Assembly (NCBI GenBank): GCA_022729705.1
Contig: DZAX01000007.1
Coordinates: 24,409-88,408, forward strand
From: Helicobacter cetorum
Lineage (GTDB): Bacteria > Campylobacterota > Campylobacteria > Campylobacterales > UBA6016
Direction of reading: 5' to 3'
Length of the DNA stretch: 64,000 nucleotides
In this document: positions 1-64,000 of the stretch, one piece after another
Layout: each line of letters starts with the position of its first letter
How positions within the stretch are numbered: position 1 is the first letter of the stretch
Translations under genes and position numbers: made by a program
The notes under the pieces: generated by a model
Databases searched by the model: none
Told to the model about the DNA's origin: nothing
The model's input: only the letters and a program-made list of their open reading frames with translations

Positions 1-423
1 CGGCTCTGCGAGCGTCGCTTGATACACCTTGGAAATATGCTTTTTTGGGCTTGTAAGCGAGTGATTTAAATCGCCGTCGTCGGTTAACAAAATAGCACCT
101 GTGGTGTCGATATCCAATCTTCCCACAGTGGCAATCTTCGGATTTCTACGCTGCCATCTATCGGGAAGTAGCGAATAAATAAGCTTGCCGCCATCGTCGT
201 GAGAGCAGATAAAGCCTGAGGGCTTGTTTAGCAAAATAGTCAGGCTTTCGGGATCAAGAGGCTCTCCCTCAACCGTGACCTCATGATGAAAAACCTTTAA
301 GGAAAGGTCAAAAACTCTTATTTTATTTACGCACACTTCATTGTCTTTGATAAAAAATTTTGCGCTTCTTCGCAAGCAATATCCAAGATTTGACAACAAA
401 GCGTCAAGGCGTTTTTTTTGCAT
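1..423 (-). CDS. Pseudouridine synthase, RsuA/RluB family (3' end runs off the left edge)
   Basis: Reverse-strand translation MQKKRLDALLSNLGYCLRRSAKFFIKDNEVCVNKIRV...LLNKPSGFICSHDD...VGRLDIDTTGAILLTDDGDLNHSL; S4-like N-terminus and GRLDxxTxGxLLLTxDG motif. Absent from the ORF track because it is open at the edge. Confidence 0.85.
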   Translation of the reverse strand, partial: MQKKRLDALLSNLGYCLRRSAKFFIKDNEVCVNKIRVFDLSLKVFHHEVTVEGEPLDPESLTILLNKPSGFICSHDDGGKLIYSLLPDRWQRRNPKIATVGRLDIDTTGAILLTDDGDLNHSLTSPKKHISKVYQATLAEP

Positions 424-451
424 ATAGATTTATCCTTGTGTAGCTCTCATA

Positions 452-538
452 TAGCGGTAAGCCGCGAGAGCTGTCTGCCAAAGACCTCATTTTGGGGCAA
501 TGCTTCAAAATGTGAGAATTAATCAGATAGTTTAATTG
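452..538 (+). repeat. Dispersed palindromic repeat family B, copy 1
   Basis: agcggtaagccgcgagagc...gccaaagacctcattttggggcaatgcttcaaaatgtgagaattaatcagatagtttaatt; similar to copies near 20405, 21005, 51411 and inverted near 808. Confidence 0.6.
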
Positions 539-540
539 AA

Positions 541-677
541 CCCTCAACTTATGGTAAGGGTTATCTTTAAAAAGCTCAGGATTTGAGTCAAACTTTCTAG
601 GTAATGTATCATAGGGACTTTTAAACTTCAAAGCTTTCAATTTCTTTTGGTGATTGTAATAAAGCAAGTAGCTCATC
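541..677 (-). pseudogene. Transposase C-terminal fragment (IS remnant), 137 bp identical to 28266-28402
   Basis: Encodes MSYLLYYNHQKKLKALKFKSPYDTLPRKF..., like the C-terminal tail of DDE integrase-type transposases (YYNxxxxxxALxxxxP); no N-terminal/catalytic part; exact 137-bp duplicate elsewhere in the window. Confidence 0.65.
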
Positions 678-731
678 TATCGTCTCATAAGGATAAGTTT
701 TGGTCGTAGCGTTTTTAATGGTCTCGTTAAA

Positions 732-779
732 TAGACTTCTTGCAAAACTCTCTATGAAATGAGTGCTTCAAAGAGCTAT
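732..779 (+). repeat. Putative IS end, 48 bp
   Basis: tagacttcttgcaaaactctctatgaaatgagtgcttcaaagagctat; present in inverse orientation at 28419-28466 with 1 mismatch. Confidence 0.55.
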
Positions 780-807
780 AGGGTCAAAATCTATTGATTT
801 TGGGAAC

Positions 808-915
808 TCATCATTTTGAAGCATTGCCCCAAAATGAGATCTTCAGCGTGAGGGCTCTTGCGGCTAGCCGCTCTAAGAATTTCAAGTTTAATCAGAGGGT
901 TTAATTAGCGCTTCG
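808..915 (-). repeat. Dispersed palindromic repeat family B, inverted copy
   Basis: Reverse complement contains gagcggctagccgcaagagccctcacgctgaagatctcattttggggcaatgcttcaaaatgatgag, matching the family B consensus. Confidence 0.55.
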
Positions 916-1048
916 GCGAGACTCGATGCAGATAAATAAAAAGCTTGAGCGAGTGCCTTTTGGGCTTTGCTCTTGTTTATGCGTGACATCAGATAGGCTC
1001 TCAATATAAACGGCTTTTGGGTAGAATAAAAGCAAAAAAAGAGAAAAA

Positions 1049-2242
1049 ATGTATATTCCAAGAAAAAGCAAATTTGATCCAGATAAGAGCGGATATTTTG
1101 GAGAGTTTGGCGGGCGGTTTGTGCCTGAAACTTTGATGCCGCTACTTATAGACCTTGACGAGACGTATAAAAAAATAAGATTTGACGAAGAGTTTTGGAA
1201 GGAGGCGGATTATTATCTAAAAGAGTATGTCGGACGCCCATCCTTACTCACCTACGCCGCCAATATCTCAAAAGAGCTAGGCGCAAAAATATACCTCAAA
1301 AGAGAAGATCTAAATCACACCGGAAGCCACAAGATAAACAACGTAATCTTGCAAGCTTTGGTTGCAAAAAGACTTGGCAAAACCAAGGTAATAGCAGAGA
1401 CTGGAGCCGGTCAACACGGCGTTGCTACAGCTACGGCGTGTGCTCTTTTTGGTATGGAGTGTGAAGTGTTTATGGGAGCAAAAGACGTGGCAAGACAAGA
1501 GCTAAACGTCTTTCGCATGAAGCTGCTAGGCGCAAAAGTACACTCCGTAGAATCCGGCTCCAAAACGCTTAAAGACGCAATGAATGACGCAATAAGACAC
1601 TGGGTCACAAATGCAAAAGACACCTACTACATGATAGGCACAGTAGCGGGTCCGCACCCATACCCAATGATGGTTCGCGACTTTCAAGCCATCATCGGAT
1701 ACGAAGCAAAAGCGCAAATACTCCGCCTTGAAAGACGCTTGCCCGACATGGTAGTGGCTTGCATAGGCGGCGGAAGCAACGCTATGGGGCTTTTTAGCCA
1801 CTTTTTGGAAGAAGAGGGCGTGACTTGCCTTGGCGTAGAAGCAGGCGGAAAAGGCGTAGAGACAAGCGAACACGGAGCAAGCTTGCAAAAAGGGAGAGCG
1901 GGAGTACTTCACGGACAGATGAGCTACCTACTCCAGAACGAAGACGGACAGATTGAAGAAGCGTACTCCATATCAGCCGGACTTGACTATCCGGGAATTG
2001 GTCCGGAACACGCATATCTATTTGAGAGCAAAGCGGCAAAATACGAGTCTGTGACGGATGAAGAGGCACTGGAGGCTTTTGTATGGCTAAGCCAAAAAGA
2101 GGGAATTATTCCCGCATTTGAAAGCTCGCACGCCGTGGCGCAACTCAAAAAAATGGACATAAAAGGCAAGCTAATTATCGTCAATATCTCCGGTAGAGGT
2201 GATAAGGATATGACACAGGCAAAAGAGATTTTGAAGTTTTGA
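1049..2242 (+). CDS. trpB: Tryptophan synthase beta chain
   Basis: [28 protein letters not shown] (PLP lysine), [20 protein letters not shown] motifs. Confidence 0.97.
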
Positions 2243-2327
2243 GATTTGGTTTTTGAACGGTAAAAATACAGACTATTATGCTTAAGGTTTGACCTTATGC
2301 GCTAAAAAATGCGAAGATGCGCTATTT

Positions 2328-2420
2328 CTCCGGCGAAGCCGGTAGCTTCAGGGGGTTGCAAGGGACATTTATGTCCCTGCCGCCTATACGGGCTTTGCCC
2401 GTATAGGCGCGTAACATCAA
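2328..2420 (+). repeat. Dispersed three-hairpin repeat family A (full copy)
   Basis: ctccggcgaagccggtagcttcagggggttgcaagggacatttatgtccctgccgcctatacgggctttgcccgtataggcgcgtaacatcaa. Confidence 0.8.
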
Positions 2421-2424
2421 TATT

Positions 2425-3072
2425 TCAGTAAATAAAAAGTAGTCGCCCATTTTCCTTTAACCACTTTTCGCTCTCCTTATAAGTCGGCGATAGTGCGGCG
2501 ACGCGCGCCCAGAAGTGGCTTGAGTGGTTGAACTCTTTTAGATGACATATTTCATGGATTATGACGTACTCTATGACGCTTTTTGGCGCACCTACCAGCC
2601 TAATGCTAAAGTTTAATGTTTTTTTGGCTGAGCAACTTCCCCATCTACTTTTTGTGTCCCTAAAGAAGAGCTTTTCGTAGGTTATACCATAAAAGTTTGC
2701 TATATTTTCAGTTTTTTGGGTTATAACTCTTTTTGCCTCGTCTCTCAAAAACTCTCTAAAATGCTCTTTTTTTGAAAGGCTTAGCACCCCGTCTTCAAAT
2801 ATGTATTTTCTTCTCTGTAACGGGTTAAAAGAGATTGGCGTTTTGCTCCCTAAGTACAAAAAATGTCCGTCAAGTTCCGCTTTTTTTGCGTCAAACGAGC
2901 GTTGTCTCTCTATCATTTTGCTTAGTTTGACCACATTTGCATTGGCGAAGTCTATACATTTTGATTCAGATAGATACGCCGGAGCGCTAATTAGCAAAGC
3001 TCCGCCCTCTTTTACCTCTATTTTGAGCCTTTTTATTTTTTTATCTCTTTTTATTTCAATTTTTTCAAACAT
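2425..3072 (-). CDS. YgjP-like (DUF45) metallopeptidase domain protein
   Basis: SRWGSCSAKKTLNFSIRLVGAPKSVIEYVIIHEICHLKEFNHSSHFW (HExxH-type zinc motif). Start trimmed to ATG at 3072 because the longer ORF overlaps the divergent gene. Confidence 0.85.
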   Translation of the reverse strand: MFEKIEIKRDKKIKRLKIEVKEGGALLISAPAYLSESKCIDFANANVVKLSKMIERQRSFDAKKAELDGHFLYLGSKTPISFNPLQRRKYIFEDGVLSLSKKEHFREFLRDEAKRVITQKTENIANFYGITYEKLFFRDTKSRWGSCSAKKTLNFSIRLVGAPKSVIEYVIIHEICHLKEFNHSSHFWARVAALSPTYKESEKWLKENGRLLFIY

Positions 3073-3117
3073 TTGGTATACTCTCTCATAAATACACATT
3101 ATCATCAGGATTACAAT

Positions 3118-3846
3118 ATGAGTCAAATAAAAATGATAGACCCACATACCGAAGAGTTCCAGTCGGAGCTCAAAAAGACTATAGATTTTACCGACAAAGT
3201 AATAAAACAGTTCGGCTTTGTATATAACCCCGATATGGAGATTACACAAAGCATACAGTTTGGTCTTACTAGAAATAAGTTGATTTATGACAAAAGATAC
3301 TGCCCCTGTTTTTTTGTGACAGGCGATAAACAAGAGGATAGGGTATGTCCGTGTAAGCCCGCTATCGAAAACGAAATTCCATCAGAGGGGCTTTGTCATT
3401 GCGGGATATTTTGTACGCCTGAGTTTGCTGCGACAAAAGCGATGGAAGAGAGCTTGGAAGAGGCTGTGCATCAACACTCAAGAGGGCTTAAAAAAGAGGA
3501 GTGCGAGCTTCTACTTGCAAAAGCTCAAATGGACAGCGAAGAGCTGGAGGCTTTACTCGAAGCAAGAACGCTTGGAATGGTAAGCTTTAAGCTTGTGGAC
3601 GTAAGAGAGTGGATGGAGTACAAAAACTTTAGAATAAGAGGCGTGGACTTCTTGGTTCCGACGACAAGCTTTTATGACTCCGTAAAAGAGTTAAACGAGT
3701 TTAAAAATGAAACTATCATAGTCTATTGCCATGTTGGCTCAAGAAGCGCTTATTGTCAAAAGACTCTAAAAGATTTGGGCTTTAAAAAAGTATCTAATTT
3801 ACAAAGAGGAATAGTAAGCTACCGAGGCGAACTGGATAAAGGCTAG
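3118..3846 (+). CDS. Ferredoxin-thioredoxin reductase catalytic-domain protein fused to a rhodanese-like domain
   Basis: YCPCFF...VCPCKP...LCHCGIF cysteine pattern of the FTR beta chain; C-terminal VDVREWMEYKNFRIRG...IIVYCHVGSRSAYCQKTLKDLGFKKVSNLQRGI rhodanese. Confidence 0.85.
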   Translation: MSQIKMIDPHTEEFQSELKKTIDFTDKVIKQFGFVYNPDMEITQSIQFGLTRNKLIYDKRYCPCFFVTGDKQEDRVCPCKPAIENEIPSEGLCHCGIFCTPEFAATKAMEESLEEAVHQHSRGLKKEECELLLAKAQMDSEELEALLEARTLGMVSFKLVDVREWMEYKNFRIRGVDFLVPTTSFYDSVKELNEFKNETIIVYCHVGSRSAYCQKTLKDLGFKKVSNLQRGIVSYRGELDKG

Positions 3847-3850
3847 TATT

Positions 3851-5077
3851 TTGAGTTTGGCTCAAATACTTCGCCCCTCCTCTTTGGAGGATTTTTTGGG
3901 GCAAAAACATCTGCTTGGCGCCGAGGCTCCTTTTTTGCGGCTTGTCGAGGCGGGTTCTATTCCGCACTCTTTTTTCTTCGGTCCTCCCGGAACCGGCAAA
4001 ACATCTCTCGCTCGTATTATCGCCGCAAAGTTGGAGGCTAATTTTTTTGAGTTTAACGCCACAAGCGTAAAGATAGACGACATAAGAAAAGCCGTAGACG
4101 CAAACAAAAACTCTTTTACAAAACCGCTGATTTTTATAGACGAAGTGCATAGGCTCTCAAAAACACAGCAAGAGGTGTTGCTTCCGATTATGGAGAATAA
4201 GTTTGCGCTTATAATCGGCGCCTCTACAGAAAACCCGTTTTTTTCGCTAACAGGCGGTATTCGCTCGCGTTCTATGCTGTTTGAGTTTTTTTCGCTAACG
4301 GATGATGATTTGAGGAAGGCTCTTGCAAAAGGGTTGCAATCGCTTGGCAAAGAGGCGGACGAGGATGCGGCGGAGTATCTCGTGCACTCTTCATCGGGCG
4401 ACGCAAGAGCTATGCTAACTTTGCTGGAGTTTGCCGCAAAGCTCGAAGATAGGATTACGCTAGACATCCTCAAAAAACTTAGACCACAAGCCTTGACGGA
4501 TGGAGCAGGGGAGTCTGAGACGCATTACAATCTCGCAAGCGCTCTTATCAAAAGCGTAAGAGGCTCCGATGAAAACGCCGCCGTGTATTATCTGGCGCGT
4601 CTTCTTGCTGGAGGTGAGGAGCCTCGATTTGTCGCACGCCGTCTAGCCATACTTGCCGCCGAAGACATAGGCAACGCAAATCCAAACGCCCTGCAACTAG
4701 CGAACGCCGCTTTTTCGTTGGTAGAAAAGATAGGTATGCCGGAATCCAGAATTATCCTCTCGCAACTGACGATATATCTAGCTTGCTGCCCAAAATCAAA
4801 CTCCGCTTATACAGCGATAGACGATGCCTTGGCTTTGGTGGAGAGCGGCGAAATACAGCCGGTGCCGCCACATCTTAAAGACGCACATTTTGCCGGAGCA
4901 AAAACTCTTGGAAGAGGGGTGGGCTACAAGTACCCGCACGATTTTGGCGGCTGGGCGGAGCAACAATATACGCAAAAACCGCTTGATATAGTAAAGCTAA
5001 AAGATATTGGGTTTGAAAAGACGCTAAAAGAGTGGCTAGGGAAGATAAGAGTCCGCCTTACAAACTATCCCGTATAG
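3851..5077 (+). CDS. rarA: Replication-associated recombination protein A (MgsA/RarA-type AAA+ ATPase)
   Basis: RPSSLEDFLGQKHLLG, FFGPPGTGKTSLARI, FIDEVHRLSKTQQ, C-terminal YKYPHDFGGWAEQQY. Confidence 0.92.
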   Translation: MSLAQILRPSSLEDFLGQKHLLGAEAPFLRLVEAGSIPHSFFFGPPGTGKTSLARIIAAKLEANFFEFNATSVKIDDIRKAVDANKNSFTKPLIFIDEVHRLSKTQQEVLLPIMENKFALIIGASTENPFFSLTGGIRSRSMLFEFFSLTDDDLRKALAKGLQSLGKEADEDAAEYLVHSSSGDARAMLTLLEFAAKLEDRITLDILKKLRPQALTDGAGESETHYNLASALIKSVRGSDENAAVYYLARLLAGGEEPRFVARRLAILAAEDIGNANPNALQLANAAFSLVEKIGMPESRIILSQLTIYLACCPKSNSAYTAIDDALALVESGEIQPVPPHLKDAHFAGAKTLGRGVGYKYPHDFGGWAEQQYTQKPLDIVKLKDIGFEKTLKEWLGKIRVRLTNYPV

Positions 5078-5155
5078 GAGGGTTTTTTTGTATAAGTTTT
5101 AATGGGATTGATAGTTTAAATATAAAGAAGAGACCAGCACAAGTAAAATACTTAG

Positions 5156-5231
5156 TGGTGGCTCGAGGCAGAATCGAACTGCCGACACGCAGATTTTCAG
5201 TCTACTGCTCTACCGACTGAGCTATCGAGCC
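5156..5231 (-). tRNA. tRNA-Phe(GAA)
   Basis: Reverse complement GGCTCGATAGCTCAGTCGGTAGAGCAGTAGACTGAAAATCTGCGTGTCGGCAGTTCGATTCTGCCTCGAGCCACCA folds as a cloverleaf; anticodon GAA; encoded CCA. Confidence 0.95.
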
Positions 5232-5281
5232 AAACTTTCTAGCGTCGCTAAAAAGGAAACGGGATTATAATAGCCAAACAC

Positions 5282-6481
5282 TTAAACTTTACTTAAAGCT
5301 AGTACAAATTCTTTAAATTTTTCTCCGCGCTCTTTGTAGCCGCTGAATTGGTCAAGGCTTGCGGCGGCTGGTGAGAGCATTCCGACGCTGTTTATGTCCA
5401 TTTTGGCGGACATTTTGGCGACCGCCGTTTGAAGTACGCCGCACTTTTCGCACGCTATAGCGTATTTGGCACACAACTCAAAAACTCTGTCTTGATTGGA
5501 ACCGATAGCAAACACCTCAATACCTTTGCCTGACAAAAATTCAAATAGAGGCGTAAGCTCTTGTCCTTTATCGTCCCCACCCAAAATCAGCGCCACTCTT
5601 TTGTCTTCGTAGTTTTTGACCGCCTCTATCGTAGCGTCTAGGTTTGTAGCTTTGCTGTCATCCACCCACAATCTGCCAAAAGCGTCTCTAAACTCCTCTT
5701 GTCTGTGACCGTCGATATTAAAAGTGTTAATAAGCTCATAATCAACTTCGTTAAATAGCACTTTTGTGACCGATAGAGCCATTAAGGCGTCAAGCAAAAA
5801 TACCCCTTTAAACTTTAGCTTTGAGCAATCTATATCAAAATACGCCGCCAAATCCTCAGCGCTCTCATAACCCACAAAAAACCCGTTTGTCGGGGTCTCT
5901 TTGTACTTTGACGGCGCGACTATCATCTCGCCCTCATTCATAGACGCAAAAGGCTTTAACTTTGCCGCTTCATACTCCTCCATGCTTTTGTGCCAGCTCA
6001 CATGATCGGGTGTTATCGGCAAAAGTAGATAGATATTTGGCTTTGCTTTTGTTGTGTAGTGCATCGTAAACGAACTGGTTTCCAGTATCCACATATTTGC
6101 ATTTTCGTCCATTTGGGCGAGCGGAGAGCCTATGTTGCCCCCGACATCCGCGCCGCGCTTTTTGAGTAGATGATAAAGCATTTGCGTAGTCGTCGTCTTG
6201 CCGTTTGTGCCGCTAATCCATACGCTAAAAGGCATCGTATCAGCAAATAGGTCGTATTCGCTTATCAGGTGTTTTGCCGCTTTTGTAAGCGGGTGATGCG
6301 GCGGTATGCCGGGACTTGTTACTTCCAGCTTACTTGCGTCTGGGTCAAATAGATGAGAGGGGAAAATAGTGTTGCCTTTTTCATCCTCTTTTATCTCTTT
6401 TGTGTTGTCGTCAAATATTTTGCAACCGCCAAATCTGTCCGCTATCGCTTTTGTTGTTTTTCCGTATCCGAGTAGGGTCAT
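5282..6481 (-). CDS. murD: UDP-N-acetylmuramoyl-L-alanine--D-glutamate ligase
   Basis: Mur ligase motifs WISGTNGKTTTTQML, HRQEEF, WVDDSKATNLDATIEA, LILGGDDKG. Confidence 0.92.
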   Translation of the reverse strand: MTLLGYGKTTKAIADRFGGCKIFDDNTKEIKEDEKGNTIFPSHLFDPDASKLEVTSPGIPPHHPLTKAAKHLISEYDLFADTMPFSVWISGTNGKTTTTQMLYHLLKKRGADVGGNIGSPLAQMDENANMWILETSSFTMHYTTKAKPNIYLLLPITPDHVSWHKSMEEYEAAKLKPFASMNEGEMIVAPSKYKETPTNGFFVGYESAEDLAAYFDIDCSKLKFKGVFLLDALMALSVTKVLFNEVDYELINTFNIDGHRQEEFRDAFGRLWVDDSKATNLDATIEAVKNYEDKRVALILGGDDKGQELTPLFEFLSGKGIEVFAIGSNQDRVFELCAKYAIACEKCGVLQTAVAKMSAKMDINSVGMLSPAAASLDQFSGYKERGEKFKEFVLALSKV

Positions 6482-6999
6482 AGAAACTTACTTTCATAAA
6501 AATTTTTACATTCAAGAACAAGTATTTTTTCAAACATAAATTTATACCTCTGCATATTATTAGAAATGTGTTGATGTATCTTATCTCTCGAGTTTCTAAC
6601 TTTATATACAAGTATAAAAATTTGCCGCCCTGAACGATAAGCATCACAACTCAAACCGAATTTATTTAAAAAGATACTTAGCAAATGAACAGAATCTGCC
6701 ATTTTTAAAAATATACTATATTGTCTTTCTTTTTTATTGAACCACGCTAAAGGGTCGTTAACTTTTGTTAAGTCTTTAAACTCAACAAAAATCCATTTAT
6801 TGCAGTTGGCGCTTATAAGCAACATATCCGCTGATTTTAATGTGCTTATGCCAAATTGTCTGCAAAAAATATCTTTAACTTTGTCGAAATTTATATACTG
6901 CCGACCATTGTCTGGACAGCATCTATCGCTAACTATATCTAAATTGTCAAATACATTTGGCAAAGTAGTAATATTTGTATTAATGGAGGCTACTACCAT
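6478..6999 (-). CDS. Hypothetical protein with a PD-(D/E)XK-like motif, partner of the adjacent ATPase
   Basis: 173 aa; STLKSADMLLISANCNKWIFVEFKDL has D-x(n)-ExK spacing; overlaps the ATPase stop and the murD start. Confidence 0.6.
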   Translation of the reverse strand: MVVASINTNITTLPNVFDNLDIVSDRCCPDNGRQYINFDKVKDIFCRQFGISTLKSADMLLISANCNKWIFVEFKDLTKVNDPLAWFNKKERQYSIFLKMADSVHLLSIFLNKFGLSCDAYRSGRQIFILVYKVRNSRDKIHQHISNNMQRYKFMFEKILVLECKNFYESKFL

Positions 7000-8012
7000 T
7001 CAATACTATCTATCTGCGTTTTTTCTATCGTATCAAATGGATCGGCTAGTTTTTTAAATATCGGCTCCAAATCATGCGTAACATCTTTTATTGTAGACAT
7101 TAAGTCATATTCTGCTTTTTCGGCTAAATAAAAATTTGTTTTATCGCTGATTCCTTCTTTGTCACTATAGACCTTCAAGGCTTCAATCATATAAGGGCTA
7201 TGTGAATTGACTATTACAAAAATGCCGTGTTTTGCCAATGCAATAATAAGTTCCGCATATTTTAACTGCCAAGCTGGATGTAAATGTACTTCAGGCTCAT
7301 CCAAAATTAAAACAGAATTCTCTTTGAACGAACCATTAGATATTAGTATTTGCAACAACCCAAACATTTTAACTCCGCTAGCTGCGCATATCATCGGGAT
7401 TTTGATATCAGGATTAGAATGCTTCACAAATACAAAATCATTGCTTTTTATGTCAAAAAATAAACTACCATCTATGGTATTACCGATTTTGTCTACCAAG
7501 TCTTTCATAGGGATGTTTAATTCATCGTCATCAGAGCCTAAATCCTCACGAAATAGTCTAAAAATTAAGTCATATATGTAAAATGGCAATATTGTTTCGT
7601 AGCCTTCAGAGCTTCGCAAAGATTCAGACTCTAAAATATACCTTCCCAAAGATAGTGTTAAAGGTGCTTCAATATAAAAAATAACATCAGATAAGCGTTC
7701 ATTTATTGTGGCTTTTCGTCTTTTTGTATTGCTGATACTATAGGAAATAATTGCATTGTCATCGTTGTCAAATAGTGACATGTTACCGTTTATTTTGCCA
7801 AAGGTTAAAAATTTATCGTTTGTTGTTCTAAAAACTTTTTTAAATAGTTTTCCATCGGCGTCTTCTTCTTTGCTAGCCCTATATTTTAAAAAATATAGGG
7901 CTTTTCCAACCGTACTTTTCCCCGTATCATTCTCCCCTGCAATAACCGTAAGACCATCCAGCTTTACGTCTGCGTTCTCTAGCATACCGATATTTTCTAG
8001 CTTTATTTTCAC
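6993..8012 (-). CDS. AAA family ATPase (AAA_21/OLD-like ABC-type ATPase domain)
   Basis: LDGLTVIAGENDTGKSTVGKALYF (Walker A), VLILDEPEVHLHPAWQLKYAELIIALAKHGIFVIVNSHSPYMIEAL (Walker B, H-loop). Confidence 0.85.
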   Translation of the reverse strand: MKIKLENIGMLENADVKLDGLTVIAGENDTGKSTVGKALYFLKYRASKEEDADGKLFKKVFRTTNDKFLTFGKINGNMSLFDNDDNAIISYSISNTKRRKATINERLSDVIFYIEAPLTLSLGRYILESESLRSSEGYETILPFYIYDLIFRLFREDLGSDDDELNIPMKDLVDKIGNTIDGSLFFDIKSNDFVFVKHSNPDIKIPMICAASGVKMFGLLQILISNGSFKENSVLILDEPEVHLHPAWQLKYAELIIALAKHGIFVIVNSHSPYMIEALKVYSDKEGISDKTNFYLAEKAEYDLMSTIKDVTHDLEPIFKKLADPFDTIEKTQIDSIEW

Positions 8013-8022
8013 AAAAGCTCTT

Positions 8023-9087
8023 TTATCTAATTTTTATAGTAAGCAAAGCAATAATATTAGAAAGTAAAGCGATTATCCAAAAACGCACGATTATCTTATT
8101 CTCCGCCCATTTTTTCATCTCAAAGTGGTGATGTAGCGGCGCCATCAAAAATACTCTTTTTCCGCGCGATTTGAAAGAGGCTATTTGGATGATGACCGAC
8201 ATTGTCTCTAGCACAAAGATAAACCCGATGACAATAAGAAGTATTTCGCTTTTTGAGACGATGGCGATAAGACCGAGAAGGGCGCCTATTGGTAAGCTTC
8301 CGCTATCGCCCATGAATACTTCCGCCGGATTTGAGTTGTACCACAAAAATCCTAGCAGGGCGCCGGTCATTGAGAATGCGACTACGGAAAGCTCCCCTAC
8401 GCCGATAATCTTTGGCATAAACAAATAGCCGCTCAAAATAGCATTTCCGGTGATGTATACGAGTATGCCAAGGGAAATAAAAGCAAACACGCTAGGCACG
8501 GTGGCTAAACCATCTAGACCGTCCGTAATATTTACGGCGTTGCTGGCGGCTACAATTACGAGAGCCCAAAAAGGAATAGCAAAAATACCCATATCAAAAA
8601 GTTGGTTTTTGACAAAAGGAACATAAAAAGAGCTTGGAAAATCCAAATAAAAAAAGATAAACGCAGAGATGATAAACGCTACAGAAAACTGACCATATAG
8701 CTTGCCTCTAGCGGACAATCCTAAGTCGTTTTTAGCACTTGCTATTTTGCCCAAATCATCCGTTAGACCTATCGCCATAAACCCGAGCATTAGCAGTGCC
8801 GATGAAATCACATACATATCGTCCATTTTGGCGGATAAGATCACCGCTAGCAGAGTTGCGGACATAAAGACTATGCCGCCCATAGTGGGGGTGTTCTTTT
8901 TGCCCTGATGCGTCTCGGGCGCTAAAGCGTATATGGGTTGTTTCATTTTTTTTGATTTTGCCCAGCGTATAAAGCTTGGCATCATGGCGATTGTGAGTAA
9001 AAACGCCACAAAAAAACCTATCAAAGCCCGAACTGTAATATAGTGAAAAATATTTACGCCGTAGTAGCTATAGAGCCAATAAAACAT
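8023..9087 (-). CDS. mraY: Phospho-N-acetylmuramoyl-pentapeptide-transferase
   Basis: KKNTPTMGGIVF, NAVNITDGLDGLA, FMGDSGSL, APLHHHFE motifs; start set at MFYWLYSYYG. Confidence 0.95.
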   Translation of the reverse strand: MFYWLYSYYGVNIFHYITVRALIGFFVAFLLTIAMMPSFIRWAKSKKMKQPIYALAPETHQGKKNTPTMGGIVFMSATLLAVILSAKMDDMYVISSALLMLGFMAIGLTDDLGKIASAKNDLGLSARGKLYGQFSVAFIISAFIFFYLDFPSSFYVPFVKNQLFDMGIFAIPFWALVIVAASNAVNITDGLDGLATVPSVFAFISLGILVYITGNAILSGYLFMPKIIGVGELSVVAFSMTGALLGFLWYNSNPAEVFMGDSGSLPIGALLGLIAIVSKSEILLIVIGFIFVLETMSVIIQIASFKSRGKRVFLMAPLHHHFEMKKWAENKIIVRFWIIALLSNIIALLTIKIR

Positions 9088-9210
9088 TGAGCTTATCCCT
9101 CTTGTTATAAAAGCCAAATTTTAGTAAACTTTACCTAAATATGTCCGAACTTTAGTGGGGCTTGTTTTGGCTATGCCAGTCGCTTAAAGCGAATAAAAAA
9201 GGTTTTTAAG

Positions 9211-10695
9211 ATGAGAAAAAAGACGGTTTTGATAATAACGGACGGCATAGGTCACTCTGAAAAAAAAGAGTTTAATGCTTTTTACTCTGCAAACAAACCG
9301 ACATACGACTATTTGTTTGCTAACGCACCTTATTCGCTTGTCAAGACGCACGGGCTAAGTGTTGGTTTGCCGGAGGGGCAGATGGGAAATAGCGAAGTTG
9401 GGCATATGACGATAGGTAGCGGAAGAATTCTCTATCAAGATCTTGTAAAAGTATCTTTAGCGTTGCAAGACGGCTCTCTTGAGGCGCATCCAAAACTCCA
9501 AGAGCTTTTCGTCTCCTGTGGCGATATACATATAGCCGGGCTTGTTTCGGATGGCGGCGTTCACTCGCACATATCTCACATAGCGGGTCTTGCAAATATA
9601 GCGAAAAAAAACGGGAAAAAAGTGTGGCTTCATGCGATAACCGACGGTAGAGACGTAAGCCCAACCTCTTCAAAAGAGTTTGTGGCAGAGCTTTTAAAAG
9701 TTTGCGGTGAAGACGTCAAGCTGGCGAGCATAAGCGGAAGATTTTACTCTATGGATAGAGACAACCGTTGGGATAGGGTTGAAAAGGGCTACATGGCTAT
9801 TGCTGAGGCGACGCCAAAAACAGAGCTTGAACCGCTTGCGTATATAGACGAGGAGTATGCGAAAGATATAACCGACGAGTTTTTGACAAGTGCGGCTTTT
9901 GACGGATATGAGGGCATAAAAGAGGGTGACGGCTTTATCTTTGCAAATTTCAGAAGCGATCGCGCTAGAGAGATAGTTACGGCTCTTGGCAAAGAGGATT
10001 TTAACGGCTTTGAAAGAGTTTACAAAAAAATAAACATGGTTACGATGACTGAATACTCAAAAGAGTTTGACTATCCAATCTTGTTTGAAAAAGACGAACC
10101 AAAAAATACATTAGCCGAAATAATTGCGGCGGCCGGCGTCTCTCAACTGCATACGGCTGAAACAGAAAAATATGCGCATGTTACTTTTTTTCTCAACGGC
10201 GGCGTAGAGACTCCATATCCTGATGAAACTAGGGTATTAATACCAAGCCCGAAAGTAAAAACGTACGACGAAAAACCACAGATGAGCGCCGAAGAGGTGG
10301 CGGACGCTGTGCTCAAAGCAATGGATGAAGAGTACGGGTTTGTGGTCGTCAATTTTGCCAACGGCGATATGGTGGGGCATACCGGTAATTTTGAGGCGGC
10401 TATAAAAGCCGTTGAAACGGTTGACGCTTGCCTTGGCAGAATAATTGAAAAAGCTAAAGAAAAAGAGTACTCCATACTTCTTACCTCTGATCACGGAAAT
10501 TGCGAAGAGATGAGAGACTCCGAGGGGCATACGCTCACAAACCATACCGTTGGAAGTGTATACTGCTTTGTTATCGACGAAGAAGTCAAAAGCGTAAAAG
10601 AGGGCGGACTAAACAATATAGCCTCAACGGTGCTTGCACTAATGGGGCTAGAAAAACCCTCAGAAATGGATGAGGCGCTGATAAAAATAAGCTAA
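9211..10695 (+). CDS. gpmI: 2,3-bisphosphoglycerate-independent phosphoglycerate mutase
   Basis: LIITDGIGHSE, GQMGNSEVGHMTIGSGRILYQDLVK, ANGDMVGHTGNFEAAIKAVE, LTSDHGNCEEM. Confidence 0.96.
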   Translation: MRKKTVLIITDGIGHSEKKEFNAFYSANKPTYDYLFANAPYSLVKTHGLSVGLPEGQMGNSEVGHMTIGSGRILYQDLVKVSLALQDGSLEAHPKLQELFVSCGDIHIAGLVSDGGVHSHISHIAGLANIAKKNGKKVWLHAITDGRDVSPTSSKEFVAELLKVCGEDVKLASISGRFYSMDRDNRWDRVEKGYMAIAEATPKTELEPLAYIDEEYAKDITDEFLTSAAFDGYEGIKEGDGFIFANFRSDRAREIVTALGKEDFNGFERVYKKINMVTMTEYSKEFDYPILFEKDEPKNTLAEIIAAAGVSQLHTAETEKYAHVTFFLNGGVETPYPDETRVLIPSPKVKTYDEKPQMSAEEVADAVLKAMDEEYGFVVVNFANGDMVGHTGNFEAAIKAVETVDACLGRIIEKAKEKEYSILLTSDHGNCEEMRDSEGHTLTNHTVGSVYCFVIDEEVKSVKEGGLNNIASTVLALMGLEKPSEMDEALIKIS

Positions 10696-10714
10696 GCTGT
10701 GCATTTAAAATATA

Positions 10715-10810
10715 CTCTCCCGCTAAGCGGGTAGCTTTAGGGGGTTGTAGGGACATTTATGTCCATGCCGTCAATACGAGCTTTGCTCGTATTGACGTTT
10801 AACATTGAAT
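10715..10810 (+). repeat. Repeat family A (full copy)
   Basis: ctctcccgctaagcgggtagctttagggggttgtagggacatttatgtccatgccgtcaatacgagctttgctcgtattgacgtttaacattgaat, directly upstream of fabG. Confidence 0.8.
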
Positions 10811-10827
10811 ATATAACAAGGATTGTA

Positions 10828-11571
10828 ATGACTTTTACCGGAAAAAACGTGCTAATTACAGGAGCTAGCAGAGGAATTGGCTCAGAAATAGCTAGATACC
10901 TTGCAAAGCAAGGATTAAAAGTATGGATCAACTACCGCTCTAGTGCTGCTGAAGCTGATAATCTAAAAGAGGAGATTGAGGCGCAAGGGCTTAAAGCCGC
11001 TGTTATTGGTTTTGACGCAAGCGACGAAGAGGCTTTTGTGGACGCCGTAAAACTTATTGTGGACGCAGACGGAAGCCTTGATTATTTGGTAAATAACGCC
11101 GGAATAACAAATGATAAGCTATCTATTAGAATGAAAGTAGGGGAGTTTGAGAGCGTAATAAAAGCAAATCTTACATCCGCTTTTATCGGGTGCAGAGAGG
11201 CTCTTAAGTCGATGAGCAAAAATAGATTTGGAAGCATCGTCAACATCGCCTCCATAGTTGGCGAGACGGGTAATGCAGGTCAAACTAACTATTCGGCCAG
11301 TAAAGGCGGTATGTTAGCCATGACAAAAAGTTTTGCACAAGAGGGAGCCGCTAGATTTATTAGATTTAACAGCGTTACCCCTGGATTTATAGAGACAGAC
11401 ATGACAAATGAATTAAAAGAAGAGATAAAAAACCATTATATAGACAAAATTCCTTTAAAAAGATTTGGAAAACCTGTTGAAATAGCGAGTGCTGTGGCGT
11501 TTTTATTGTCGGACGAAGCTTCTTATATTACGGGCGAGACGCTAAAAGTTAACGGCGGAATGCTAATGTAG
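10828..11571 (+). CDS. fabG: 3-oxoacyl-[acyl-carrier-protein] reductase
   Basis: SDR motifs VLITGASRGIGSEIA, LVNNAGITND, YSASKGG, YITGETLKVNGGM. Confidence 0.95.
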   Translation: MTFTGKNVLITGASRGIGSEIARYLAKQGLKVWINYRSSAAEADNLKEEIEAQGLKAAVIGFDASDEEAFVDAVKLIVDADGSLDYLVNNAGITNDKLSIRMKVGEFESVIKANLTSAFIGCREALKSMSKNRFGSIVNIASIVGETGNAGQTNYSASKGGMLAMTKSFAQEGAARFIRFNSVTPGFIETDMTNELKEEIKNHYIDKIPLKRFGKPVEIASAVAFLLSDEASYITGETLKVNGGMLM

Positions 11572-11687
11572 CGTAAAAACTACTCAAAAAAGCCTGCTCG
11601 TGCGGTGCGTATTTGCTTGTTTGGAGTATAATTTTAACACTTGCTTTGATATAATGTTTCGTTTAAAAATTCCCTTGGGAGAGGTTT

Positions 11688-11921
11688 ATGGCTATTTTTG
11701 ATGATGTAAAAGCGGTTGTTGTAGAACAACTAAATGTTGGTGTCGACGAGGTAAAACCCGAGTCTAAATTTGTAGAAGACCTTGGCGCAGATAGCCTTGA
11801 TGTTGTAGAGCTTGTTATGGCGCTTGAGGAGAAGTTTGACGTTGAAATTCCAGACGATCAAGCGGAAAAAATTCAGACAGTGCAAAACGCTGTAGAGTTT
11901 ATCGAAAACATTAAAAAATAA
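11688..11921 (+). CDS. acpP: Acyl carrier protein
   Basis: [35 protein letters not shown] (4'-phosphopantetheine DSL site). Confidence 0.98.
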
Positions 11922-11927
11922 ATAGAT

Positions 11928-11956
11928 AAAACTCCGAATCTCTCGGAGTTTTTTTA
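11928..11956 (+). terminator. Rho-independent terminator/attenuator between acpP and fabF
   Basis: aaactccgaatctctcggagttttttta stem plus T-run just after the acpP stop. Confidence 0.75.
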
Positions 11957-11978
11957 TCTCACTTCAAATTCTTCGGAG

Positions 11979-13226
11979 ATGACAGCAGTGAAAAGAGTAG
12001 TAGTAACAGGTATAAGCATCGTATCATCTTTAGGTCAAGACGCAAAAAGTTCTTTTGAGGCTATACTAAACGGCAAGTGTGGCATCGAAAGGATTTCTTT
12101 GTTTGATCCTGAAAACTTTCCCGTGCAAATCGCCGGCGAAGTAAAAGGTTTTGACCCTACAACTGTAATGGATGCAAAAGAGGTCAAAAAATCAGATAGA
12201 TTTATTCAGCTTGGACTTAAAAGTGCAATAGACGCTTTTAAAGACTCAGGGCTTTCAAAAGACGCTATAAACGCAGAGAGGTTTGGCGTGTCTGCGGCAA
12301 GCGGAATAGGCGGCTTGCCGACTATAGAAAAAAACTCCTTAATACTCTCCGAGCAAGGACATAGGAGAGTCTCCCCATTTTTTATTCCCTCAGCTCTTGC
12401 AAATCTTCTTGGTGGAATCACAAGTATAGAGCTTGGGCTTAAAGGGCCAAATCTATGCGCCGTAACCGCGTGCGCCGCTGGAACTCACGCTATAAACGAG
12501 GGCGTTAAGTGCATCATGCTAGGGCAAGCGGATGCGATGCTTGTGGTTGGAGCCGAGGCGGCTATTTGTCCTATAGGCATAGCCGGATTTGCATCTATGA
12601 AGGCTCTTTCAACAAGAAATGACGACCCGCAAGGTGCGTCAAGACCGTTTGATACTAGAAGAGATGGTTTTGTTATGGGCGAAGGCTCTGCGACTCTTAT
12701 TTTGGAAGAGTATGAGGCGGCAAAAAAAAGAGGCGCTAATATATATGGCGAGATTATCGGATTTGGCGAAAGCGGCGACGCAAATCATATCACAACTCCG
12801 GCGCCTGAGGGCGAGGGCGCTTATAGGGCTATGCGGGCGGCGGTAGAGTTTGCGAAAGCGAAAATCGGTGATTTTAAAATAGATTATGTAAACGCTCACG
12901 GCACCAGTACAAAGTATAATGACTGGTATGAGACAATGGCTCTTAAAAAGCTCTTTGGCGGCAAAGAGAACTGCCCGCCTCTCAGCTCTACAAAAGGCGC
13001 CACGGGGCACTGCCTAGGAGCCGCTGGAACTATAGAAGCCGCTATCGCTCTTATGTCGATGTGGGACTCCATTGCGCCGGCGACTATAAACTATACAACG
13101 CCGGATGCGGATTGCGATTTGGATTATATACCAAACAACGCTAGAGAGTTAAAAATGGATATTGTCATGAGCAACTCTTTTGGTTTCGGCGGAACAAACG
13201 GCGTTGTTATCTTCAAAAAAGTCTAA
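11979..13226 (+). CDS. fabF: 3-oxoacyl-[acyl-carrier-protein] synthase II
   Basis: KRVVVTGISIVSSLG, VTACAAGTHAI active-site Cys, NAHGTSTKYND, STKGATGHCLGAAG, NSFGFGGTN. Confidence 0.96.
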   Translation: MTAVKRVVVTGISIVSSLGQDAKSSFEAILNGKCGIERISLFDPENFPVQIAGEVKGFDPTTVMDAKEVKKSDRFIQLGLKSAIDAFKDSGLSKDAINAERFGVSAASGIGGLPTIEKNSLILSEQGHRRVSPFFIPSALANLLGGITSIELGLKGPNLCAVTACAAGTHAINEGVKCIMLGQADAMLVVGAEAAICPIGIAGFASMKALSTRNDDPQGASRPFDTRRDGFVMGEGSATLILEEYEAAKKRGANIYGEIIGFGESGDANHITTPAPEGEGAYRAMRAAVEFAKAKIGDFKIDYVNAHGTSTKYNDWYETMALKKLFGGKENCPPLSSTKGATGHCLGAAGTIEAAIALMSMWDSIAPATINYTTPDADCDLDYIPNNARELKMDIVMSNSFGFGGTNGVVIFKKV

Positions 13227-13230
13227 GTAG

Positions 13231-14169
13231 TTGGCTTTTTATTTAGATTTTGAAAAAAAAATACAGCAGCTGCAAGAAGAGATAGAGCTAAGTAGCGTCA
13301 AAAAAGATTTTCACGCCGTGGAAATTTTACAAAAAGAGCTAGATAAAGAGGTCGTTAAGACATTTAAAAATCTAAATGAGTATCAAAAGCTTCAGCTTGC
13401 CCGTCACCAAGATAGACCGTATGCGCTTGATTATATCCATTTGATAATGAGCGACGCTTACGAGATTCATGGGGATAGACACTTTAGGGATGACGCTTCT
13501 ATTGTATGCTTTATCGGCAAAATAGGCGATGTGAATTGCGTCGTAATTGGCGAAGAAAAGGGGAGGGGTACTAAAAACAAAATACAAAGAAATTTTGGTA
13601 TGCCTCATCCTGAGGGCTACAGAAAAGCTCTTCGTGCGGCAAAGCTCGCCGAGAAGTTTAACCTTCCTATTTTAATGCTTATAGACACCCCCGGAGCGTA
13701 CCCGGGGCTTGGAGCCGAGGAGAGAGGGCAGTCTGAGGCGATAGCTAGAAATCTTCTTGAGCTCTCCCGGATAGAAGCCATAACCATATCTATTGTTATT
13801 GGCGAGGGCGGTAGCGGCGGAGCTTTGGCTATAGGCGTAGCCGATAGGCTTGCCATGATGAGATATAGTGTTTTTAGTGTTATATCGCCGGAGGGGTGCG
13901 CCGCAATTTTGTGGAGTGATGCTTCAAAAGTAGAGACCGCGACAAACGCTCTAAAAATAACGCCTGACGACTTAAAATTTTTGGGCTTAATAGATGATGT
14001 CATAGATGAGCCGGTTATAGGGGCGCATAGGGACAAAGAGGGCGCCGCAGAGGCTCTAAAGGGTTATTTTCTAAGCTCCATACAAGAGCTTAGCTCTTTT
14101 GATAATGAGACAAGAAACGCTGCTAGATACAAAAAACTAATGAGTTTGGGCAGGTTTGAGGAGCGATAG
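13231..14169 (+). CDS. accA: Acetyl-CoA carboxylase carboxyltransferase subunit alpha
   Basis: [25 protein letters not shown]-type carboxyltransferase domain, [41 protein letters not shown]. Confidence 0.96.
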
Positions 14170-14184
14170 CTAGATTGAATTTGT

Positions 14185-14230
14185 CACCGATACAAGCAAA
14201 GCTTGTATCGGTGCATAATATCAATATTTT
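14185..14230 (+). repeat. Repeat family A, 3' hairpin only (partial copy)
   Basis: caccgatacaagcaaagcttgtatcggtgcataatatcaat: stem plus degenerate cgtaacatcaat tail; followed by attttagtgaa, similar to the flank of the 2328 copy. Confidence 0.65.
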
Positions 14231-15065
14231 AGTGAATTTCTTTAAATTTTGAGACTTTCCATAGGTATGTTATTACCGTAAGAATTGCAAAATATCCTAA
14301 AATCCATATTGCTAACGAACTTCTTTCTTCTTTTGACGGATCGCCAACTTTCTCTAAGTGTTGAATCACTTTAGCTTGCGCTTGTTCTGTGAGCCCCACT
14401 CTTGGCATAGTCGTTCCGTGAAGAAGTTTTTGCGGATCATTAATAAAGCCGTGAAGATAATGCTCGCCCTGGGATTTTATTACCTGCGATAAGTCCGGAG
14501 GCGTTGAGCCCATATACTCTTTAATTCTAGCGTCGCCGACAACTCTTTTTACGCCGTCATATTTGATAGAGTGACATCTTGCACACGCCTCTTCTGTTAT
14601 CTGTTTTGGCGTCAAATTTTTGTTTGCGATACTATCAAAGTATGCTACAAGATGCCCTGCGTCTTCTGCTGATATGCCGAGACTTGGCATTGCATATTTA
14701 CCTGGTTTTGCTTTTACCGCATTTTCAGGATTTTGAATAAAGTTGGAGAGAAAATTGTGGTCATATATAGCCGCAATATTAGATAAATCAGGCGGAACTA
14801 CGCCGTATGTATTTGCCGCATCCGCATCGCTCATAGCTAGCTTTACGCCCTCTTTATTGATTGAGTGGCAAGAGATACATTGTGTGGCGGCAATCTCTTT
14901 GCCTTTTGCCGCATTACCGGAAGTTGGCTGTTTTGGCAAATCTTTAAACGCAAAGTCCGCCGGAGTTACTTCAGGATGCATAACATGGTGTGCGTAAGGT
15001 TCAACGCCCCAATACGTAAGCCCTACAAAAAATATTAAAACAGCTAGTATTTTTAGTTCTCTCAT
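14229..15065 (-). CDS. petC: Ubiquinol-cytochrome c reductase, diheme cytochrome c subunit
   Basis: Two CxxCH sites (CISCH, CARCH), C-terminal TM helix, next to petB/petA. Confidence 0.88.
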   Translation of the reverse strand: MRELKILAVLIFFVGLTYWGVEPYAHHVMHPEVTPADFAFKDLPKQPTSGNAAKGKEIAATQCISCHSINKEGVKLAMSDADAANTYGVVPPDLSNIAAIYDHNFLSNFIQNPENAVKAKPGKYAMPSLGISAEDAGHLVAYFDSIANKNLTPKQITEEACARCHSIKYDGVKRVVGDARIKEYMGSTPPDLSQVIKSQGEHYLHGFINDPQKLLHGTTMPRVGLTEQAQAKVIQHLEKVGDPSKEERSSLAIWILGYFAILTVITYLWKVSKFKEIH

Positions 15066-15068
15066 CTC

Positions 15069-16283
15069 CTAGCCTCTCTTTCTTTCGATATAAGTTATTA
15101 ATGGAAGCACAACCAAAAGGAGTACTAAAAACGATACGGAGAATACAAAACCAATCCATGCGTTAATACCGGTTGGAGGAAGTTTGCCGTACACGGTTAG
15201 TCCTATCATAACAAACAATAGAGCCCAAAACCAAACCGCAAACATCGGTCTCTTGTGCGCCGGTTTTACGCTAGGGCTTCTATCAAGCCACGGAAGAAGA
15301 AAGAATATAACGTTGGCTATACCAAACGCCATAAGCCCAAGGTTTGAACTAAAGAAGAATCCTCTTAGAACTTCATAAGACCATAGAAAATACCACTCAG
15401 GATAGATGTGCGGAGGCGTTTTCATAGAGTCTGCCGGAATAAAGTTGATAGGATCCATAGCAAAGTTAAAATGGAAGAATACTAGATAGAAGAAGAATAT
15501 CATGAAGCCAGAAAGAATAAAGAAGTCCTCGGCAAGAAAGGTAGGCCAAAAAGGCATAACTTTTGAACCTTTTTTGTCTCCGGCTTTGAATTTTGCCGCT
15601 TCCGCTTCAAAATCTATCTCTTCACCCTCTTGGTTGTTAACGTGAGGAATTCTAAGAGAGTACATGTGAAGAGCTACTATACCCATAATAATTAGAGGTA
15701 AAATAACGACGTGAAGAGCAAAAAATCTAGTAAGCGTAGCGTCGGCTACAACATAGTTTCCTCTAATCCAAATAACCAAATCAGCGCCTATAAACGGAAT
15801 ACCGCCAAATAGGTTTGTAATAACTTGTGCCGCCCAGTAACTCATTTGACCCCATGGAAGCATATAGCCGGAAAAGCCTTCTGCGGAGAATGTTACAAAA
15901 AGAAGCATACCGCTTATCCATATCATCTCTCTACCACCCTTATATGAGCCGTAATAAATAGCGACAAACATATGGATATAGATTACAAGAAAGACAACAG
16001 AAGCTGCAACCGCATGCACATGTCTAAAAAGCCAACCATATGCGACTTCGCGCATAATAGTTTGGTTGACGCTGTCAAAAGCAAGCGCCGTATCTGGTTT
16101 GTAGTACATTAGTAGAAACATTCCGGAAACTATAAGAAGCGTAAACAGCGTTGCAAGCACAACGCCAAAGCTCCACAGAAAGTTGATGTTTTTTGGAATC
16201 CAATACTCAGTCATCATGACCTTTGTAAGTGCCGTAGTGTTTAATCTAGCGTCAATCCAGCTTTTATTTTTATCAATTGCCAT
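15069..16283 (-). CDS. petB: Cytochrome b of the bc1 complex
   Basis: YGWLFRHVHAVAASVVFLVIYIHMF, GYMLPWGQMSYWAAQVITNL, PPHIYPEWYFLWSYEVLR. Confidence 0.95.
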   Translation of the reverse strand: MAIDKNKSWIDARLNTTALTKVMMTEYWIPKNINFLWSFGVVLATLFTLLIVSGMFLLMYYKPDTALAFDSVNQTIMREVAYGWLFRHVHAVAASVVFLVIYIHMFVAIYYGSYKGGREMIWISGMLLFVTFSAEGFSGYMLPWGQMSYWAAQVITNLFGGIPFIGADLVIWIRGNYVVADATLTRFFALHVVILPLIIMGIVALHMYSLRIPHVNNQEGEEIDFEAEAAKFKAGDKKGSKVMPFWPTFLAEDFFILSGFMIFFFYLVFFHFNFAMDPINFIPADSMKTPPHIYPEWYFLWSYEVLRGFFFSSNLGLMAFGIANVIFFLLPWLDRSPSVKPAHKRPMFAVWFWALLFVMIGLTVYGKLPPTGINAWIGFVFSVSFLVLLLVVLPLITYIERKRG

Positions 16284-16297
16284 TTATTTCCCTTCTC

Positions 16298-16810
16298 TTA
16301 TGCTTTCAGCTCAGGGGCTAGTTTTTTATACTCTTCGCCCTCTTCGCCAAGCATTATTTTTGTTCCGTCTACCTTGAAAGGAGGAATAACAAGCGGTTTT
16401 GGAGGAGGTCCGAAAGTATTAACACCGTTTATGTCAAACTCGCCGCCGTGACATGCGCACTTAAACTGCTTTGTCTCAGGCGCATACGCCGGTATACATC
16501 CAAGATGTGTACATATTGCGATTACAACGACAAAATCATCGTTTCCTACTTTGACAGTAGAGTTATTTTTTGACGCCGGCATATCCGGCGTTTTTTTGAG
16601 GATAAATACAGGTTTGCCTCTAAACTCTACCGTTCTTAACTCACCGGCTTTCATTGTAGATACATCTACCTTGGTTACTCCTCCAGCGACTACGCTAGGA
16701 AGCGGATCCCAGGTCTTTGCCATACTATATGCCGCAGCACCGCCGCCGATACCGGCAAAAGTGCCGAGGGCGGTTAGTAAAAAATCCCTCTTCGACTCAT
16801 CAACAGCCAT
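16298..16810 (-). CDS. petA: Ubiquinol-cytochrome c reductase iron-sulfur (Rieske) subunit
   Basis: CTHLGCIP...CACHGGEFD Rieske motifs, KRDFLLTALGTFAGIGGGAAA Tat-like anchor; start set at MAVDESKRD. Confidence 0.94.
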   Translation of the reverse strand: MAVDESKRDFLLTALGTFAGIGGGAAAYSMAKTWDPLPSVVAGGVTKVDVSTMKAGELRTVEFRGKPVFILKKTPDMPASKNNSTVKVGNDDFVVVIAICTHLGCIPAYAPETKQFKCACHGGEFDINGVNTFGPPPKPLVIPPFKVDGTKIMLGEEGEEYKKLAPELKA

Positions 16811-16929
16811 AAGATTCTCCTTATAAAATAAAAAATAGCCCATTTGACAAAATTAGCGTCAAATTTTCAAGCCTACTAATTATATTTACAAAACTGTAAA
16901 TATATGATAAATTTTGAATAAATTCTACA

Positions 16930-18798
16930 TTATTTTTTTTGCAACTTAAGATATATCAATATAACATCTGCTGCCGCAGGCGTTACGCCGCTTATCTGAC
17001 TGGCTCCAAAGAGTGTTGTGGGGTTTGCTTTTTTTAGTTTTTCGACTATTTCAAAGCTTAATCCCGGCAGATCGTCATATACAAAATCTGTTGGGATCTT
17101 TACGTTTATATAGGTTTTCATCTTTTCTATCTGTTTTTGTTGCTTTTTGATGTAGTGAAAATATTTGCATTCTGTTAGGATTAGCTCTTTTATCTCATCG
17201 TCTAGCTCGGCTGTTTCCGGCAGTAGTTTGATTAGTTTTTCTTTGTCAAAACCACTTCTGCCTATAAGATTTATATAGAGCGTCTTGTCGCTGATAGGCT
17301 CCTCGCCCATCTCTTCAAGTAGCTTTAAATTCTCCCTAGAGGATGTAAAAGAGCGCTCTTCCAAATTTGCCATAAACAATGACAATATATTTTTTTTATG
17401 CAACATTTTTGCATACATATCTTCAGATACGAGTCCAATCCCATATCCGTAAGAGCTTAGTCTAATATCCGCATTATCTTCTCTCAAAAGCAGTCTATAC
17501 TCCGCCCTTGACGTAAACATACGATACGGTTCGTTTGTGCCTTTGGTCACAAGGTCATCTATCAAAACGCCGATATATCCCTCTTCCCTGCCGATTACCA
17601 ACGGGGCTTTATTTTTTATCTTAAGAGCCGCATTTACGCCTGCGATTAAGCCTTGCGCCGCCGCCTCTTCATATCCTGTGGTTCCGTTGATTTGTCCGGC
17701 CAGATAAAGCCCTTTTATTTTTTTTGTTTCTAGGGTATGCAAAAGCTCTGTCGGTTGCACAAAGTCATACTCTATAGCATAGCCGTATCTGGTGATTACC
17801 GCGTTTTCAAGCCCCTCTACGCTTCGTATCATATCCACCTGCACGTCTATCGGAAGGCTCGTTGCCATACCGTTGATGTAGTATTCGTCCGCCTCTTTTG
17901 TTTGAGGCTCTACAAAGAGATGATGCCTGTCTTTATCTGCAAATCTATATATTTTATCCTCTACGCTTGGGCAGTATCTAGGTCCCACGCCTTGAATCTG
18001 TCCCGAAAAGAGTGGCGCTCTATCGAAGTTTTGCCTAATGATTTCGTGCGTGTTGTGGTTTGTGTGCGCTATATAGCAGGGAAGCTGATTTGGGTTAAAG
18101 TTTTTTTTGTCAGTTTTGAAACTAAAAGGTATTGGCGTCTCATCTCCGCCCTGAGCTTCCATTTTTGAAAAATCTATAGTTTTTGCGTCTATTCTAGGGC
18201 ATGTCCCCGTCTTTAGTCGCCCCACTTCAAAACCAAGCTCTCTTAGTCTATCCGACAACCCTTTTGCGGCAAACTCTCCAAACCTGCCAGCCTCTTTTTG
18301 AAACTCGCCAATATGAATTAAACCGTTTAAAAAAGTTCCAGTCGTAAGAACGACCGCTTTTGCGTAGTATCTATTGCCAAGCTCGGTTATTACGCCTCTT
18401 ATTTCCCCGTCTTCTACGCTCAAATCAACTACTAAATCCTGCTTTGTTTCCAAGTTTTCACTGTTTAGGCAGACGGTTTTTGCAAAATTGTTGTATTCGT
18501 CCATGTCGATTTGCGCTCTTGAACCGCGTACAGCGGGACCTTTTGCATCGTTTAGAATACGATATTGTATGCCGCATCTGTCGGTTGCTTCACCCATAAA
18601 CCCGCCAAGTGCGTCAACCTCTTTTACAAGATGTCCCTTGGCTAAGCCGCCTATCGCGGGGTTGCAACTAGTCGCGCCTATTCTGTCAATTAAAATCGTA
18701 AGCAGAAGCGTGTTAAGCCCCATTTTTGAAGACGCAAGAGCCGCTTCTATACCGGCGTGTCCCGCTCCAACTACTATTAAGTCGTAATGATGAGTCAT
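16930..18798 (-). CDS. mnmG: tRNA uridine-5-carboxymethylaminomethyl modification enzyme
   Basis: [76 protein letters not shown]. Confidence 0.97.
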
Positions 18799-18811
18799 GT
18801 GTGTCCATATT

Positions 18812-18893
18812 TGATGTTACGCAACGACGAACAAAGTCCGTCGTTGCTACGCTGAGCGCTTAGCTACTAAAGCTAGCCGCCGTGAGGCGGCAG
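18812..18893 (-). repeat. Repeat family A, strongly diverged copy upstream of mnmG
   Basis: Reverse strand reads gcaacgacggactttgttcgtcgttgcgtaacatc: hairpin with unrelated stem sequence but conserved gcgtaacatc end; further hairpin gccgccgtgaggcggc adjacent. Confidence 0.55.
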
Positions 18894-18994
18894 AGTTAAG
18901 TCGTATCTGATTTATTTTTGTATAAAAAGATGAGCTTATTTTAGCAAATTTGCGCTAATTTAGCTCTTTGCGCGCGGGCTTTGCCGCGTGCGGA

Positions 18995-19291
18995 TTAAGA
19001 GGCTCTTTGTTCGTTTGCTAGTTTGCTAAGATAGCGTTGTTTTCTTAGCTTTTTATCTGTTTTTGAGAGTTTGCAGAGGTTTGTACCCGCTTCGTACATC
19101 ATTGAGCCGTTTACAAGAGAGTAGACTCTTCTTTTTGAGTCGCCAAAAGTTACTTCAATGGTTTCATTGTCCAAAAGTACTTTTTTAACGCCGTTGTATT
19201 CGTTTAGCCCGATTCGTAGGATTTTTGTTTTGTTTTTGAAGATTTGAAGATGACTGCCTGTGGTTTTGTAGCTGATTTCGCACTCATTCAT
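18995..19291 (-). CDS. Hypothetical protein (98 aa)
   Basis: ORF MNECEISYKTTGSHLQIFKNKTKILRIGLNEYNGVKK...; plausible composition, no recognised domain. Confidence 0.5.
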   Translation of the reverse strand: MNECEISYKTTGSHLQIFKNKTKILRIGLNEYNGVKKVLLDNETIEVTFGDSKRRVYSLVNGSMMYEAGTNLCKLSKTDKKLRKQRYLSKLANEQRAS

Positions 19292-19479
19292 ATAACTACC
19301 CCCGCCTTGTTTTTAAAAGCCCCAAATATTACTTTATCATTCCTGAAATAATGAAATTATCGCCTTTGCTTACTCGTTTTTTTCGATATTTGGGAGTTTA
19401 TTGGCGTTTTTGATAAAATTTATATTTGTTGCAATAAAAGGCGCGGCGTAAGCCATATTTAGAAAAAATAGTGCGATAC

Positions 19480-19575
19480 CTCTCCCGCATTTATGCGGGT
19501 AGCTTCAGGGGGTGCAGGGACGCTCGCGTCCTTGCCATAAATAGGGGCTTTGCCGCTATTTATGCGTAACATCAA
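19480..19575 (+). repeat. Repeat family A (full copy)
   Basis: ctctcccgcatttatgcgggtagcttcagggggtgcagggacgctcgcgtccttgccataaataggggctttgccgctatttatgcgtaacatcaa; hairpin 2 loop-side pairs changed from at/at to gc/gc. Confidence 0.82.
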
Positions 19576-19592
19576 ATTAGACAAGGCAAAAT

Positions 19593-20336
19593 ATGAGTCA
19601 AAAAGGTATTGGTGGGCATAGGCTGGCTGTGCTTATAGACGCGGAAAACGCGCAAGCTTCTCTCGCTCCCTATCTTCTCTCGGAGATAGCCAAATACGGC
19701 GTGGCTAGCGTGAAGAGGATATATGGAGACTGGACGAAACCGCAGCTTGGCGGTTGGAAAGAGACACTTCTGACTCACTCTATACAGCCGATGCAGCAGT
19801 TTAGCTACACAACCGGCAAAAACGCCACCGATAGTGCGCTTATCATAGACGCTATGGATTTGCTTTATACGGCAAAATTTGACGGGTTTTGTATCGTCTC
19901 CTCCGATAGCGACTTTACCAGGCTTGCCGCTAGGATAAGAGAGTCGGGGCTTGTCGTATACGGCTTTGGAAAGCGTCAGACGCCAAAAGCTTTTGTGGCG
20001 GCGTGCGATAAGTTTATCTACACCGAAATCTTAAAAGAGGAGAAAGAGGGAGGCGCGGAGGTTGCGCTAAAGCCAACCAAAGAGAGTCCAAAAGACGAAA
20101 AACTACGCACACTCCTATCCGTCGCCGTAGAGGATTCGGGAGATGAAAACGGCTGGGCGAACCTAGGCGCCGTGGGAAGCGAAATCAACAAATACTCTCC
20201 TGATTTTGACCCTAGAAACTATGGATTTAAAAAACTAAGCGATTTGATAAAAGCCACCGGAATGTTTGAGTTTGATGAAAGAGACCACAAAAATTCACAA
20301 ACAAAAACTGTATATGTAAGATTAAGAAGAAAGTAA
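19593..20336 (+). CDS. NYN domain (LabA/DUF88) putative RNase with C-terminal OST-HTH/LOTUS-like domain
   Basis: RLAVLIDAENAQASL, NATDSALIIDAMDLL, FCIVSSDSDFTRLAARIRESGLVVYGFG, and C-terminal LGAVGSEINKYSPDFDPRNYGFKKLSDLIKATGMFEF. Confidence 0.87.
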   Translation: MSQKGIGGHRLAVLIDAENAQASLAPYLLSEIAKYGVASVKRIYGDWTKPQLGGWKETLLTHSIQPMQQFSYTTGKNATDSALIIDAMDLLYTAKFDGFCIVSSDSDFTRLAARIRESGLVVYGFGKRQTPKAFVAACDKFIYTEILKEEKEGGAEVALKPTKESPKDEKLRTLLSVAVEDSGDENGWANLGAVGSEINKYSPDFDPRNYGFKKLSDLIKATGMFEFDERDHKNSQTKTVYVRLRRK

Positions 20337-20338
20337 TC

Positions 20339-20410
20339 AAAGCCCGTGTTAGCGGCAAGGATAAATGTCCCTGCACCCCCTAAAAAGCTCCTGCGTATAC
20401 GCAAGAGAGC
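20339..20410 (-). repeat. Repeat family A, truncated inverted copy abutting the NYN stop codon
   Basis: agcccgtgttagcggcaaggataaatgtccctgcaccccctaaaaagctcctgcgtatacgcaag. Confidence 0.65.
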
Positions 20411-20480
20411 GGCAAGCCGCGAGAGCCCTCTGCTGAAGAGCTAATTTCTGGCTTTGCCAGAAATTTGAGAATTACATCAA
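20405..20480 (+). repeat. Repeat family B copy
   Basis: agagagcggcaagccgcgagagccctctgctgaagagctaatttctggctttgccagaaatttgagaatta. Confidence 0.6.
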
Positions 20481-20602
20481 AATGAGTGCAATGCCTCATT
20501 TTTGCGAAATTTAATAATAAAAAATGTATATTCTCCTACTAAGAGGTATACTTCTTACAAGAAGTCTATTAACAAAAAAGTCCCGCAAAGGAAATCTAAA
20601 AA

Positions 20603-21007
20603 ATGCTTGAGGATAAAAAATTTGACCCTAGAAAATTATCCGCATACGGAACTGTAAAAAAAATCGACCCGGGCGATACGATTATTAGAGAGGGCGATTC
20701 TGGCGAAGAGATGTATATTATTCTGCAAGGCAAAGTGACGATTGAGGTTGGCAGCATGATAGTAGGAGAACTTGGAGGCGGCGATTTTTTTGGTGAGATG
20801 AGCTTAATAGACAAAGAGCCAAGAAGTGCCACCGTAACCGCAGCTCAAACGTCGCTTCTATTTGTAATTAACGAAGCGAATTTTGAGAGAGTTATCGCAT
20901 GGGAGCCTGAGATTGCTATGCGAATCATGAAGAGTCTCTCAAAACGCCTAAGAGACATGAACCAAGAACTGAGAAATATTTTTGATAGACAGAGACAGAG
21001 ACCATAA
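20603..21007 (+). CDS. Cyclic nucleotide-binding domain protein
   Basis: PGDTIIREGDSGEEMYIILQGKVTIEV...LGGGDFFGEMSLIDKEPRSATVTA. Confidence 0.87.
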   Translation: MLEDKKFDPRKLSAYGTVKKIDPGDTIIREGDSGEEMYIILQGKVTIEVGSMIVGELGGGDFFGEMSLIDKEPRSATVTAAQTSLLFVINEANFERVIAWEPEIAMRIMKSLSKRLRDMNQELRNIFDRQRQRP

Positions 21008-21075
21008 GCGGCAAGTAGCGAGAGCTCTTGCGCCGAAGAGTTCATTTTGGGCTTTGTTAAAAATGCGAGAATTCA
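21006..21075 (+). repeat. Repeat family B copy
   Basis: agcggcaagtagcgagagctcttgcgccgaagagttcattttgggctttgttaaaaatgcgagaattca. Confidence 0.55.
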
Positions 21076-22050
21076 TTATAGTCTCCTCTCCCACTCATAA
21101 GCGCTTTTACAAATTAACTCAATGTCGTCGTATTTTGGCTTCCAGTTAAGAGTGTTTAGTATTTTTTGGTTGTTGGATATAAGCAAAGACGGGTCTCCGG
21201 CTCGTCTATCGACAAATTCAGCCACAAAGTCTACGCCGCTCACTTTTTTGACGCTCTCTATAACCTCTTTAACGCTATAGCCTCTTCCGTATCCGCAATT
21301 GAATATATCACTTTTGCCGCCCTCTTGCAGGTAACTAAGAGCCGACAAGTGCGCCGACGCCAAATCGTCTATGTGTATATAGTCTCTTACGCAAGTACAA
21401 TCTTGCGTGTCGTAATCAGAGCCGAATATAAACATCTTTTTTCTCTTGCCGCAAGCGGTTTCAGAGGCTACTTTGATAAGGTGTGTTGCGTTTGGAAATC
21501 TTTGACCGATTTGTCCGTCCATAGAGGCTCCGGCTACGTTAAAATAACGCAAAATCACGAACTTAAAAGCGCTGTTTGCCGTAGCCGTATCTTTTAGCAC
21601 CTGCTCGCTCATAAGCTTGCTAAATCCATACGGATTAATCGGGGAGAGTTGACTCTCCTCGGTAACCACACCCTCCACAGGCTCCCCATAAACAGCGGCT
21701 GTAGAAGAGAAGATAAAATATTTTACACCAGCGTTTACGGCGCATTTTACAAGATTTGTCGTGTTTACCGTATTGTTCATATAGTACTTAAGCGGATTTT
21801 CAACGGACTCAGGCACGACGATACTTGCCGCAAAATGAATAATAGCGTCAAACTTTTCATCAAGCAAAAATTTCTCAACAAAGGCAAAATCAGATAAATC
21901 AGCCCTTACAAGACGCCCAAAAAGAATAGAGTCTTCAAATCCGGTAGTTAAGTTGTCAAGGACGGTTATATCAAAGCCTCCCGCCTCGCCAAGTTGTTTT
22001 ACCATATGGCTTCCTATATATCCGGCTCCGCCTGTTATGAGAATTTTCAT
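21076..22050 (-). CDS. galE: UDP-glucose 4-epimerase
   Basis: KILITGGAGYIGSHMVKQL, FSSTAAVYGEP, NPYGFSKLMSE, RYFNVAGA, DYIHIDDLASAH. Confidence 0.92.
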   Translation of the reverse strand: MKILITGGAGYIGSHMVKQLGEAGGFDITVLDNLTTGFEDSILFGRLVRADLSDFAFVEKFLLDEKFDAIIHFAASIVVPESVENPLKYYMNNTVNTTNLVKCAVNAGVKYFIFSSTAAVYGEPVEGVVTEESQLSPINPYGFSKLMSEQVLKDTATANSAFKFVILRYFNVAGASMDGQIGQRFPNATHLIKVASETACGKRKKMFIFGSDYDTQDCTCVRDYIHIDDLASAHLSALSYLQEGGKSDIFNCGYGRGYSVKEVIESVKKVSGVDFVAEFVDRRAGDPSLLISNNQKILNTLNWKPKYDDIELICKSAYEWERRL

Positions 22051-23192
22051 GCGCACACCCCAAGTATTAAATTTTTATATATTTCTATTGATTTTTCTTT
22101 TGAAAAAAACTCCGCTCTTTTTGGAGCGTTTGCGCGATATTCGCTCCTTAGCGTATCATCTTCAATCATTTTGCGCATGGCGACGGATAAAAACTTATGC
22201 GTGTCAAGTCCTACCAAAATACCATATTCCGCCCTCTCAAGCCCGCTTGCAAGCATATCGCCCATTCCGCCCAAAATCTCTCTCGGACCGCTCTTACAAT
22301 CAGTGGAAATAACAGGCAAAGAACACGCCAAAGCCTCTATCAGCACAGTCGGAAGCCCCTCAAGGCGAGAGCTCATCACAAAGCAATCTGCGGCGGCAAA
22401 GTAAGAGTATGGGTTTTCGCAAAATCCAAAAAAATGGACTCTCTCATGGATTCCCATCTCAACCGCCAAAAACTTTAGCTCCCTCTCCAGCTCGCCCGCC
22501 CCAAGCACCCACAACCTGCAAAACGGTTCAAGCGCCGCAAACGCTTTAAATAAAAATGGATAGTTTTTTGACTCCACAAGTCGCCCTGCGGTGACAAAAA
22601 TAAATGAATCGCTCTGTCTGGGCTGTTTTAAAAGAGCCAAAATACGGATTTTTTGCGTGTCCACCGGATTATAAATGACTGTTATTTTATCTTTTTTTAC
22701 GCCAAAATTTTGTAACAAATCGGTTTTAATTCCATTTGACACCGCAACAACGGCGTCGGCTATTTGGTAAGACATGGAGAGAGCTTTTTTTAAAATCTTC
22801 TCAGCAAAACTATCAGCGTAATAACCGGAGAGCGTCGTGTGCTCAGCGGCGATAAGCTTTAATTTTGGATAAATCAGCCTTGAGAGAGCCGCAATAATGG
22901 TCGGTCTAGAAAGACAAGAGACAACAACGTCTATGCGATTTTTTCTACAATAGCTTGCAAACACAAAAACCAGCTTGAAAATAGAGAGTGCTTTTTGCAT
23001 CAAAGAGTTTTCTACGTCGTGCTTGTACAAACTAACAACCTCAACGCCAAGACTCTCATAATTTTGAACCGGGCTTACCGTGACTATAGAGACATCAAAG
23101 TGACTCTTGAGTCCAAGCGCTAATTCTAAGGCTACTTTTTCGGCTCCTCCGCCTCCTAGCGAATATATAAAAATTACTACTTTTTTTCTCAC
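22047..23192 (-). CDS. Glycosyltransferase family 4
   Basis: SLGGGGAEKVALELA, FVTAGRLVESKNYPFLFKAF, SSRLEGLPTVLIEALACSLPVISTDC. Confidence 0.88.
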   Translation of the reverse strand: MRKKVVIFIYSLGGGGAEKVALELALGLKSHFDVSIVTVSPVQNYESLGVEVVSLYKHDVENSLMQKALSIFKLVFVFASYCRKNRIDVVVSCLSRPTIIAALSRLIYPKLKLIAAEHTTLSGYYADSFAEKILKKALSMSYQIADAVVAVSNGIKTDLLQNFGVKKDKITVIYNPVDTQKIRILALLKQPRQSDSFIFVTAGRLVESKNYPFLFKAFAALEPFCRLWVLGAGELERELKFLAVEMGIHERVHFFGFCENPYSYFAAADCFVMSSRLEGLPTVLIEALACSLPVISTDCKSGPREILGGMGDMLASGLERAEYGILVGLDTHKFLSVAMRKMIEDDTLRSEYRANAPKRAEFFSKEKSIEIYKNLILGVCA

Positions 23193-23746
23193 ACCCTTTT
23201 CTTTATACTTGAATTTGAAATTTTAACCGCAACAATACCGCCAACCGTAATATAAGGCTCTTCTACGCTTTTTGTCACCACGGCGTTTGCGGCTACCGTC
23301 ACGCCCTCGGCTATATGCACGGCGCCGATAATTTTTGCCCCTGGACCGATATAGCAGTTGTCGCCTATCGTCGGGGCGTCAGGATTTTTGAGGTCTTCGC
23401 CTATCAACACCCCCGCTCCGGCTATTGTGCAATTCTTGCCTATACGCACTTTACCGTTTATCACTATATCTCCATAGTGCCCTAGCTCCAGTCCCGCCCC
23501 GCAAGAGTTTGGCGATATACTAAATCCAAGCCTAACGGAGGCTTGCTGAAATCTATATCTAATCCACAGCGTATAAAATTTTGAAAAAAAAGAGTTTTTG
23601 CAGTTGAGACGATACTCCAAAAGTCGCAAAAGCTTCTGAAACTTCCAAATCTCATGAAAATATCGATCGCGAAAACCGTCCCCAACTCTTAGGACTTTTT
23701 TATCAGCCTCCAAATACTCCAAATACTCTTTTTTGTCATGAATCAT
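23189..23746 (-). CDS. Hexapeptide-repeat acyltransferase (serine acetyltransferase-like)
   Basis: LELGHYGDIVINGKVRIGKNCTIAGAGVLIGEDLKNPDAPTIGDNCYIGPGAKIIGAVHIAEGVTVAANAVV. Confidence 0.85.
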   Translation of the reverse strand: MIHDKKEYLEYLEADKKVLRVGDGFRDRYFHEIWKFQKLLRLLEYRLNCKNSFFSKFYTLWIRYRFQQASVRLGFSISPNSCGAGLELGHYGDIVINGKVRIGKNCTIAGAGVLIGEDLKNPDAPTIGDNCYIGPGAKIIGAVHIAEGVTVAANAVVTKSVEEPYITVGGIVAVKISNSSIKKRV

Positions 23747-24858
23747 GTATCAAGCAACTCTAAAACCGTATTTTTTACGTTTAGGGTGATACTAAAATCA
23801 TCTACAGCTCTTTTTCTCCATAAAGACGGGTTTTTGATGGCATACTCAAGCTTTTCGCATAAATCGTCAACATCGCCGCTTTTAAACACATATCTTATAT
23901 CGTTTACAATAAGCCCCATGTCGCCGACATTGCTAACGACTACGGTTCGATCACAGCTCATAGCCTCCAAAAGGCTAAGAGGCATTGCCTCGCCAAGACT
24001 TGGCAGACAAAAGATATTGATGGCGTTGTAAAATCCTCTAAGTTCGCTTATTAGCCCAAGCCATAAAAATCTATGAGAGTACTCATCCAAAATCTCTATA
24101 CACTGCTCTTGTATTGTCTCATCGCCATCCCCAGCCGCTACAAACATCAGATGGGGATACTTAGCCAAAAGCCTTTTTGCGGCTTCGGCTAAAAGCGGAT
24201 ACCCTTTCATTCTATCAACCCTAGCCACAATACCTATTACAAGCATATTTTTTGAAATATGGTTTAGAGTCCTAAAAGCGTCTCCAGACGTCTCGTCCGG
24301 CTCAAAATATATGGTGTTTATACCGTTATACACAACAACCGCCTTATCCATATCAAATCCGGCTTCTTTGTGATACTCGTAAGCCGAATGGCTGACGCAT
24401 ATTATCTTCTCCGGATACTTTGACAAAACTTTTTGAAGCCAAAATACCATTTTGACAAAAGAGCCATAACTTCTATAGTCGATAAAGGCGGAGTGAAGCG
24501 TCCATGCAAGGTTGTATCTTTTTTTCGCAAACACCCTTGCAACTTGACTAAAGATATTCATCTCACCTAGGTGAGAGTAGACAACATCCGGCGAAAACTC
24601 GTTTAGAGTCGATATGTATGATGAGAGAAATCCGATTACATCAAAGCGTCCGCCTTTTTCGAGATTAATATATGTAAGCCCCTGTATCTGTTTTGCGTTT
24701 TCTTCCATGACACCGCCGTACATAGTGACTAGACACACCTCAAAACGCCCCTTATCTAAGGCTTTTAAAAAAGACAACACCTGCTTTTCGGCTCCGCCTA
24801 CATCAAGACACCTTATGGCGACAAGTAACCGTATTTTTTTATTTTTCCAGTTTTGCAA
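23743..24858 (-). CDS. Glycosyltransferase family 4
   Basis: CLDVGGAEKQVLSFLKAL, IGIVARVDRMKGYPLLAEAA, LPSLGEAMPLSLLEAMSCDRTVVVSNVGD. Confidence 0.87.
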   Translation of the reverse strand: MQNWKNKKIRLLVAIRCLDVGGAEKQVLSFLKALDKGRFEVCLVTMYGGVMEENAKQIQGLTYINLEKGGRFDVIGFLSSYISTLNEFSPDVVYSHLGEMNIFSQVARVFAKKRYNLAWTLHSAFIDYRSYGSFVKMVFWLQKVLSKYPEKIICVSHSAYEYHKEAGFDMDKAVVVYNGINTIYFEPDETSGDAFRTLNHISKNMLVIGIVARVDRMKGYPLLAEAAKRLLAKYPHLMFVAAGDGDETIQEQCIEILDEYSHRFLWLGLISELRGFYNAINIFCLPSLGEAMPLSLLEAMSCDRTVVVSNVGDMGLIVNDIRYVFKSGDVDDLCEKLEYAIKNPSLWRKRAVDDFSITLNVKNTVLELLDT

Positions 24859-25900
24859 AGATTACCTTCCATTTGGCGGCTATTTTTAAAACGCCCAGTT
24901 TATCTTTTATTTTTGTCGCTTCATTTGCAATCCGCTCTCTTTTTTCATCATCTGCAATAAGCAAAGAGAGGGACGCGCTAAGAGCTCTTACGTCGCCCTC
25001 TCTTATAAGTACGCCGTCCTCGCCGTCTGTTATTATTTCAGATGGGCCAGTCTTACAGTCAAAGGCGATTGAAGCGCATCCGCAACTCATCGCTTCGCAA
25101 AGAACCATCGGAAACCCCTCCTCTCTTGATGAAAGAACAAACAAAGAGGAGATAAAATAAAAAGAGGCGACATCTTTTTGCGCGCTGGCGAGAGCTATAA
25201 ACTTATTCTTAGGAGAACTTGCCGCAAGCCTCAAAAGAGCCTCTTTTTCATCCCCTTCTCCGACGATAATAAGCCGCCAATCTTTTGTATCAGCTGCGTT
25301 AAAAGCTTTGATAAGTCTCTCAAAGCCTTTTGAATGTGTCAATCTACCAACGCCTAAAACAATTTTTTGCCGCACCGCACCGCTTGGCTCAAATGGAGTA
25401 AGCGGATTTGGCAAAACTTCCAAGCGCTTTATCTTTTTGTAGTTTACAGCGTCCGCATTTGTCAAAATAGTCACAACGCTTGATAGCGGATAAACGACTT
25501 TTCTCACAGCCCGCCAAACTCTTGACTTCAAAAAATCGTAATTACTATGTTCGCACGCTATCACGGGAAGCCTAAGAGTTTTTGCCGCCAAAATAGAAAC
25601 AATATTTGTATGCGTCAAAAAAGATACCGCCACATCGGGTTTTATCTCTTTTATCTTATTTCTTAACTTCAAAATTCTACCAAAATTATTCAAAACCGCT
25701 TCTACCTGCGAGCTAGATACGGCTCCAAGCTCTAAATCATGTATTTTTATCTTTTTGTCAATCTCATAAAATATATCTTCACCCTCCAAAACGCAAATAT
25801 CCACCTCATAGCCAGAGTTTGCAAAATGATTTGCCATAATAGACAACACCCTCTCCGCTCCGCCCATCTTTAGAGAGTGAATGACAAATAGAAGTTTCAT
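24839..25900 (-). CDS. Glycosyltransferase family 4
   Basis: LLFVIHSLKMGGAERVLSIMANHF, VGRLTHSKGFERLIKAF, SSREEGFPMVLCEAMSCGCASIAFDCKTGPSEII. Confidence 0.88.
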   Translation of the reverse strand: MKLLFVIHSLKMGGAERVLSIMANHFANSGYEVDICVLEGEDIFYEIDKKIKIHDLELGAVSSSQVEAVLNNFGRILKLRNKIKEIKPDVAVSFLTHTNIVSILAAKTLRLPVIACEHSNYDFLKSRVWRAVRKVVYPLSSVVTILTNADAVNYKKIKRLEVLPNPLTPFEPSGAVRQKIVLGVGRLTHSKGFERLIKAFNAADTKDWRLIIVGEGDEKEALLRLAASSPKNKFIALASAQKDVASFYFISSLFVLSSREEGFPMVLCEAMSCGCASIAFDCKTGPSEIITDGEDGVLIREGDVRALSASLSLLIADDEKRERIANEATKIKDKLGVLKIAAKWKVIFAKLEK

Positions 25901-26706
25901 GCACAAGCTCTAGAAACTACCACGATAGAGGGAGCAAAAGTGCTCGTAGCCGGCAAAAGCCCAAGTTTTGACTCAAAAAACCATAATAACTTAGAAAAAC
26001 GCGTAAGCTGCTTATAAATCTGATAGCCGATTCCGCTCTCTCTATCTTTAAAACACCATGACAACATCCCAAAATTAGAAGAACAGAGATAGCCGCCCCA
26101 AACAATCTCTAAGCCCGCTTTTTTGTGCGCCTCCATCAAATCGCGCAAATCGTACATTACATGCGCATCGTAAACATCCTTGTTCCATTTTCGCATCAAA
26201 AACCCATAAATCGTTTTTTTATTATTTGGAATAAGAGTAAAAATGACGCCTTCCGGCTTTGCGAAAACGCCTATGGCTCTTAAAATATTCGGTAAATCGT
26301 GAAAATGCTCCACCACCCCATGGCTCATTACAAAATCGAATCGCGTCAACATACTTTCAGGCGGAGTAAACATATCGGCGCACACTACATCAACATCGAC
26401 GCCGGCGCTTTTTGCTTTATTTGACAATCTATCGCATGCCGTCTCTACATAGTCAAGACCAAAACAAGAGGTTGGAGTTAGCTTTTTGCAAACTTCTATC
26501 AGCGCGTCTGAATCGCCGGCTCCAACCTCCAAAACGCTTCCGCCGCCAAAATACTCTTTTATCTTTTCAAACACAAGTTTATACGGCATATTTCTAAAAT
26601 CATTATAATTGATAGGGATATGCAAAACCTCTCCTCTAGCCGAGTAATACCCCTCCCAATCCTCCGGCGTAGAGGCTCTTTCATCCAAGATTTTATTTTG
26701 CTCCAT
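25897..26706 (-). CDS. SAM-dependent methyltransferase
   Basis: GGGSVLEVGAGDSDALIEVCKKL, FDFVMSHGVVEHFHDLPNILRA. Confidence 0.85.
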   Translation of the reverse strand: MEQNKILDERASTPEDWEGYYSARGEVLHIPINYNDFRNMPYKLVFEKIKEYFGGGSVLEVGAGDSDALIEVCKKLTPTSCFGLDYVETACDRLSNKAKSAGVDVDVVCADMFTPPESMLTRFDFVMSHGVVEHFHDLPNILRAIGVFAKPEGVIFTLIPNNKKTIYGFLMRKWNKDVYDAHVMYDLRDLMEAHKKAGLEIVWGGYLCSSNFGMLSWCFKDRESGIGYQIYKQLTRFSKLLWFFESKLGLLPATSTFAPSIVVVSRACA

Positions 26707-27940
26707 CGGTTCCCTTAAATTTTTTTATTTTCCACAAAAGCCCGCTAAACACCGCGACTTCTATCAACACATACAAAAAAGCCGCTCCGTGGCTTTTGGC
26801 AAAAAATACCGCAAAAATAGAGACAAACAGGGCGCCTACGGAGATAGTCAAAAAAAACATCTTCATCTTAGAAGCCAAATCTCTAATCACAATATAGCCG
26901 CTATACATCAACGTATTTATCGCCACAAATACAGGTCCCGCCGCCATAATCATAAGTAGCGCAGCAGACTCCTCAAAGCCGCTTCCAAGCGCCAACGAGA
27001 CTATAGTGTCCGCAAACACAAACACGCCTAAAGCAAGAGAACCCATAACCAAAAGAGTAATTATAACGGCTCTTTTTATGAAAATATCAGCGTATTTTAC
27101 GCTGTTTTTTGTGAGTTCTGCGATTTTTGGAAAAATAGCAGAGGATACAGGGGCAAACAGCCCCGATAAAGCCAAGACAATTTTTTGCGCTCCGACAAAA
27201 ACAGCGATTTCGCTTTTGGTTGCTAAGATTGTAAGCATAAAAGCTGGGAGGTTATTGTAAAAGGCGACAGCTATATTTGCTGTAAATAGATGCCACGCTC
27301 CGTTTATGGCTTGCCTTAGCTCGTCTATGCGTGGGGCGTTAAGCGAGAGGGAGAATTTTTTGTACACATAATGGTTTGCGATAAGTGAAAAAAAAGTCCA
27401 TGAGAGGGCGGATGCAAAAGAGACAAACACAATATCATCCGCTGATTTTACAAAATAGATAGTAAGAAGTGCGCCAAAAATCTGGGCTGAGAGGCTAAAC
27501 ACAAGAAGCGGTAAAACCCTCTGGACGCCTTGAAAAAGCCAGGTCGGCATAAGAGCTTGCGAAAGTATAGAGAGCCACATAAAAGCGTAAAGCCAAAAAG
27601 GAGCAGAAAACACAAACGAAAAACCTATCATAATAAATAAAGAAGCGAAACCAATAGCCCCTTTAATCACAAAGACAATCATCCACAGCTTTGAGAGTGC
27701 CGCGCTGTCGTTTTTGAGCATAGCACACTCTTTTGTAGCCCAGAGATAAAAACCAAAATCTATCAAAATCTGAATATAAGCGCCAAGAACCCAAAGCGTA
27801 GCAAGGGAGCCAAATCCGTCAACTCCAAGCGTCCTTGAGAGGTACGGCAATAGTAAAAAAGGGACTACATAGCTAAAAAGTTGCAAAAAAAGCAAAATAG
27901 AGGCGTTTTGAAACAATGCGGAGCTTTTGAGGTTTTTCAT
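26693..27940 (-). CDS. Oligosaccharide flippase (Wzx-like, MATE/MVF superfamily)
   Basis: Multi-TM; FSYVVPFLLLPYLSRTLGVDGFGSLA N-terminal signature. Confidence 0.85.
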   Translation of the reverse strand: MKNLKSSALFQNASILLFLQLFSYVVPFLLLPYLSRTLGVDGFGSLATLWVLGAYIQILIDFGFYLWATKECAMLKNDSAALSKLWMIVFVIKGAIGFASLFIMIGFSFVFSAPFWLYAFMWLSILSQALMPTWLFQGVQRVLPLLVFSLSAQIFGALLTIYFVKSADDIVFVSFASALSWTFFSLIANHYVYKKFSLSLNAPRIDELRQAINGAWHLFTANIAVAFYNNLPAFMLTILATKSEIAVFVGAQKIVLALSGLFAPVSSAIFPKIAELTKNSVKYADIFIKRAVIITLLVMGSLALGVFVFADTIVSLALGSGFEESAALLMIMAAGPVFVAINTLMYSGYIVIRDLASKMKMFFLTISVGALFVSIFAVFFAKSHGAAFLYVLIEVAVFSGLLWKIKKFKGTDGAK

Positions 27941-27954
27941 TCTTTATAAAGAAA

Positions 27955-28203
27955 CTATTTTTTGCAAGGTTTTACTTCCAACTCTTTTGACAACGCCTCT
28001 ATAGTTTGAACGCCAAATCCGTTTACCTCTTTTAACTCAGCCACACTCTCAAAACACTTTTTCTTTCTATATTCGATTATAGAGTCCGCTTTTTTTGAGC
28101 CTATTTTTTTTATCGTCATCAACTCCTCTTTTGAGGCACTGTTTATATCTACGCTCGCGAAAGATGATACGACAAAAAACGATAAAAACAGTGTCTTTTT
28201 CAT
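27955..28203 (-). CDS. ComEA-like helix-hairpin-helix protein
   Basis: Signal-like N-terminus; VDINSASKEELMTIKKIGSKKADSIIEYRKKK...LKEVNGFGVQTIEAL. Confidence 0.87.
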   Translation of the reverse strand: MKKTLFLSFFVVSSFASVDINSASKEELMTIKKIGSKKADSIIEYRKKKCFESVAELKEVNGFGVQTIEALSKELEVKPCKK

Positions 28204-28265
28204 ACTATGGCACCTTTTTTTTGAAGTTTAAATATTCTTTGATTTTACAACCTAAGTGTTTAGTC

Positions 28266-28402
28266 CCCTCAACTTATGGTAAGGGTTATCTTTAAAAAGC
28301 TCAGGATTTGAGTCAAACTTTCTAGGTAATGTATCATAGGGACTTTTAAACTTCAAAGCTTTCAATTTCTTTTGGTGATTGTAATAAAGCAAGTAGCTCA
28401 TC
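28266..28402 (-). pseudogene. IS remnant: transposase C-terminal fragment identical to 541-677
   Basis: 137 bp identical by eye to 541-677. Confidence 0.65.
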
Positions 28403-28418
28403 AAGTGTTTTTTAGCAA

Positions 28419-28466
28419 ATAGCTCTTTGAAGCGCTCATTTCATAGAGAGTTTTGCAAGAAGTCTA
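28419..28466 (-). repeat. Putative IS end, inverse of 732-779
   Basis: atagctctttgaagcgctcatttcatagagagttttgcaagaagtcta. Confidence 0.55.
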
Positions 28467-28558
28467 GCATATCAGCTTTTGCGGTAACGCTTGCTATAAT
28501 AACGGTATTAATAACCAAAAAAGGCGACTCATTGGATGATAACTAATTTTACGCACAC

Positions 28559-28656
28559 ACTCCCCCGCATTCATGCGGGAAACTTTAGGGGGTTGCAAGG
28601 GACATTTATGTCCCTGCCGTTAATATGGGCTTCGCCCATATTAACGTATAACATAA
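28559..28656 (+). repeat. Repeat family A (full copy), ends 1 nt before the flippase ATG
   Basis: actcccccgcattcatgcgggaaactttagggggttgcaagggacatttatgtccctgccgttaatatgggcttcgcccatattaacgtataacataaa. Confidence 0.82.
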
Positions 28657-28657
28657 A

Positions 28658-29899
28658 ATGATTAAAAGCATAAGAACGCAAAAAAAACTGCTCTCAAATA
28701 TACTCTCTCTAATGGTCTTGCAGGGCGCAAACTATATTTTGCCGCTTATCACGCTACCTTATCTTGTCATAACTCTTGGCGTGGAAAAATTCGGTATTTT
28801 GGCGTTTGCCCAAGCTATAATCACATACCTAAACACCCTTGTGGATTACGGCTTTAATCTCTCAGCCACTAGAGCCATCGCGACCAACTCGCAAGACTCC
28901 AAAAACGTCTCTTCGGTGTTTATATCCGTCATACTCATCAAGATATTTTTACTGTGTGTTTCGTTTGTGATTTTGTCTGTTTTGATAAGCTCTTTTGATC
29001 GCATCGGCTCGGAGGCTATCGTGTACTATATGGCGTTTGGCGCACTTATTGGAAATCTGCTTTTTCCGGTTTGGTATTTTCAGGGAACTGAGGATATGAA
29101 GTATATTACTTATATCAATATCCTCTCAAAGCTTCTTTTTACCGTCGCAATTTTTGTTTTTGTGCATGAGCGGGCTGATTATGCCATGGTGCCTATGCTA
29201 AACTCGCTAGGTCTTATTATCGGCGGTGCTATTGCGCTTTTTATTGCGATTAGAAGGATAGAGTTTCATATTCCGACGTTTGAGTATGTCAAATCAATTT
29301 TTAAAGAGAGCACGTCGCTTTTTGTCTCCAACGCCTCTATCTCGCTGTTTACCGCTAGTAATACGCTGATTTTGGGGCTTTTTGCGAGTAACGCCGTTGT
29401 TGGTATATACGCTGCGATAGAAAGGTTGATGACAGCCATAAAATACTTTTACGCTCCATTGTATCAAGGTCTTTTTCCTTGGCTTGCCAAAAAAGATAGG
29501 GTTTCTATAGTTGGATTTGTATCTAGGTTTTTCCCGTATATCGGAGTGTTTGGTCTCTTGGTTACTATCCTAATAGCCGCTTTTGCACATCCTATTTTGA
29601 CGCTAATTTACCAAAACAAAACCATTGGCGACCACTATGAGGTTCTTCAAATATTTTCTCTCGTATCGGTTTTTAATGCAACAAGTATGCTTTTTAATTA
29701 TCTATTTTTGAATGTTATGAGAGAGTATAAGGAGCGAATGAGAATACTGCTTATTACGGGGTTTTTTAATGTGATTAGTGGGACGATATTAGCTTACAGT
29801 TTTGGGCTAATCGGCGTCGTCTGCTCAGTTACCGCCACGGAAGCCTTGCTTCTTGTGCTTAGTTATTTAAAATTTAAATCCATAAAAAGGAGCTTGTGA
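28658..29899 (+). CDS. Polysaccharide flippase (Wzx-like)
   Basis: GANYILPLITLPYLVITLGVEKFGILAFAQAI; multi-TM. Confidence 0.87.
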   Translation: MIKSIRTQKKLLSNILSLMVLQGANYILPLITLPYLVITLGVEKFGILAFAQAIITYLNTLVDYGFNLSATRAIATNSQDSKNVSSVFISVILIKIFLLCVSFVILSVLISSFDRIGSEAIVYYMAFGALIGNLLFPVWYFQGTEDMKYITYINILSKLLFTVAIFVFVHERADYAMVPMLNSLGLIIGGAIALFIAIRRIEFHIPTFEYVKSIFKESTSLFVSNASISLFTASNTLILGLFASNAVVGIYAAIERLMTAIKYFYAPLYQGLFPWLAKKDRVSIVGFVSRFFPYIGVFGLLVTILIAAFAHPILTLIYQNKTIGDHYEVLQIFSLVSVFNATSMLFNYLFLNVMREYKERMRILLITGFFNVISGTILAYSFGLIGVVCSVTATEALLLVLSYLKFKSIKRSL

Positions 29900-30082
29900 T
29901 AAAAAAATCTTAAAATCGGTGCTGTTTTATATCACTTTGTATAAAATTTTGAAGATAAGATATGCCGCTGTGGCGACTATGATGACGATTATTCTCAGAA
30001 GATACGGTATGTATACATGCGAAAACCACCACAAACACACTCTAGCAAAATGCGGCAAAATTTATTAGAAAAAGAGGGAAAA

Positions 30083-30943
30083 ATGCAGACGCTAATATGT
30101 CTTAACACTTGCAAAAGAGCAATCGCCGTCAAGGCTATCATCTGGAGTTATGTGGAGTTTGTAAAGTCCAGAGACGATTTTTTTCTAGTTGTCGGGCTTG
30201 ACGGGGACGATAAAGATACTATTAGTTATTGCAAAGAGTTTGGCATTCCTCTTGTGTATTCTGATGAAAACGAGGGTGTTGGATTGTCAAAAAACAGAGT
30301 ACTATCTACTTTTGGCGATTTTGACTACTACTTTTTTATTGAAGACGACGTTGAGCTTTTAAATCCAAAAGTGTTTGATGCGCATATCGAAGTTTCCAAA
30401 AAATCCGGCATACACCACTTCTCTTCATTTGAGAGAAAACGGATAATAGACGAAGTCGCTAGGACGGAGGTTGGGGGCTATACGATTATCCACAGCATGT
30501 TTGGCGGTGCGCCGTTTAACTTTTTTACCAAAGAGGGGCTAAAGAGTGTGGGCGGCTGGCACGATATGTTTGCGACGTATAAGCGTTTTGGGCATACGGA
30601 GCACACTTATAGATTTGTAAACGCTGGGTTGTCAAAATATCCGTTTAGCGTGATTGACGAGCTTATCGAGGGGTATCTTGGCTGGAATGACCCTATAAGC
30701 GTCACAAAAATCAAAGTTCAAACGACGGTAAATAGGGTGTTTCAAGGGGAGAGCGACTTGATGGATGAGAAGCTTTCTTATTATCCGGTAAAAACTTTAT
30801 CACCGTTTCATCTGACAAAAAATCTGGATAAGTCGGGGTTTAAAAAAGATAGTTTTGCATTTATCCATAGATGGAGATTTAAGCTTCAAATGTGTGGCTT
30901 AAACACTCTTAGACAACTAAAAAGGGCGATTGTTGCCCGCTAA
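30083..30943 (+). CDS. Glycosyltransferase, family 2-like
   Basis: QTLICLNTCKRAIAVKAIIWSYVEF...GVGLSKNRVLSTFGDFDYYFFIEDDVEL; in-frame upstream start at 30017 also possible. Confidence 0.7.
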   Translation: MQTLICLNTCKRAIAVKAIIWSYVEFVKSRDDFFLVVGLDGDDKDTISYCKEFGIPLVYSDENEGVGLSKNRVLSTFGDFDYYFFIEDDVELLNPKVFDAHIEVSKKSGIHHFSSFERKRIIDEVARTEVGGYTIIHSMFGGAPFNFFTKEGLKSVGGWHDMFATYKRFGHTEHTYRFVNAGLSKYPFSVIDELIEGYLGWNDPISVTKIKVQTTVNRVFQGESDLMDEKLSYYPVKTLSPFHLTKNLDKSGFKKDSFAFIHRWRFKLQMCGLNTLRQLKRAIVAR

Positions 30944-32099
30944 ATGGACGGTCTTTTTGTTGGCGTTAGCTGTTTTAACGCCAATGTATGGGAGTCTATT
31001 TGGACATTTCCATGCAAACGTTGCGCTATATGGCGTGTACTTTTCCGGTCTTACCTTTTTTCTATTTGCCAACTTCAAGCAGATGCTTTTTAGCAAACTA
31101 GACGCACTTGTGCTACTTTTTAACCTTTTTTTTATCGCCTCGCTTGCATACACCGTTAACCAAGATTTTAAAACGGAGATGATACTATTTGCGATACTCC
31201 CGCTCTTTTATTTCAATGGTAAACTGCTTATTTATACAAACTCGCACACGCTTTTTTTTAGATTTATTGTGTTAATTATTTTTGCCGTAAACGTATATGT
31301 GTTTTTAAAATTAAGCGAAAACGGCTTTAAATATCACACATACTATCGCTATTCAAGTTCTTGGCTGCTTCTTGATTATTTGACGTTGGCACTCTTTGAT
31401 TTGCTTGCGGCTATCATACTTTATGCGACCAATGTTATAGCAAACAAATATATTAAAAGCGGAATAATATTGCTTTTTTTGTTTATGATACTAATATCCG
31501 GCGCTCGTTATTCGATTCTTTTTTTGGGTCTATCTCTATTTATCTTTTTTATGTTGCTTCCCGCCGCCAAAAAGCTCTCATCGGTTGTGGTTGGCGGCTC
31601 TGCGATAACTCTGATTTTGCTTGGAAGCTCAAAAATACAAGATTTGTTTGCCTATACTATCTTTCGTATGAGCAACATCTCAAGTGGGCATGACGCTTCG
31701 CTGGACGGGCGTGAAAACGTGCTAAATCTATCCTTGGCACTTATAGACAAAAATCCAATCTTTGGATATGGTCTCAATAGCTCAGAGGCGCTTTTGTATC
31801 CGATACCTTTTCCGCACAATATGCTAATAGAGGCGTTTTTGGAGACGGGACTTTTGAATACTGTGATATTAGCCACGATTGTCGGCTCTGTGCTTATCAT
31901 GGGGTTAAGGCTCTTTTGGCGAAACAAAAACTACTTTAGCGGGATTTTTATTATCGACCTCTATCTTATTATGTCGCATCTAAAGTCGTTTTCGATTGCC
32001 GAGGGGAAGATGCTGTTTTTCTTTTTTGGTATCACAATGGGTTTTTATAGCGTCTATTTTAAAAAACTTCACTATCAAGGCGAGGAGCCTCAAAAATGA
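30930..32099 (+). CDS. O-antigen ligase/polymerase family membrane protein
   Basis: Multi-TM; ISGARYSILFLGLSLF...LDGRENVLNLSLALIDKNPIFGYGLNSSEAL...PHNMLIEAFLETGLL. Confidence 0.8.
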   Translation: MLPAKWTVFLLALAVLTPMYGSLFGHFHANVALYGVYFSGLTFFLFANFKQMLFSKLDALVLLFNLFFIASLAYTVNQDFKTEMILFAILPLFYFNGKLLIYTNSHTLFFRFIVLIIFAVNVYVFLKLSENGFKYHTYYRYSSSWLLLDYLTLALFDLLAAIILYATNVIANKYIKSGIILLFLFMILISGARYSILFLGLSLFIFFMLLPAAKKLSSVVVGGSAITLILLGSSKIQDLFAYTIFRMSNISSGHDASLDGRENVLNLSLALIDKNPIFGYGLNSSEALLYPIPFPHNMLIEAFLETGLLNTVILATIVGSVLIMGLRLFWRNKNYFSGIFIIDLYLIMSHLKSFSIAEGKMLFFFFGITMGFYSVYFKKLHYQGEEPQK

Positions 32100-32917
32100 A
32101 ACTTACAATCCTAGTCGCCACGATGAACGAAAACTTAGCCTCTTTAAAAGAGAAGCTTTTGAGGCTTCCTGCACATATTGACGTTGTGATTTGCCATCAG
32201 ATAACAAAAGAGCAAGACGACTTTGAGGGTGCTAAAAACGAAATTGAGGCGATACGAGAGAATATAAAAGTGGTTCAAAAGCGTGAAAGAGGATTGTCAA
32301 AAAGCAGAAACGTCGCGCTATCTGCGGTAAAAAGCGGAGTATGTCTTATCACGGACGATGATGTGGAGTTTGACGAACATCTTTATGAGCAGATAAAAGA
32401 AGCATACGAGGCGTATCCCGATGCGGACGTAATCACGTTTCAAGCAAAAACGCCGGAGGGGGAGTTTTTCAAGCCGTACAAAAACGAATCGTTTGTTCAT
32501 GCGATGAAGAGCGCCGCTAAAGTCTCGTCGATTGAGATTAGCTTTAAGGCGGAGTCTATCGGCAAAAGCGGTGTTTTTTTTGATGAGAGATTTGGGCTTG
32601 GCTCTTTGTATGCGACAGGGGAGGAGTATATATTTTTGGCTGATGCACTTAAAAAAGGGCTTACCCTGCGCTACTACCCAAAAACTATAGCACTCCACCC
32701 AAAAGAGAGTTCAGGCTCTGTGTTTGATGAAAAAATGTTTATAGCCAAAGGCGCGATGTTTGCCAGAGTTTTTGGCGCAAAATCTTACGCGGTCTCTTTG
32801 CTATTTGCGCTAAAAAAATATCCCAAATACAAACATAATCTAGGTTTGATAAGCGCATTTTTGCGTATGAGAGAGGGCGTGATGGCAATTATGGTTAGCG
32901 CCAAAAGCCGCTCTTAA
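32096..32917 (+). CDS. Glycosyltransferase family A (GT2-like)
   Basis: LTILVATMNENLASLK, RGLSKSRNVALSAVKSGVCLITDDDVEFDE. Confidence 0.82.
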   Translation: MKLTILVATMNENLASLKEKLLRLPAHIDVVICHQITKEQDDFEGAKNEIEAIRENIKVVQKRERGLSKSRNVALSAVKSGVCLITDDDVEFDEHLYEQIKEAYEAYPDADVITFQAKTPEGEFFKPYKNESFVHAMKSAAKVSSIEISFKAESIGKSGVFFDERFGLGSLYATGEEYIFLADALKKGLTLRYYPKTIALHPKESSGSVFDEKMFIAKGAMFARVFGAKSYAVSLLFALKKYPKYKHNLGLISAFLRMREGVMAIMVSAKSRS

Positions 32918-33000
32918 TATCGCCGTTAGAGAGTTTAGTTTATAATCCTTCTCTTTTTTATTTTACAAAAATATACCTTCTTATTTGAGGCAAACGATAT

Positions 33001-33156
33001 ATGTTTAAAAAGTTTAGCTCCGTGTTTTATGTTGCTATTGTAGCTGCGCTGTTTTTGGCGGGATGCGGCTACAAAGGCGCCCCGGTCTACAAAGAAAATA
33101 ACAAAACGATAGACTACAACGTAACCCAAAGCTCTGATAGTTCGAGCCGGATGTGA
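33001..33156 (+). CDS. Small LptM/YifL-like lipoprotein (51 aa), missed by the ORF length cut-off
   Basis: MFKKFSSVFYVAIVAALFLAGCGYKGAPVYKENNKTIDYNVTQSSDSSSRM; lipobox LAGC followed by GYKGAPVY; stop overlaps the nadB GTG start. Confidence 0.72.
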   Translation: MFKKFSSVFYVAIVAALFLAGCGYKGAPVYKENNKTIDYNVTQSSDSSSRM

Positions 33157-34592
33157 TTGACGTTCTTATTATTGGAGCCGGCGTAGCCGGACTCTATACG
33201 GCTATTAATCTTCCAAAAAACCTAAAAGTTTTAGTTTTGTCAAAAAGCGAACCATCCGCCTCAAACACCTACTTAGCGCAAGGCGGCGTGGCTGTCAGTA
33301 AAAGCGAGACGGACGTCGCTTTGCATATAGAAGACACAATAAAAGCCGGCGCCGGACTTTGCGACAAAGAAGCGGTAGAAATCTTATGCAAAAACAGCAT
33401 GAAAGAGATTAAAAACCTGATAAATATGGGTATGCGCTTTGACGAAAACGACAGAGGCGAACTGATGCTTACAAAAGAGGCGGCGCACTCCACTCCTAGG
33501 ATACTGCACGCCGATGGGGACGCTACAGGCAGGGCTTTGTCTGAATTTTTGTATGAAAAATCTCCTTGTGAGATAAGAGACCATACCGTGGTTGTGGATT
33601 TGCTTATTGATGAGGGCGTATGCTATGGTGTGACCGTGCTTACAAAAGATGAAAAATTAGAAAATATCTACGCAAAAAAGGTGATTATAGCAAGCGGCGG
33701 AGTCGGCTCCTTGTACAAATACAGCACAAACGACACCTCAATATCAGCAGACCTACACGGCGTAATAGTCGAAAAAGGCGGAGTTTTGCAAGATATGGAG
33801 ATGATGCAGTTTCACCCTACCGTCTACCACGACCCGCGTTATGCTAGAAAAGTGCTTTTGACCGAGGCGTTAAGAGGCGAGGGTGCGTATGTGGTGGATG
33901 ATGAGGGTAGGCGGTTTTTGTTTGATTATGACGAGAGGGGCGAGCTTGCTCCTAGGGACATACTATCAAGAGCGGTCGCTGACTATATAAAAAAAAGCTC
34001 CAAAAAAGCGTATCTCTCGTTTGATGTCTTCGATAAAGAGTTTTTTGTGCATAGATTTCCAAATATCTACTCAAACATGAAGAGCCTAGGTTTTGACCTA
34101 CCGCATGACAATGTGCCGATATATCCGGCTTTTCACTACTCTATCGGCGGCATCAAGTGCTCTCTTGACACAAGAGCTCATGGTATCGGTAATCTTTTTG
34201 TGGTAGGCGAAGCTGCGTCAAACAGAGTTCACGGCGCAAACCGACTAGCAAGCAACTCTTTATTAGAGGGGCTCGTATTTGGCAAAATAGCCGCCGAAAG
34301 AATAGCTTCCGAGAGTTTTGAAGACAAACAAAAAGAGTTTGAGCCGACAAAAGAGCTACTCTTTAAAAGCGGCGATACGCTCATTAAAGACGAAATAAGA
34401 GAGCTAATGTGGAATGATGCGTCTATCGCAAGAAACGTAAAAGACCTAACGACGGCCGATGAGCGACTAGAGGAGCTGATATTCTCAAAACCGGGTAGAA
34501 TGGCTAGACTGAGGCTAAAAGTAGCGCAAAATATTGCTAGGGCGGCACTAAGTAGAAAAGAGTCTATGGGAGCGCATTGTATAGGCTTTTAA
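33153..34592 (+). CDS. nadB: L-aspartate oxidase
   Basis: VLIIGAGVAGLYTAINL, SNTYLAQGGVAVS, EAAHSTPRILHADGDATGRAL, EAASNRVHGANRLASNSLLEGLVFG. Confidence 0.94.
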   Translation: MIDVLIIGAGVAGLYTAINLPKNLKVLVLSKSEPSASNTYLAQGGVAVSKSETDVALHIEDTIKAGAGLCDKEAVEILCKNSMKEIKNLINMGMRFDENDRGELMLTKEAAHSTPRILHADGDATGRALSEFLYEKSPCEIRDHTVVVDLLIDEGVCYGVTVLTKDEKLENIYAKKVIIASGGVGSLYKYSTNDTSISADLHGVIVEKGGVLQDMEMMQFHPTVYHDPRYARKVLLTEALRGEGAYVVDDEGRRFLFDYDERGELAPRDILSRAVADYIKKSSKKAYLSFDVFDKEFFVHRFPNIYSNMKSLGFDLPHDNVPIYPAFHYSIGGIKCSLDTRAHGIGNLFVVGEAASNRVHGANRLASNSLLEGLVFGKIAAERIASESFEDKQKEFEPTKELLFKSGDTLIKDEIRELMWNDASIARNVKDLTTADERLEELIFSKPGRMARLRLKVAQNIARAALSRKESMGAHCIGF

Positions 34593-34699
34593 AGCTGATA
34601 TTTTAAAAAGTTATTTGGAAATTTGGGGGCATTGGACTTCTTGCAAAACCCTCTATTATACCTGAAGAATGGGGGGGGCTAAACGCCTAAGCAACTCTC

Positions 34700-34739
34700 C
34701 TTTGCAACCCCCCAAAAGTTACCCGCGCGCACGGGAGTG
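34700..34739 (-). repeat. Repeat family A, 5' part only (inverted partial copy)
   Basis: cctttgcaaccccccaaaagttacccgcgcgcacgggagtg. Confidence 0.55.
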
Positions 34740-34812
34740 TAAAATAAGCTATGACTTGCCCAAAAATTAGCTTTTTTTCGCTAACATTACGAAAAAACGG
34801 GGGTTAAACGAC

Positions 34813-35364
34813 ATGAGAATAAGATCCGCGCATGCTCCCTACATAGCAAATAAAATCAGTTTGGATCTCTTTAATAGCGGTCTTGCACAGATGAAGCAGG
34901 GTATGGAGCCGATAAAAGCCGTTTGCCTTAAAGTAATAGACGACGACCTCGACCTTGAAGCTTCCGTGGATGAGAAAGTAAGAAAGCTTTTGGAACAAAA
35001 TGAAGATGAGATAGAGTTTCTTAGCCCAGATAGAAGACAACTTTTTTGGATGGTAAAACGAAAAGTAGCCGGAGAGATGGGGCTAATTCTAGAGCAAGAG
35101 GAGCGTTTTAACTCTATGGCTCACAAAATACTCGACGAAATCTGGAATGAAGATTTAGCCGATTACAATGTAACAGAAACGAGAATAAAGACTGTTATAG
35201 TAAAGGCTATGCTTGATTTTGTAAAAAGTCAGGACGCAATCGAAGACTCAGTAAAAGAAAAAGTACGAAACTACAAACGCAACCTAACAGAGGGAAGCGA
35301 AGAGTATGAGATAGTTGTGCAAAAACTTTATGAAGATGAACTAACAAAGAGAGGGATGTTGTGA
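34813..35364 (+). CDS. DUF507 family protein
   Basis: MRIRSAHAPYIANKISLDLFNSGL...; directly upstream of carA. Confidence 0.75.
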   Translation: MRIRSAHAPYIANKISLDLFNSGLAQMKQGMEPIKAVCLKVIDDDLDLEASVDEKVRKLLEQNEDEIEFLSPDRRQLFWMVKRKVAGEMGLILEQEERFNSMAHKILDEIWNEDLADYNVTETRIKTVIVKAMLDFVKSQDAIEDSVKEKVRNYKRNLTEGSEEYEIVVQKLYEDELTKRGML

Positions 35365-36479
35365 GAGTAGCTCTTTATCTGCAAAACGGCGTATATTTGG
35401 AAGGCTCCTCTTTTGGGGCTGAGGGAACAAGCGTAGGCGAGATTGTGTTTAACACCTCCCTTACCGGCTATCAAGAGATTATTTCAGACCCTAGCTATGC
35501 GGGACAGTTTATCACCTTTACAATGCCGGAAATCGGCAATGTAGGCGTAAATGAAGATGACAACGAAAGCAGAGGCGTATACGCAAAAGCGGTGATAGTA
35601 AGAAACTATCAAGCCGACTACTCAAACTTTAGAGGAACTGAAAATCTATCTGAGTATCTAAAAAAACACGGAATTATCGGTATTTGTAGCATAGACACTA
35701 GATTTTTGACTAAGATTATGAGAGAAGAGGGCGCAATGCCGGCTATCGCCTCCACGGAGTGTTTTGACAAAGAGGAGCTTGCAAAAAAACTTGCAAATAG
35801 CCCAAAAATCGGCGACATCAACTACATCAAAGAAGTAAGCTCAAAAGAGGCTTACACGCACACCCAAGCGGCGTGGAACGAGATGAGTTTTTGTTACAAA
35901 GAGCCGCAAAATGAGCTTAAAAAAATCATCGCTTACGATTTTGGCGCAAAACTAAACATTCTAAACGAGCTAACCGAAGCGGGGGCTTGCGTAGAGGTGG
36001 TTCCGCACCACACAAAAGCGGACGGCGTTATCGAAAAGTTTAGAAGCGGCGAGATTAAAGGAGTGTTTTTGTCAAACGGCCCTGGGGATCCTCTTGTGCT
36101 CACCGAAGAGGTTGCGGAGATTAAAAAGCTTATTGAGGCGGATATTCCGATATTTGGTATCTGTCTTGGTCATCAGCTTCTATCGATAGCGTTTGGGTAT
36201 GAGACGTACAAGCTAAAATTTGGTCACCACGGCGGCAACCACCCTGTAAAAAACCTAAAAACAGGCGGCGTAGAGATAACGGCGCAAAATCACAACTACA
36301 ATGTGCCCGATGAGATACTAGAAGTCGCGGAGCCGACGCATATCAATCTATTTGACAACACGATAGAGGGGCTTAGGTACAAAAACAAAAAAGTGTTTAG
36401 CGTGCAGTTTCACCCTGAAAGCTCGCCGGGACCGCATGAAAGTAAATATTTGTTCAGAGAGTTCGTAGAGAATATTTAA
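35361..36479 (+). CDS. carA: Carbamoyl-phosphate synthase small chain
   Basis: VFNTSLTGYQEIISDPSYAGQ, GVFLSNGPGDP, IFGICLGHQLLSIAFG, FSVQFHPESSPGPHE. Confidence 0.96.
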   Translation: MRVALYLQNGVYLEGSSFGAEGTSVGEIVFNTSLTGYQEIISDPSYAGQFITFTMPEIGNVGVNEDDNESRGVYAKAVIVRNYQADYSNFRGTENLSEYLKKHGIIGICSIDTRFLTKIMREEGAMPAIASTECFDKEELAKKLANSPKIGDINYIKEVSSKEAYTHTQAAWNEMSFCYKEPQNELKKIIAYDFGAKLNILNELTEAGACVEVVPHHTKADGVIEKFRSGEIKGVFLSNGPGDPLVLTEEVAEIKKLIEADIPIFGICLGHQLLSIAFGYETYKLKFGHHGGNHPVKNLKTGGVEITAQNHNYNVPDEILEVAEPTHINLFDNTIEGLRYKNKKVFSVQFHPESSPGPHESKYLFREFVENI

Positions 36480-37225
36480 TGCTCTACACTCTCTTTTCGC
36501 CCTCCGAAGCCAAAGACGAGGGCGGTGCCCTCCCCTGCTTAAACTCAAAATCTTTTATTTTTCCGCTTCTTTATGAAAAACGTCTTGAATTACTACAAAA
36601 ATTTGAAAATTACAAAAATAGACTAAACGAAAAAGAGCTTTTAGAGTTTTTTGAGCTAAAGTCGCTTTGTGAGACGAGCGAGCTTAGAGGCAGTGTCTTT
36701 GAGCTTCAAACGCAAAAAGCGATTCTTAGATATACGGGGGTAGCATATAAAGCTCTTGATTTTTATTCGCTGGACAATCATGCAAAAGAGTATCTATTTA
36801 ATCAAGTCGTTATCTTCTCAAACCTCTTTGGAGCCGTGCTGGCGCAAGATGAAATACCAAACTACAAACTAAAGCAAGGCGCAAAAATAGACGGGATAGA
36901 CGCCGCAAAATACTACAGCAAAGAGTTTTCGACTTCCCTTGACGCTACGTTTGAGGGGTGCGAGATTTTGGATTTGCGCGCCGGATACTATGAGAAGTTT
37001 TATAAACCAAAAGTAAAAACGCTAAAGCCAAAGTTTTTAAAAAATGGCAAGATAGTAAGCCACAACGCAAAAGAGTATAGAGGGCTTTTTTTGAGAGAGG
37101 CGGCTATCGCCAAAGCAGCCAATATCGACGACATAATGAAAATAAATATAAAAAATCTCAAACTCATAGAAGTAATAGAGGTAAAAAACTACATAGAACC
37201 AATCTTCGAAACTAATCATTATTGA
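36479..37225 (+). CDS. YaaA family (UPF0246) peroxide-stress-type protein
   Basis: LFSPSEAKDEGG N-terminus, YTGVAYKALDFYSL, FSNLFGAVLAQDEIPNYKL, DLRAGYYEKFY, SHNAKEYRGLFLREA. Confidence 0.82.
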   Translation: MLYTLFSPSEAKDEGGALPCLNSKSFIFPLLYEKRLELLQKFENYKNRLNEKELLEFFELKSLCETSELRGSVFELQTQKAILRYTGVAYKALDFYSLDNHAKEYLFNQVVIFSNLFGAVLAQDEIPNYKLKQGAKIDGIDAAKYYSKEFSTSLDATFEGCEILDLRAGYYEKFYKPKVKTLKPKFLKNGKIVSHNAKEYRGLFLREAAIAKAANIDDIMKINIKNLKLIEVIEVKNYIEPIFETNHY

Positions 37226-37302
37226 CAACAAACGGTTACAAAGCTATGTTATACTTACAAGGTGTAAAATAAAGAAAACTACTCCCAAAAAAGGTTTTAG
37301 AT

Positions 37303-37794
37303 ATGCTGTTGTCAGTGAAGCCTCAAGCACCAAACGACCCGCGCTACAAAGCCCTAGACAGAGCAATGAAAAAGCTAGGCTATGCCAAATCCTCGCTAAT
37401 AGAGTCCCTGCACGCCGCACAAGAAGCTTTCGGCTTTTTGGACGACGAACCTATGAAATTTGTGGCGGCATCTTTGCGTCTTCCACTCTCAAAAGTGTAC
37501 GGCGTAGCGACTTTTTATCACTACTTTACGCTAAAGCCATCCGGCGAACACACATGCGTAGTCTGCACAGGAACCGCCTGCTATATCAAAGGCACAAACA
37601 AAATTGTGGACGGCGTATGCAAAAAGTATAAGATAAAAGCCGGAGACACGACAAAAGACGGTAAGCTATCTCTAATGACCGCTAGATGTATCGGCTGTTG
37701 CGGTATCGCTCCAGCGGCCGTATTTGACGGCGAAGTATTGGGAACTTTGGACGCCGACAAAACACTACAAAAAATTGAAGGTATGCTCGCATGA
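37303..37794 (+). CDS. hoxE: NAD-reducing [NiFe] hydrogenase diaphorase subunit HoxE (NuoE-like)
   Basis: [47 protein letters not shown]. Confidence 0.9.
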
Positions 37795-39398
37795 TAACGC
37801 ATATAGAAGAGCTAGAAGAGATAACGGCAAAAGTAAAAGCCGAAGAAGAGAGACTTGAAGAGATAATATCGGTTTGTACGGGAACAGCATGTATTGCGGT
37901 TGGAAGCGATAAATTGCTAGAAAGTATTAGAAGTGAGCTCGCCAAAAGCGGGCTTAGCAACTACAAAGCAAAAGGCGTGGGTTGCAAAGGGCTATGCTCC
38001 AGAGGTCCGCTTGTCACTCTTGATAAAAAAGGCGAACTATACGAGGGGCTTGTTTCGGATGAAGCGGAAGCTTTTGTAAAAGCCATATCTGAGAAAAAAA
38101 GCTACGAGCCGCGTCTTGGCGATATAAACGCAAGCTTTTTTAACAAGCAGAAAAAAATAGTACTTGAAAACTCCGGCGTAATAGACCCTGAAAATATAGA
38201 GGAGTATATCGCAAGAGGCGGTTATAGTGCGCTACTTAAAGCCATTATAGAGATGAGCCAAAACAGCGTAATCGACGAGGTGAGAAATAGCGGACTTAGA
38301 GGACGCGGCGGCGGCGGTTATCCGACGGGACTAAAATGGCAAACGGTCGCAAAATCAGCGGGAGCTCAAAAGTATGTGGTATGCAACGGCGACGAGGGGG
38401 ATCCGGGCGCATTTATGGATAGAAGCGTTATGGAAGCCGACCCGCATAGAGTGCTAGAGGGTATGGCGATAGCGGGATATGCGATAGGCGCCGACACAGG
38501 TTATCTGTATGTGAGAGCGGAGTATCCTTTGGCGGTCAAAATGCTTAAAAAAGCGATAAAAGACGCCCAAAAATGCGGACTTCTAGGCAAAAATATAGCG
38601 GGTACAAACTTTAGTTTTCACGTCGAAGTACGTCTTGGTGCGGGGGCTTTTGTGTGCGGCGAAGAGACTGCATTGCTTGCCTCAATAGAGGGTAAAAGAG
38701 GTATGCCTCGTCCTCGTCCTCCGTTTCCGGCGATGAAAGGGCTCTTTGGCAAGCCGACGCTGATAAACAATGTAGAGAGTTTTGCAAATATCGCACCTAT
38801 CGTCAGACACGGAGCCTCTTATCTAAACTCTATAGGCACAGAAAAAAGCAAAGGCACGAAAGTATTTGCGCTAACCGGCAATATCGTAAACGCCGGAATC
38901 GTAGAGGTGCCAATGGGTATGAGCCTACGCGAAATCGTATTTGATATAGGCGGCGGCATAGCAAGCGGCAAAGCGTTTAAAGCGGTTCAAACGGGTGGGC
39001 CATCGGGCGGTTGTATTCCGGCTGAGCATCTTGATTTGCCTGTGGATTATGACTCTTTGGTCTCTATCGGCTCCATGATGGGCTCTGGGGGCATGATAGT
39101 CATGGATGAGAGTTCAAATATGGTGGATGTGGCTAGATTTTTTATGGAGTTTTGTATGTCTGAGTCTTGCGGCAAATGCGTGCCTTGTCGCGTAGGAACA
39201 GTACAAATGCACAACCTGCTGGGCAAAATCATAGACGGCAAAGCGGATGGTTGCGATATGGAAAATCTTGAAAAACTATGCCACACGGTAAAGGCCACAA
39301 GCCTTTGCGGACTTGGTCAATCGGCACCAAATCCGATACTTAGCACAATGAAGTTTTTTAGGTCGGAATATATGGAATTTGAAGCGTGCGAGAGGTAG
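37791..39398 (+). CDS. hoxF: HoxF diaphorase subunit (NuoF-like, FMN/NAD/4Fe-4S)
   Basis: [67 protein letters not shown]. Confidence 0.92.
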
Positions 39399-39401
39399 AA
39401 A

Positions 39402-40118
39402 ATGGGTGATATTAAAACACTAAAAATAAACGGCATAGACGTAAGCGGCGCTGGAAATGAAACCATATTGGAGATAGCCAGACAAAACAATATCTTTATC
39501 CCGACTCTTTGCTACCTGGAGGGCTTAAGCGCATACGGCGCTTGTAGACTCTGCCTTGTGGAGGTAAAAGGCTCAAACAAGCTTCTTACGGCTTGTACAT
39601 CTTTTATTGAAGAGGGCATGGAAGTAACAACTGAAACTGAAAAATTAAAAGATTACCGCAAAACAATACTTAGCATGATGTTTTCGGAGAGAAATCACAC
39701 TTGTTCGGTATGCGTTACAAACGGTGATTGCGAGCTTCAAGATATGGCGGTAACTCTTGAAATGGAACACTCAAGCGTAAACTATCTGTATCCAAAAGTA
39801 GAAGTAGATGCTTCACATGAGGAGTTTATGCTTGATCACAATAGATGTATTCTCTGCGCTAGATGTATCAGAGTGTGCGACGAGATAGAGGGCGCACACG
39901 TTTGGGATGTGAAAAATAGAGGCATAAACGCAAGAGTCATCACAGGCTTCAACCAACCATGGGGCGAGACAGACACATGTACGACGTGCGGCAAATGCGT
40001 AGCCGTATGCCCGACGGGAACGCTCACGCACAAAGGCAGATCCGCCGGAGAAGAGCACAAAAATAGAGCGTTGCTATTAAATCTACTAAGAGTTCGGGAG
40101 GGCGTCAATGAAGCTTAA
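39402..40118 (+). CDS. hoxU: HoxU diaphorase small subunit (2Fe-2S/4Fe-4S)
   Basis: GACRLCLVEVKG, RNHTCSVCVTNGDCELQDMA, CILCARCIRVCDEIEGAH, CTTCGKCVAVCPTGTL. Confidence 0.9.
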   Translation: MGDIKTLKINGIDVSGAGNETILEIARQNNIFIPTLCYLEGLSAYGACRLCLVEVKGSNKLLTACTSFIEEGMEVTTETEKLKDYRKTILSMMFSERNHTCSVCVTNGDCELQDMAVTLEMEHSSVNYLYPKVEVDASHEEFMLDHNRCILCARCIRVCDEIEGAHVWDVKNRGINARVITGFNQPWGETDTCTTCGKCVAVCPTGTLTHKGRSAGEEHKNRALLLNLLRVREGVNEA

Positions 40119-40641
40119 GTTTGCCACAGTTTGGCTTGATGGATGTTCGGGATGTCATATGAGTTTTCTCGATATGGATGAAAAACTGTTTGAACTAAAT
40201 GATAGAGTAGAAGTGGTCTGCTCGCCGTATGTGGATGCAAAAGAGTTCCCGCAAGGGGTAGACCTTGTGCTAGTAGAGGGTGCGGTAAGCGGCGAAGAGG
40301 ATATACACAAACTCAAAAAGATAAGAGAGAGAGCCAAAAAGATAGTAGCTTTCGGAGACTGCGCCGTAACGGGCAACGTAACGGCTATGCGTAACATTTG
40401 CGGACTTGAAGAGGCGTTTCATACGGCCTATATTGAAAATGCAACTATAACCTCTGATAGCTTTCCCGCCGCTGTACTTCCGGTACAGCTAGAAAATGTC
40501 GTACCGCTAAACGAAGTGGTTCATATAGACTACTTTTTGCCCGGCTGCCCTCCTCCCGCCGCCGCTATCGAAGAGCTACTTTTTGCGCTTCTTGACGGTA
40601 GAGAACCAAATATCGCACACCTAACACGTTTTGGGAAGTAA
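40108..40641 (+). CDS. hoxY: HoxY [NiFe]-hydrogenase small subunit
   Basis: WLDGCSGCHMSFLDMDE, LVLVEGAVSGEEDIHKL, FGDCAVTGNVTAMRN, LPGCPPPAAAIEELL. Confidence 0.92.
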   Translation: MKLKFATVWLDGCSGCHMSFLDMDEKLFELNDRVEVVCSPYVDAKEFPQGVDLVLVEGAVSGEEDIHKLKKIRERAKKIVAFGDCAVTGNVTAMRNICGLEEAFHTAYIENATITSDSFPAAVLPVQLENVVPLNEVVHIDYFLPGCPPPAAAIEELLFALLDGREPNIAHLTRFGK

Positions 40642-40644
40642 AGA

Positions 40645-42054
40645 ATGAAAAAAATAACGATAGATCCGGTAACAAGAATAGAAGGTCACGCCAAAATAAC
40701 CATAGATATTGACGACGCGGGTAATGCGGTAGACGCAAAAATACATGTAACGCAATTTCGCGGATTTGAGAAGTTTTGCCAGGGTAGACCCTTTGGCGAA
40801 ATGCCATCTCTTATGGCTAGAACATGCGGTATCTGTCCTGTAAGCCACTTAGTATCAGGCGCAAAAGCGGGCGATGGGCTACTTAGCGTCAAAGTACCAA
40901 AGACCGGCGCAAACCTAAGGCGCATTATTAATTTGGCGCAAATCATGCAATCCCACAGCCTAAACTTTTTTCATCTATCAAGCCCCGATATACTACTAGG
41001 TTTTGACGCCGACCCTAAAGATAGAAACATCTTTTATTTAATGAGCAAAGAGCCCGCTATCGCCAAAATGGGTATAGGCTTAAGAGCGTTTGGTCAAGGA
41101 ATCATAGAGCTTTTAGGTAAAAAGAGAATACATCCGGCATGGATAGTACCCGGGGGCGTAAACGCTCCGTTAGACCCGGCTCACAGAGAAGAGATACTCT
41201 CCAAGATAGATGAAAAAAAACAAGACGCGTTAAAAGCGATAGAACTATTCAAATCAAAACTATCGTCGTTTCCAAACGAAATAGCCGCTTTAGCAAACTT
41301 TGACACACTGTTTATGTCGATGATTGGCAAAGACGGCGAACTTGACCACTACGACGGCAAGATAAAGTTTATTGACGCAAAAGGCGCCACTATAGCCGAA
41401 AACCTAGAACCGTCCGACTATCAAAGCTACATTGGCGAAAAAGTAGAGGATTTTAGCTTTATGAAGTCTCCATACTATCTGCCATACGGACTAGAAAAAG
41501 GAGTGTATAGAGTAGGACCCTTGGCTAGACTAAATATCGCAAAAAGATGCGGAACGCCGCTGGCAGATAAAGAACTAGGCGTATTCAAAAGCTATGCGCC
41601 CACACAGAATGCAAGCTTTTTTTATCACTACGCTAGACTTATCGAGGTTCTTTATTGTATTGAAAAGATAGAGGAACTACTAAACGAACCTGATATTCTC
41701 TCAGATCATGTAAGGGCGGTGGCAAAATTAAACGAGTTTGAAGCTGTGGGTATGAGCGAAGCGCCAAGAGGCACTCTGCTTCACCACTACAAAACCGACA
41801 AAAACGGATTAATCACCTACGCAAATCTAATCATAGCCACAGGAAACAATAACCTAGCGATGAACGCAGGTATTACGCAAGCGGCAAAAGCGTTTGTAAA
41901 AGGGGATTTTGGGCAAGGCGCCTTAAACCGCGTAGAAGCGGTTATCAGGGCGTTTGACCCATGCCTAAGTTGCGCTACTCATGCGCAAGGCAAGATGGGC
42001 TTTGAGGTTGCGTTTAGACGCGGCGGGGAAGTTGTGGACAGGAAGTTTATATAG
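40645..42054 (+). CDS. hoxH: HoxH [NiFe]-hydrogenase large subunit
   Basis: RTCGICPVSHL (N-terminal NiFe CxxC) and DPCLSCATHAQGKM (C-terminal CxxC). Confidence 0.94.
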   Translation: MKKITIDPVTRIEGHAKITIDIDDAGNAVDAKIHVTQFRGFEKFCQGRPFGEMPSLMARTCGICPVSHLVSGAKAGDGLLSVKVPKTGANLRRIINLAQIMQSHSLNFFHLSSPDILLGFDADPKDRNIFYLMSKEPAIAKMGIGLRAFGQGIIELLGKKRIHPAWIVPGGVNAPLDPAHREEILSKIDEKKQDALKAIELFKSKLSSFPNEIAALANFDTLFMSMIGKDGELDHYDGKIKFIDAKGATIAENLEPSDYQSYIGEKVEDFSFMKSPYYLPYGLEKGVYRVGPLARLNIAKRCGTPLADKELGVFKSYAPTQNASFFYHYARLIEVLYCIEKIEELLNEPDILSDHVRAVAKLNEFEAVGMSEAPRGTLLHHYKTDKNGLITYANLIIATGNNNLAMNAGITQAAKAFVKGDFGQGALNRVEAVIRAFDPCLSCATHAQGKMGFEVAFRRGGEVVDRKFI

Positions 42055-42084
42055 CACATGCATATAAGCTCACAACATTAGTTA

Positions 42085-42182
42085 CTCTCCCGCACGAGCG
42101 GGTAGCTTTGGGGGGGGATGCAAGGGACATTTATATCCCTGCCGTTAATATGGGCTTTGCCTGTATTAACGTGTAACATTTA
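42085..42182 (+). repeat. Repeat family A (full copy)
   Basis: ctctcccgcacgagcgggtagctttggggggggatgcaagggacatttatatccctgccgttaatatgggctttgcctgtattaacgtgtaacattt. Confidence 0.8.
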
Positions 42183-42198
42183 TTTTTAGAGGCGTATC

Positions 42199-43383
42199 GT
42201 GATAAAAAATTTCTTTTTATTTTTAAAATCTCTTCTTGGAAAGCAATATTCAAGAAATGAAGTGTTTGGTCTTTCAAGGACGCTATCGCTAAACTATGTA
42301 GAGAGAGCCTATGTAGACGACGAGTTTAGACGAGAACTATCAAAAGATTCACATATAGTGATTTTCGGCGGCTCCAAGCAGGGAAAAACGTCGTTAAGAA
42401 AAAAATGCCTACTAGATAGTCAATATATTTTGTTGCAATGCTCCAACAAGATGAAGCTTGGCGATTTATTTACAGGGATACTTAAGCAAGCCGGTTTTAA
42501 TATTCAAACAAACAGTATAGACCCCGAAGATCCAAACGATGTGGTCACCGCCTTAGGAAGCATCAACTTTGACAAACTTATCGTTCTTGAAGATTTTCAC
42601 TACCTCCCCGTAGATACGCAAAAAGACTTCTCTATAGCTCTAAAAACTATTCATGAAACCTCAAAATATAAATTTATTCTCACGGCTGTATGGCTGGAAG
42701 ATAATAGGTTAATCATTTTTAATAGCGATCTTACAGGCAGAGTCATCTCTATAAACGCCGACAAGTGGAGCGAAGACGACCTTATGAGGGTTATAGATAA
42801 AGGCGGAGAGTTATTAAATATCGATTTTGATAAAGATTTTAAAATTGAGCTTGTAAAAAACTGCTTTGATAGCGTTTATATAATTCAAGAGGCGTGCAAT
42901 AGCTTGTGCGAACACTGCGCGATAGACGGTTGGCAACCAAAACGCATTCAGGTGGGAGCCAAAACAGATGTTGCGGCTTTAATTAAAAAAGCGATTAATA
43001 AACAAAGCGCAAGATACGAATCTTTCTTAACTAAAGTTGCAGATGGACACGGAGCTACCGAGTTTGCAATGTACAAGTGGATTCTTTATGCCGTTGTCAA
43101 AAGCAAAATTAGTAGGCTGGAGAGAGGACTTCCCTTTGAGGACATAAGAGATATTATAAAAAATGAGCACCCCAAAAAAGATATGCTCAATATTGGCAAT
43201 ATCACACAATCACTAAATTCGCTCGCTTCTTTGCAGATCAAAAAAGGGGTTATGCCTATAATAATCGACTATGACAAAACAAACAATAAATTAAACGTCG
43301 TAGAAAAAAGCTTTTTAATTTGGCTAAATAGCAATGATTCTAGCACTCTTGCGATAAAGATAATAAGCAGTGAAGAGGCTTAG
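42199..43383 (+). CDS. AAA/STAND-like ATPase with C-terminal winged-helix-like region
   Basis: HIVIFGGSKQGKTSLRKKC (Walker A), DKLIVLEDFHYLP (Walker B-like), Orc1/Cdc6-like layout. Confidence 0.7.
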   Translation: MIKNFFLFLKSLLGKQYSRNEVFGLSRTLSLNYVERAYVDDEFRRELSKDSHIVIFGGSKQGKTSLRKKCLLDSQYILLQCSNKMKLGDLFTGILKQAGFNIQTNSIDPEDPNDVVTALGSINFDKLIVLEDFHYLPVDTQKDFSIALKTIHETSKYKFILTAVWLEDNRLIIFNSDLTGRVISINADKWSEDDLMRVIDKGGELLNIDFDKDFKIELVKNCFDSVYIIQEACNSLCEHCAIDGWQPKRIQVGAKTDVAALIKKAINKQSARYESFLTKVADGHGATEFAMYKWILYAVVKSKISRLERGLPFEDIRDIIKNEHPKKDMLNIGNITQSLNSLASLQIKKGVMPIIIDYDKTNNKLNVVEKSFLIWLNSNDSSTLAIKIISSEEA

Positions 43384-43412
43384 CAAACAAGGAAACCATC
43401 ATCGTGAACACC

Positions 43413-43955
43413 TTATTTCCAAAGCCCGCCAAAATCAAACTCAAATTCGCAATCCACGACACTAAAACTATATGTTTCGTTTTTAAATTCGCCCACTTCT
43501 AAGAATTTGCCGTTTTGGAGATAAAAAAGCGTCGCCGTTTCAGAGCTTGGATAGACGAGAATGTAGTATTTTACTCCCGCTTCTTCGTAAAGCGAGTATT
43601 TGACGGCTCTATCTTTGTGGGCGCTTGAACGGCTTATCACTTCAAATATGATTGAGGGTGTGGTTTTTAGCTTTGTGTTCCATGGTTCTTCGTCGCATAC
43701 TACGAGATTGTCGGGTTGCAATATTGTATCTTCGGCTATTACCCAGTCTACCGGAAGATACGCTTTGCATCTTTTGCAATTTTCAAGTCTTTTCTCTAGC
43801 TCAAACGCTATTCGCTGACTAATTCGTTGATGTCTTGACGCAGGCGCCGGACTCATCGCATACGCCACACCGTCGATAATCTCCCATCTGCCTTCCCACT
43901 CTTTATAATCTTCATAAGTGTAATGAGGCAGATCTTCTAGCTTTATCGCCGCCAT
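43413..43955 (-). CDS. Uma2 family (DUF820) putative endonuclease
   Basis: YTYEDYKEWEGRWEIIDGVAYAMSPAPASRHQRISQRIAFEL...QPDNLVVCDEE...PSIIFEVISRSSAHKDRAVKYSLYEEAGVKYYILVYP. Confidence 0.92.
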   Translation of the reverse strand: MAAIKLEDLPHYTYEDYKEWEGRWEIIDGVAYAMSPAPASRHQRISQRIAFELEKRLENCKRCKAYLPVDWVIAEDTILQPDNLVVCDEEPWNTKLKTTPSIIFEVISRSSAHKDRAVKYSLYEEAGVKYYILVYPSSETATLFYLQNGKFLEVGEFKNETYSFSVVDCEFEFDFGGLWK

Positions 43956-43973
43956 TTTCTACTCCTTATTATT

Positions 43974-44067
43974 AGATGTTACGCATAAATACGGGCAAAG
44001 CCCGTATTTATGGCAAGGACATAAATGTCCCTGCACCCCCTAAAGCTTTGCGCATAAATGCGCAAGA
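43974..44067 (-). repeat. Repeat family A (full copy, inverted)
   Basis: agatgttacgcataaatacgggcaaagcccgtatttatggcaaggacataaatgtccctgcaccccctaaagctttgcgcataaatgcgcaa; upstream of the Uma2 gene. Confidence 0.82.
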
Positions 44068-44097
44068 AAAAGTAAGCTTAATTTTTAATATAGCGCA

Positions 44098-45054
44098 TTA
44101 TACCAAATTTTTAGCGGTGCGAATAACCTCGTCCGCTTCTATTAACCTCATGCAATCGTGGTGTTTTAGCGGGCAAACTCTTTTTTTGCACGGTCTGCAC
44201 TCCATATCTTTTTTGACCGCTATATAGTGCGGATTGCCCCATGCGCCGGTCTCTGCGTCGTCCGTGGAGCCGAAAATCGCGACGGTCGGGGTCTTGAAGG
44301 CGGCGGCGATGTGCATAGGGCCGCTGTCGTTTGTGATAAAAAGTTTGGCGGAGGCTATGAGGTCTATGAGTTCACGCATACTGGTTTTGCCGACTAGATT
44401 GCGGTAGTTTGCGACACCGTTTTTTATGAGGACGTTTTCTACTTCAACTCCTATAGCCGCTTCGTTTGGCGCACCGACGATTACTATGTCGTATTGTGCA
44501 GAGATAGTGCTTGCTGTTTCGCCAAATTTTGCGGCTTCCCATCTCTTTGCTTCGCCGTAAGCGGCTCCGGGGTTGATGATGCAGAGATTTTGCGACGGGG
44601 CGTTTGAGGTTAGTTTTAACTCCTCTTTGACAACAGGACAAAACTCTCTTACAAGCTCCAAATATCGCACAACCTGATGAGATTTTTTGTTTTCTCGCAG
44701 CGCATGCGTGAGGCAGATAGAGCGAAACTCTCTAGCGTAGCCAACTCTCGTTTTTGAGCCTGTAAAGAGTAGAAAAAGAGCCGATAAAAATGAGTTTTGA
44801 AATGTTATGGCAACATCGAAACTTCCAAGTTCGCGAGCTTTTTTGTAAAGCCACAAAATACGGCTTTTTGAGTTTTTGCCCTTATCCACCACAAGCCGCT
44901 CCACTCTATCGTCAAGCACAAATAAAGAAATCGCCGCCGAGGAGCCTACAAGCGTAAAACGCGCGTCTTTATATGAGGCTTTGAGGCTTTCTATAGCCGC
45001 CGTAGCCATTACAGCGTCTCCTAGCCAGTTTGGAAGACGGATAAGTATTCTCAT
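44098..45054 (-). CDS. waaF: ADP-heptose:LPS heptosyltransferase II (GT9)
   Basis: RILIRLPNWLGDAVMATAAIESLK, LCIINPGAAYGEAKRWEAAKFGE, FITNDSGPMHIAAAFKTPTVAIFGSTD. Confidence 0.92.
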   Translation of the reverse strand: MRILIRLPNWLGDAVMATAAIESLKASYKDARFTLVGSSAAISLFVLDDRVERLVVDKGKNSKSRILWLYKKARELGSFDVAITFQNSFLSALFLLFTGSKTRVGYAREFRSICLTHALRENKKSHQVVRYLELVREFCPVVKEELKLTSNAPSQNLCIINPGAAYGEAKRWEAAKFGETASTISAQYDIVIVGAPNEAAIGVEVENVLIKNGVANYRNLVGKTSMRELIDLIASAKLFITNDSGPMHIAAAFKTPTVAIFGSTDDAETGAWGNPHYIAVKKDMECRPCKKRVCPLKHHDCMRLIEADEVIRTAKNLV

Positions 45055-46127
45055 AGTTTCTCCAGTATGCTTAGCGTCTCTTGCGTGTTGCGCTCTACGC
45101 TAAACTTTTCGGCTAAAGCTCTACTTTGCGTCTTAACGCTCTGCAAATAATCTTCATCACACAAAAGAGTGTTTAGCTCTGTCAAAATCTCCATATCGCT
45201 TGGGCTTTTCATCACAAACTTATCATCCAAAATCTCAGAGGCGCCGTTTTGAGCTGTGGTAATTACGGCGCAGCCCGCCGCCAAAGCCTCCAAACACACA
45301 TTTGAAAACGGCTCATAGCGAGTTGGAAACAAAAAAATATCGGTGGCGGCAAAAAACAGCTCCGCATCCGCCCTAGCTCCCGTAAAAATAGCGTCTACCC
45401 CAAGAAAAGCCGCTTCGTCTCTGTATTTTTGCATATTTCGCTCTTTGCCTACGACAAACGCTTTGTAACTACGAGGTTGCAACTTTGATAAAAGAGTCAA
45501 AAACTCCGACACCCCTTTTCTAGCAAAACCGCTACCGACAAAAAGAATAGTCTTGACCTCACCAAAAGCACCAAACTCCGCCTCCAAACGCTTTTTAGCA
45601 CCCAAGGCGGAAATGTCGTTTTTTGGAGCTCCGTTGTAGACAACCTCTATTTTTGACGCATCAATACTGTAATATTTTATGATGTCATTTTTTACAAATT
45701 TTGAGTTTGCAATTATTTTTTTTGCGTTTTGAAAGGTTCGTTTTTCTAGCCAAAGATAGGTAAAGTGAAGCGGATTGAGTAGTATTTTTCGCCGTTTTTC
45801 GCCGTTTTCGACTCTTGCGTTTATCCACGCCAGATGTACGCCGTCCCCCGCTCTATACACATCCGCGCAAGGGATTCGCTCAAGCGAAAAAAGTAGTTCG
45901 CCCATCTTTTTTTGTCCGCAAACGCCAAACGCAAATAGCGCCGCCCGAATAAAAGATGGTAAAAATTTTGGCGCAAAAATTGTAAGCGCATTTTTGGCGC
46001 GCCAATTTGTAGAGGCTATGCGGTAATCGATATTTTTTGATTCCAAAGAGGAGCAAAGCCTTGAGAGGTAGTTTTCAGCTCCCCCAAAAGGCGTATATTT
46101 TAGCCTTACAAAGAGGAGCGGTTTCAA
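45051..46127 (-). CDS. Glycosyltransferase family 4 (WaaG-like)
   Basis: FGGAENYLSRLCSSL, IANSKFVKNDIIKYYSIDASKIEVVYNGA, LFVGSGFARKGVSEFL, RYEPFSNVCLEALAAGCAVITT. Confidence 0.88.
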   Translation of the reverse strand: MKPLLFVRLKYTPFGGAENYLSRLCSSLESKNIDYRIASTNWRAKNALTIFAPKFLPSFIRAALFAFGVCGQKKMGELLFSLERIPCADVYRAGDGVHLAWINARVENGEKRRKILLNPLHFTYLWLEKRTFQNAKKIIANSKFVKNDIIKYYSIDASKIEVVYNGAPKNDISALGAKKRLEAEFGAFGEVKTILFVGSGFARKGVSEFLTLLSKLQPRSYKAFVVGKERNMQKYRDEAAFLGVDAIFTGARADAELFFAATDIFLFPTRYEPFSNVCLEALAAGCAVITTAQNGASEILDDKFVMKSPSDMEILTELNTLLCDEDYLQSVKTQSRALAEKFSVERNTQETLSILEKL

Positions 46128-46130
46128 AGA

Positions 46131-47387
46131 TTAAAGCCTCTTATCCGCTACGCCTTTTGGCAAAAACCCTTTAATGTCGTATACTACGGCGCCATCTTTT
46201 TTGAGAGAGTTTATATCCAAAGTTCTAAACTCTTTATGCGCCACGGCAAGAACCACCGCATCATAATCATTTGCCGGCTCTTTGACCAAAGATACTCCGT
46301 ACTCATGCTCCACCTCCGCCGAGTCCGCCCAAGGGTCGTATATATCCGTGACGCAACCAAAATCTTTAAGTTCGCTAATCACGTCCACCACGCGAGAGTT
46401 TCGTATATCGGGGCAGTTTTCTTTAAAGGTTATGCCAAGCACCAACACCTTTGCGCCGTCCACTTTAAACGATTTTTTGATGAGTAGCTTCACAATCTCT
46501 TTGGCGACATATGCGCCCATATTGTCGTTGATTCTTCTACCGGACAAAATCACCTCAGGGTAGTAGCCAAGGCTTTCGGCTTTAAAAGTAAGATAATACG
46601 GGTCAACGCCTATGCAGTGTCCGCCGACAAGCCCTGGACGAAACGGTAGAAAGTTCCATTTTGTACCCGCCGCCTCTAGTACATCTATTGTGTCTATGCC
46701 CATTTTGTTAAAGATAAGAGATAGTTCGTTTACAAACGCTATATTGATGTCGCGTTGTGAGTTTTCGATTACCTTTGCCGCTTCCGCAACCTTGATAGAG
46801 GAGGCTTTGTGTGTTCCGGCTGTGATGATTGAGGCGTAAAGAGCGTCCACCATATCGGCGATTTCAGGCGTGGAACCACTTGTGACTTTGAGAATTTTTG
46901 TAACCGTATGCTCTTTGTCACCCGGATTGATACGCTCAGGGCTGTAGCCGCAAAAAAAGTCTTCGTTAAAGACGAGTCCGCTTACTTTTTCAAGCACAGG
47001 CACACATTTTTCTTCCGTACACCCAGGATATACGGTGCTTTCATATATGACGACATCGCCTTTTTTTAGAGCATATCCAACCGTCTCGGAGGCTTTGACA
47101 AGAGGGGTCAAATCCGGTCTTTTGTGTGCGTCAACAGGGGTTGGCACGGTGACGATAAAGACGTTGCAACTTTTTAGTTCCTCTTTATCGCAAGAGTAGC
47201 TAAGATTTGTAGACGATTTTAGATTTGCTTCGTCAACCTCTAATGTTCTATCAAATCCGCTTTTTAGCTCCTCAATCCTGCTTTTGTTTATGTCAAAGCC
47301 GACTACCTCATATTTTTTGCCAAACTCAACCGCAAGCGGAAGCCCTACGTAACCTAGTCCTATGATTGCCAATCTATTATTATTCAC
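46131..47387 (-). CDS. Nucleotide sugar dehydrogenase (TviB/WbpA-like UDP-HexNAc 6-dehydrogenase)
   Basis: [88 protein letters not shown]. Confidence 0.9.
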
Positions 47388-48711
47388 TTTTTACTCCTAT
47401 TTGGTAGTACTCAAAACCAAGCTCTTGTAGCTTTGAAGCGTTGTATTGATTTCTTCCGTCAAAAATTATCTTGTTGTTTAGCAGTTTTGCCGCCTCTTCA
47501 AAATCAGGACTTCTAAACTCTTTCCACTCCGTCACCAAAAACATAGCGTCCGCACCTTTTAGAGCATCGTATTTTGAGCCTGTAAACTCCATTGAGGGCA
47601 GCTCTTCCTCCAAATAGTGTGCGGCTTCGTTTACCGCTTTTGGGTCGTATGCTTTGATTGAGGCACCTCTTTTTACAAGCTCTTTGATGAGCGTAATACT
47701 AGGAGCGTCTCTCATGTCGTCAGTTTCGGGTTTAAAGCTAAGACCCCAAACGCAAAATATAAGACCTTGCATATCTTCGCCAAATCTTTTTACCGCTTTT
47801 TGAGCCAGACTTAGTTTTTGGTTTTTATTGACCGCTTCCACCGCTTTTAGGATTTTTGGCTCGTACCCTGCGTCTATCGCTGTTTTTTCAAGAGCTTTTA
47901 CATCTTTTGGAAAGCAACTACCGCCGTATCCGCATCCCGGATAGATGAAGGTGTACCCTATTCTGCTATCGGAGCCTATGCCGACTCTTACTTTGTTTAT
48001 ATCCGCCCCTACTCTTTCGCATATTTGCGCAATTTCGTTGATAAAGCTAATTTTTGTGGCGAGCATCGCATTTGCCGCATATTTGGTCATCTCAGCTGAG
48101 CGAATATCCATCTCTATGAATCTATCTCTATTTCTAGTAAACGGAGTGTATAGCTCTCTCATTTTTTTCATCGTATTTTCATCGTCAGCCCCGATAACAA
48201 CACGGTCTGGCTTCATAAAATCCTCTATCGCCGCACCCTCTTTTAAAAACTCAGGGTTTGAAACCACGGAAAATGCTATATCAACCCCTCTTTTTGCAAG
48301 CTCATCCGATATAGCCGCCCTTACTTTGTCCGCCGTGCCGACGGGAACAGTTGACTTATCCACCACTATCGTTTCTTGCGAAAGATGTTCACCAATACTT
48401 TTTGCCACACCCAAAACATATTGCAAATCAGCACTTCCGTCTTCGCCCATAGGCGTTCCCACGGCGATAAAGCATATATCCGTAGCTTGCAAAGCGCCTT
48501 TAATATCTGTTGTAAACTTAAGAGAGTTTTTTTTGTAGTTTTCTTTTACCAAAAGCTCCAAACCCGGCTCATATATAGGGATGATTCCATTTTTTAAATG
48601 TTCTATTTTTTTCTCATCTACATCGACGCACCAAACCTCATTGCCCATCTCGGCAAAACAAGTTCCAGTGACAAGACCGACATAGCCTGTACCAATAACT
48701 GATATTTTCAA
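47380..48711 (-). CDS. ugd: UDP-glucose 6-dehydrogenase
   Basis: [87 protein letters not shown]. Confidence 0.92.
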
Positions 48712-48818
48712 CTTTTACCCTTGAAATAAATATTTTTTAGATTTTACACAAAAGCTGTTTTAGGCTCCCGATTTGCATCGATATTGATGGAATGACCAGT
48801 CTTACGCACCAAAATATT

Positions 48819-48911
48819 TCTCCGGCAAAGCCGGTAGCTTTAGGGGGTGCAGGGACATTTATGTCCTTGCCGCTAATGCGAGCTTTTGCTTGTATTAGCG
48901 CATAACATCAA
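48819..48911 (+). repeat. Repeat family A (full copy), overlaps the 3' end of the O-antigen ligase-like CDS
   Basis: tctccggcaaagccggtagctttagggggtgcagggacatttatgtccttgccgctaatgcgagcttttgcttgtattagcgcataacatcaa. Confidence 0.8.
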
Positions 48912-50225
48912 TGAAAAAGCCAAAAAGAGAGCCGCCAAAAACATAAACTCTTCAAGCATATGATCTCTAGCTACGCCGTCTATACACATCCTGAAGAAAA
49001 AACCGCCCGTCAAAAAAAGTAGCAAAAGCGAATAGTAGTCTTGCCTTTGCATAAACCCTCTAAGCCCCACAAAAGAGAGTCCAAGCAAAAACGTCGTCCA
49101 GCCGACAATCATAATAACTCCGCCGCCGACTCCAAAATCTATTAGGGAGCTATGAGAGGCTCTCGTAGGGCTACCCTCTTTATATTTGTTTGTTCTATAA
49201 AGCCCAAAAGCGTCTCTAGCAAAACCGCTTCCAAGCGGGGACTCTGCGATAAAAGATATTCCCGCCGCAATCCAAGCCGGTCTTTCGTAGTTTGAATCGT
49301 TAACTGCACTCCCGTCTTTTAGCTTTGGAAGCAGATAAAGTTTTGTATCTATCCATGCTTTGTGCTTGTCTATGTCAACCGCAATAGCGATAGTCTCAAA
49401 TAGATTGTTCCAACGCTCGTCTCGTTTGATGTTTGCCGCAAGTAAAGAGAATGCGACAATGGAGGCAAAAAGGGTCATCGCCAAAAGCGTAAATCTATTT
49501 TTGTTTTGTTTTAGCGCATATAGAGCAAGTACCGCCAAAGTAAAAAACATAAAAAAAACTCCGACGATACCAAGCCTAGCCCCCTCAAAAAACAGAGAGA
49601 TAAACGAAAGAGCCGTCGCCAATAAAATAAACGTCCAGTTTAGCGGTAAAATCCTCTTGTGATAGATAGTTCTAAAAAAGATTTCGCTTAGCAAAATAGC
49701 GATGGCAATATTTGTCAAAACATTTGCCCTATCTCTGCCGTTTGTAAGCCCTTTTAGCTTATCTTGAAGCTCGCCGCTCTCATGAAAAAGCCAAAGCGCC
49801 TCAAAAAATATATACAAAATATGGAGTAAAACAGCAGCAAAGACGGCAAGCAGTATGTTTGTCTTAGAAGCGGCGCTGTTTGCAAGAGCCAACCCTAGAA
49901 AAAAGCAAAAAACAGACAAAAGCCATTGAGAATTTATCTCTTCAAGCGAGTGGGCGGTGTAATCACACAAAAAAATAGCCACAATATATAGCCAAATCGT
50001 AAGTAGTATGAGTATTGATGAAAAAAACAGCGTTATGCGTTCCCTAAAAATCTTTTTAATATCAAAGCGCTTTAGATACAAATAGCCTACAAAAACGCTC
50101 AAAATGGCTATCAACATATATCGTATAGCGTTTGTGTGAGGAATGGGCCAAACAAAAACCAAAGCTCCGACAATCCATACAATCGCAGTTTCCAAATTCA
50201 AATATTCAGCGCCTATAATTTTCAC
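48873..50225 (-). CDS. O-antigen ligase (WaaL-like) membrane protein
   Basis: Multi-TM; FFEGARLGIVGVFFMFFTLAVLAL, AAGISFIAESPLGSGFARDAFGLYR, ASHSSLIDFGVGGGVI. Confidence 0.8.
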   Translation of the reverse strand: MKIIGAEYLNLETAIVWIVGALVFVWPIPHTNAIRYMLIAILSVFVGYLYLKRFDIKKIFRERITLFFSSILILLTIWLYIVAIFLCDYTAHSLEEINSQWLLSVFCFFLGLALANSAASKTNILLAVFAAVLLHILYIFFEALWLFHESGELQDKLKGLTNGRDRANVLTNIAIAILLSEIFFRTIYHKRILPLNWTFILLATALSFISLFFEGARLGIVGVFFMFFTLAVLALYALKQNKNRFTLLAMTLFASIVAFSLLAANIKRDERWNNLFETIAIAVDIDKHKAWIDTKLYLLPKLKDGSAVNDSNYERPAWIAAGISFIAESPLGSGFARDAFGLYRTNKYKEGSPTRASHSSLIDFGVGGGVIMIVGWTTFLLGLSFVGLRGFMQRQDYYSLLLLFLTGGFFFRMCIDGVARDHMLEEFMFLAALFLAFSLMLCANTSKSSH

Positions 50226-50321
50226 AACTTTCTCACTTTTTATCGCCGCACAGAAGCTTTGGGGTATAATTTACTATCGCTCATATTAGCAAAGGTTCAA
50301 ATTATACCAAAGGGTGCATTT

Positions 50322-51377
50322 GTGATAAAAAAAGCGTTAATAGTCTACTCCTCAAAGCCGCCGATAGCAAACTATTTAGCATCCTCTTTCGCAAAACTAG
50401 GCATAGAGTCAAAGATATTTTTTGCCGACAAAAACCACTGGCTTGATAGATATGTGTTTCACGCAATTAACAAACAGTTGCACAACTTTAGGATTCTGCC
50501 AAAAAACAAAAATCTTTTCTCAAGCCACCCTCTAACGCACAAAAACTTTAGAAGCGCCAATCTAATCGCCGCTTTTGACGAGTTTGAACCGGATTTAGTC
50601 ATATTGGTAAGAGGTATCAACTTTTCAAAAGAGAGTCTTGCGTACATATCCGGCAAAAAAAGGGTTTTTGGCTGGTGGGTCGAAAAAGAGGAGAGAGTCG
50701 AAGAGGCGCTCTCAGAGATAGACTACTTCGGACACTACTTTTTTATCAACTCCTCGTGCGTAGACGCGGCACGCCAAAGGGGCAAGCAAGACGTCTCTTT
50801 GCTTCATCACTCGGTGGATACAAATAGTTTTTGCAAACTGCCAAATGTCGTCAAAAAAATAGATATTTGCTTTGTCGGCAACTGGTCTTCTAAAAGACAG
50901 ATTATCATAGAGGCTTTACTAAAAGTGACAAGCAATATCTCCATATTCGGCGGTAAGTGGCTCAAAAAAAACATCCTAAACCCACGACTTGCAATGTGCG
51001 TAAAAGGCACATACATAGACGGAGAGGCACTAAATCTGCTATACAACCAAAGCAAAATAGTCCTAAACATAACAAACTGGGGTTTTGGCGAGGGGAATAA
51101 AAGAAGCGGTATGAATATGAGAGTCCTTGAGGTTCCCGCCACCGGAAGCTTTTTGCTCACAGACAGCTCCAAAGACCTAGAAGCCCTCATATCGCCGGAT
51201 ACCCATCTAGCCGTCTACAAAGACCTCGACGAGTGCGTCCTAAAAGCGACATACTATCTTGCAAACGAAGAAGAGAGGGAAAACATAGCAAAAGAGGGGC
51301 AAGAGTTTGTCAAAAATAGCTACAGCTATGACAGTCTTGCGGGGGAGATAATTAGGATATATGAAAATGCAGATTAG
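50322..51377 (+). CDS. CgeB-like glycosyltransferase
   Basis: PDLVILVRGINFSKESL, ICFVGNWSSKRQIIIEAL, LNLLYNQSKIVLNIT, GMNMRVLEVPATGSFLLTDSSKDLEAL; GTG start at 50322 chosen over the longer ORF that overlaps the divergent gene. Confidence 0.78.
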   Translation: MIKKALIVYSSKPPIANYLASSFAKLGIESKIFFADKNHWLDRYVFHAINKQLHNFRILPKNKNLFSSHPLTHKNFRSANLIAAFDEFEPDLVILVRGINFSKESLAYISGKKRVFGWWVEKEERVEEALSEIDYFGHYFFINSSCVDAARQRGKQDVSLLHHSVDTNSFCKLPNVVKKIDICFVGNWSSKRQIIIEALLKVTSNISIFGGKWLKKNILNPRLAMCVKGTYIDGEALNLLYNQSKIVLNITNWGFGEGNKRSGMNMRVLEVPATGSFLLTDSSKDLEALISPDTHLAVYKDLDECVLKATYYLANEEERENIAKEGQEFVKNSYSYDSLAGEIIRIYENAD

Positions 51378-51410
51378 AAGCAAGCAATCAAAACGTCTAT
51401 TTCTTAACTT

Positions 51411-51480
51411 TTGCCGAAGACCTCATTTTGGGCAAAGCCCAAAATATGAGAATTAATTCAGAGGGTTTAATTGGCGGCTA
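51411..51480 (+). repeat. Repeat family B copy
   Basis: tgccgaagacctcattttgggcaaagcccaaaatatgagaattaattcagagggtttaatt; near-perfect hairpin ctcattttgggc-aaa-gcccaaaatatgag. Confidence 0.65.
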
Positions 51481-51598
51481 AGACTCCTAGGTTTAAGGCT
51501 GTGTAGGTGGTAGTAATTTGATAGTGCGAAGTAGAAAAAAATTAAACTCTTTGTTTGGCTTTTGTTATAATTGCGCCAAACAAATAAGGAGCATTTAA

Positions 51599-51814
51599 AT
51601 GCAAACCGTTGTATTAAGAGTAAGCGACGATTTTATGCCAAAGCTCAATGCATTGCTCGATATTTTGCCAAAAAACAAAGTAAAAATAAAAAATTCCCAA
51701 AAAGACGAACTAATCAAAAAAATAACCGACGAGTTTAAAGAGTCTTTGGCTGAAGCAGAGGCTGGAAATACGATAAAAACAGGTAAAACCGTCGTACTAA
51801 ATGCCAAAATTTGA
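51599..51814 (+). CDS. Putative type II antitoxin
   Basis: 71 aa MQTVVLRVSDDFMPKLNALLDILPKNKVKIKNSQKDELIKKITDEFKESLAEAEAG...; overlaps the downstream toxin start. Confidence 0.7.
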   Translation: MQTVVLRVSDDFMPKLNALLDILPKNKVKIKNSQKDELIKKITDEFKESLAEAEAGNTIKTGKTVVLNAKI

Positions 51815-52133
51815 TATTACAAAAACTCCATTTTTTGAAAAGCGTGTAAGAGAGCTTAAGAAGCGTTTTGGAAATATCGAAGAAGACCTGGATGGTTGGA
51901 GTGAGCACCTAAACGATATAGAAGAGCTCGGCGTCCAGCTAAAAAGCAATGTCTATAAAGTGCGCATAGCAAACAGCGATAAAAATAGAGGCAAGAGTAG
52001 CGGATATAGACTTATCGTATATCTAAAACTTTGCAATAATGAATTGGTTTTTATTTATATTTACGATAAAAGCGATATAGAAAATATAAGCGAAAATGAA
52101 CTTGATAAAGCCATAATGAATATTATAAACTAA
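51801..52133 (+). CDS. RelE/ParE-like type II toxin
   Basis: 110 aa; ITKTPFFEKRVRELKKRF...VYKVRIANSDKNRGKSSGYRLIVYLKL...LVFIYIYDKSDIENI. Confidence 0.75.
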   Translation: MPKFDITKTPFFEKRVRELKKRFGNIEEDLDGWSEHLNDIEELGVQLKSNVYKVRIANSDKNRGKSSGYRLIVYLKLCNNELVFIYIYDKSDIENISENELDKAIMNIIN

Positions 52134-52138
52134 AGCCT

Positions 52139-52178
52139 TACTAATACGGGTTTTGCTCGTATTAGCGCATAACATCAA
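52139..52178 (+). repeat. Repeat family A, 3' hairpin only
   Basis: tactaatacgggttttgctcgtattagcgcataacatcaa immediately after the toxin stop. Confidence 0.65.
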
Positions 52179-52583
52179 AACAAAAATGGGAAACCAAAAT
52201 GCTACAATACAAAAAATGAGATAAATGACCTCTCAATAAAAGAGAAAATTGAAATTTCGGAAATTATAAAATCTATTAAAGCGAATCATTGACCGCCCTT
52301 AAAACCATTCTCTTTTTCATCCTGATATAATTTGTGTAGCTTTGTATCCCTACCGCCAATGGCTTTTTGATCAAAACGACCCTAATCAGACTCCACCACC
52401 AAAAAACTCCCCCCACTTTAAGCTCTTTTTCAGCGGGGGGGGTAACATCTATTACAAATTATCACAAAAAAATAATAAATATCATAAGCGCTCAAACTAT
52501 CGCCAATAATCGCCAATAATCACCCAAAAGCCACCCATATCACAAACCAAACCCAAAAACCCAAAAAACAGGAGCATAGCCAA

Positions 52584-55190
52584 ATGGCAAAAGCATACTT
52601 AGAACCAACAGACCAAACCTTCACAGCAAACAACCCCAATACAACCATCTACGGTCAAGACGGACAACAAAGCATAGTAATATCGGGGAGCGCCTCCAAC
52701 ATCATCTTGGATCAAAACATAGAAGAGATACTGTTGCAAAAACCATCGACTGACTACACATACAAACAAACCGGAAATACCCTAAAGCTTTATGAAGTAA
52801 ACACCCTAATACTCTCCATCACACTGCAAGGAGACAATGACGGCACAAAGCTGATATTCTCAAACGGCTACGCCTACGCCACCCTGCAAGACTCCATAAT
52901 GAAACTAGGAGGCTCCACCTCCTCGCAAACAGAAGACGCAAGCATAAGAGTATTTGACCAAAACCAAGTAATAAATCCCCTAACCCTAAAAACAACAACC
53001 CCATCAAACAACCAATCATCAGTAGCCTCAGATACAAACTTCACACTGACATTTAGCGAAAGCGTCACAGCGGGGAGCGCCAAATACATCACAATCAAAA
53101 AAACAAATGACAACAGCACAATAACCACAATAGAAACCACAGACCCACAAATAACAATAAACGGCGACACAGTCACGATAAACCCAACCAACAATCTACC
53201 AACAGACTCAGGCTACTACATCCTAATAGACAAAGGAGCTTTTGTAAGCTCTAGCGGCTCGATGTATGAGGGGATTAGCTCTAGCGGAGCGTTTGGCTTC
53301 TCTACCCCCGTCACATACTACCCAGACCCATCGCCGGCTCCAGCTCCAGCTCCGCCAGCAGACACGACCGCCCCGACACTATCAAGCTCTACACCGATAG
53401 GCGACGCGACGGGAGTAGCCCAAAGCGCAAATATAGTACTGACGATGAGTGAAAACGTCACAGCGGTAACGGGTAAAAACATCACTATCAAAAAAACAAG
53501 CGATAACTCGACGGTAGCGACGATAGACGCGGCGGACGCTCAGGTGAGCGTAGCGGGGAGTGTGGTGACGATAAACCAAGCGATAACGCTAGGGTCAAAT
53601 ACGGGGTATTATGTGTTGGTGGATAACGGGGCTTTTAAGGACTCGGCGAATAATGTCTATGCGGGGATAAGCTCAAATACGGCTCTTAGTTTTACTACGG
53701 CTATCAATCCGAATGTAAGCCTAACTACTATAGCCGCAGGAACAGGCGGATTTGCAATCAATGGAGAAGCGGCGTTCGACAATAGCGGCGCCTCCGTCTC
53801 CTCCGCCGGAGACGTAAACGGAGACGGTTTAGCCGATTTGATTGTTGGGGCTCTAGGTAATGACGCAACAGCCTCAGACGCCGGAAGAAGCTACGTAGTA
53901 TTCGGCAAAAGCGACACAACTATGGTAAGCCTAGCTACCATAGCCGCAGGAACAGGCGGATTTGCAATCAACGGAGAAGCGGCATGGGACTATAGCGGCG
54001 TCCCCGTCTCCTCAGCCGGAGACGTAAACGGAGACGGTCTAGCGGATTTGATAGTTGGAGCTTATCGGAATGACACAACAGCCACAGACGCAGGAAGAAG
54101 CTACGTAGTTTTCGGCAAAAGCGACGGCGGTGTAGTAAGCCTATCCACCATAGCCACAGGAACAGGCGGATTTGCAATCAATGGAGAAGCGGCTAACGAC
54201 GGAAGCGGCGGATCCGTCTCCTCCGCCGGAGACGTAAACGGAGACGGTCTAGCTGATTTGATTGTTGGGGCTAGATATAACGACACAACAGCCTCAAACG
54301 CCGGAAGAAGCTACGTAGTATTCGGCAAAAGCGACGGCGGCGTAGTAAGTCTATCCACCATAGCCACAGGAACAGGCGGATTTGCAATCAATGGAGAAGC
54401 GGCGGATGACGAAAGCGGCACCTCCGTCTCCTCTGCCGGAGACATAAACGGAGACGGTCTAGCTGATTTGATTGTTGGGGCTTATCTAAACAACACAACA
54501 GCCACAGACGCCGGAAGAAGCTACGTCATCTTCGGCGGCTCCCAATGGCTAACAGAAAGCATAACCGGCTCCGGTACGGTAAACGGCACAGCCGCAAGCG
54601 AAGCCCTAATAGGCTCCTCCTCCCCAGACACCCTAACCGGAAATGGCGGCATAGATAGATTCTACTCAGGAGACGGAGCCGACACAATAATCCTAACACC
54701 CACCGACATAACAAACCTATCCGATAACGGAGCAGGCTTCCCAAAAGCCGCAGTAGACGGAGGAGGAGACATAGACACCCTAAGACTATCAAACGGAGCA
54801 AACCTTGATTTGACGGTAGTAGCCAACCAAGGAGCCGCCGGAGTAGAAGAAAACAGCCGAATAGAAAGCATAGAGTGTATTGACCTAGCCACAGACACAG
54901 CGGCAAACGCAGTAACCCTAACAATAAAAGACGTAATAGACATAAGCGGAATGAACCTATTCAATTCAGGCAACGGCTACACAGGTCTGGCCGCAAGCGT
55001 CTCAAAACACCAAATCATAATAGAGGGAGGAGCAACCGACACGCTAACAATCAACGAAGGAACCGGAACCTTCACAAACACCACAACGGCAACATACGGA
55101 GGAAACACCTACAACGTATACGAAAACGCGACTTCTAATGCGCAGATTTTGGTTTTGAATGTTGTGGGGGTTACGAATAATGATGTGTAA
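52584..55190 (+). CDS. Large surface/secreted protein: Ig-like (Big_5-type) domains, four FG-GAP repeats, RTX-like C-terminal region
   Basis: Two Ig-like repeats (FTLTFSESVTAGSAKYITIKKTNDNSTITTIE / IVLTMSENVTAVTGKNITIKKTSDNSTVATID); four SAGDVNGDGLADLIVGA blocks; GSGTVNGTAASEALIGSSSPDTLTGNGGIDRFYSGDGADTI. Confidence 0.87.
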   Translation: MAKAYLEPTDQTFTANNPNTTIYGQDGQQSIVISGSASNIILDQNIEEILLQKPSTDYTYKQTGNTLKLYEVNTLILSITLQGDNDGTKLIFSNGYAYATLQDSIMKLGGSTSSQTEDASIRVFDQNQVINPLTLKTTTPSNNQSSVASDTNFTLTFSESVTAGSAKYITIKKTNDNSTITTIETTDPQITINGDTVTINPTNNLPTDSGYYILIDKGAFVSSSGSMYEGISSSGAFGFSTPVTYYPDPSPAPAPAPPADTTAPTLSSSTPIGDATGVAQSANIVLTMSENVTAVTGKNITIKKTSDNSTVATIDAADAQVSVAGSVVTINQAITLGSNTGYYVLVDNGAFKDSANNVYAGISSNTALSFTTAINPNVSLTTIAAGTGGFAINGEAAFDNSGASVSSAGDVNGDGLADLIVGALGNDATASDAGRSYVVFGKSDTTMVSLATIAAGTGGFAINGEAAWDYSGVPVSSAGDVNGDGLADLIVGAYRNDTTATDAGRSYVVFGKSDGGVVSLSTIATGTGGFAINGEAANDGSGGSVSSAGDVNGDGLADLIVGARYNDTTASNAGRSYVVFGKSDGGVVSLSTIATGTGGFAINGEAADDESGTSVSSAGDINGDGLADLIVGAYLNNTTATDAGRSYVIFGGSQWLTESITGSGTVNGTAASEALIGSSSPDTLTGNGGIDRFYSGDGADTIILTPTDITNLSDNGAGFPKAAVDGGGDIDTLRLSNGANLDLTVVANQGAAGVEENSRIESIECIDLATDTAANAVTLTIKDVIDISGMNLFNSGNGYTGLAASVSKHQIIIEGGATDTLTINEGTGTFTNTTTATYGGNTYNVYENATSNAQILVLNVVGVTNNDV
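53723..54540 (+). repeat. Four in-frame tandem repeats, period 210 bp (70 aa, FG-GAP)
   Basis: tagccgcagg/tagccacagg anchor at 53731, 53941, 54151 and 54361 (exact 210-bp spacing) with high sequence identity. Confidence 0.92.
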
Positions 55191-55205
55191 GCAAAGGAGA
55201 TAACA

Positions 55206-55742
55206 ATGAAAATCCAACCGGTTCAGTTTCCGTATTTTTTCTACGCTACATTGATGGATGGCGGTTTGTATCACAGTGGAATAGAAGAGTTTAGGGGCGA
55301 ACAAAAACCGATCGTAGCTGCTACTAGGGGTAGACTATTTTACAATAAGTTTAAGGACGAAAACTCTACCGAACAGATAACGGCGGCTTTACGTTTAGTC
55401 GGCAAACAGCTGATTCAAGGGGTTTTATTTTATCCAAATCCAGAAAAAGCTCTTGATTTACAACTAAAATTAGACGAGCTGGAGTTTAATTTTCATTATA
55501 AAGACGATACGTCAAATAAACGTCCTAGAACACGCGTTTATTTACGAAATTTGATTGTATGTGTTGATGAAAATGGAGCCTCTCATTTGGCATGGTGCTA
55601 TATTTATCACTCGATAGAACCAGAGCTTAGAAAGCTTGTAGCAATAAACAATGATTTAACCGCTGGGGTGGAGTATACGCCAATAGATTGCAAGACTTAT
55701 GAGGAAATGATTGAAAATAGAGGGTTTACTACATTGGGGTAA
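55206..55742 (+). CDS. Gamma-glutamylcyclotransferase-like (AIG2/GGCT-fold) protein
   Basis: FFYATLMDGGLYHSGIEEF...AATRGRLFY...LDELEFNFHYKDD...YLRNLIVCVDENGASHLAWCYIYH resembles YGTLMxGxxNH / LDxLE / Y.R..V layout. Confidence 0.6.
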   Translation: MKIQPVQFPYFFYATLMDGGLYHSGIEEFRGEQKPIVAATRGRLFYNKFKDENSTEQITAALRLVGKQLIQGVLFYPNPEKALDLQLKLDELEFNFHYKDDTSNKRPRTRVYLRNLIVCVDENGASHLAWCYIYHSIEPELRKLVAINNDLTAGVEYTPIDCKTYEEMIENRGFTTLG

Positions 55743-55961
55743 TAGCGGATGCGCAGCTCGAACCACATTGGCAAACTCATTGAGATGTTTTCAACCCAAA
55801 AGCGGGCGGCGAGTCCGTTTTTGGTAGCATTAATGCATTAGCGCTTTGGCTGGGTACGGCATTCAGGTACCCGGTACCTTTTTGATTCCAACCGATATTT
55901 TTAAGAAAAGCGCCATTTCAAGAAACGGTGCTTTCTTATGTTTTATTGCTTGGATATTTGA

Positions 55962-55967
55962 TATAAT
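55962..55967 (+). promoter_or_regulatory. -10 box TATAAT (TTTGATATAAT) 6 nt upstream of an ATG; apparent leaderless promoter
   Basis: tttgatataatcgcaatATG; same 6-nt spacing in the paralogous units. Confidence 0.6.
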
Positions 55968-55973
55968 CGCAAT

Positions 55974-56228
55974 ATGAGCAAAAAAGATAGTTTAAAAGAA
56001 AAAATAGCCACACTTAGAGAAGAGTTTAAAAGCGCGTTTATTCTATTTGTTACGATTATAACGGGCTCCGCAACAGTGGCATATCAGACGCTATTAAAAA
56101 ATATTCCGCCTGTATTTGGTTTTTTGGCTTTGAGCGGTTTTGTCGTTTTGGTGTTTATAGCTATCTATATGAAAAAAACAAAAGACAAAATGGATATTTT
56201 GATAGACGATTTGGAGGATTTGGAATGA
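55974..56228 (+). CDS. Small two-TM membrane protein with charged N-terminal helix (unit 1, protein A)
   Basis: MSKKDSLKEKIATLREEFKSAFILFVTIITGSATVAYQTLLKNIPPVFGFLALSGFVVLVFIAIYMKKTKDKMDILIDDLEDLE. Confidence 0.65.
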   Translation: MSKKDSLKEKIATLREEFKSAFILFVTIITGSATVAYQTLLKNIPPVFGFLALSGFVVLVFIAIYMKKTKDKMDILIDDLEDLE

Positions 56229-56326
56229 CTGAAATAGGCGTTATCGCTCTTGGATTGGTTTTATCGGCTATTGTAATTTTTACCTTGAAGTCAATTTCTA
56301 GTGTAAACCATAAGAAGAGCGCCTAA
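56225..56326 (+). CDS. 33-aa single-TM peptide (unit 1, protein B), ATGA overlap with protein A
   Basis: MTEIGVIALGLVLSAIVIFTLKSISSVNHKKSA. Confidence 0.55.
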   Translation: MTEIGVIALGLVLSAIVIFTLKSISSVNHKKSA

Positions 56327-56407
56327 TAGCGAGTGCCAGACCCCTTTAGCAAACTTTTCCAACTCTCCATAGAGATATTTTCGACCAAAATTTATTACAA
56401 CCTCCGA

Positions 56408-56413
56408 TATAAT
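56408..56413 (+). promoter_or_regulatory. -10 box TATAAT, 6 nt before the unit 2 ATG
   Basis: cctccgatataatcatcgcATG. Confidence 0.6.
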
Positions 56414-56419
56414 CATCGC

Positions 56420-56653
56420 ATGGCAAAAATAGATAAAATAAAAGAACAAATCGGTTGGCTGAAAGTTATTTTTGGCGTATTGGTTGCTATTGACATCTCT
56501 TTAGTCGGTTGGCTGGCAAATAGTTACGATAAAAGCGACATCGCCACGGTAAAGATTTATCTATGTCTGTTCGCTATTATTTTGATTTCTATAGGCATTG
56601 TGTTTACCAATAAAAAAGCGCTTAGCAATATTGACGAATTAGGAGAACTATGA
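56420..56653 (+). CDS. Small two-TM membrane protein (unit 2, protein A)
   Basis: MAKIDKIKEQIGWLKVIFGVLVAIDISLVGWLANSYDKSDIATVKIYLCLFAIILISIGIVFTNKKALSNIDELGEL; paralogous in layout to unit 1. Confidence 0.65.
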   Translation: MAKIDKIKEQIGWLKVIFGVLVAIDISLVGWLANSYDKSDIATVKIYLCLFAIILISIGIVFTNKKALSNIDELGEL

Positions 56654-56739
56654 TGGAATTGATTTTTATCTTAGCTGTGACTATAGTGTTTGGCTCGATA
56701 GCATATTCAGTTTATGAAACGGTAACCCATGCTAAATAG
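56650..56739 (+). CDS. 29-aa single-TM peptide (unit 2, protein B), ATGA overlap with protein A
   Basis: MMELIFILAVTIVFGSIAYSVYETVTHAK. Confidence 0.55.
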   Translation: MMELIFILAVTIVFGSIAYSVYETVTHAK

Positions 56740-56952
56740 CGTTCTACCCTGCGGCGTGGGAGGTATTGACGAGGAGGCTAAAAATTATGGTACGAGAGTC
56801 AGCCCCCTTTAGTAAAAAACGACGAACTTCACCAAAAATCTTTGCGCGATATATAAAGATAAAAAAATGGGTGTCAGGCACTCTTTTATGCATAATGCGC
56901 ATTCTCTCAAGTCTCCAAATTCATTTTTTATTTTATTTGATATAAATGGTAT

Positions 56953-57015
56953 ATGGCAAAAATAGACGAGATAAAAGAAAAAGAAATGGGAAAAGGGTGT
57001 CAGGCACTCTTTTAA
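56953..57015 (+). pseudogene. Truncated protein A N-terminus (unit 3)
   Basis: MAKIDEIKEKEMGKGCQALF*, interrupted at gggtgtcaggcactctttt; TATAAA 6 nt before the ATG. Confidence 0.5.
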
Positions 57016-57117
57016 GTAAAAATTGGACAATCCAAAAATCCCTTAAAGTCAAAAATATATTGTCTGCACAATTTCAACTTTTAAGCTTTTTATTACAATC
57101 TCCGATATAATAATCAT

Positions 57118-57176
57118 ATGGGCAAAATAGATAAAATAAAAGAGATTTCCGCCAATAAAATTTTAAAAGGAGTTTG
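57118..57176 (+). pseudogene. Truncated protein A N-terminus (unit 4)
   Basis: MGKIDKIKEISANKILKGV*; tccgatataataatcatATG with the same 6-nt spacing. Confidence 0.5.
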
Positions 57177-57178
57177 AT

Positions 57179-57343
57179 ATGGCGCTAGCGATGGTTCATA
57201 ATCATGTAGTCAACATCAAAACCCCAAAAGTAAGCGCAAAAGTTCATAAAAAACTTGAAGAAGCTCCCGTCTCGCATGAAAAAATCAAAAAAGCTATGGC
57301 TATGAAATTTGCGTTAAAAGATGGCAAAACATTTGGATTTTGA
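57179..57343 (+). CDS. 54-aa putative antitoxin of a GNAT-type pair
   Basis: MALAMVHNHVVNIKTPKVSAKVHKKLEEAPVSHEKIKKAMAMKFALKDGKTFGF; preceded by aaaggagtttgat; overlaps the downstream GNAT ORF by 23 bp. Confidence 0.55.
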   Translation: MALAMVHNHVVNIKTPKVSAKVHKKLEEAPVSHEKIKKAMAMKFALKDGKTFGF

Positions 57344-57797
57344 GCTAATCAAACCGACAAAAGAATTTTTGTATTCCGGCGATTTTTGGCGTAGGCTCAA
57401 AGTTGGACGCAAGAGCGAGAGAAGTTATCTCAAAAAATTAGTGAGTTTATCCAAAAAAGATAAGACAAATATTGTCATGCTCATCAAAAACAATGAAATC
57501 GCCGGACTTATCGCCCTCTCTGCATTCAGAATCGATGATTTGCCTTGCGTTCAAGTGGATTATCTGTTTGTGTCGGCGCCGTATCGAAAACAAACTTTTT
57601 TGGAATTAGACAATATCAAAATCTCTCAATACTTAATAAACTATGCTATCCAATCAAGCACTCAAATCAAAAAGACAGTCGCCATAAAGTTTTTACTGCT
57701 CTTGCCTGCTGACGACAACCTTGTAAAAACTTACGACGAAATGGATTTTAAGCCGTTGCACTCAAAAACAAAGTGGATGGTTTTTAAACTGGCATAG
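57321..57797 (+). CDS. GNAT-fold acetyltransferase, possible TA toxin
   Basis: IVMLIKNNEIAGLIALSAFRIDDLPCVQVDYLFVSAPYRKQTF... typical GNAT beta4-alpha3 layout. Confidence 0.65.
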   Translation: MAKHLDFELIKPTKEFLYSGDFWRRLKVGRKSERSYLKKLVSLSKKDKTNIVMLIKNNEIAGLIALSAFRIDDLPCVQVDYLFVSAPYRKQTFLELDNIKISQYLINYAIQSSTQIKKTVAIKFLLLLPADDNLVKTYDEMDFKPLHSKTKWMVFKLA

Positions 57798-57920
57798 GTT
57801 TTTGAAATGGTACAAGTGCGAGCATGCAATAGAGTCAGCCCCCTTTAGTCCCCGACGTTTAAAATCAACCGAACGGTAAACCAACTATCATATTAATTCA
57901 ATACACGATAAAATCAAGCA

Positions 57921-58025
57921 ATGAGAAAAGAGCAGATAAAAGAAGAAATCATAACTTTGAGAGATGACAATAAACACGGTTTTATTGTCTTAATGGCTCT
58001 GGCGACTGCGTCTGTAACTGTATAA
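57921..58025 (+). pseudogene. Truncated protein A (unit 5)
   Basis: MRKEQIKEEIITLRDDNKHGFIVLMALATASVTV*; a downstream out-of-frame fragment reads KEKIDALIKEPWELN. Confidence 0.5.
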
Positions 58026-58066
58026 AGAAAAAATAGACGCATTAATCAAAGAACCATGGGAACTAA

Positions 58067-58168
58067 ATGACGCTAAATGAGATTATAGGCTCTATTGGTA
58101 TTTTGGCGGTTATGACAACCGTTACATATATGGTTATTACGCCTGGAGGACACAACTATAAGCATTAG
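58067..58168 (+). CDS. 33-aa single-TM peptide (unit 5, protein B)
   Basis: MTLNEIIGSIGILAVMTTVTYMVITPGGHNYKH. Confidence 0.45.
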   Translation: MTLNEIIGSIGILAVMTTVTYMVITPGGHNYKH

Positions 58169-58415
58169 TCGATTGGCTGGTTAAGATATGCCCGCCCTTA
58201 TTTGTCCCCGACGTTTGAAAACAAACAAAAAAAGGTTTACCACTTGGTAACCAGCCGAATAGTAAATCAGCTATAGAGGATTATGCAAATAATTTTGGAC
58301 GGTCTCGAAAAGAGGAAGAAAAAGTTGTCTTGACAAACGGGGGTAGCATATTGTCGGATGTTCAATAAGAGTTGGATAAAATCGCGTCAAAAGTCCCCGC
58401 AAAAGGCGAATTGTT

Positions 58416-60440
58416 ATGATAAATAGTGAGTTTTTGATAGAAATAGGCATGGAGGAGCTTCCGGCTATTCCGTTTTTGAAAGAGGTGCAAAATTTGGTGC
58501 CAAAATGGGAGAGTATACTGCAAAAAAACGGCTTTGACTCGAAGTTTGAGCTTTTTTATACCCCTAGACGAATTACGTTGTATTCAAAAGATTTTAAACG
58601 CAAAGCAAGCGACGAGGAGCTAGAGCTATGGGGGCCGCCCGTAGCGGTTGCTATAAAAGACGGAGTGCCGACAAAAGCGTATGAGAGCTTTTTGTCCAAA
58701 AACTCTCTCGGCGCAAACGAGGTGTCAACAGCCCAAAAAGACGGTAAAGAGTGTCTATACGCCAAAAAAATGGTAGTCGGCAAAACAATAGATGAGAGCC
58801 TAAATGAGATGGTAAACGAGTGGTTAAAATCTCTGCATTTTGGCAAATCAATGAGATGGGGGAGTCTTGATGAGAGCTTTATCCGTCCTATTAGATGGAT
58901 AGTCGCTCTTTTTGGCTCCTCTGCGCTTAGCGTAGAGGCTTACGGCGTAAAATCGGGCGAGCATAGCTACGGGCACAGGCAAGAGTCGTTTCAGCCTATC
59001 CATATTCTAAACACACAAGATTATTTTACAAAGCTTGCATCTGCGGGCGTTATGCTACTCTCCTATCAGCGTGAGACAAAAATACTTGACGATATAAAAG
59101 CCATTGAAGAAAAGTGCGGTTTTGAGGTGGAGATAGATAAAGAGCTTTTGGCGGAGGTCGTCGCTATTACGGAGTATCCTACGGCTCTTCTTGGGGCTTT
59201 TGACGAAGCTTTTTTGAAGATTCCATCGGAGGTTATTATCACCTCCATGAAAGAAAATCAACGATATTTTCCGGTTTTTGAGGGCGGACGACTTTCAAAT
59301 CACTTTGTGGTTGTCTCAAACGCTTTTATAGAGAGTTTTGACAAGGTGGTCGCCGGCAATGAGCGTGTGCTAAAGGCTAGACTCTCAGACGCACTGTTTT
59401 TTTATGAAAACGACTTAAAGAAGGGGTTGTCAAATGACGGTCTTTCAAACGTTGTATTTGTGGAGGGGCTTGGAAGCGTCGCCGATAAGGTGGAAAGAGA
59501 GGTTGAGATTGCTGCTTATCTAGCCAAAACCCTGAAGATTGAAGGCAACGATAGAGAAAATCTACTGCAAGCGGCTAGGCTTGGCAAGGCTGATTTGATG
59601 AGCGAAGTCGTATATGAGTTTGGCGAACTCCAAGGTGTGATGGGGCGATACTACGCAAAAGCTATGGGGCTTGATGAAGCTATAGCCGAGGCGATAAAAG
59701 AGCAGTATATGCCAAAAGGGGAAGAGGGGGAACTACCAAAGACGCTTGCTGGAAGTCTTCTTTCAATAAGCGTAAAGTTGGACTCTCTTATGGGGCTCTT
59801 TAGCGTTGGTATGACTCCGACAGGCTCCAAAGATCCGTACGCTCTTCGCCGTGCGGCTATTGGGGCTATAAAAAATCTGCTACATTTTTCTATCAATATC
59901 GATATATCAAAAACAATAAAAGAGTTGTCGGCAAAATATAAGCCGTTTGATGTTGAAAAACTAGAGGGCTTCATACTAGAAAGGCTCTATCAGCTATTTT
60001 CAGACGTTAATCCAAGCGTTATCAAGGCGGTTTTATCTAGCGGCGATAGGGATTTGCTATCAATCGCCGAAAAAGTGGAGGCGCTAAACTTTTTTGTCAA
60101 AAAGACGGAGTTTAAAGAGCAGTTTATTACGTTTAAAAGGGTTGCGAATATATCCAAAGACGTGGAGCTTGAGGGCGAATTGCCTATAAATACGGAGCTT
60201 TTGGATGATGATTATGAGGCTTTGCTATGGGCGGCGTATATACATCACGATTATGAAAACGCCTCTTATCACGAGATACTTAGTGCGCTTTTCTCTCTCA
60301 AAAAGCCGCTTGACGACTTCTTTGAAAACTGCCTTGTAAATGCGGACGATGAAGCGGTACGCACAAATAGAAAAAACCTAATAGCAAGAGTCTACAAGCA
60401 GTTTTTGGCGGTTGCAGATATTAAGGAAATAGGGGTTTGA
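58416..60440 (+). CDS. glyS: Glycyl-tRNA synthetase beta subunit
   Basis: LIEIGMEELPAIPF, FGKSMRWGSLDESFIRPIRWIVALFG, GVKSGEHSYGHR, SMKENQRYFPVFE, TGSKDPYALRRAAIG. Confidence 0.96.
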   Translation: MINSEFLIEIGMEELPAIPFLKEVQNLVPKWESILQKNGFDSKFELFYTPRRITLYSKDFKRKASDEELELWGPPVAVAIKDGVPTKAYESFLSKNSLGANEVSTAQKDGKECLYAKKMVVGKTIDESLNEMVNEWLKSLHFGKSMRWGSLDESFIRPIRWIVALFGSSALSVEAYGVKSGEHSYGHRQESFQPIHILNTQDYFTKLASAGVMLLSYQRETKILDDIKAIEEKCGFEVEIDKELLAEVVAITEYPTALLGAFDEAFLKIPSEVIITSMKENQRYFPVFEGGRLSNHFVVVSNAFIESFDKVVAGNERVLKARLSDALFFYENDLKKGLSNDGLSNVVFVEGLGSVADKVEREVEIAAYLAKTLKIEGNDRENLLQAARLGKADLMSEVVYEFGELQGVMGRYYAKAMGLDEAIAEAIKEQYMPKGEEGELPKTLAGSLLSISVKLDSLMGLFSVGMTPTGSKDPYALRRAAIGAIKNLLHFSINIDISKTIKELSAKYKPFDVEKLEGFILERLYQLFSDVNPSVIKAVLSSGDRDLLSIAEKVEALNFFVKKTEFKEQFITFKRVANISKDVELEGELPINTELLDDDYEALLWAAYIHHDYENASYHEILSALFSLKKPLDDFFENCLVNADDEAVRTNRKNLIARVYKQFLAVADIKEIGV

Positions 60441-61549
60441 TAGATTATCTCATCGTAGGCGGCGGTATAGCGGGGGCGAGCGTCGCTTATTTTTTGAAAA
60501 AAGGCGGTGCAAAAGTCGCCATAATTGACGATACGGGATTTGGAGCCGCGGCCTCTTTGGCGGCTGGAGCTTTTATCAATCCAGTCATGGGTAAACCATC
60601 AAAATTTAAAGATTTTGCCGACGAGGCGTTTAGATTTTCGGTCGCTTTTTATCTTGAAAACTTCCCAGGGCTATTTAATAGATGCGGTTCGCTAATCTAT
60701 CCGAAAAATGAAAAGACAAAAGAGGAGTTTGCCACTCTTGGCTCCAACATTCCTTCAGTCTATGAACTTTTACAGACTCCGCCTTTTGAGTCTTTGACAA
60801 AAGAGGTCTTTTCGCTTGGGGCGTATCTAGTAAAAGACTCCGGCATAATCAATCCAAAAGCCCTGATAGAGGCGATGCTTGAAAATATTGAAAGATATGA
60901 TATTTGCGCCGACAAACTAGACTTTGACGGCGTTGCGTATACTGTTGGCGATATTTGCGCAAAAAACGTTATATTGGCGCAGGGAGCCAAAGAGCCGATT
61001 ATTAAAGAGGCGTATCTAAGCTCGCAACTAGCCTCCTTGTGGGGGCAAAAGGTGAAGATAAAGGCGAATATAGCCGACTCTTTTAATATCTCTTCAAAGG
61101 TGCATATCGCATCATCCGACGGCGTTTTGGCGATAGGGGCGACACACATCAACACAAAAGAGTCTTTGCCGATAGATAGAGAGACTTCGCTTATGCTGAT
61201 AAACGAAGCTAGAGGGGCTCTTAATATCGGAGATTTTGAGGTTATAGAGGAGATTGGCGGTATGCGCTGTACTTCCATAGATCACTTTCCTCTTGCGGGT
61301 AGCGTGTATGACTCCGCAAAAACTATTGAGCGTTTTCCGTCGCTATTGCACGGCGCTAGGCTCAGCAAAGAAGAGCCGAATAAGCACAAAAATCTATATA
61401 TCCATACAGGGCATGGGAGCAGAGCGTTTATATTAGCTCCGTTTACCGCGTCGATATTGGCGCGACATCTTTTGAATGCCAAACCAATACCACAAAGCGT
61501 AGACCCTGCAAGGCTTCTTTATAGATTTTTCAAAAAGCGTTTACTATAA
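60437..61549 (+). CDS. FAD-dependent oxidoreductase (DAO family, MnmC C-domain-like)
   Basis: DYLIVGGGIAGASVAYFLKKGGAKVAIID, AAASLAAGAFINPVMGKPSKF, YIHTGHGSRAFILAPFTASILA. Confidence 0.8.
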   Translation: MIDYLIVGGGIAGASVAYFLKKGGAKVAIIDDTGFGAAASLAAGAFINPVMGKPSKFKDFADEAFRFSVAFYLENFPGLFNRCGSLIYPKNEKTKEEFATLGSNIPSVYELLQTPPFESLTKEVFSLGAYLVKDSGIINPKALIEAMLENIERYDICADKLDFDGVAYTVGDICAKNVILAQGAKEPIIKEAYLSSQLASLWGQKVKIKANIADSFNISSKVHIASSDGVLAIGATHINTKESLPIDRETSLMLINEARGALNIGDFEVIEEIGGMRCTSIDHFPLAGSVYDSAKTIERFPSLLHGARLSKEEPNKHKNLYIHTGHGSRAFILAPFTASILARHLLNAKPIPQSVDPARLLYRFFKKRLL

Positions 61550-62173
61550 ATCAAGCATTTTAAGATTATTTTTCGTGTCTACCGTCCACTGTCTTCTATT
61601 TCCGGTATCAATATGTATAAAGTTTTTCATATGATAAAAGCCGACTCCGCCTTTTGTCATGATAACGCCAAGATGTCCGATGAGCGAAGCATCAAGTTCG
61701 TCTATCGATATATCTATCGCTTTTCCTTTGATGTGAAAAGAGTTTTTGGCGGCGCCCTCTAGGTTTGAGTTTGTCTTTTTAGAGCGGTAGCCGCTATTGA
61801 TATTTATCGGTTTTCTGATGTCAAGGCTTAAAAGCGTATTTTGTATTTTGTATGTTACGTTAAGCAAATTTGCGTCTATTGATTTTATTTTGCCGCCGCC
61901 GGATATATCTCTCATAATCCAACAGAATTTTTTGTACGCTTCAAAGTTGTATTCGCCGTTTGCAAAAAAAACTTCTTTAAACTGCTCCCCACTCTCTTTT
62001 CTAGTTAGCCAAATAAACCTCTCGTCGCCGTCTTCTCTTAAAAGCTCATTTTGCTTCTCTTCTAATCCTGAATCTTTTGTATGTATAAAGCGTGTCGAGT
62101 CAAACGCATTTGCAATTTCTGGTAAAAGTAGAGGAGCAGCGATAGAGGCTATTAAAAACTCTCTTCTATTCAT
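61544..62173 (-). CDS. DUF882/YcbK-like M15-type peptidase with twin-Arg-like signal
   Basis: MNRREFLIASIAAPLLLPEIANA; INSGYRSKKTNSNLEGAAKNSFHIKGKAIDI...GVGFYHMKNFIHIDTGNRRQW. Confidence 0.87.
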   Translation of the reverse strand: MNRREFLIASIAAPLLLPEIANAFDSTRFIHTKDSGLEEKQNELLREDGDERFIWLTRKESGEQFKEVFFANGEYNFEAYKKFCWIMRDISGGGKIKSIDANLLNVTYKIQNTLLSLDIRKPININSGYRSKKTNSNLEGAAKNSFHIKGKAIDISIDELDASLIGHLGVIMTKGGVGFYHMKNFIHIDTGNRRQWTVDTKNNLKMLDL

Positions 62174-62183
62174 AATATTCCGC

Positions 62184-63650
62184 CTATACTTTTATTCCCC
62201 GCTTTGTAAGAGCTACCGCTAGGGCGTCGTTCATGGATTCAAATTTCTCGTCCAAATCTTTTTGCGAGGCTAGAAATTTTGCTATCTTACCTTCTTCTTC
62301 TTTTCGTCTTTTTTCAAGCCTACTAAGGTCAAATTTTAATTTTTCCCTATCTTGAGAAAGTAGTTTGTTTTGAATTTCTAGTTTTTTTCTATTTTCATAC
62401 AGAGTATCCTCTTTTACGGTAACCTTTTTGAGATTTAGTGTTTTTTCTCTGACTTCCGTCTGTATTTTTTTTCTCTCATCATCATTTTGGCAACTGTTTT
62501 GAGCCCATTTTAGGTCGCTTAGCTCTTTTTCTATCCTAGCTTCTTCTCTTGAGACATCTCTATTCTCCGTCTCAATAACGTCAAGATCTTTTTTGACTTT
62601 GCCAATCTCTTCATTTAGCCCCTCTATCTTGTGGATAAGCTCGGTTATCTGCTCTATAAGGGTTAGTATAAAAGCTTGTCTTGAAGAGGTGGTTTCGTGT
62701 ATTTTTATTCTTTGCATCAAAATACTGGTGATTGTAGATAGGTGCCATTTTGCTCCACTTTTGTCTATTATCTCCGGCATTCTAAACTTATTTCTGTTCT
62801 CATCAACTTCTACTTCGCCAGAGTATTTTTTTAAAAAAGCTTCGGCGTTTGGATTTTTGTCAGTAACCAGTTCTTGAATTGAGAGAGCCATTTTTTTGTG
62901 TATTAGCATCCAGTTTTCTTTGATAAGTAGACTTGCTAAAACCTCAAGCGTTACGTCGTCTTCTTCCAAGTACTCTTTTAAAAAACTAACTATATTTGTC
63001 TGAAAAACCTTTATGTAGTTTTTTGTAAAGTAATCATGGGTGATAATTCTAAAGTCAAGCTCGTTTTCCGAAATACGCTCGGCTATCCCGTTGATAATCT
63101 CTCTTTCGGCTTCCATATTTTCAAATATAGAGCGTTTGAGCATTGAGAGCCTCTCTTTTGAAAGAGAGCTTCTTATCTGCTCTCTACGGATACGCTCCTC
63201 TTCTTCCGGGCTTTGCTTAAATTTTTTAATGACCATTTTGTCATTTAAAAAAAGCACAACGTCTTTTTCTGACATTTTTAGCCGTTCTTTTACTCTTTGT
63301 TTTATCCTCTCTTTAATCTCCGGCGACAAGCTTTCCAAAGGTATGCCAAATCTCTCAAATAGTCCTTTTGTGTTTATGTTGACGTTGTCGGCGGAAGAGT
63401 CTGAGGATTCATTTTTTTTGGACTCTTCGATAAACATCTCTTGAATCGCATCTATTAGTTGAGGTGGAATTAGCGGAGCCCCGCCCCATCTTTTGATAAA
63501 TATTTCATTTTGTTTGAAAATAATAATATCTTTACTTTCTAGGTCAAATACATGCTTTATTGTATTTCTGAGGTACTCTTTTTGTGTTGAGCTCTGCATG
63601 TTTGACACAGAGTCCAAAAGAGCCCTTGCGGTGTCTTCATTAAACCTCAA
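62184..63650 (-). CDS. Large coiled-coil protein of unknown function (N-terminus uncertain)
   Basis: 488-aa ORF from a TTG; long Glu/Lys-rich heptad region EEIGKVKKDLDVIETENRDVSREEARIEKELSDL...; coding-like sequence continues upstream of the TTG. Confidence 0.65.
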   Translation of the reverse strand: MRFNEDTARALLDSVSNMQSSTQKEYLRNTIKHVFDLESKDIIIFKQNEIFIKRWGGAPLIPPQLIDAIQEMFIEESKKNESSDSSADNVNINTKGLFERFGIPLESLSPEIKERIKQRVKERLKMSEKDVVLFLNDKMVIKKFKQSPEEEERIRREQIRSSLSKERLSMLKRSIFENMEAEREIINGIAERISENELDFRIITHDYFTKNYIKVFQTNIVSFLKEYLEEDDVTLEVLASLLIKENWMLIHKKMALSIQELVTDKNPNAEAFLKKYSGEVEVDENRNKFRMPEIIDKSGAKWHLSTITSILMQRIKIHETTSSRQAFILTLIEQITELIHKIEGLNEEIGKVKKDLDVIETENRDVSREEARIEKELSDLKWAQNSCQNDDERKKIQTEVREKTLNLKKVTVKEDTLYENRKKLEIQNKLLSQDREKLKFDLSRLEKRRKEEEGKIAKFLASQKDLDEKFESMNDALAVALTKRGIKV

Positions 63651-63795
63651 AAGTCCGTCTTCTGTTTGTGCTAATACTGATTGATCTCCAAAGCCGGAGA
63701 TAACTCTTTTTAAATTTTCCAGAGTATTCGTACGCTTTCACTTGTAATTTTAATGCTATATTATACATTTTTACCCTTTTATTTTTTTGAATACC

Positions 63796-63895
63796 CAATA
63801 TTACGCGCCAATACAGGCAAAGCCCGTATTGGCGGCAGGGACATAAATGCCCCTTGCATCCCCTGAAGTTGCCCGCACGTGTGGGGAGGGGAGGG
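63796..63895 (-). repeat. Repeat family A (full copy, inverted)
   Basis: aatattacgcgccaatacaggcaaagcccgtattggcggcagggacataaatgccccttgcatcccctgaagttgcccgcacgtgtgggga. Confidence 0.8.
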
Positions 63896-64000
63896 TTACT
63901 GGCGCTATCGCATCTAAATTTGATTTTCCCTTGCAAAGTTAGATATGATAACTCATCTTTCGCACCTAAATCCAAGCAATTCCTCCGTCGCGCTCCGTAG

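Follow-up and report, generated by a model that had tools for sequence, protein, structure and literature searches.

The repeat at positions 28559-28656 of the window (the whole 64,000-nucleotide stretch of Helicobacter cetorum DNA analysed here) raises the question of whether it is a mobile unit, a transcribed structured RNA or a binding platform, and where such a unit begins and ends. The first-pass annotation had described it as an intergenic element of about 95 bp, here called family A, with at least 8 full copies in the 64 kb. A covariance model built from 35 copies of the same genome recovers all 8 of them at 91-120 bits (E-values from 7e-23 to 6e-31), and the partial copies reported alongside (14185, 18812-, 20339-, 34700-, 52139) return at 17-36 bits, that at 34700- being marginal. 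The element at 28559-28656 is confirmed; the boundaries given for it are too short, as it spans 28543-28657 and its left inverted repeat (28543-28556) lies outside them. The parts of this copy are the following:

28536..28542, no strand: left 7-bp target duplication ATGATAA, 6/7 identical to ATGATTA at 28658
28543..28556, plus strand: left terminal inverted repeat CTAATTTTACGCAC, 1 mismatch to CTGAYNTTACGCAN
28564..28579, plus strand: hairpin 1, CCCGCATTCATGCGGG; the CTCC before it is able to pair with AGGGGG
28583..28598, plus strand: conserved linker CTTTAGGGGGTTGCAA, its conservation partly fixed by the search pattern
28599..28614, plus strand: hairpin 2, GGGACATTTATGTCCC
28618..28646, plus strand: hairpin 3, a stem around GGGCTTCGCCC, with compensatory changes among copies
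28644..28657, plus strand: right terminal inverted repeat ACGTATAACATAAA, decayed, its position set by the target duplication
28658..28664, no strand: right 7-bp target duplication ATGATTA

The ATG of the right duplicate (28658) is also the start of a 413-aa polysaccharide biosynthesis ORF (28658-29899). The other copies in the window are:

2293..2424, plus strand: copy of 132 bp in which the two inverted repeats can still be made out, with 3 and 2 mismatches
10693..10814, plus strand: copy separating a phosphoglycerate mutase ORF from the ORF that follows; its left repeat is decayed and its left boundary approximate
19476..19579, plus strand: copy, core and right repeat (covariance model)
42079..42186, plus strand: copy, core and right repeat (covariance model)
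43969..44072, minus strand: copy, core and right repeat (covariance model)
48796..48911, plus strand: copy of 116 bp, both repeats recognisable
63791..63895, minus strand: copy, core and right repeat (covariance model)
18807..18897, minus strand: divergent copy, second hairpin different (36 bits)
14139..14228, plus strand: partial copy, hairpin 3 and right repeat (33 bits)
20312..20413, minus strand: partial copy, breaking off within hairpin 3 (25 bits)
52097..52182, plus strand: partial copy, hairpin 3 and right repeat (22 bits)
34646..34743, minus strand: possible partial copy, hairpin 1 end, the weakest (16.8 bits, E 0.09)

Intact family A copies are non-coding, measure 115-144 bp and are bounded by 14-bp inverted repeats, CTGAYNTTACGCAC ... 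GTGCGTAACATCAG. When copies from across the order are compared, they start with CTGACCTTACGCAC or CTGATGTTACGCAC and finish with the complement, GTGCGTAACATCAG or GTGCGTAAGGTCAG; the consensus of the 14-bp repeat is CTGA(CC/TG)TTACGCAC plus its complement, the shared end sequence is CTGAYNTTACGCA, and the right end terminates in TCA(A/G). These ends occur at 30/27 sites in genome G005, 40/44 in G029 and 53/51 in G040, against 0-1 for a reversed-pattern control. In the genome that contains the window, one copy is perfect (C6:43918-44047, both ends with 0 mismatches, duplication TTATACA). Most of the others have retained the core and the hairpins and lost the left repeat, which was found within 3 mismatches in 12/54 sampled copies (control, 2/54). 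A second set of ends was sought for the copies that lack it, and no duplication appeared at any boundary tested; these copies have probably lost their mobility. Family A also forms head-to-tail arrays (L018 1498-1780, L025, L004), with hairpin 1 shortened or lost at each junction. At least 6 of 68 family A copies in this genome have a second repeat, GGGCAAAGCCCAAAATGAGGTCTTCAGCAGACGGCTCTCGCGGCTAGCCGCTC, immediately or a short distance to their 5′ side, as if the two moved as a pair (5′ of copies in L003, L004, L030, L298, L314 and L330; in the window at 453-515 and 20408-20447), and in some genomes a small hairpin precedes the element.

The flanks of the element were then examined. The direct repeats that surround it are exactly 7 bp long, with the consensus target TTAWWAA. 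In a set of 49 family A elements, chosen for having no more than 2 mismatches at each end, the two flanks are identical at 7/7 positions in 17 and at 6/7 or more in 28, whereas shuffled pairing gives averages of 0.56 and 3.2; flank identity is 57-84% across the seven positions and 16% immediately outside. When short elements with all kinds of interior are pooled, 37 perfect duplications are found, again with the consensus TTAWWAA. Empty sites in close relatives, proposed as a check at first pass, were indeed present at two clean sites. At the 10715 site, flanked by the phosphoglycerate mutase ORF (9211-10695) and the ORF after it, about 130 bp in the window correspond to 7 bp in the sister species G001, while in the sister species G002 the flanks abut directly (3-bp overlap), the copy being absent from both. 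For this copy, sequence resembling the G001 empty site lies on the right, and a comparable A/T run closes the left flank; a duplicated target would look like this, although the left repeat here is decayed. At 48811 (the copy at 48796-48911, reported as 48819), 139 bp in the window correspond to 15 bp in G001, which has no copy.

The genomic context was assessed with ORF-based gene calls for over 90 copies from many genomes. Between co-directional genes the copy has the strand of the pair in 30 cases and the opposite one in 27; 21 copies sit at convergent and 14 at divergent sites, and no copy lies clearly inside a gene. Taken together, the inverted ends, the 7-bp target duplications, the empty sites and the intergenic, strand-neutral copies lead us to conclude that family A is very probably a non-autonomous, cut-and-paste-type transposable element (MITE), one of the options offered at first pass. 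Its intact copies entered AT-rich DNA between genes, each insertion duplicating 7 bp close to TTAWWAA, as the flanks show directly. Two observations sit less easily with this conclusion: the origin of the approximately 150 copies of this genome was not directly seen, their left repeat being recognisable in 12/54 only, and transposition alone does not account for the compensatory changes seen in hairpin 3.

The same ends are found on elements of 269, 163-189, 211-241 and 132-163 bp with unrelated interiors (G005, G040, G029, G201, G035), which often carry perfect 7-bp duplications; at least 4 MITE families unrelated in their interior have family A ends together with the target duplication. Perfect duplications also surround two shortened forms of family A, deletion derivatives of 90 and 77 bp devoid of hairpin 2 and of most of hairpin 3, so that it is the ends that the transposase requires, and these two hairpins are dispensable for movement. 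One member of the 165-bp family (L217, G040:C1:341596-342030) is 435 bp long; the additional sequence in its interior, delimited by GGGCACCTCTAAAGGCCCC / GGGGCCTTTAGAGGTGCCC, may be a nested insertion.

Since several families with unrelated interiors share both ends and duplication, one transposase type probably moved them all. Judging from the target duplication only, this would be a trans-acting transposase, probably of the DDE type, recognising the 14-bp ends. Searches of stretches and site lists from G000, G005, G029, G040, G201 and G219 turned up neither an autonomous element nor a transposase gene with family A ends. Ordinary genes and MITE copies are all that lies between facing ends in G040 (3.8 kb), G005 (7 kb), G029, G000 and G219 (787 bp), and the contig ends in G201 gave the same result, with no autonomous partner. 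An insertion sequence of the same genome as the window, with ends CTCATCTTTCGCAC identical to CTGACCTTACGCAC at 11/14 positions, was initially promising as a partner; it was dropped, as a search of seven other genomes, several of which bear the MITE, did not find its transposase. Another repeat of this genome, with ends CTCATCTTTCGCACCTAA (L236 534-761, L237 274 and 3916-4228, L246, L247), is often located at contig ends and once adjoins a truncated transposase-like ORF.

As for the interior, the three hairpins announced at first pass are real. A 99-nt copy folds at -44.7 kcal/mol compared with a shuffled mean of -24.5 (z -5.8), and the z-scores of the copies range from -5.7 to -9.1. In the alignment of the 35 copies of this genome, hairpins 2 and 3 are paired in 98.1% of the cells, and changes on both sides of the stem occupy 52 cells compared with 13 in shuffled alignments, a difference which is indicative only, because the shuffles leave the relatedness of the copies in place. 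In the predicted fold the outer repeats pair with each other, and therefore a single strand folds into a cloverleaf with three arms. We propose that the three-hairpin interior, closed in this way by the paired ends, is kept by compensatory changes, and that it may affect neighbouring transcripts by analogy with other bacterial MITEs.

Could these hairpins instead be the ends of a REP-type element moved by an IS200/IS605 (Y1) transposase, be it a RAYT or another, as the first-pass annotation had also suggested? The genome does contain three Y1 genes, and family A is rich in hairpins and finishes in TCA(A/G). However, none of these genes is accompanied by family A repeats or ends. Each of the two RAYT-like genes has repeats of another kind around it: GGGTGTCAGGCACTCTTTT, a separate REP-like family unrelated to family A, around the gene in L032 (1380-1440, 2370-2400), and GCGGGGCTAAAGCCCCACTTCC, several copies of which are held by the coding sequence of the gene in L033 (1381-2103) itself. 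The third gene is IS605-like, with an internal TGA and an adjoining TnpB, and no family A ends are nearby. Moreover, Y1 (HUH) transposition makes no target duplication, whereas family A displays one of 7 bp, and its three hairpins over 115-144 bp are not the single 20-40 bp palindrome with a GTAG foot of a REP; in this respect the first-pass view of a composite, rather than a single REP hairpin, was correct. We consider a Y1-driven origin extremely improbable. Scarcely any credence can be given to a cis-acting structured RNA leader (riboswitch-like or a post-transcriptional regulator) that is present many times by chance. Several copies in the window are followed at 20-35 bp by a start codon of the same strand, and the strong folding and the compensatory changes in hairpin 3 would suit such a role. 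On the other hand, the over 90 copies from many genomes have no strand preference (30 versus 27) and are common at convergent sites (21), copies are absent from orthologous sites in sister species, and no Rfam family matches at E 0.5 (7 loci with copies); at the gathering cut-offs, Rfam finds only tRNA in the window. Given the neutral strand counts, it is probably due to chance that several window copies sit 5′ of a gene on its own strand, and a 5′-leader reading of these copies was rejected on these counts. The structured RNA or binding platform envisaged at first pass gains no support from gene orientation or from Rfam; as the hairpins do covary, a side function of this kind may nevertheless exist.

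A different possibility would complement the MITE reading and leave it in place: the interior of a mobile element was later kept for a host role, such as stabilising or terminating transcripts, and the copies in this genome are now under selection. The core and hairpins kept in this genome while the left repeat is mostly gone, as well as the compensatory changes in the hairpins, speak in its favour. However, these copies were gathered by core similarity, which inflates core conservation, so that the persistence of the core is suggestive of selection and not a proof of it; in G219, where elements were selected on their ends only, the cores are variable, and hairpin-templated repair can also restore palindromes. 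On balance we regard such a host role as unlikely, though worth keeping in mind. It is somewhat more doubtful still that the cloverleaf interior is a selected module, acting as structured RNA or as single-stranded DNA to the advantage of the element or the host, phylum-wide and independently of mobility; its benefit might lie, for example, in transcript control or in hairpins that the machinery for transposition or replication makes use of.

The covariance-model search suggested at first pass yields at least 148 copies in this genome of 2.19 Mb, and relatives of the element occur in many other Campylobacterota. An exact-pattern scan of GTDB genomes matched at least 120 stretches, and all the matches listed belong to Campylobacterota, the genera among them being Sulfurimonas, Sulfuricurvum, Sulfurovum, Sulfurospirillum, Arcobacter and others. 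Over 397 Campylobacterota genomes the end counts are patchy, a pattern that fits a mobile element: a few genomes have 25-50 per strand, and the majority, with almost every genome of two large families (f11, f14) among them, have none or no more than background. In one consensus search each, plasmid records gave a match only in Sulfuricurvum kujiense pSULKU01, and phage records gave none.

Other multicopy repeats invite comparison. ERIC/IRU and BOX elements are about 100-150 bp long, intergenic, multicopy and provided with several hairpins, with no coding partner. Family A resembles them in all these features and differs by its clear target duplications and by ends shared with unrelated interiors; to our knowledge, they have no sequence relation to family A. 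The bacterial MITEs listed in PMC3733652 include RUP, NEMIS/Correia, Nezha, EFAR and Bcr1. Like family A these are short, non-coding, intergenic and multicopy, with inverted ends and strong folding; family A has other ends, a 7-bp TTAWWAA duplication and a cloverleaf interior, and is found only in Campylobacterota among the at least 120 pattern-scan stretches listed. The same source defines REPs as single palindromes of 20-40 bp, links the GTAG families to RAYTs and records short GTAG and CGTC palindromic repeats in Sulfurovum sp. NBC37-1 (PMC3733652). These repeats share with family A the phylum and the intergenic, palindromic character, and are set apart from it by their size and class as described there. 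Our literature searches found no description of an element such as family A, and together with the Rfam result this agrees with the first-pass remark that it was possibly undescribed: family A is apparently new, while the general MITE lifestyle is already known.

Family A would be part of a very abundant group of mobile elements in free-living Campylobacterota, unreported as far as searched, in which several short elements with unrelated interiors have in common a single set of ends and a single 7-bp target rule. Through it, genome rearrangement and the evolution of intergenic regions in this phylum can be approached directly; about 150 sites between genes could be masked by annotators in a single genome, and the ends pose a concrete search for the missing transposase.

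The window contains further repeats. The REP-like GGGTGTCAGGCACTCTTTT is present at 56865-56895 and 56991-57021. Positions 541-677 and 28266-28402 form an identical 137-bp pair, a recent duplication or another mobile piece, near which lies an inverted 67-bp match (732-798 / 28400-28466). Four tandem 210-bp repeats (53715-54554) fall within an 868-aa ORF (52584-55190), and between 55945 and 57946 five 55-nt repeats (GATATAATNNNNNNATGGCAAAAATAGATAAAATAAAAGA), each over a start region, make up an array of similar gene starts.
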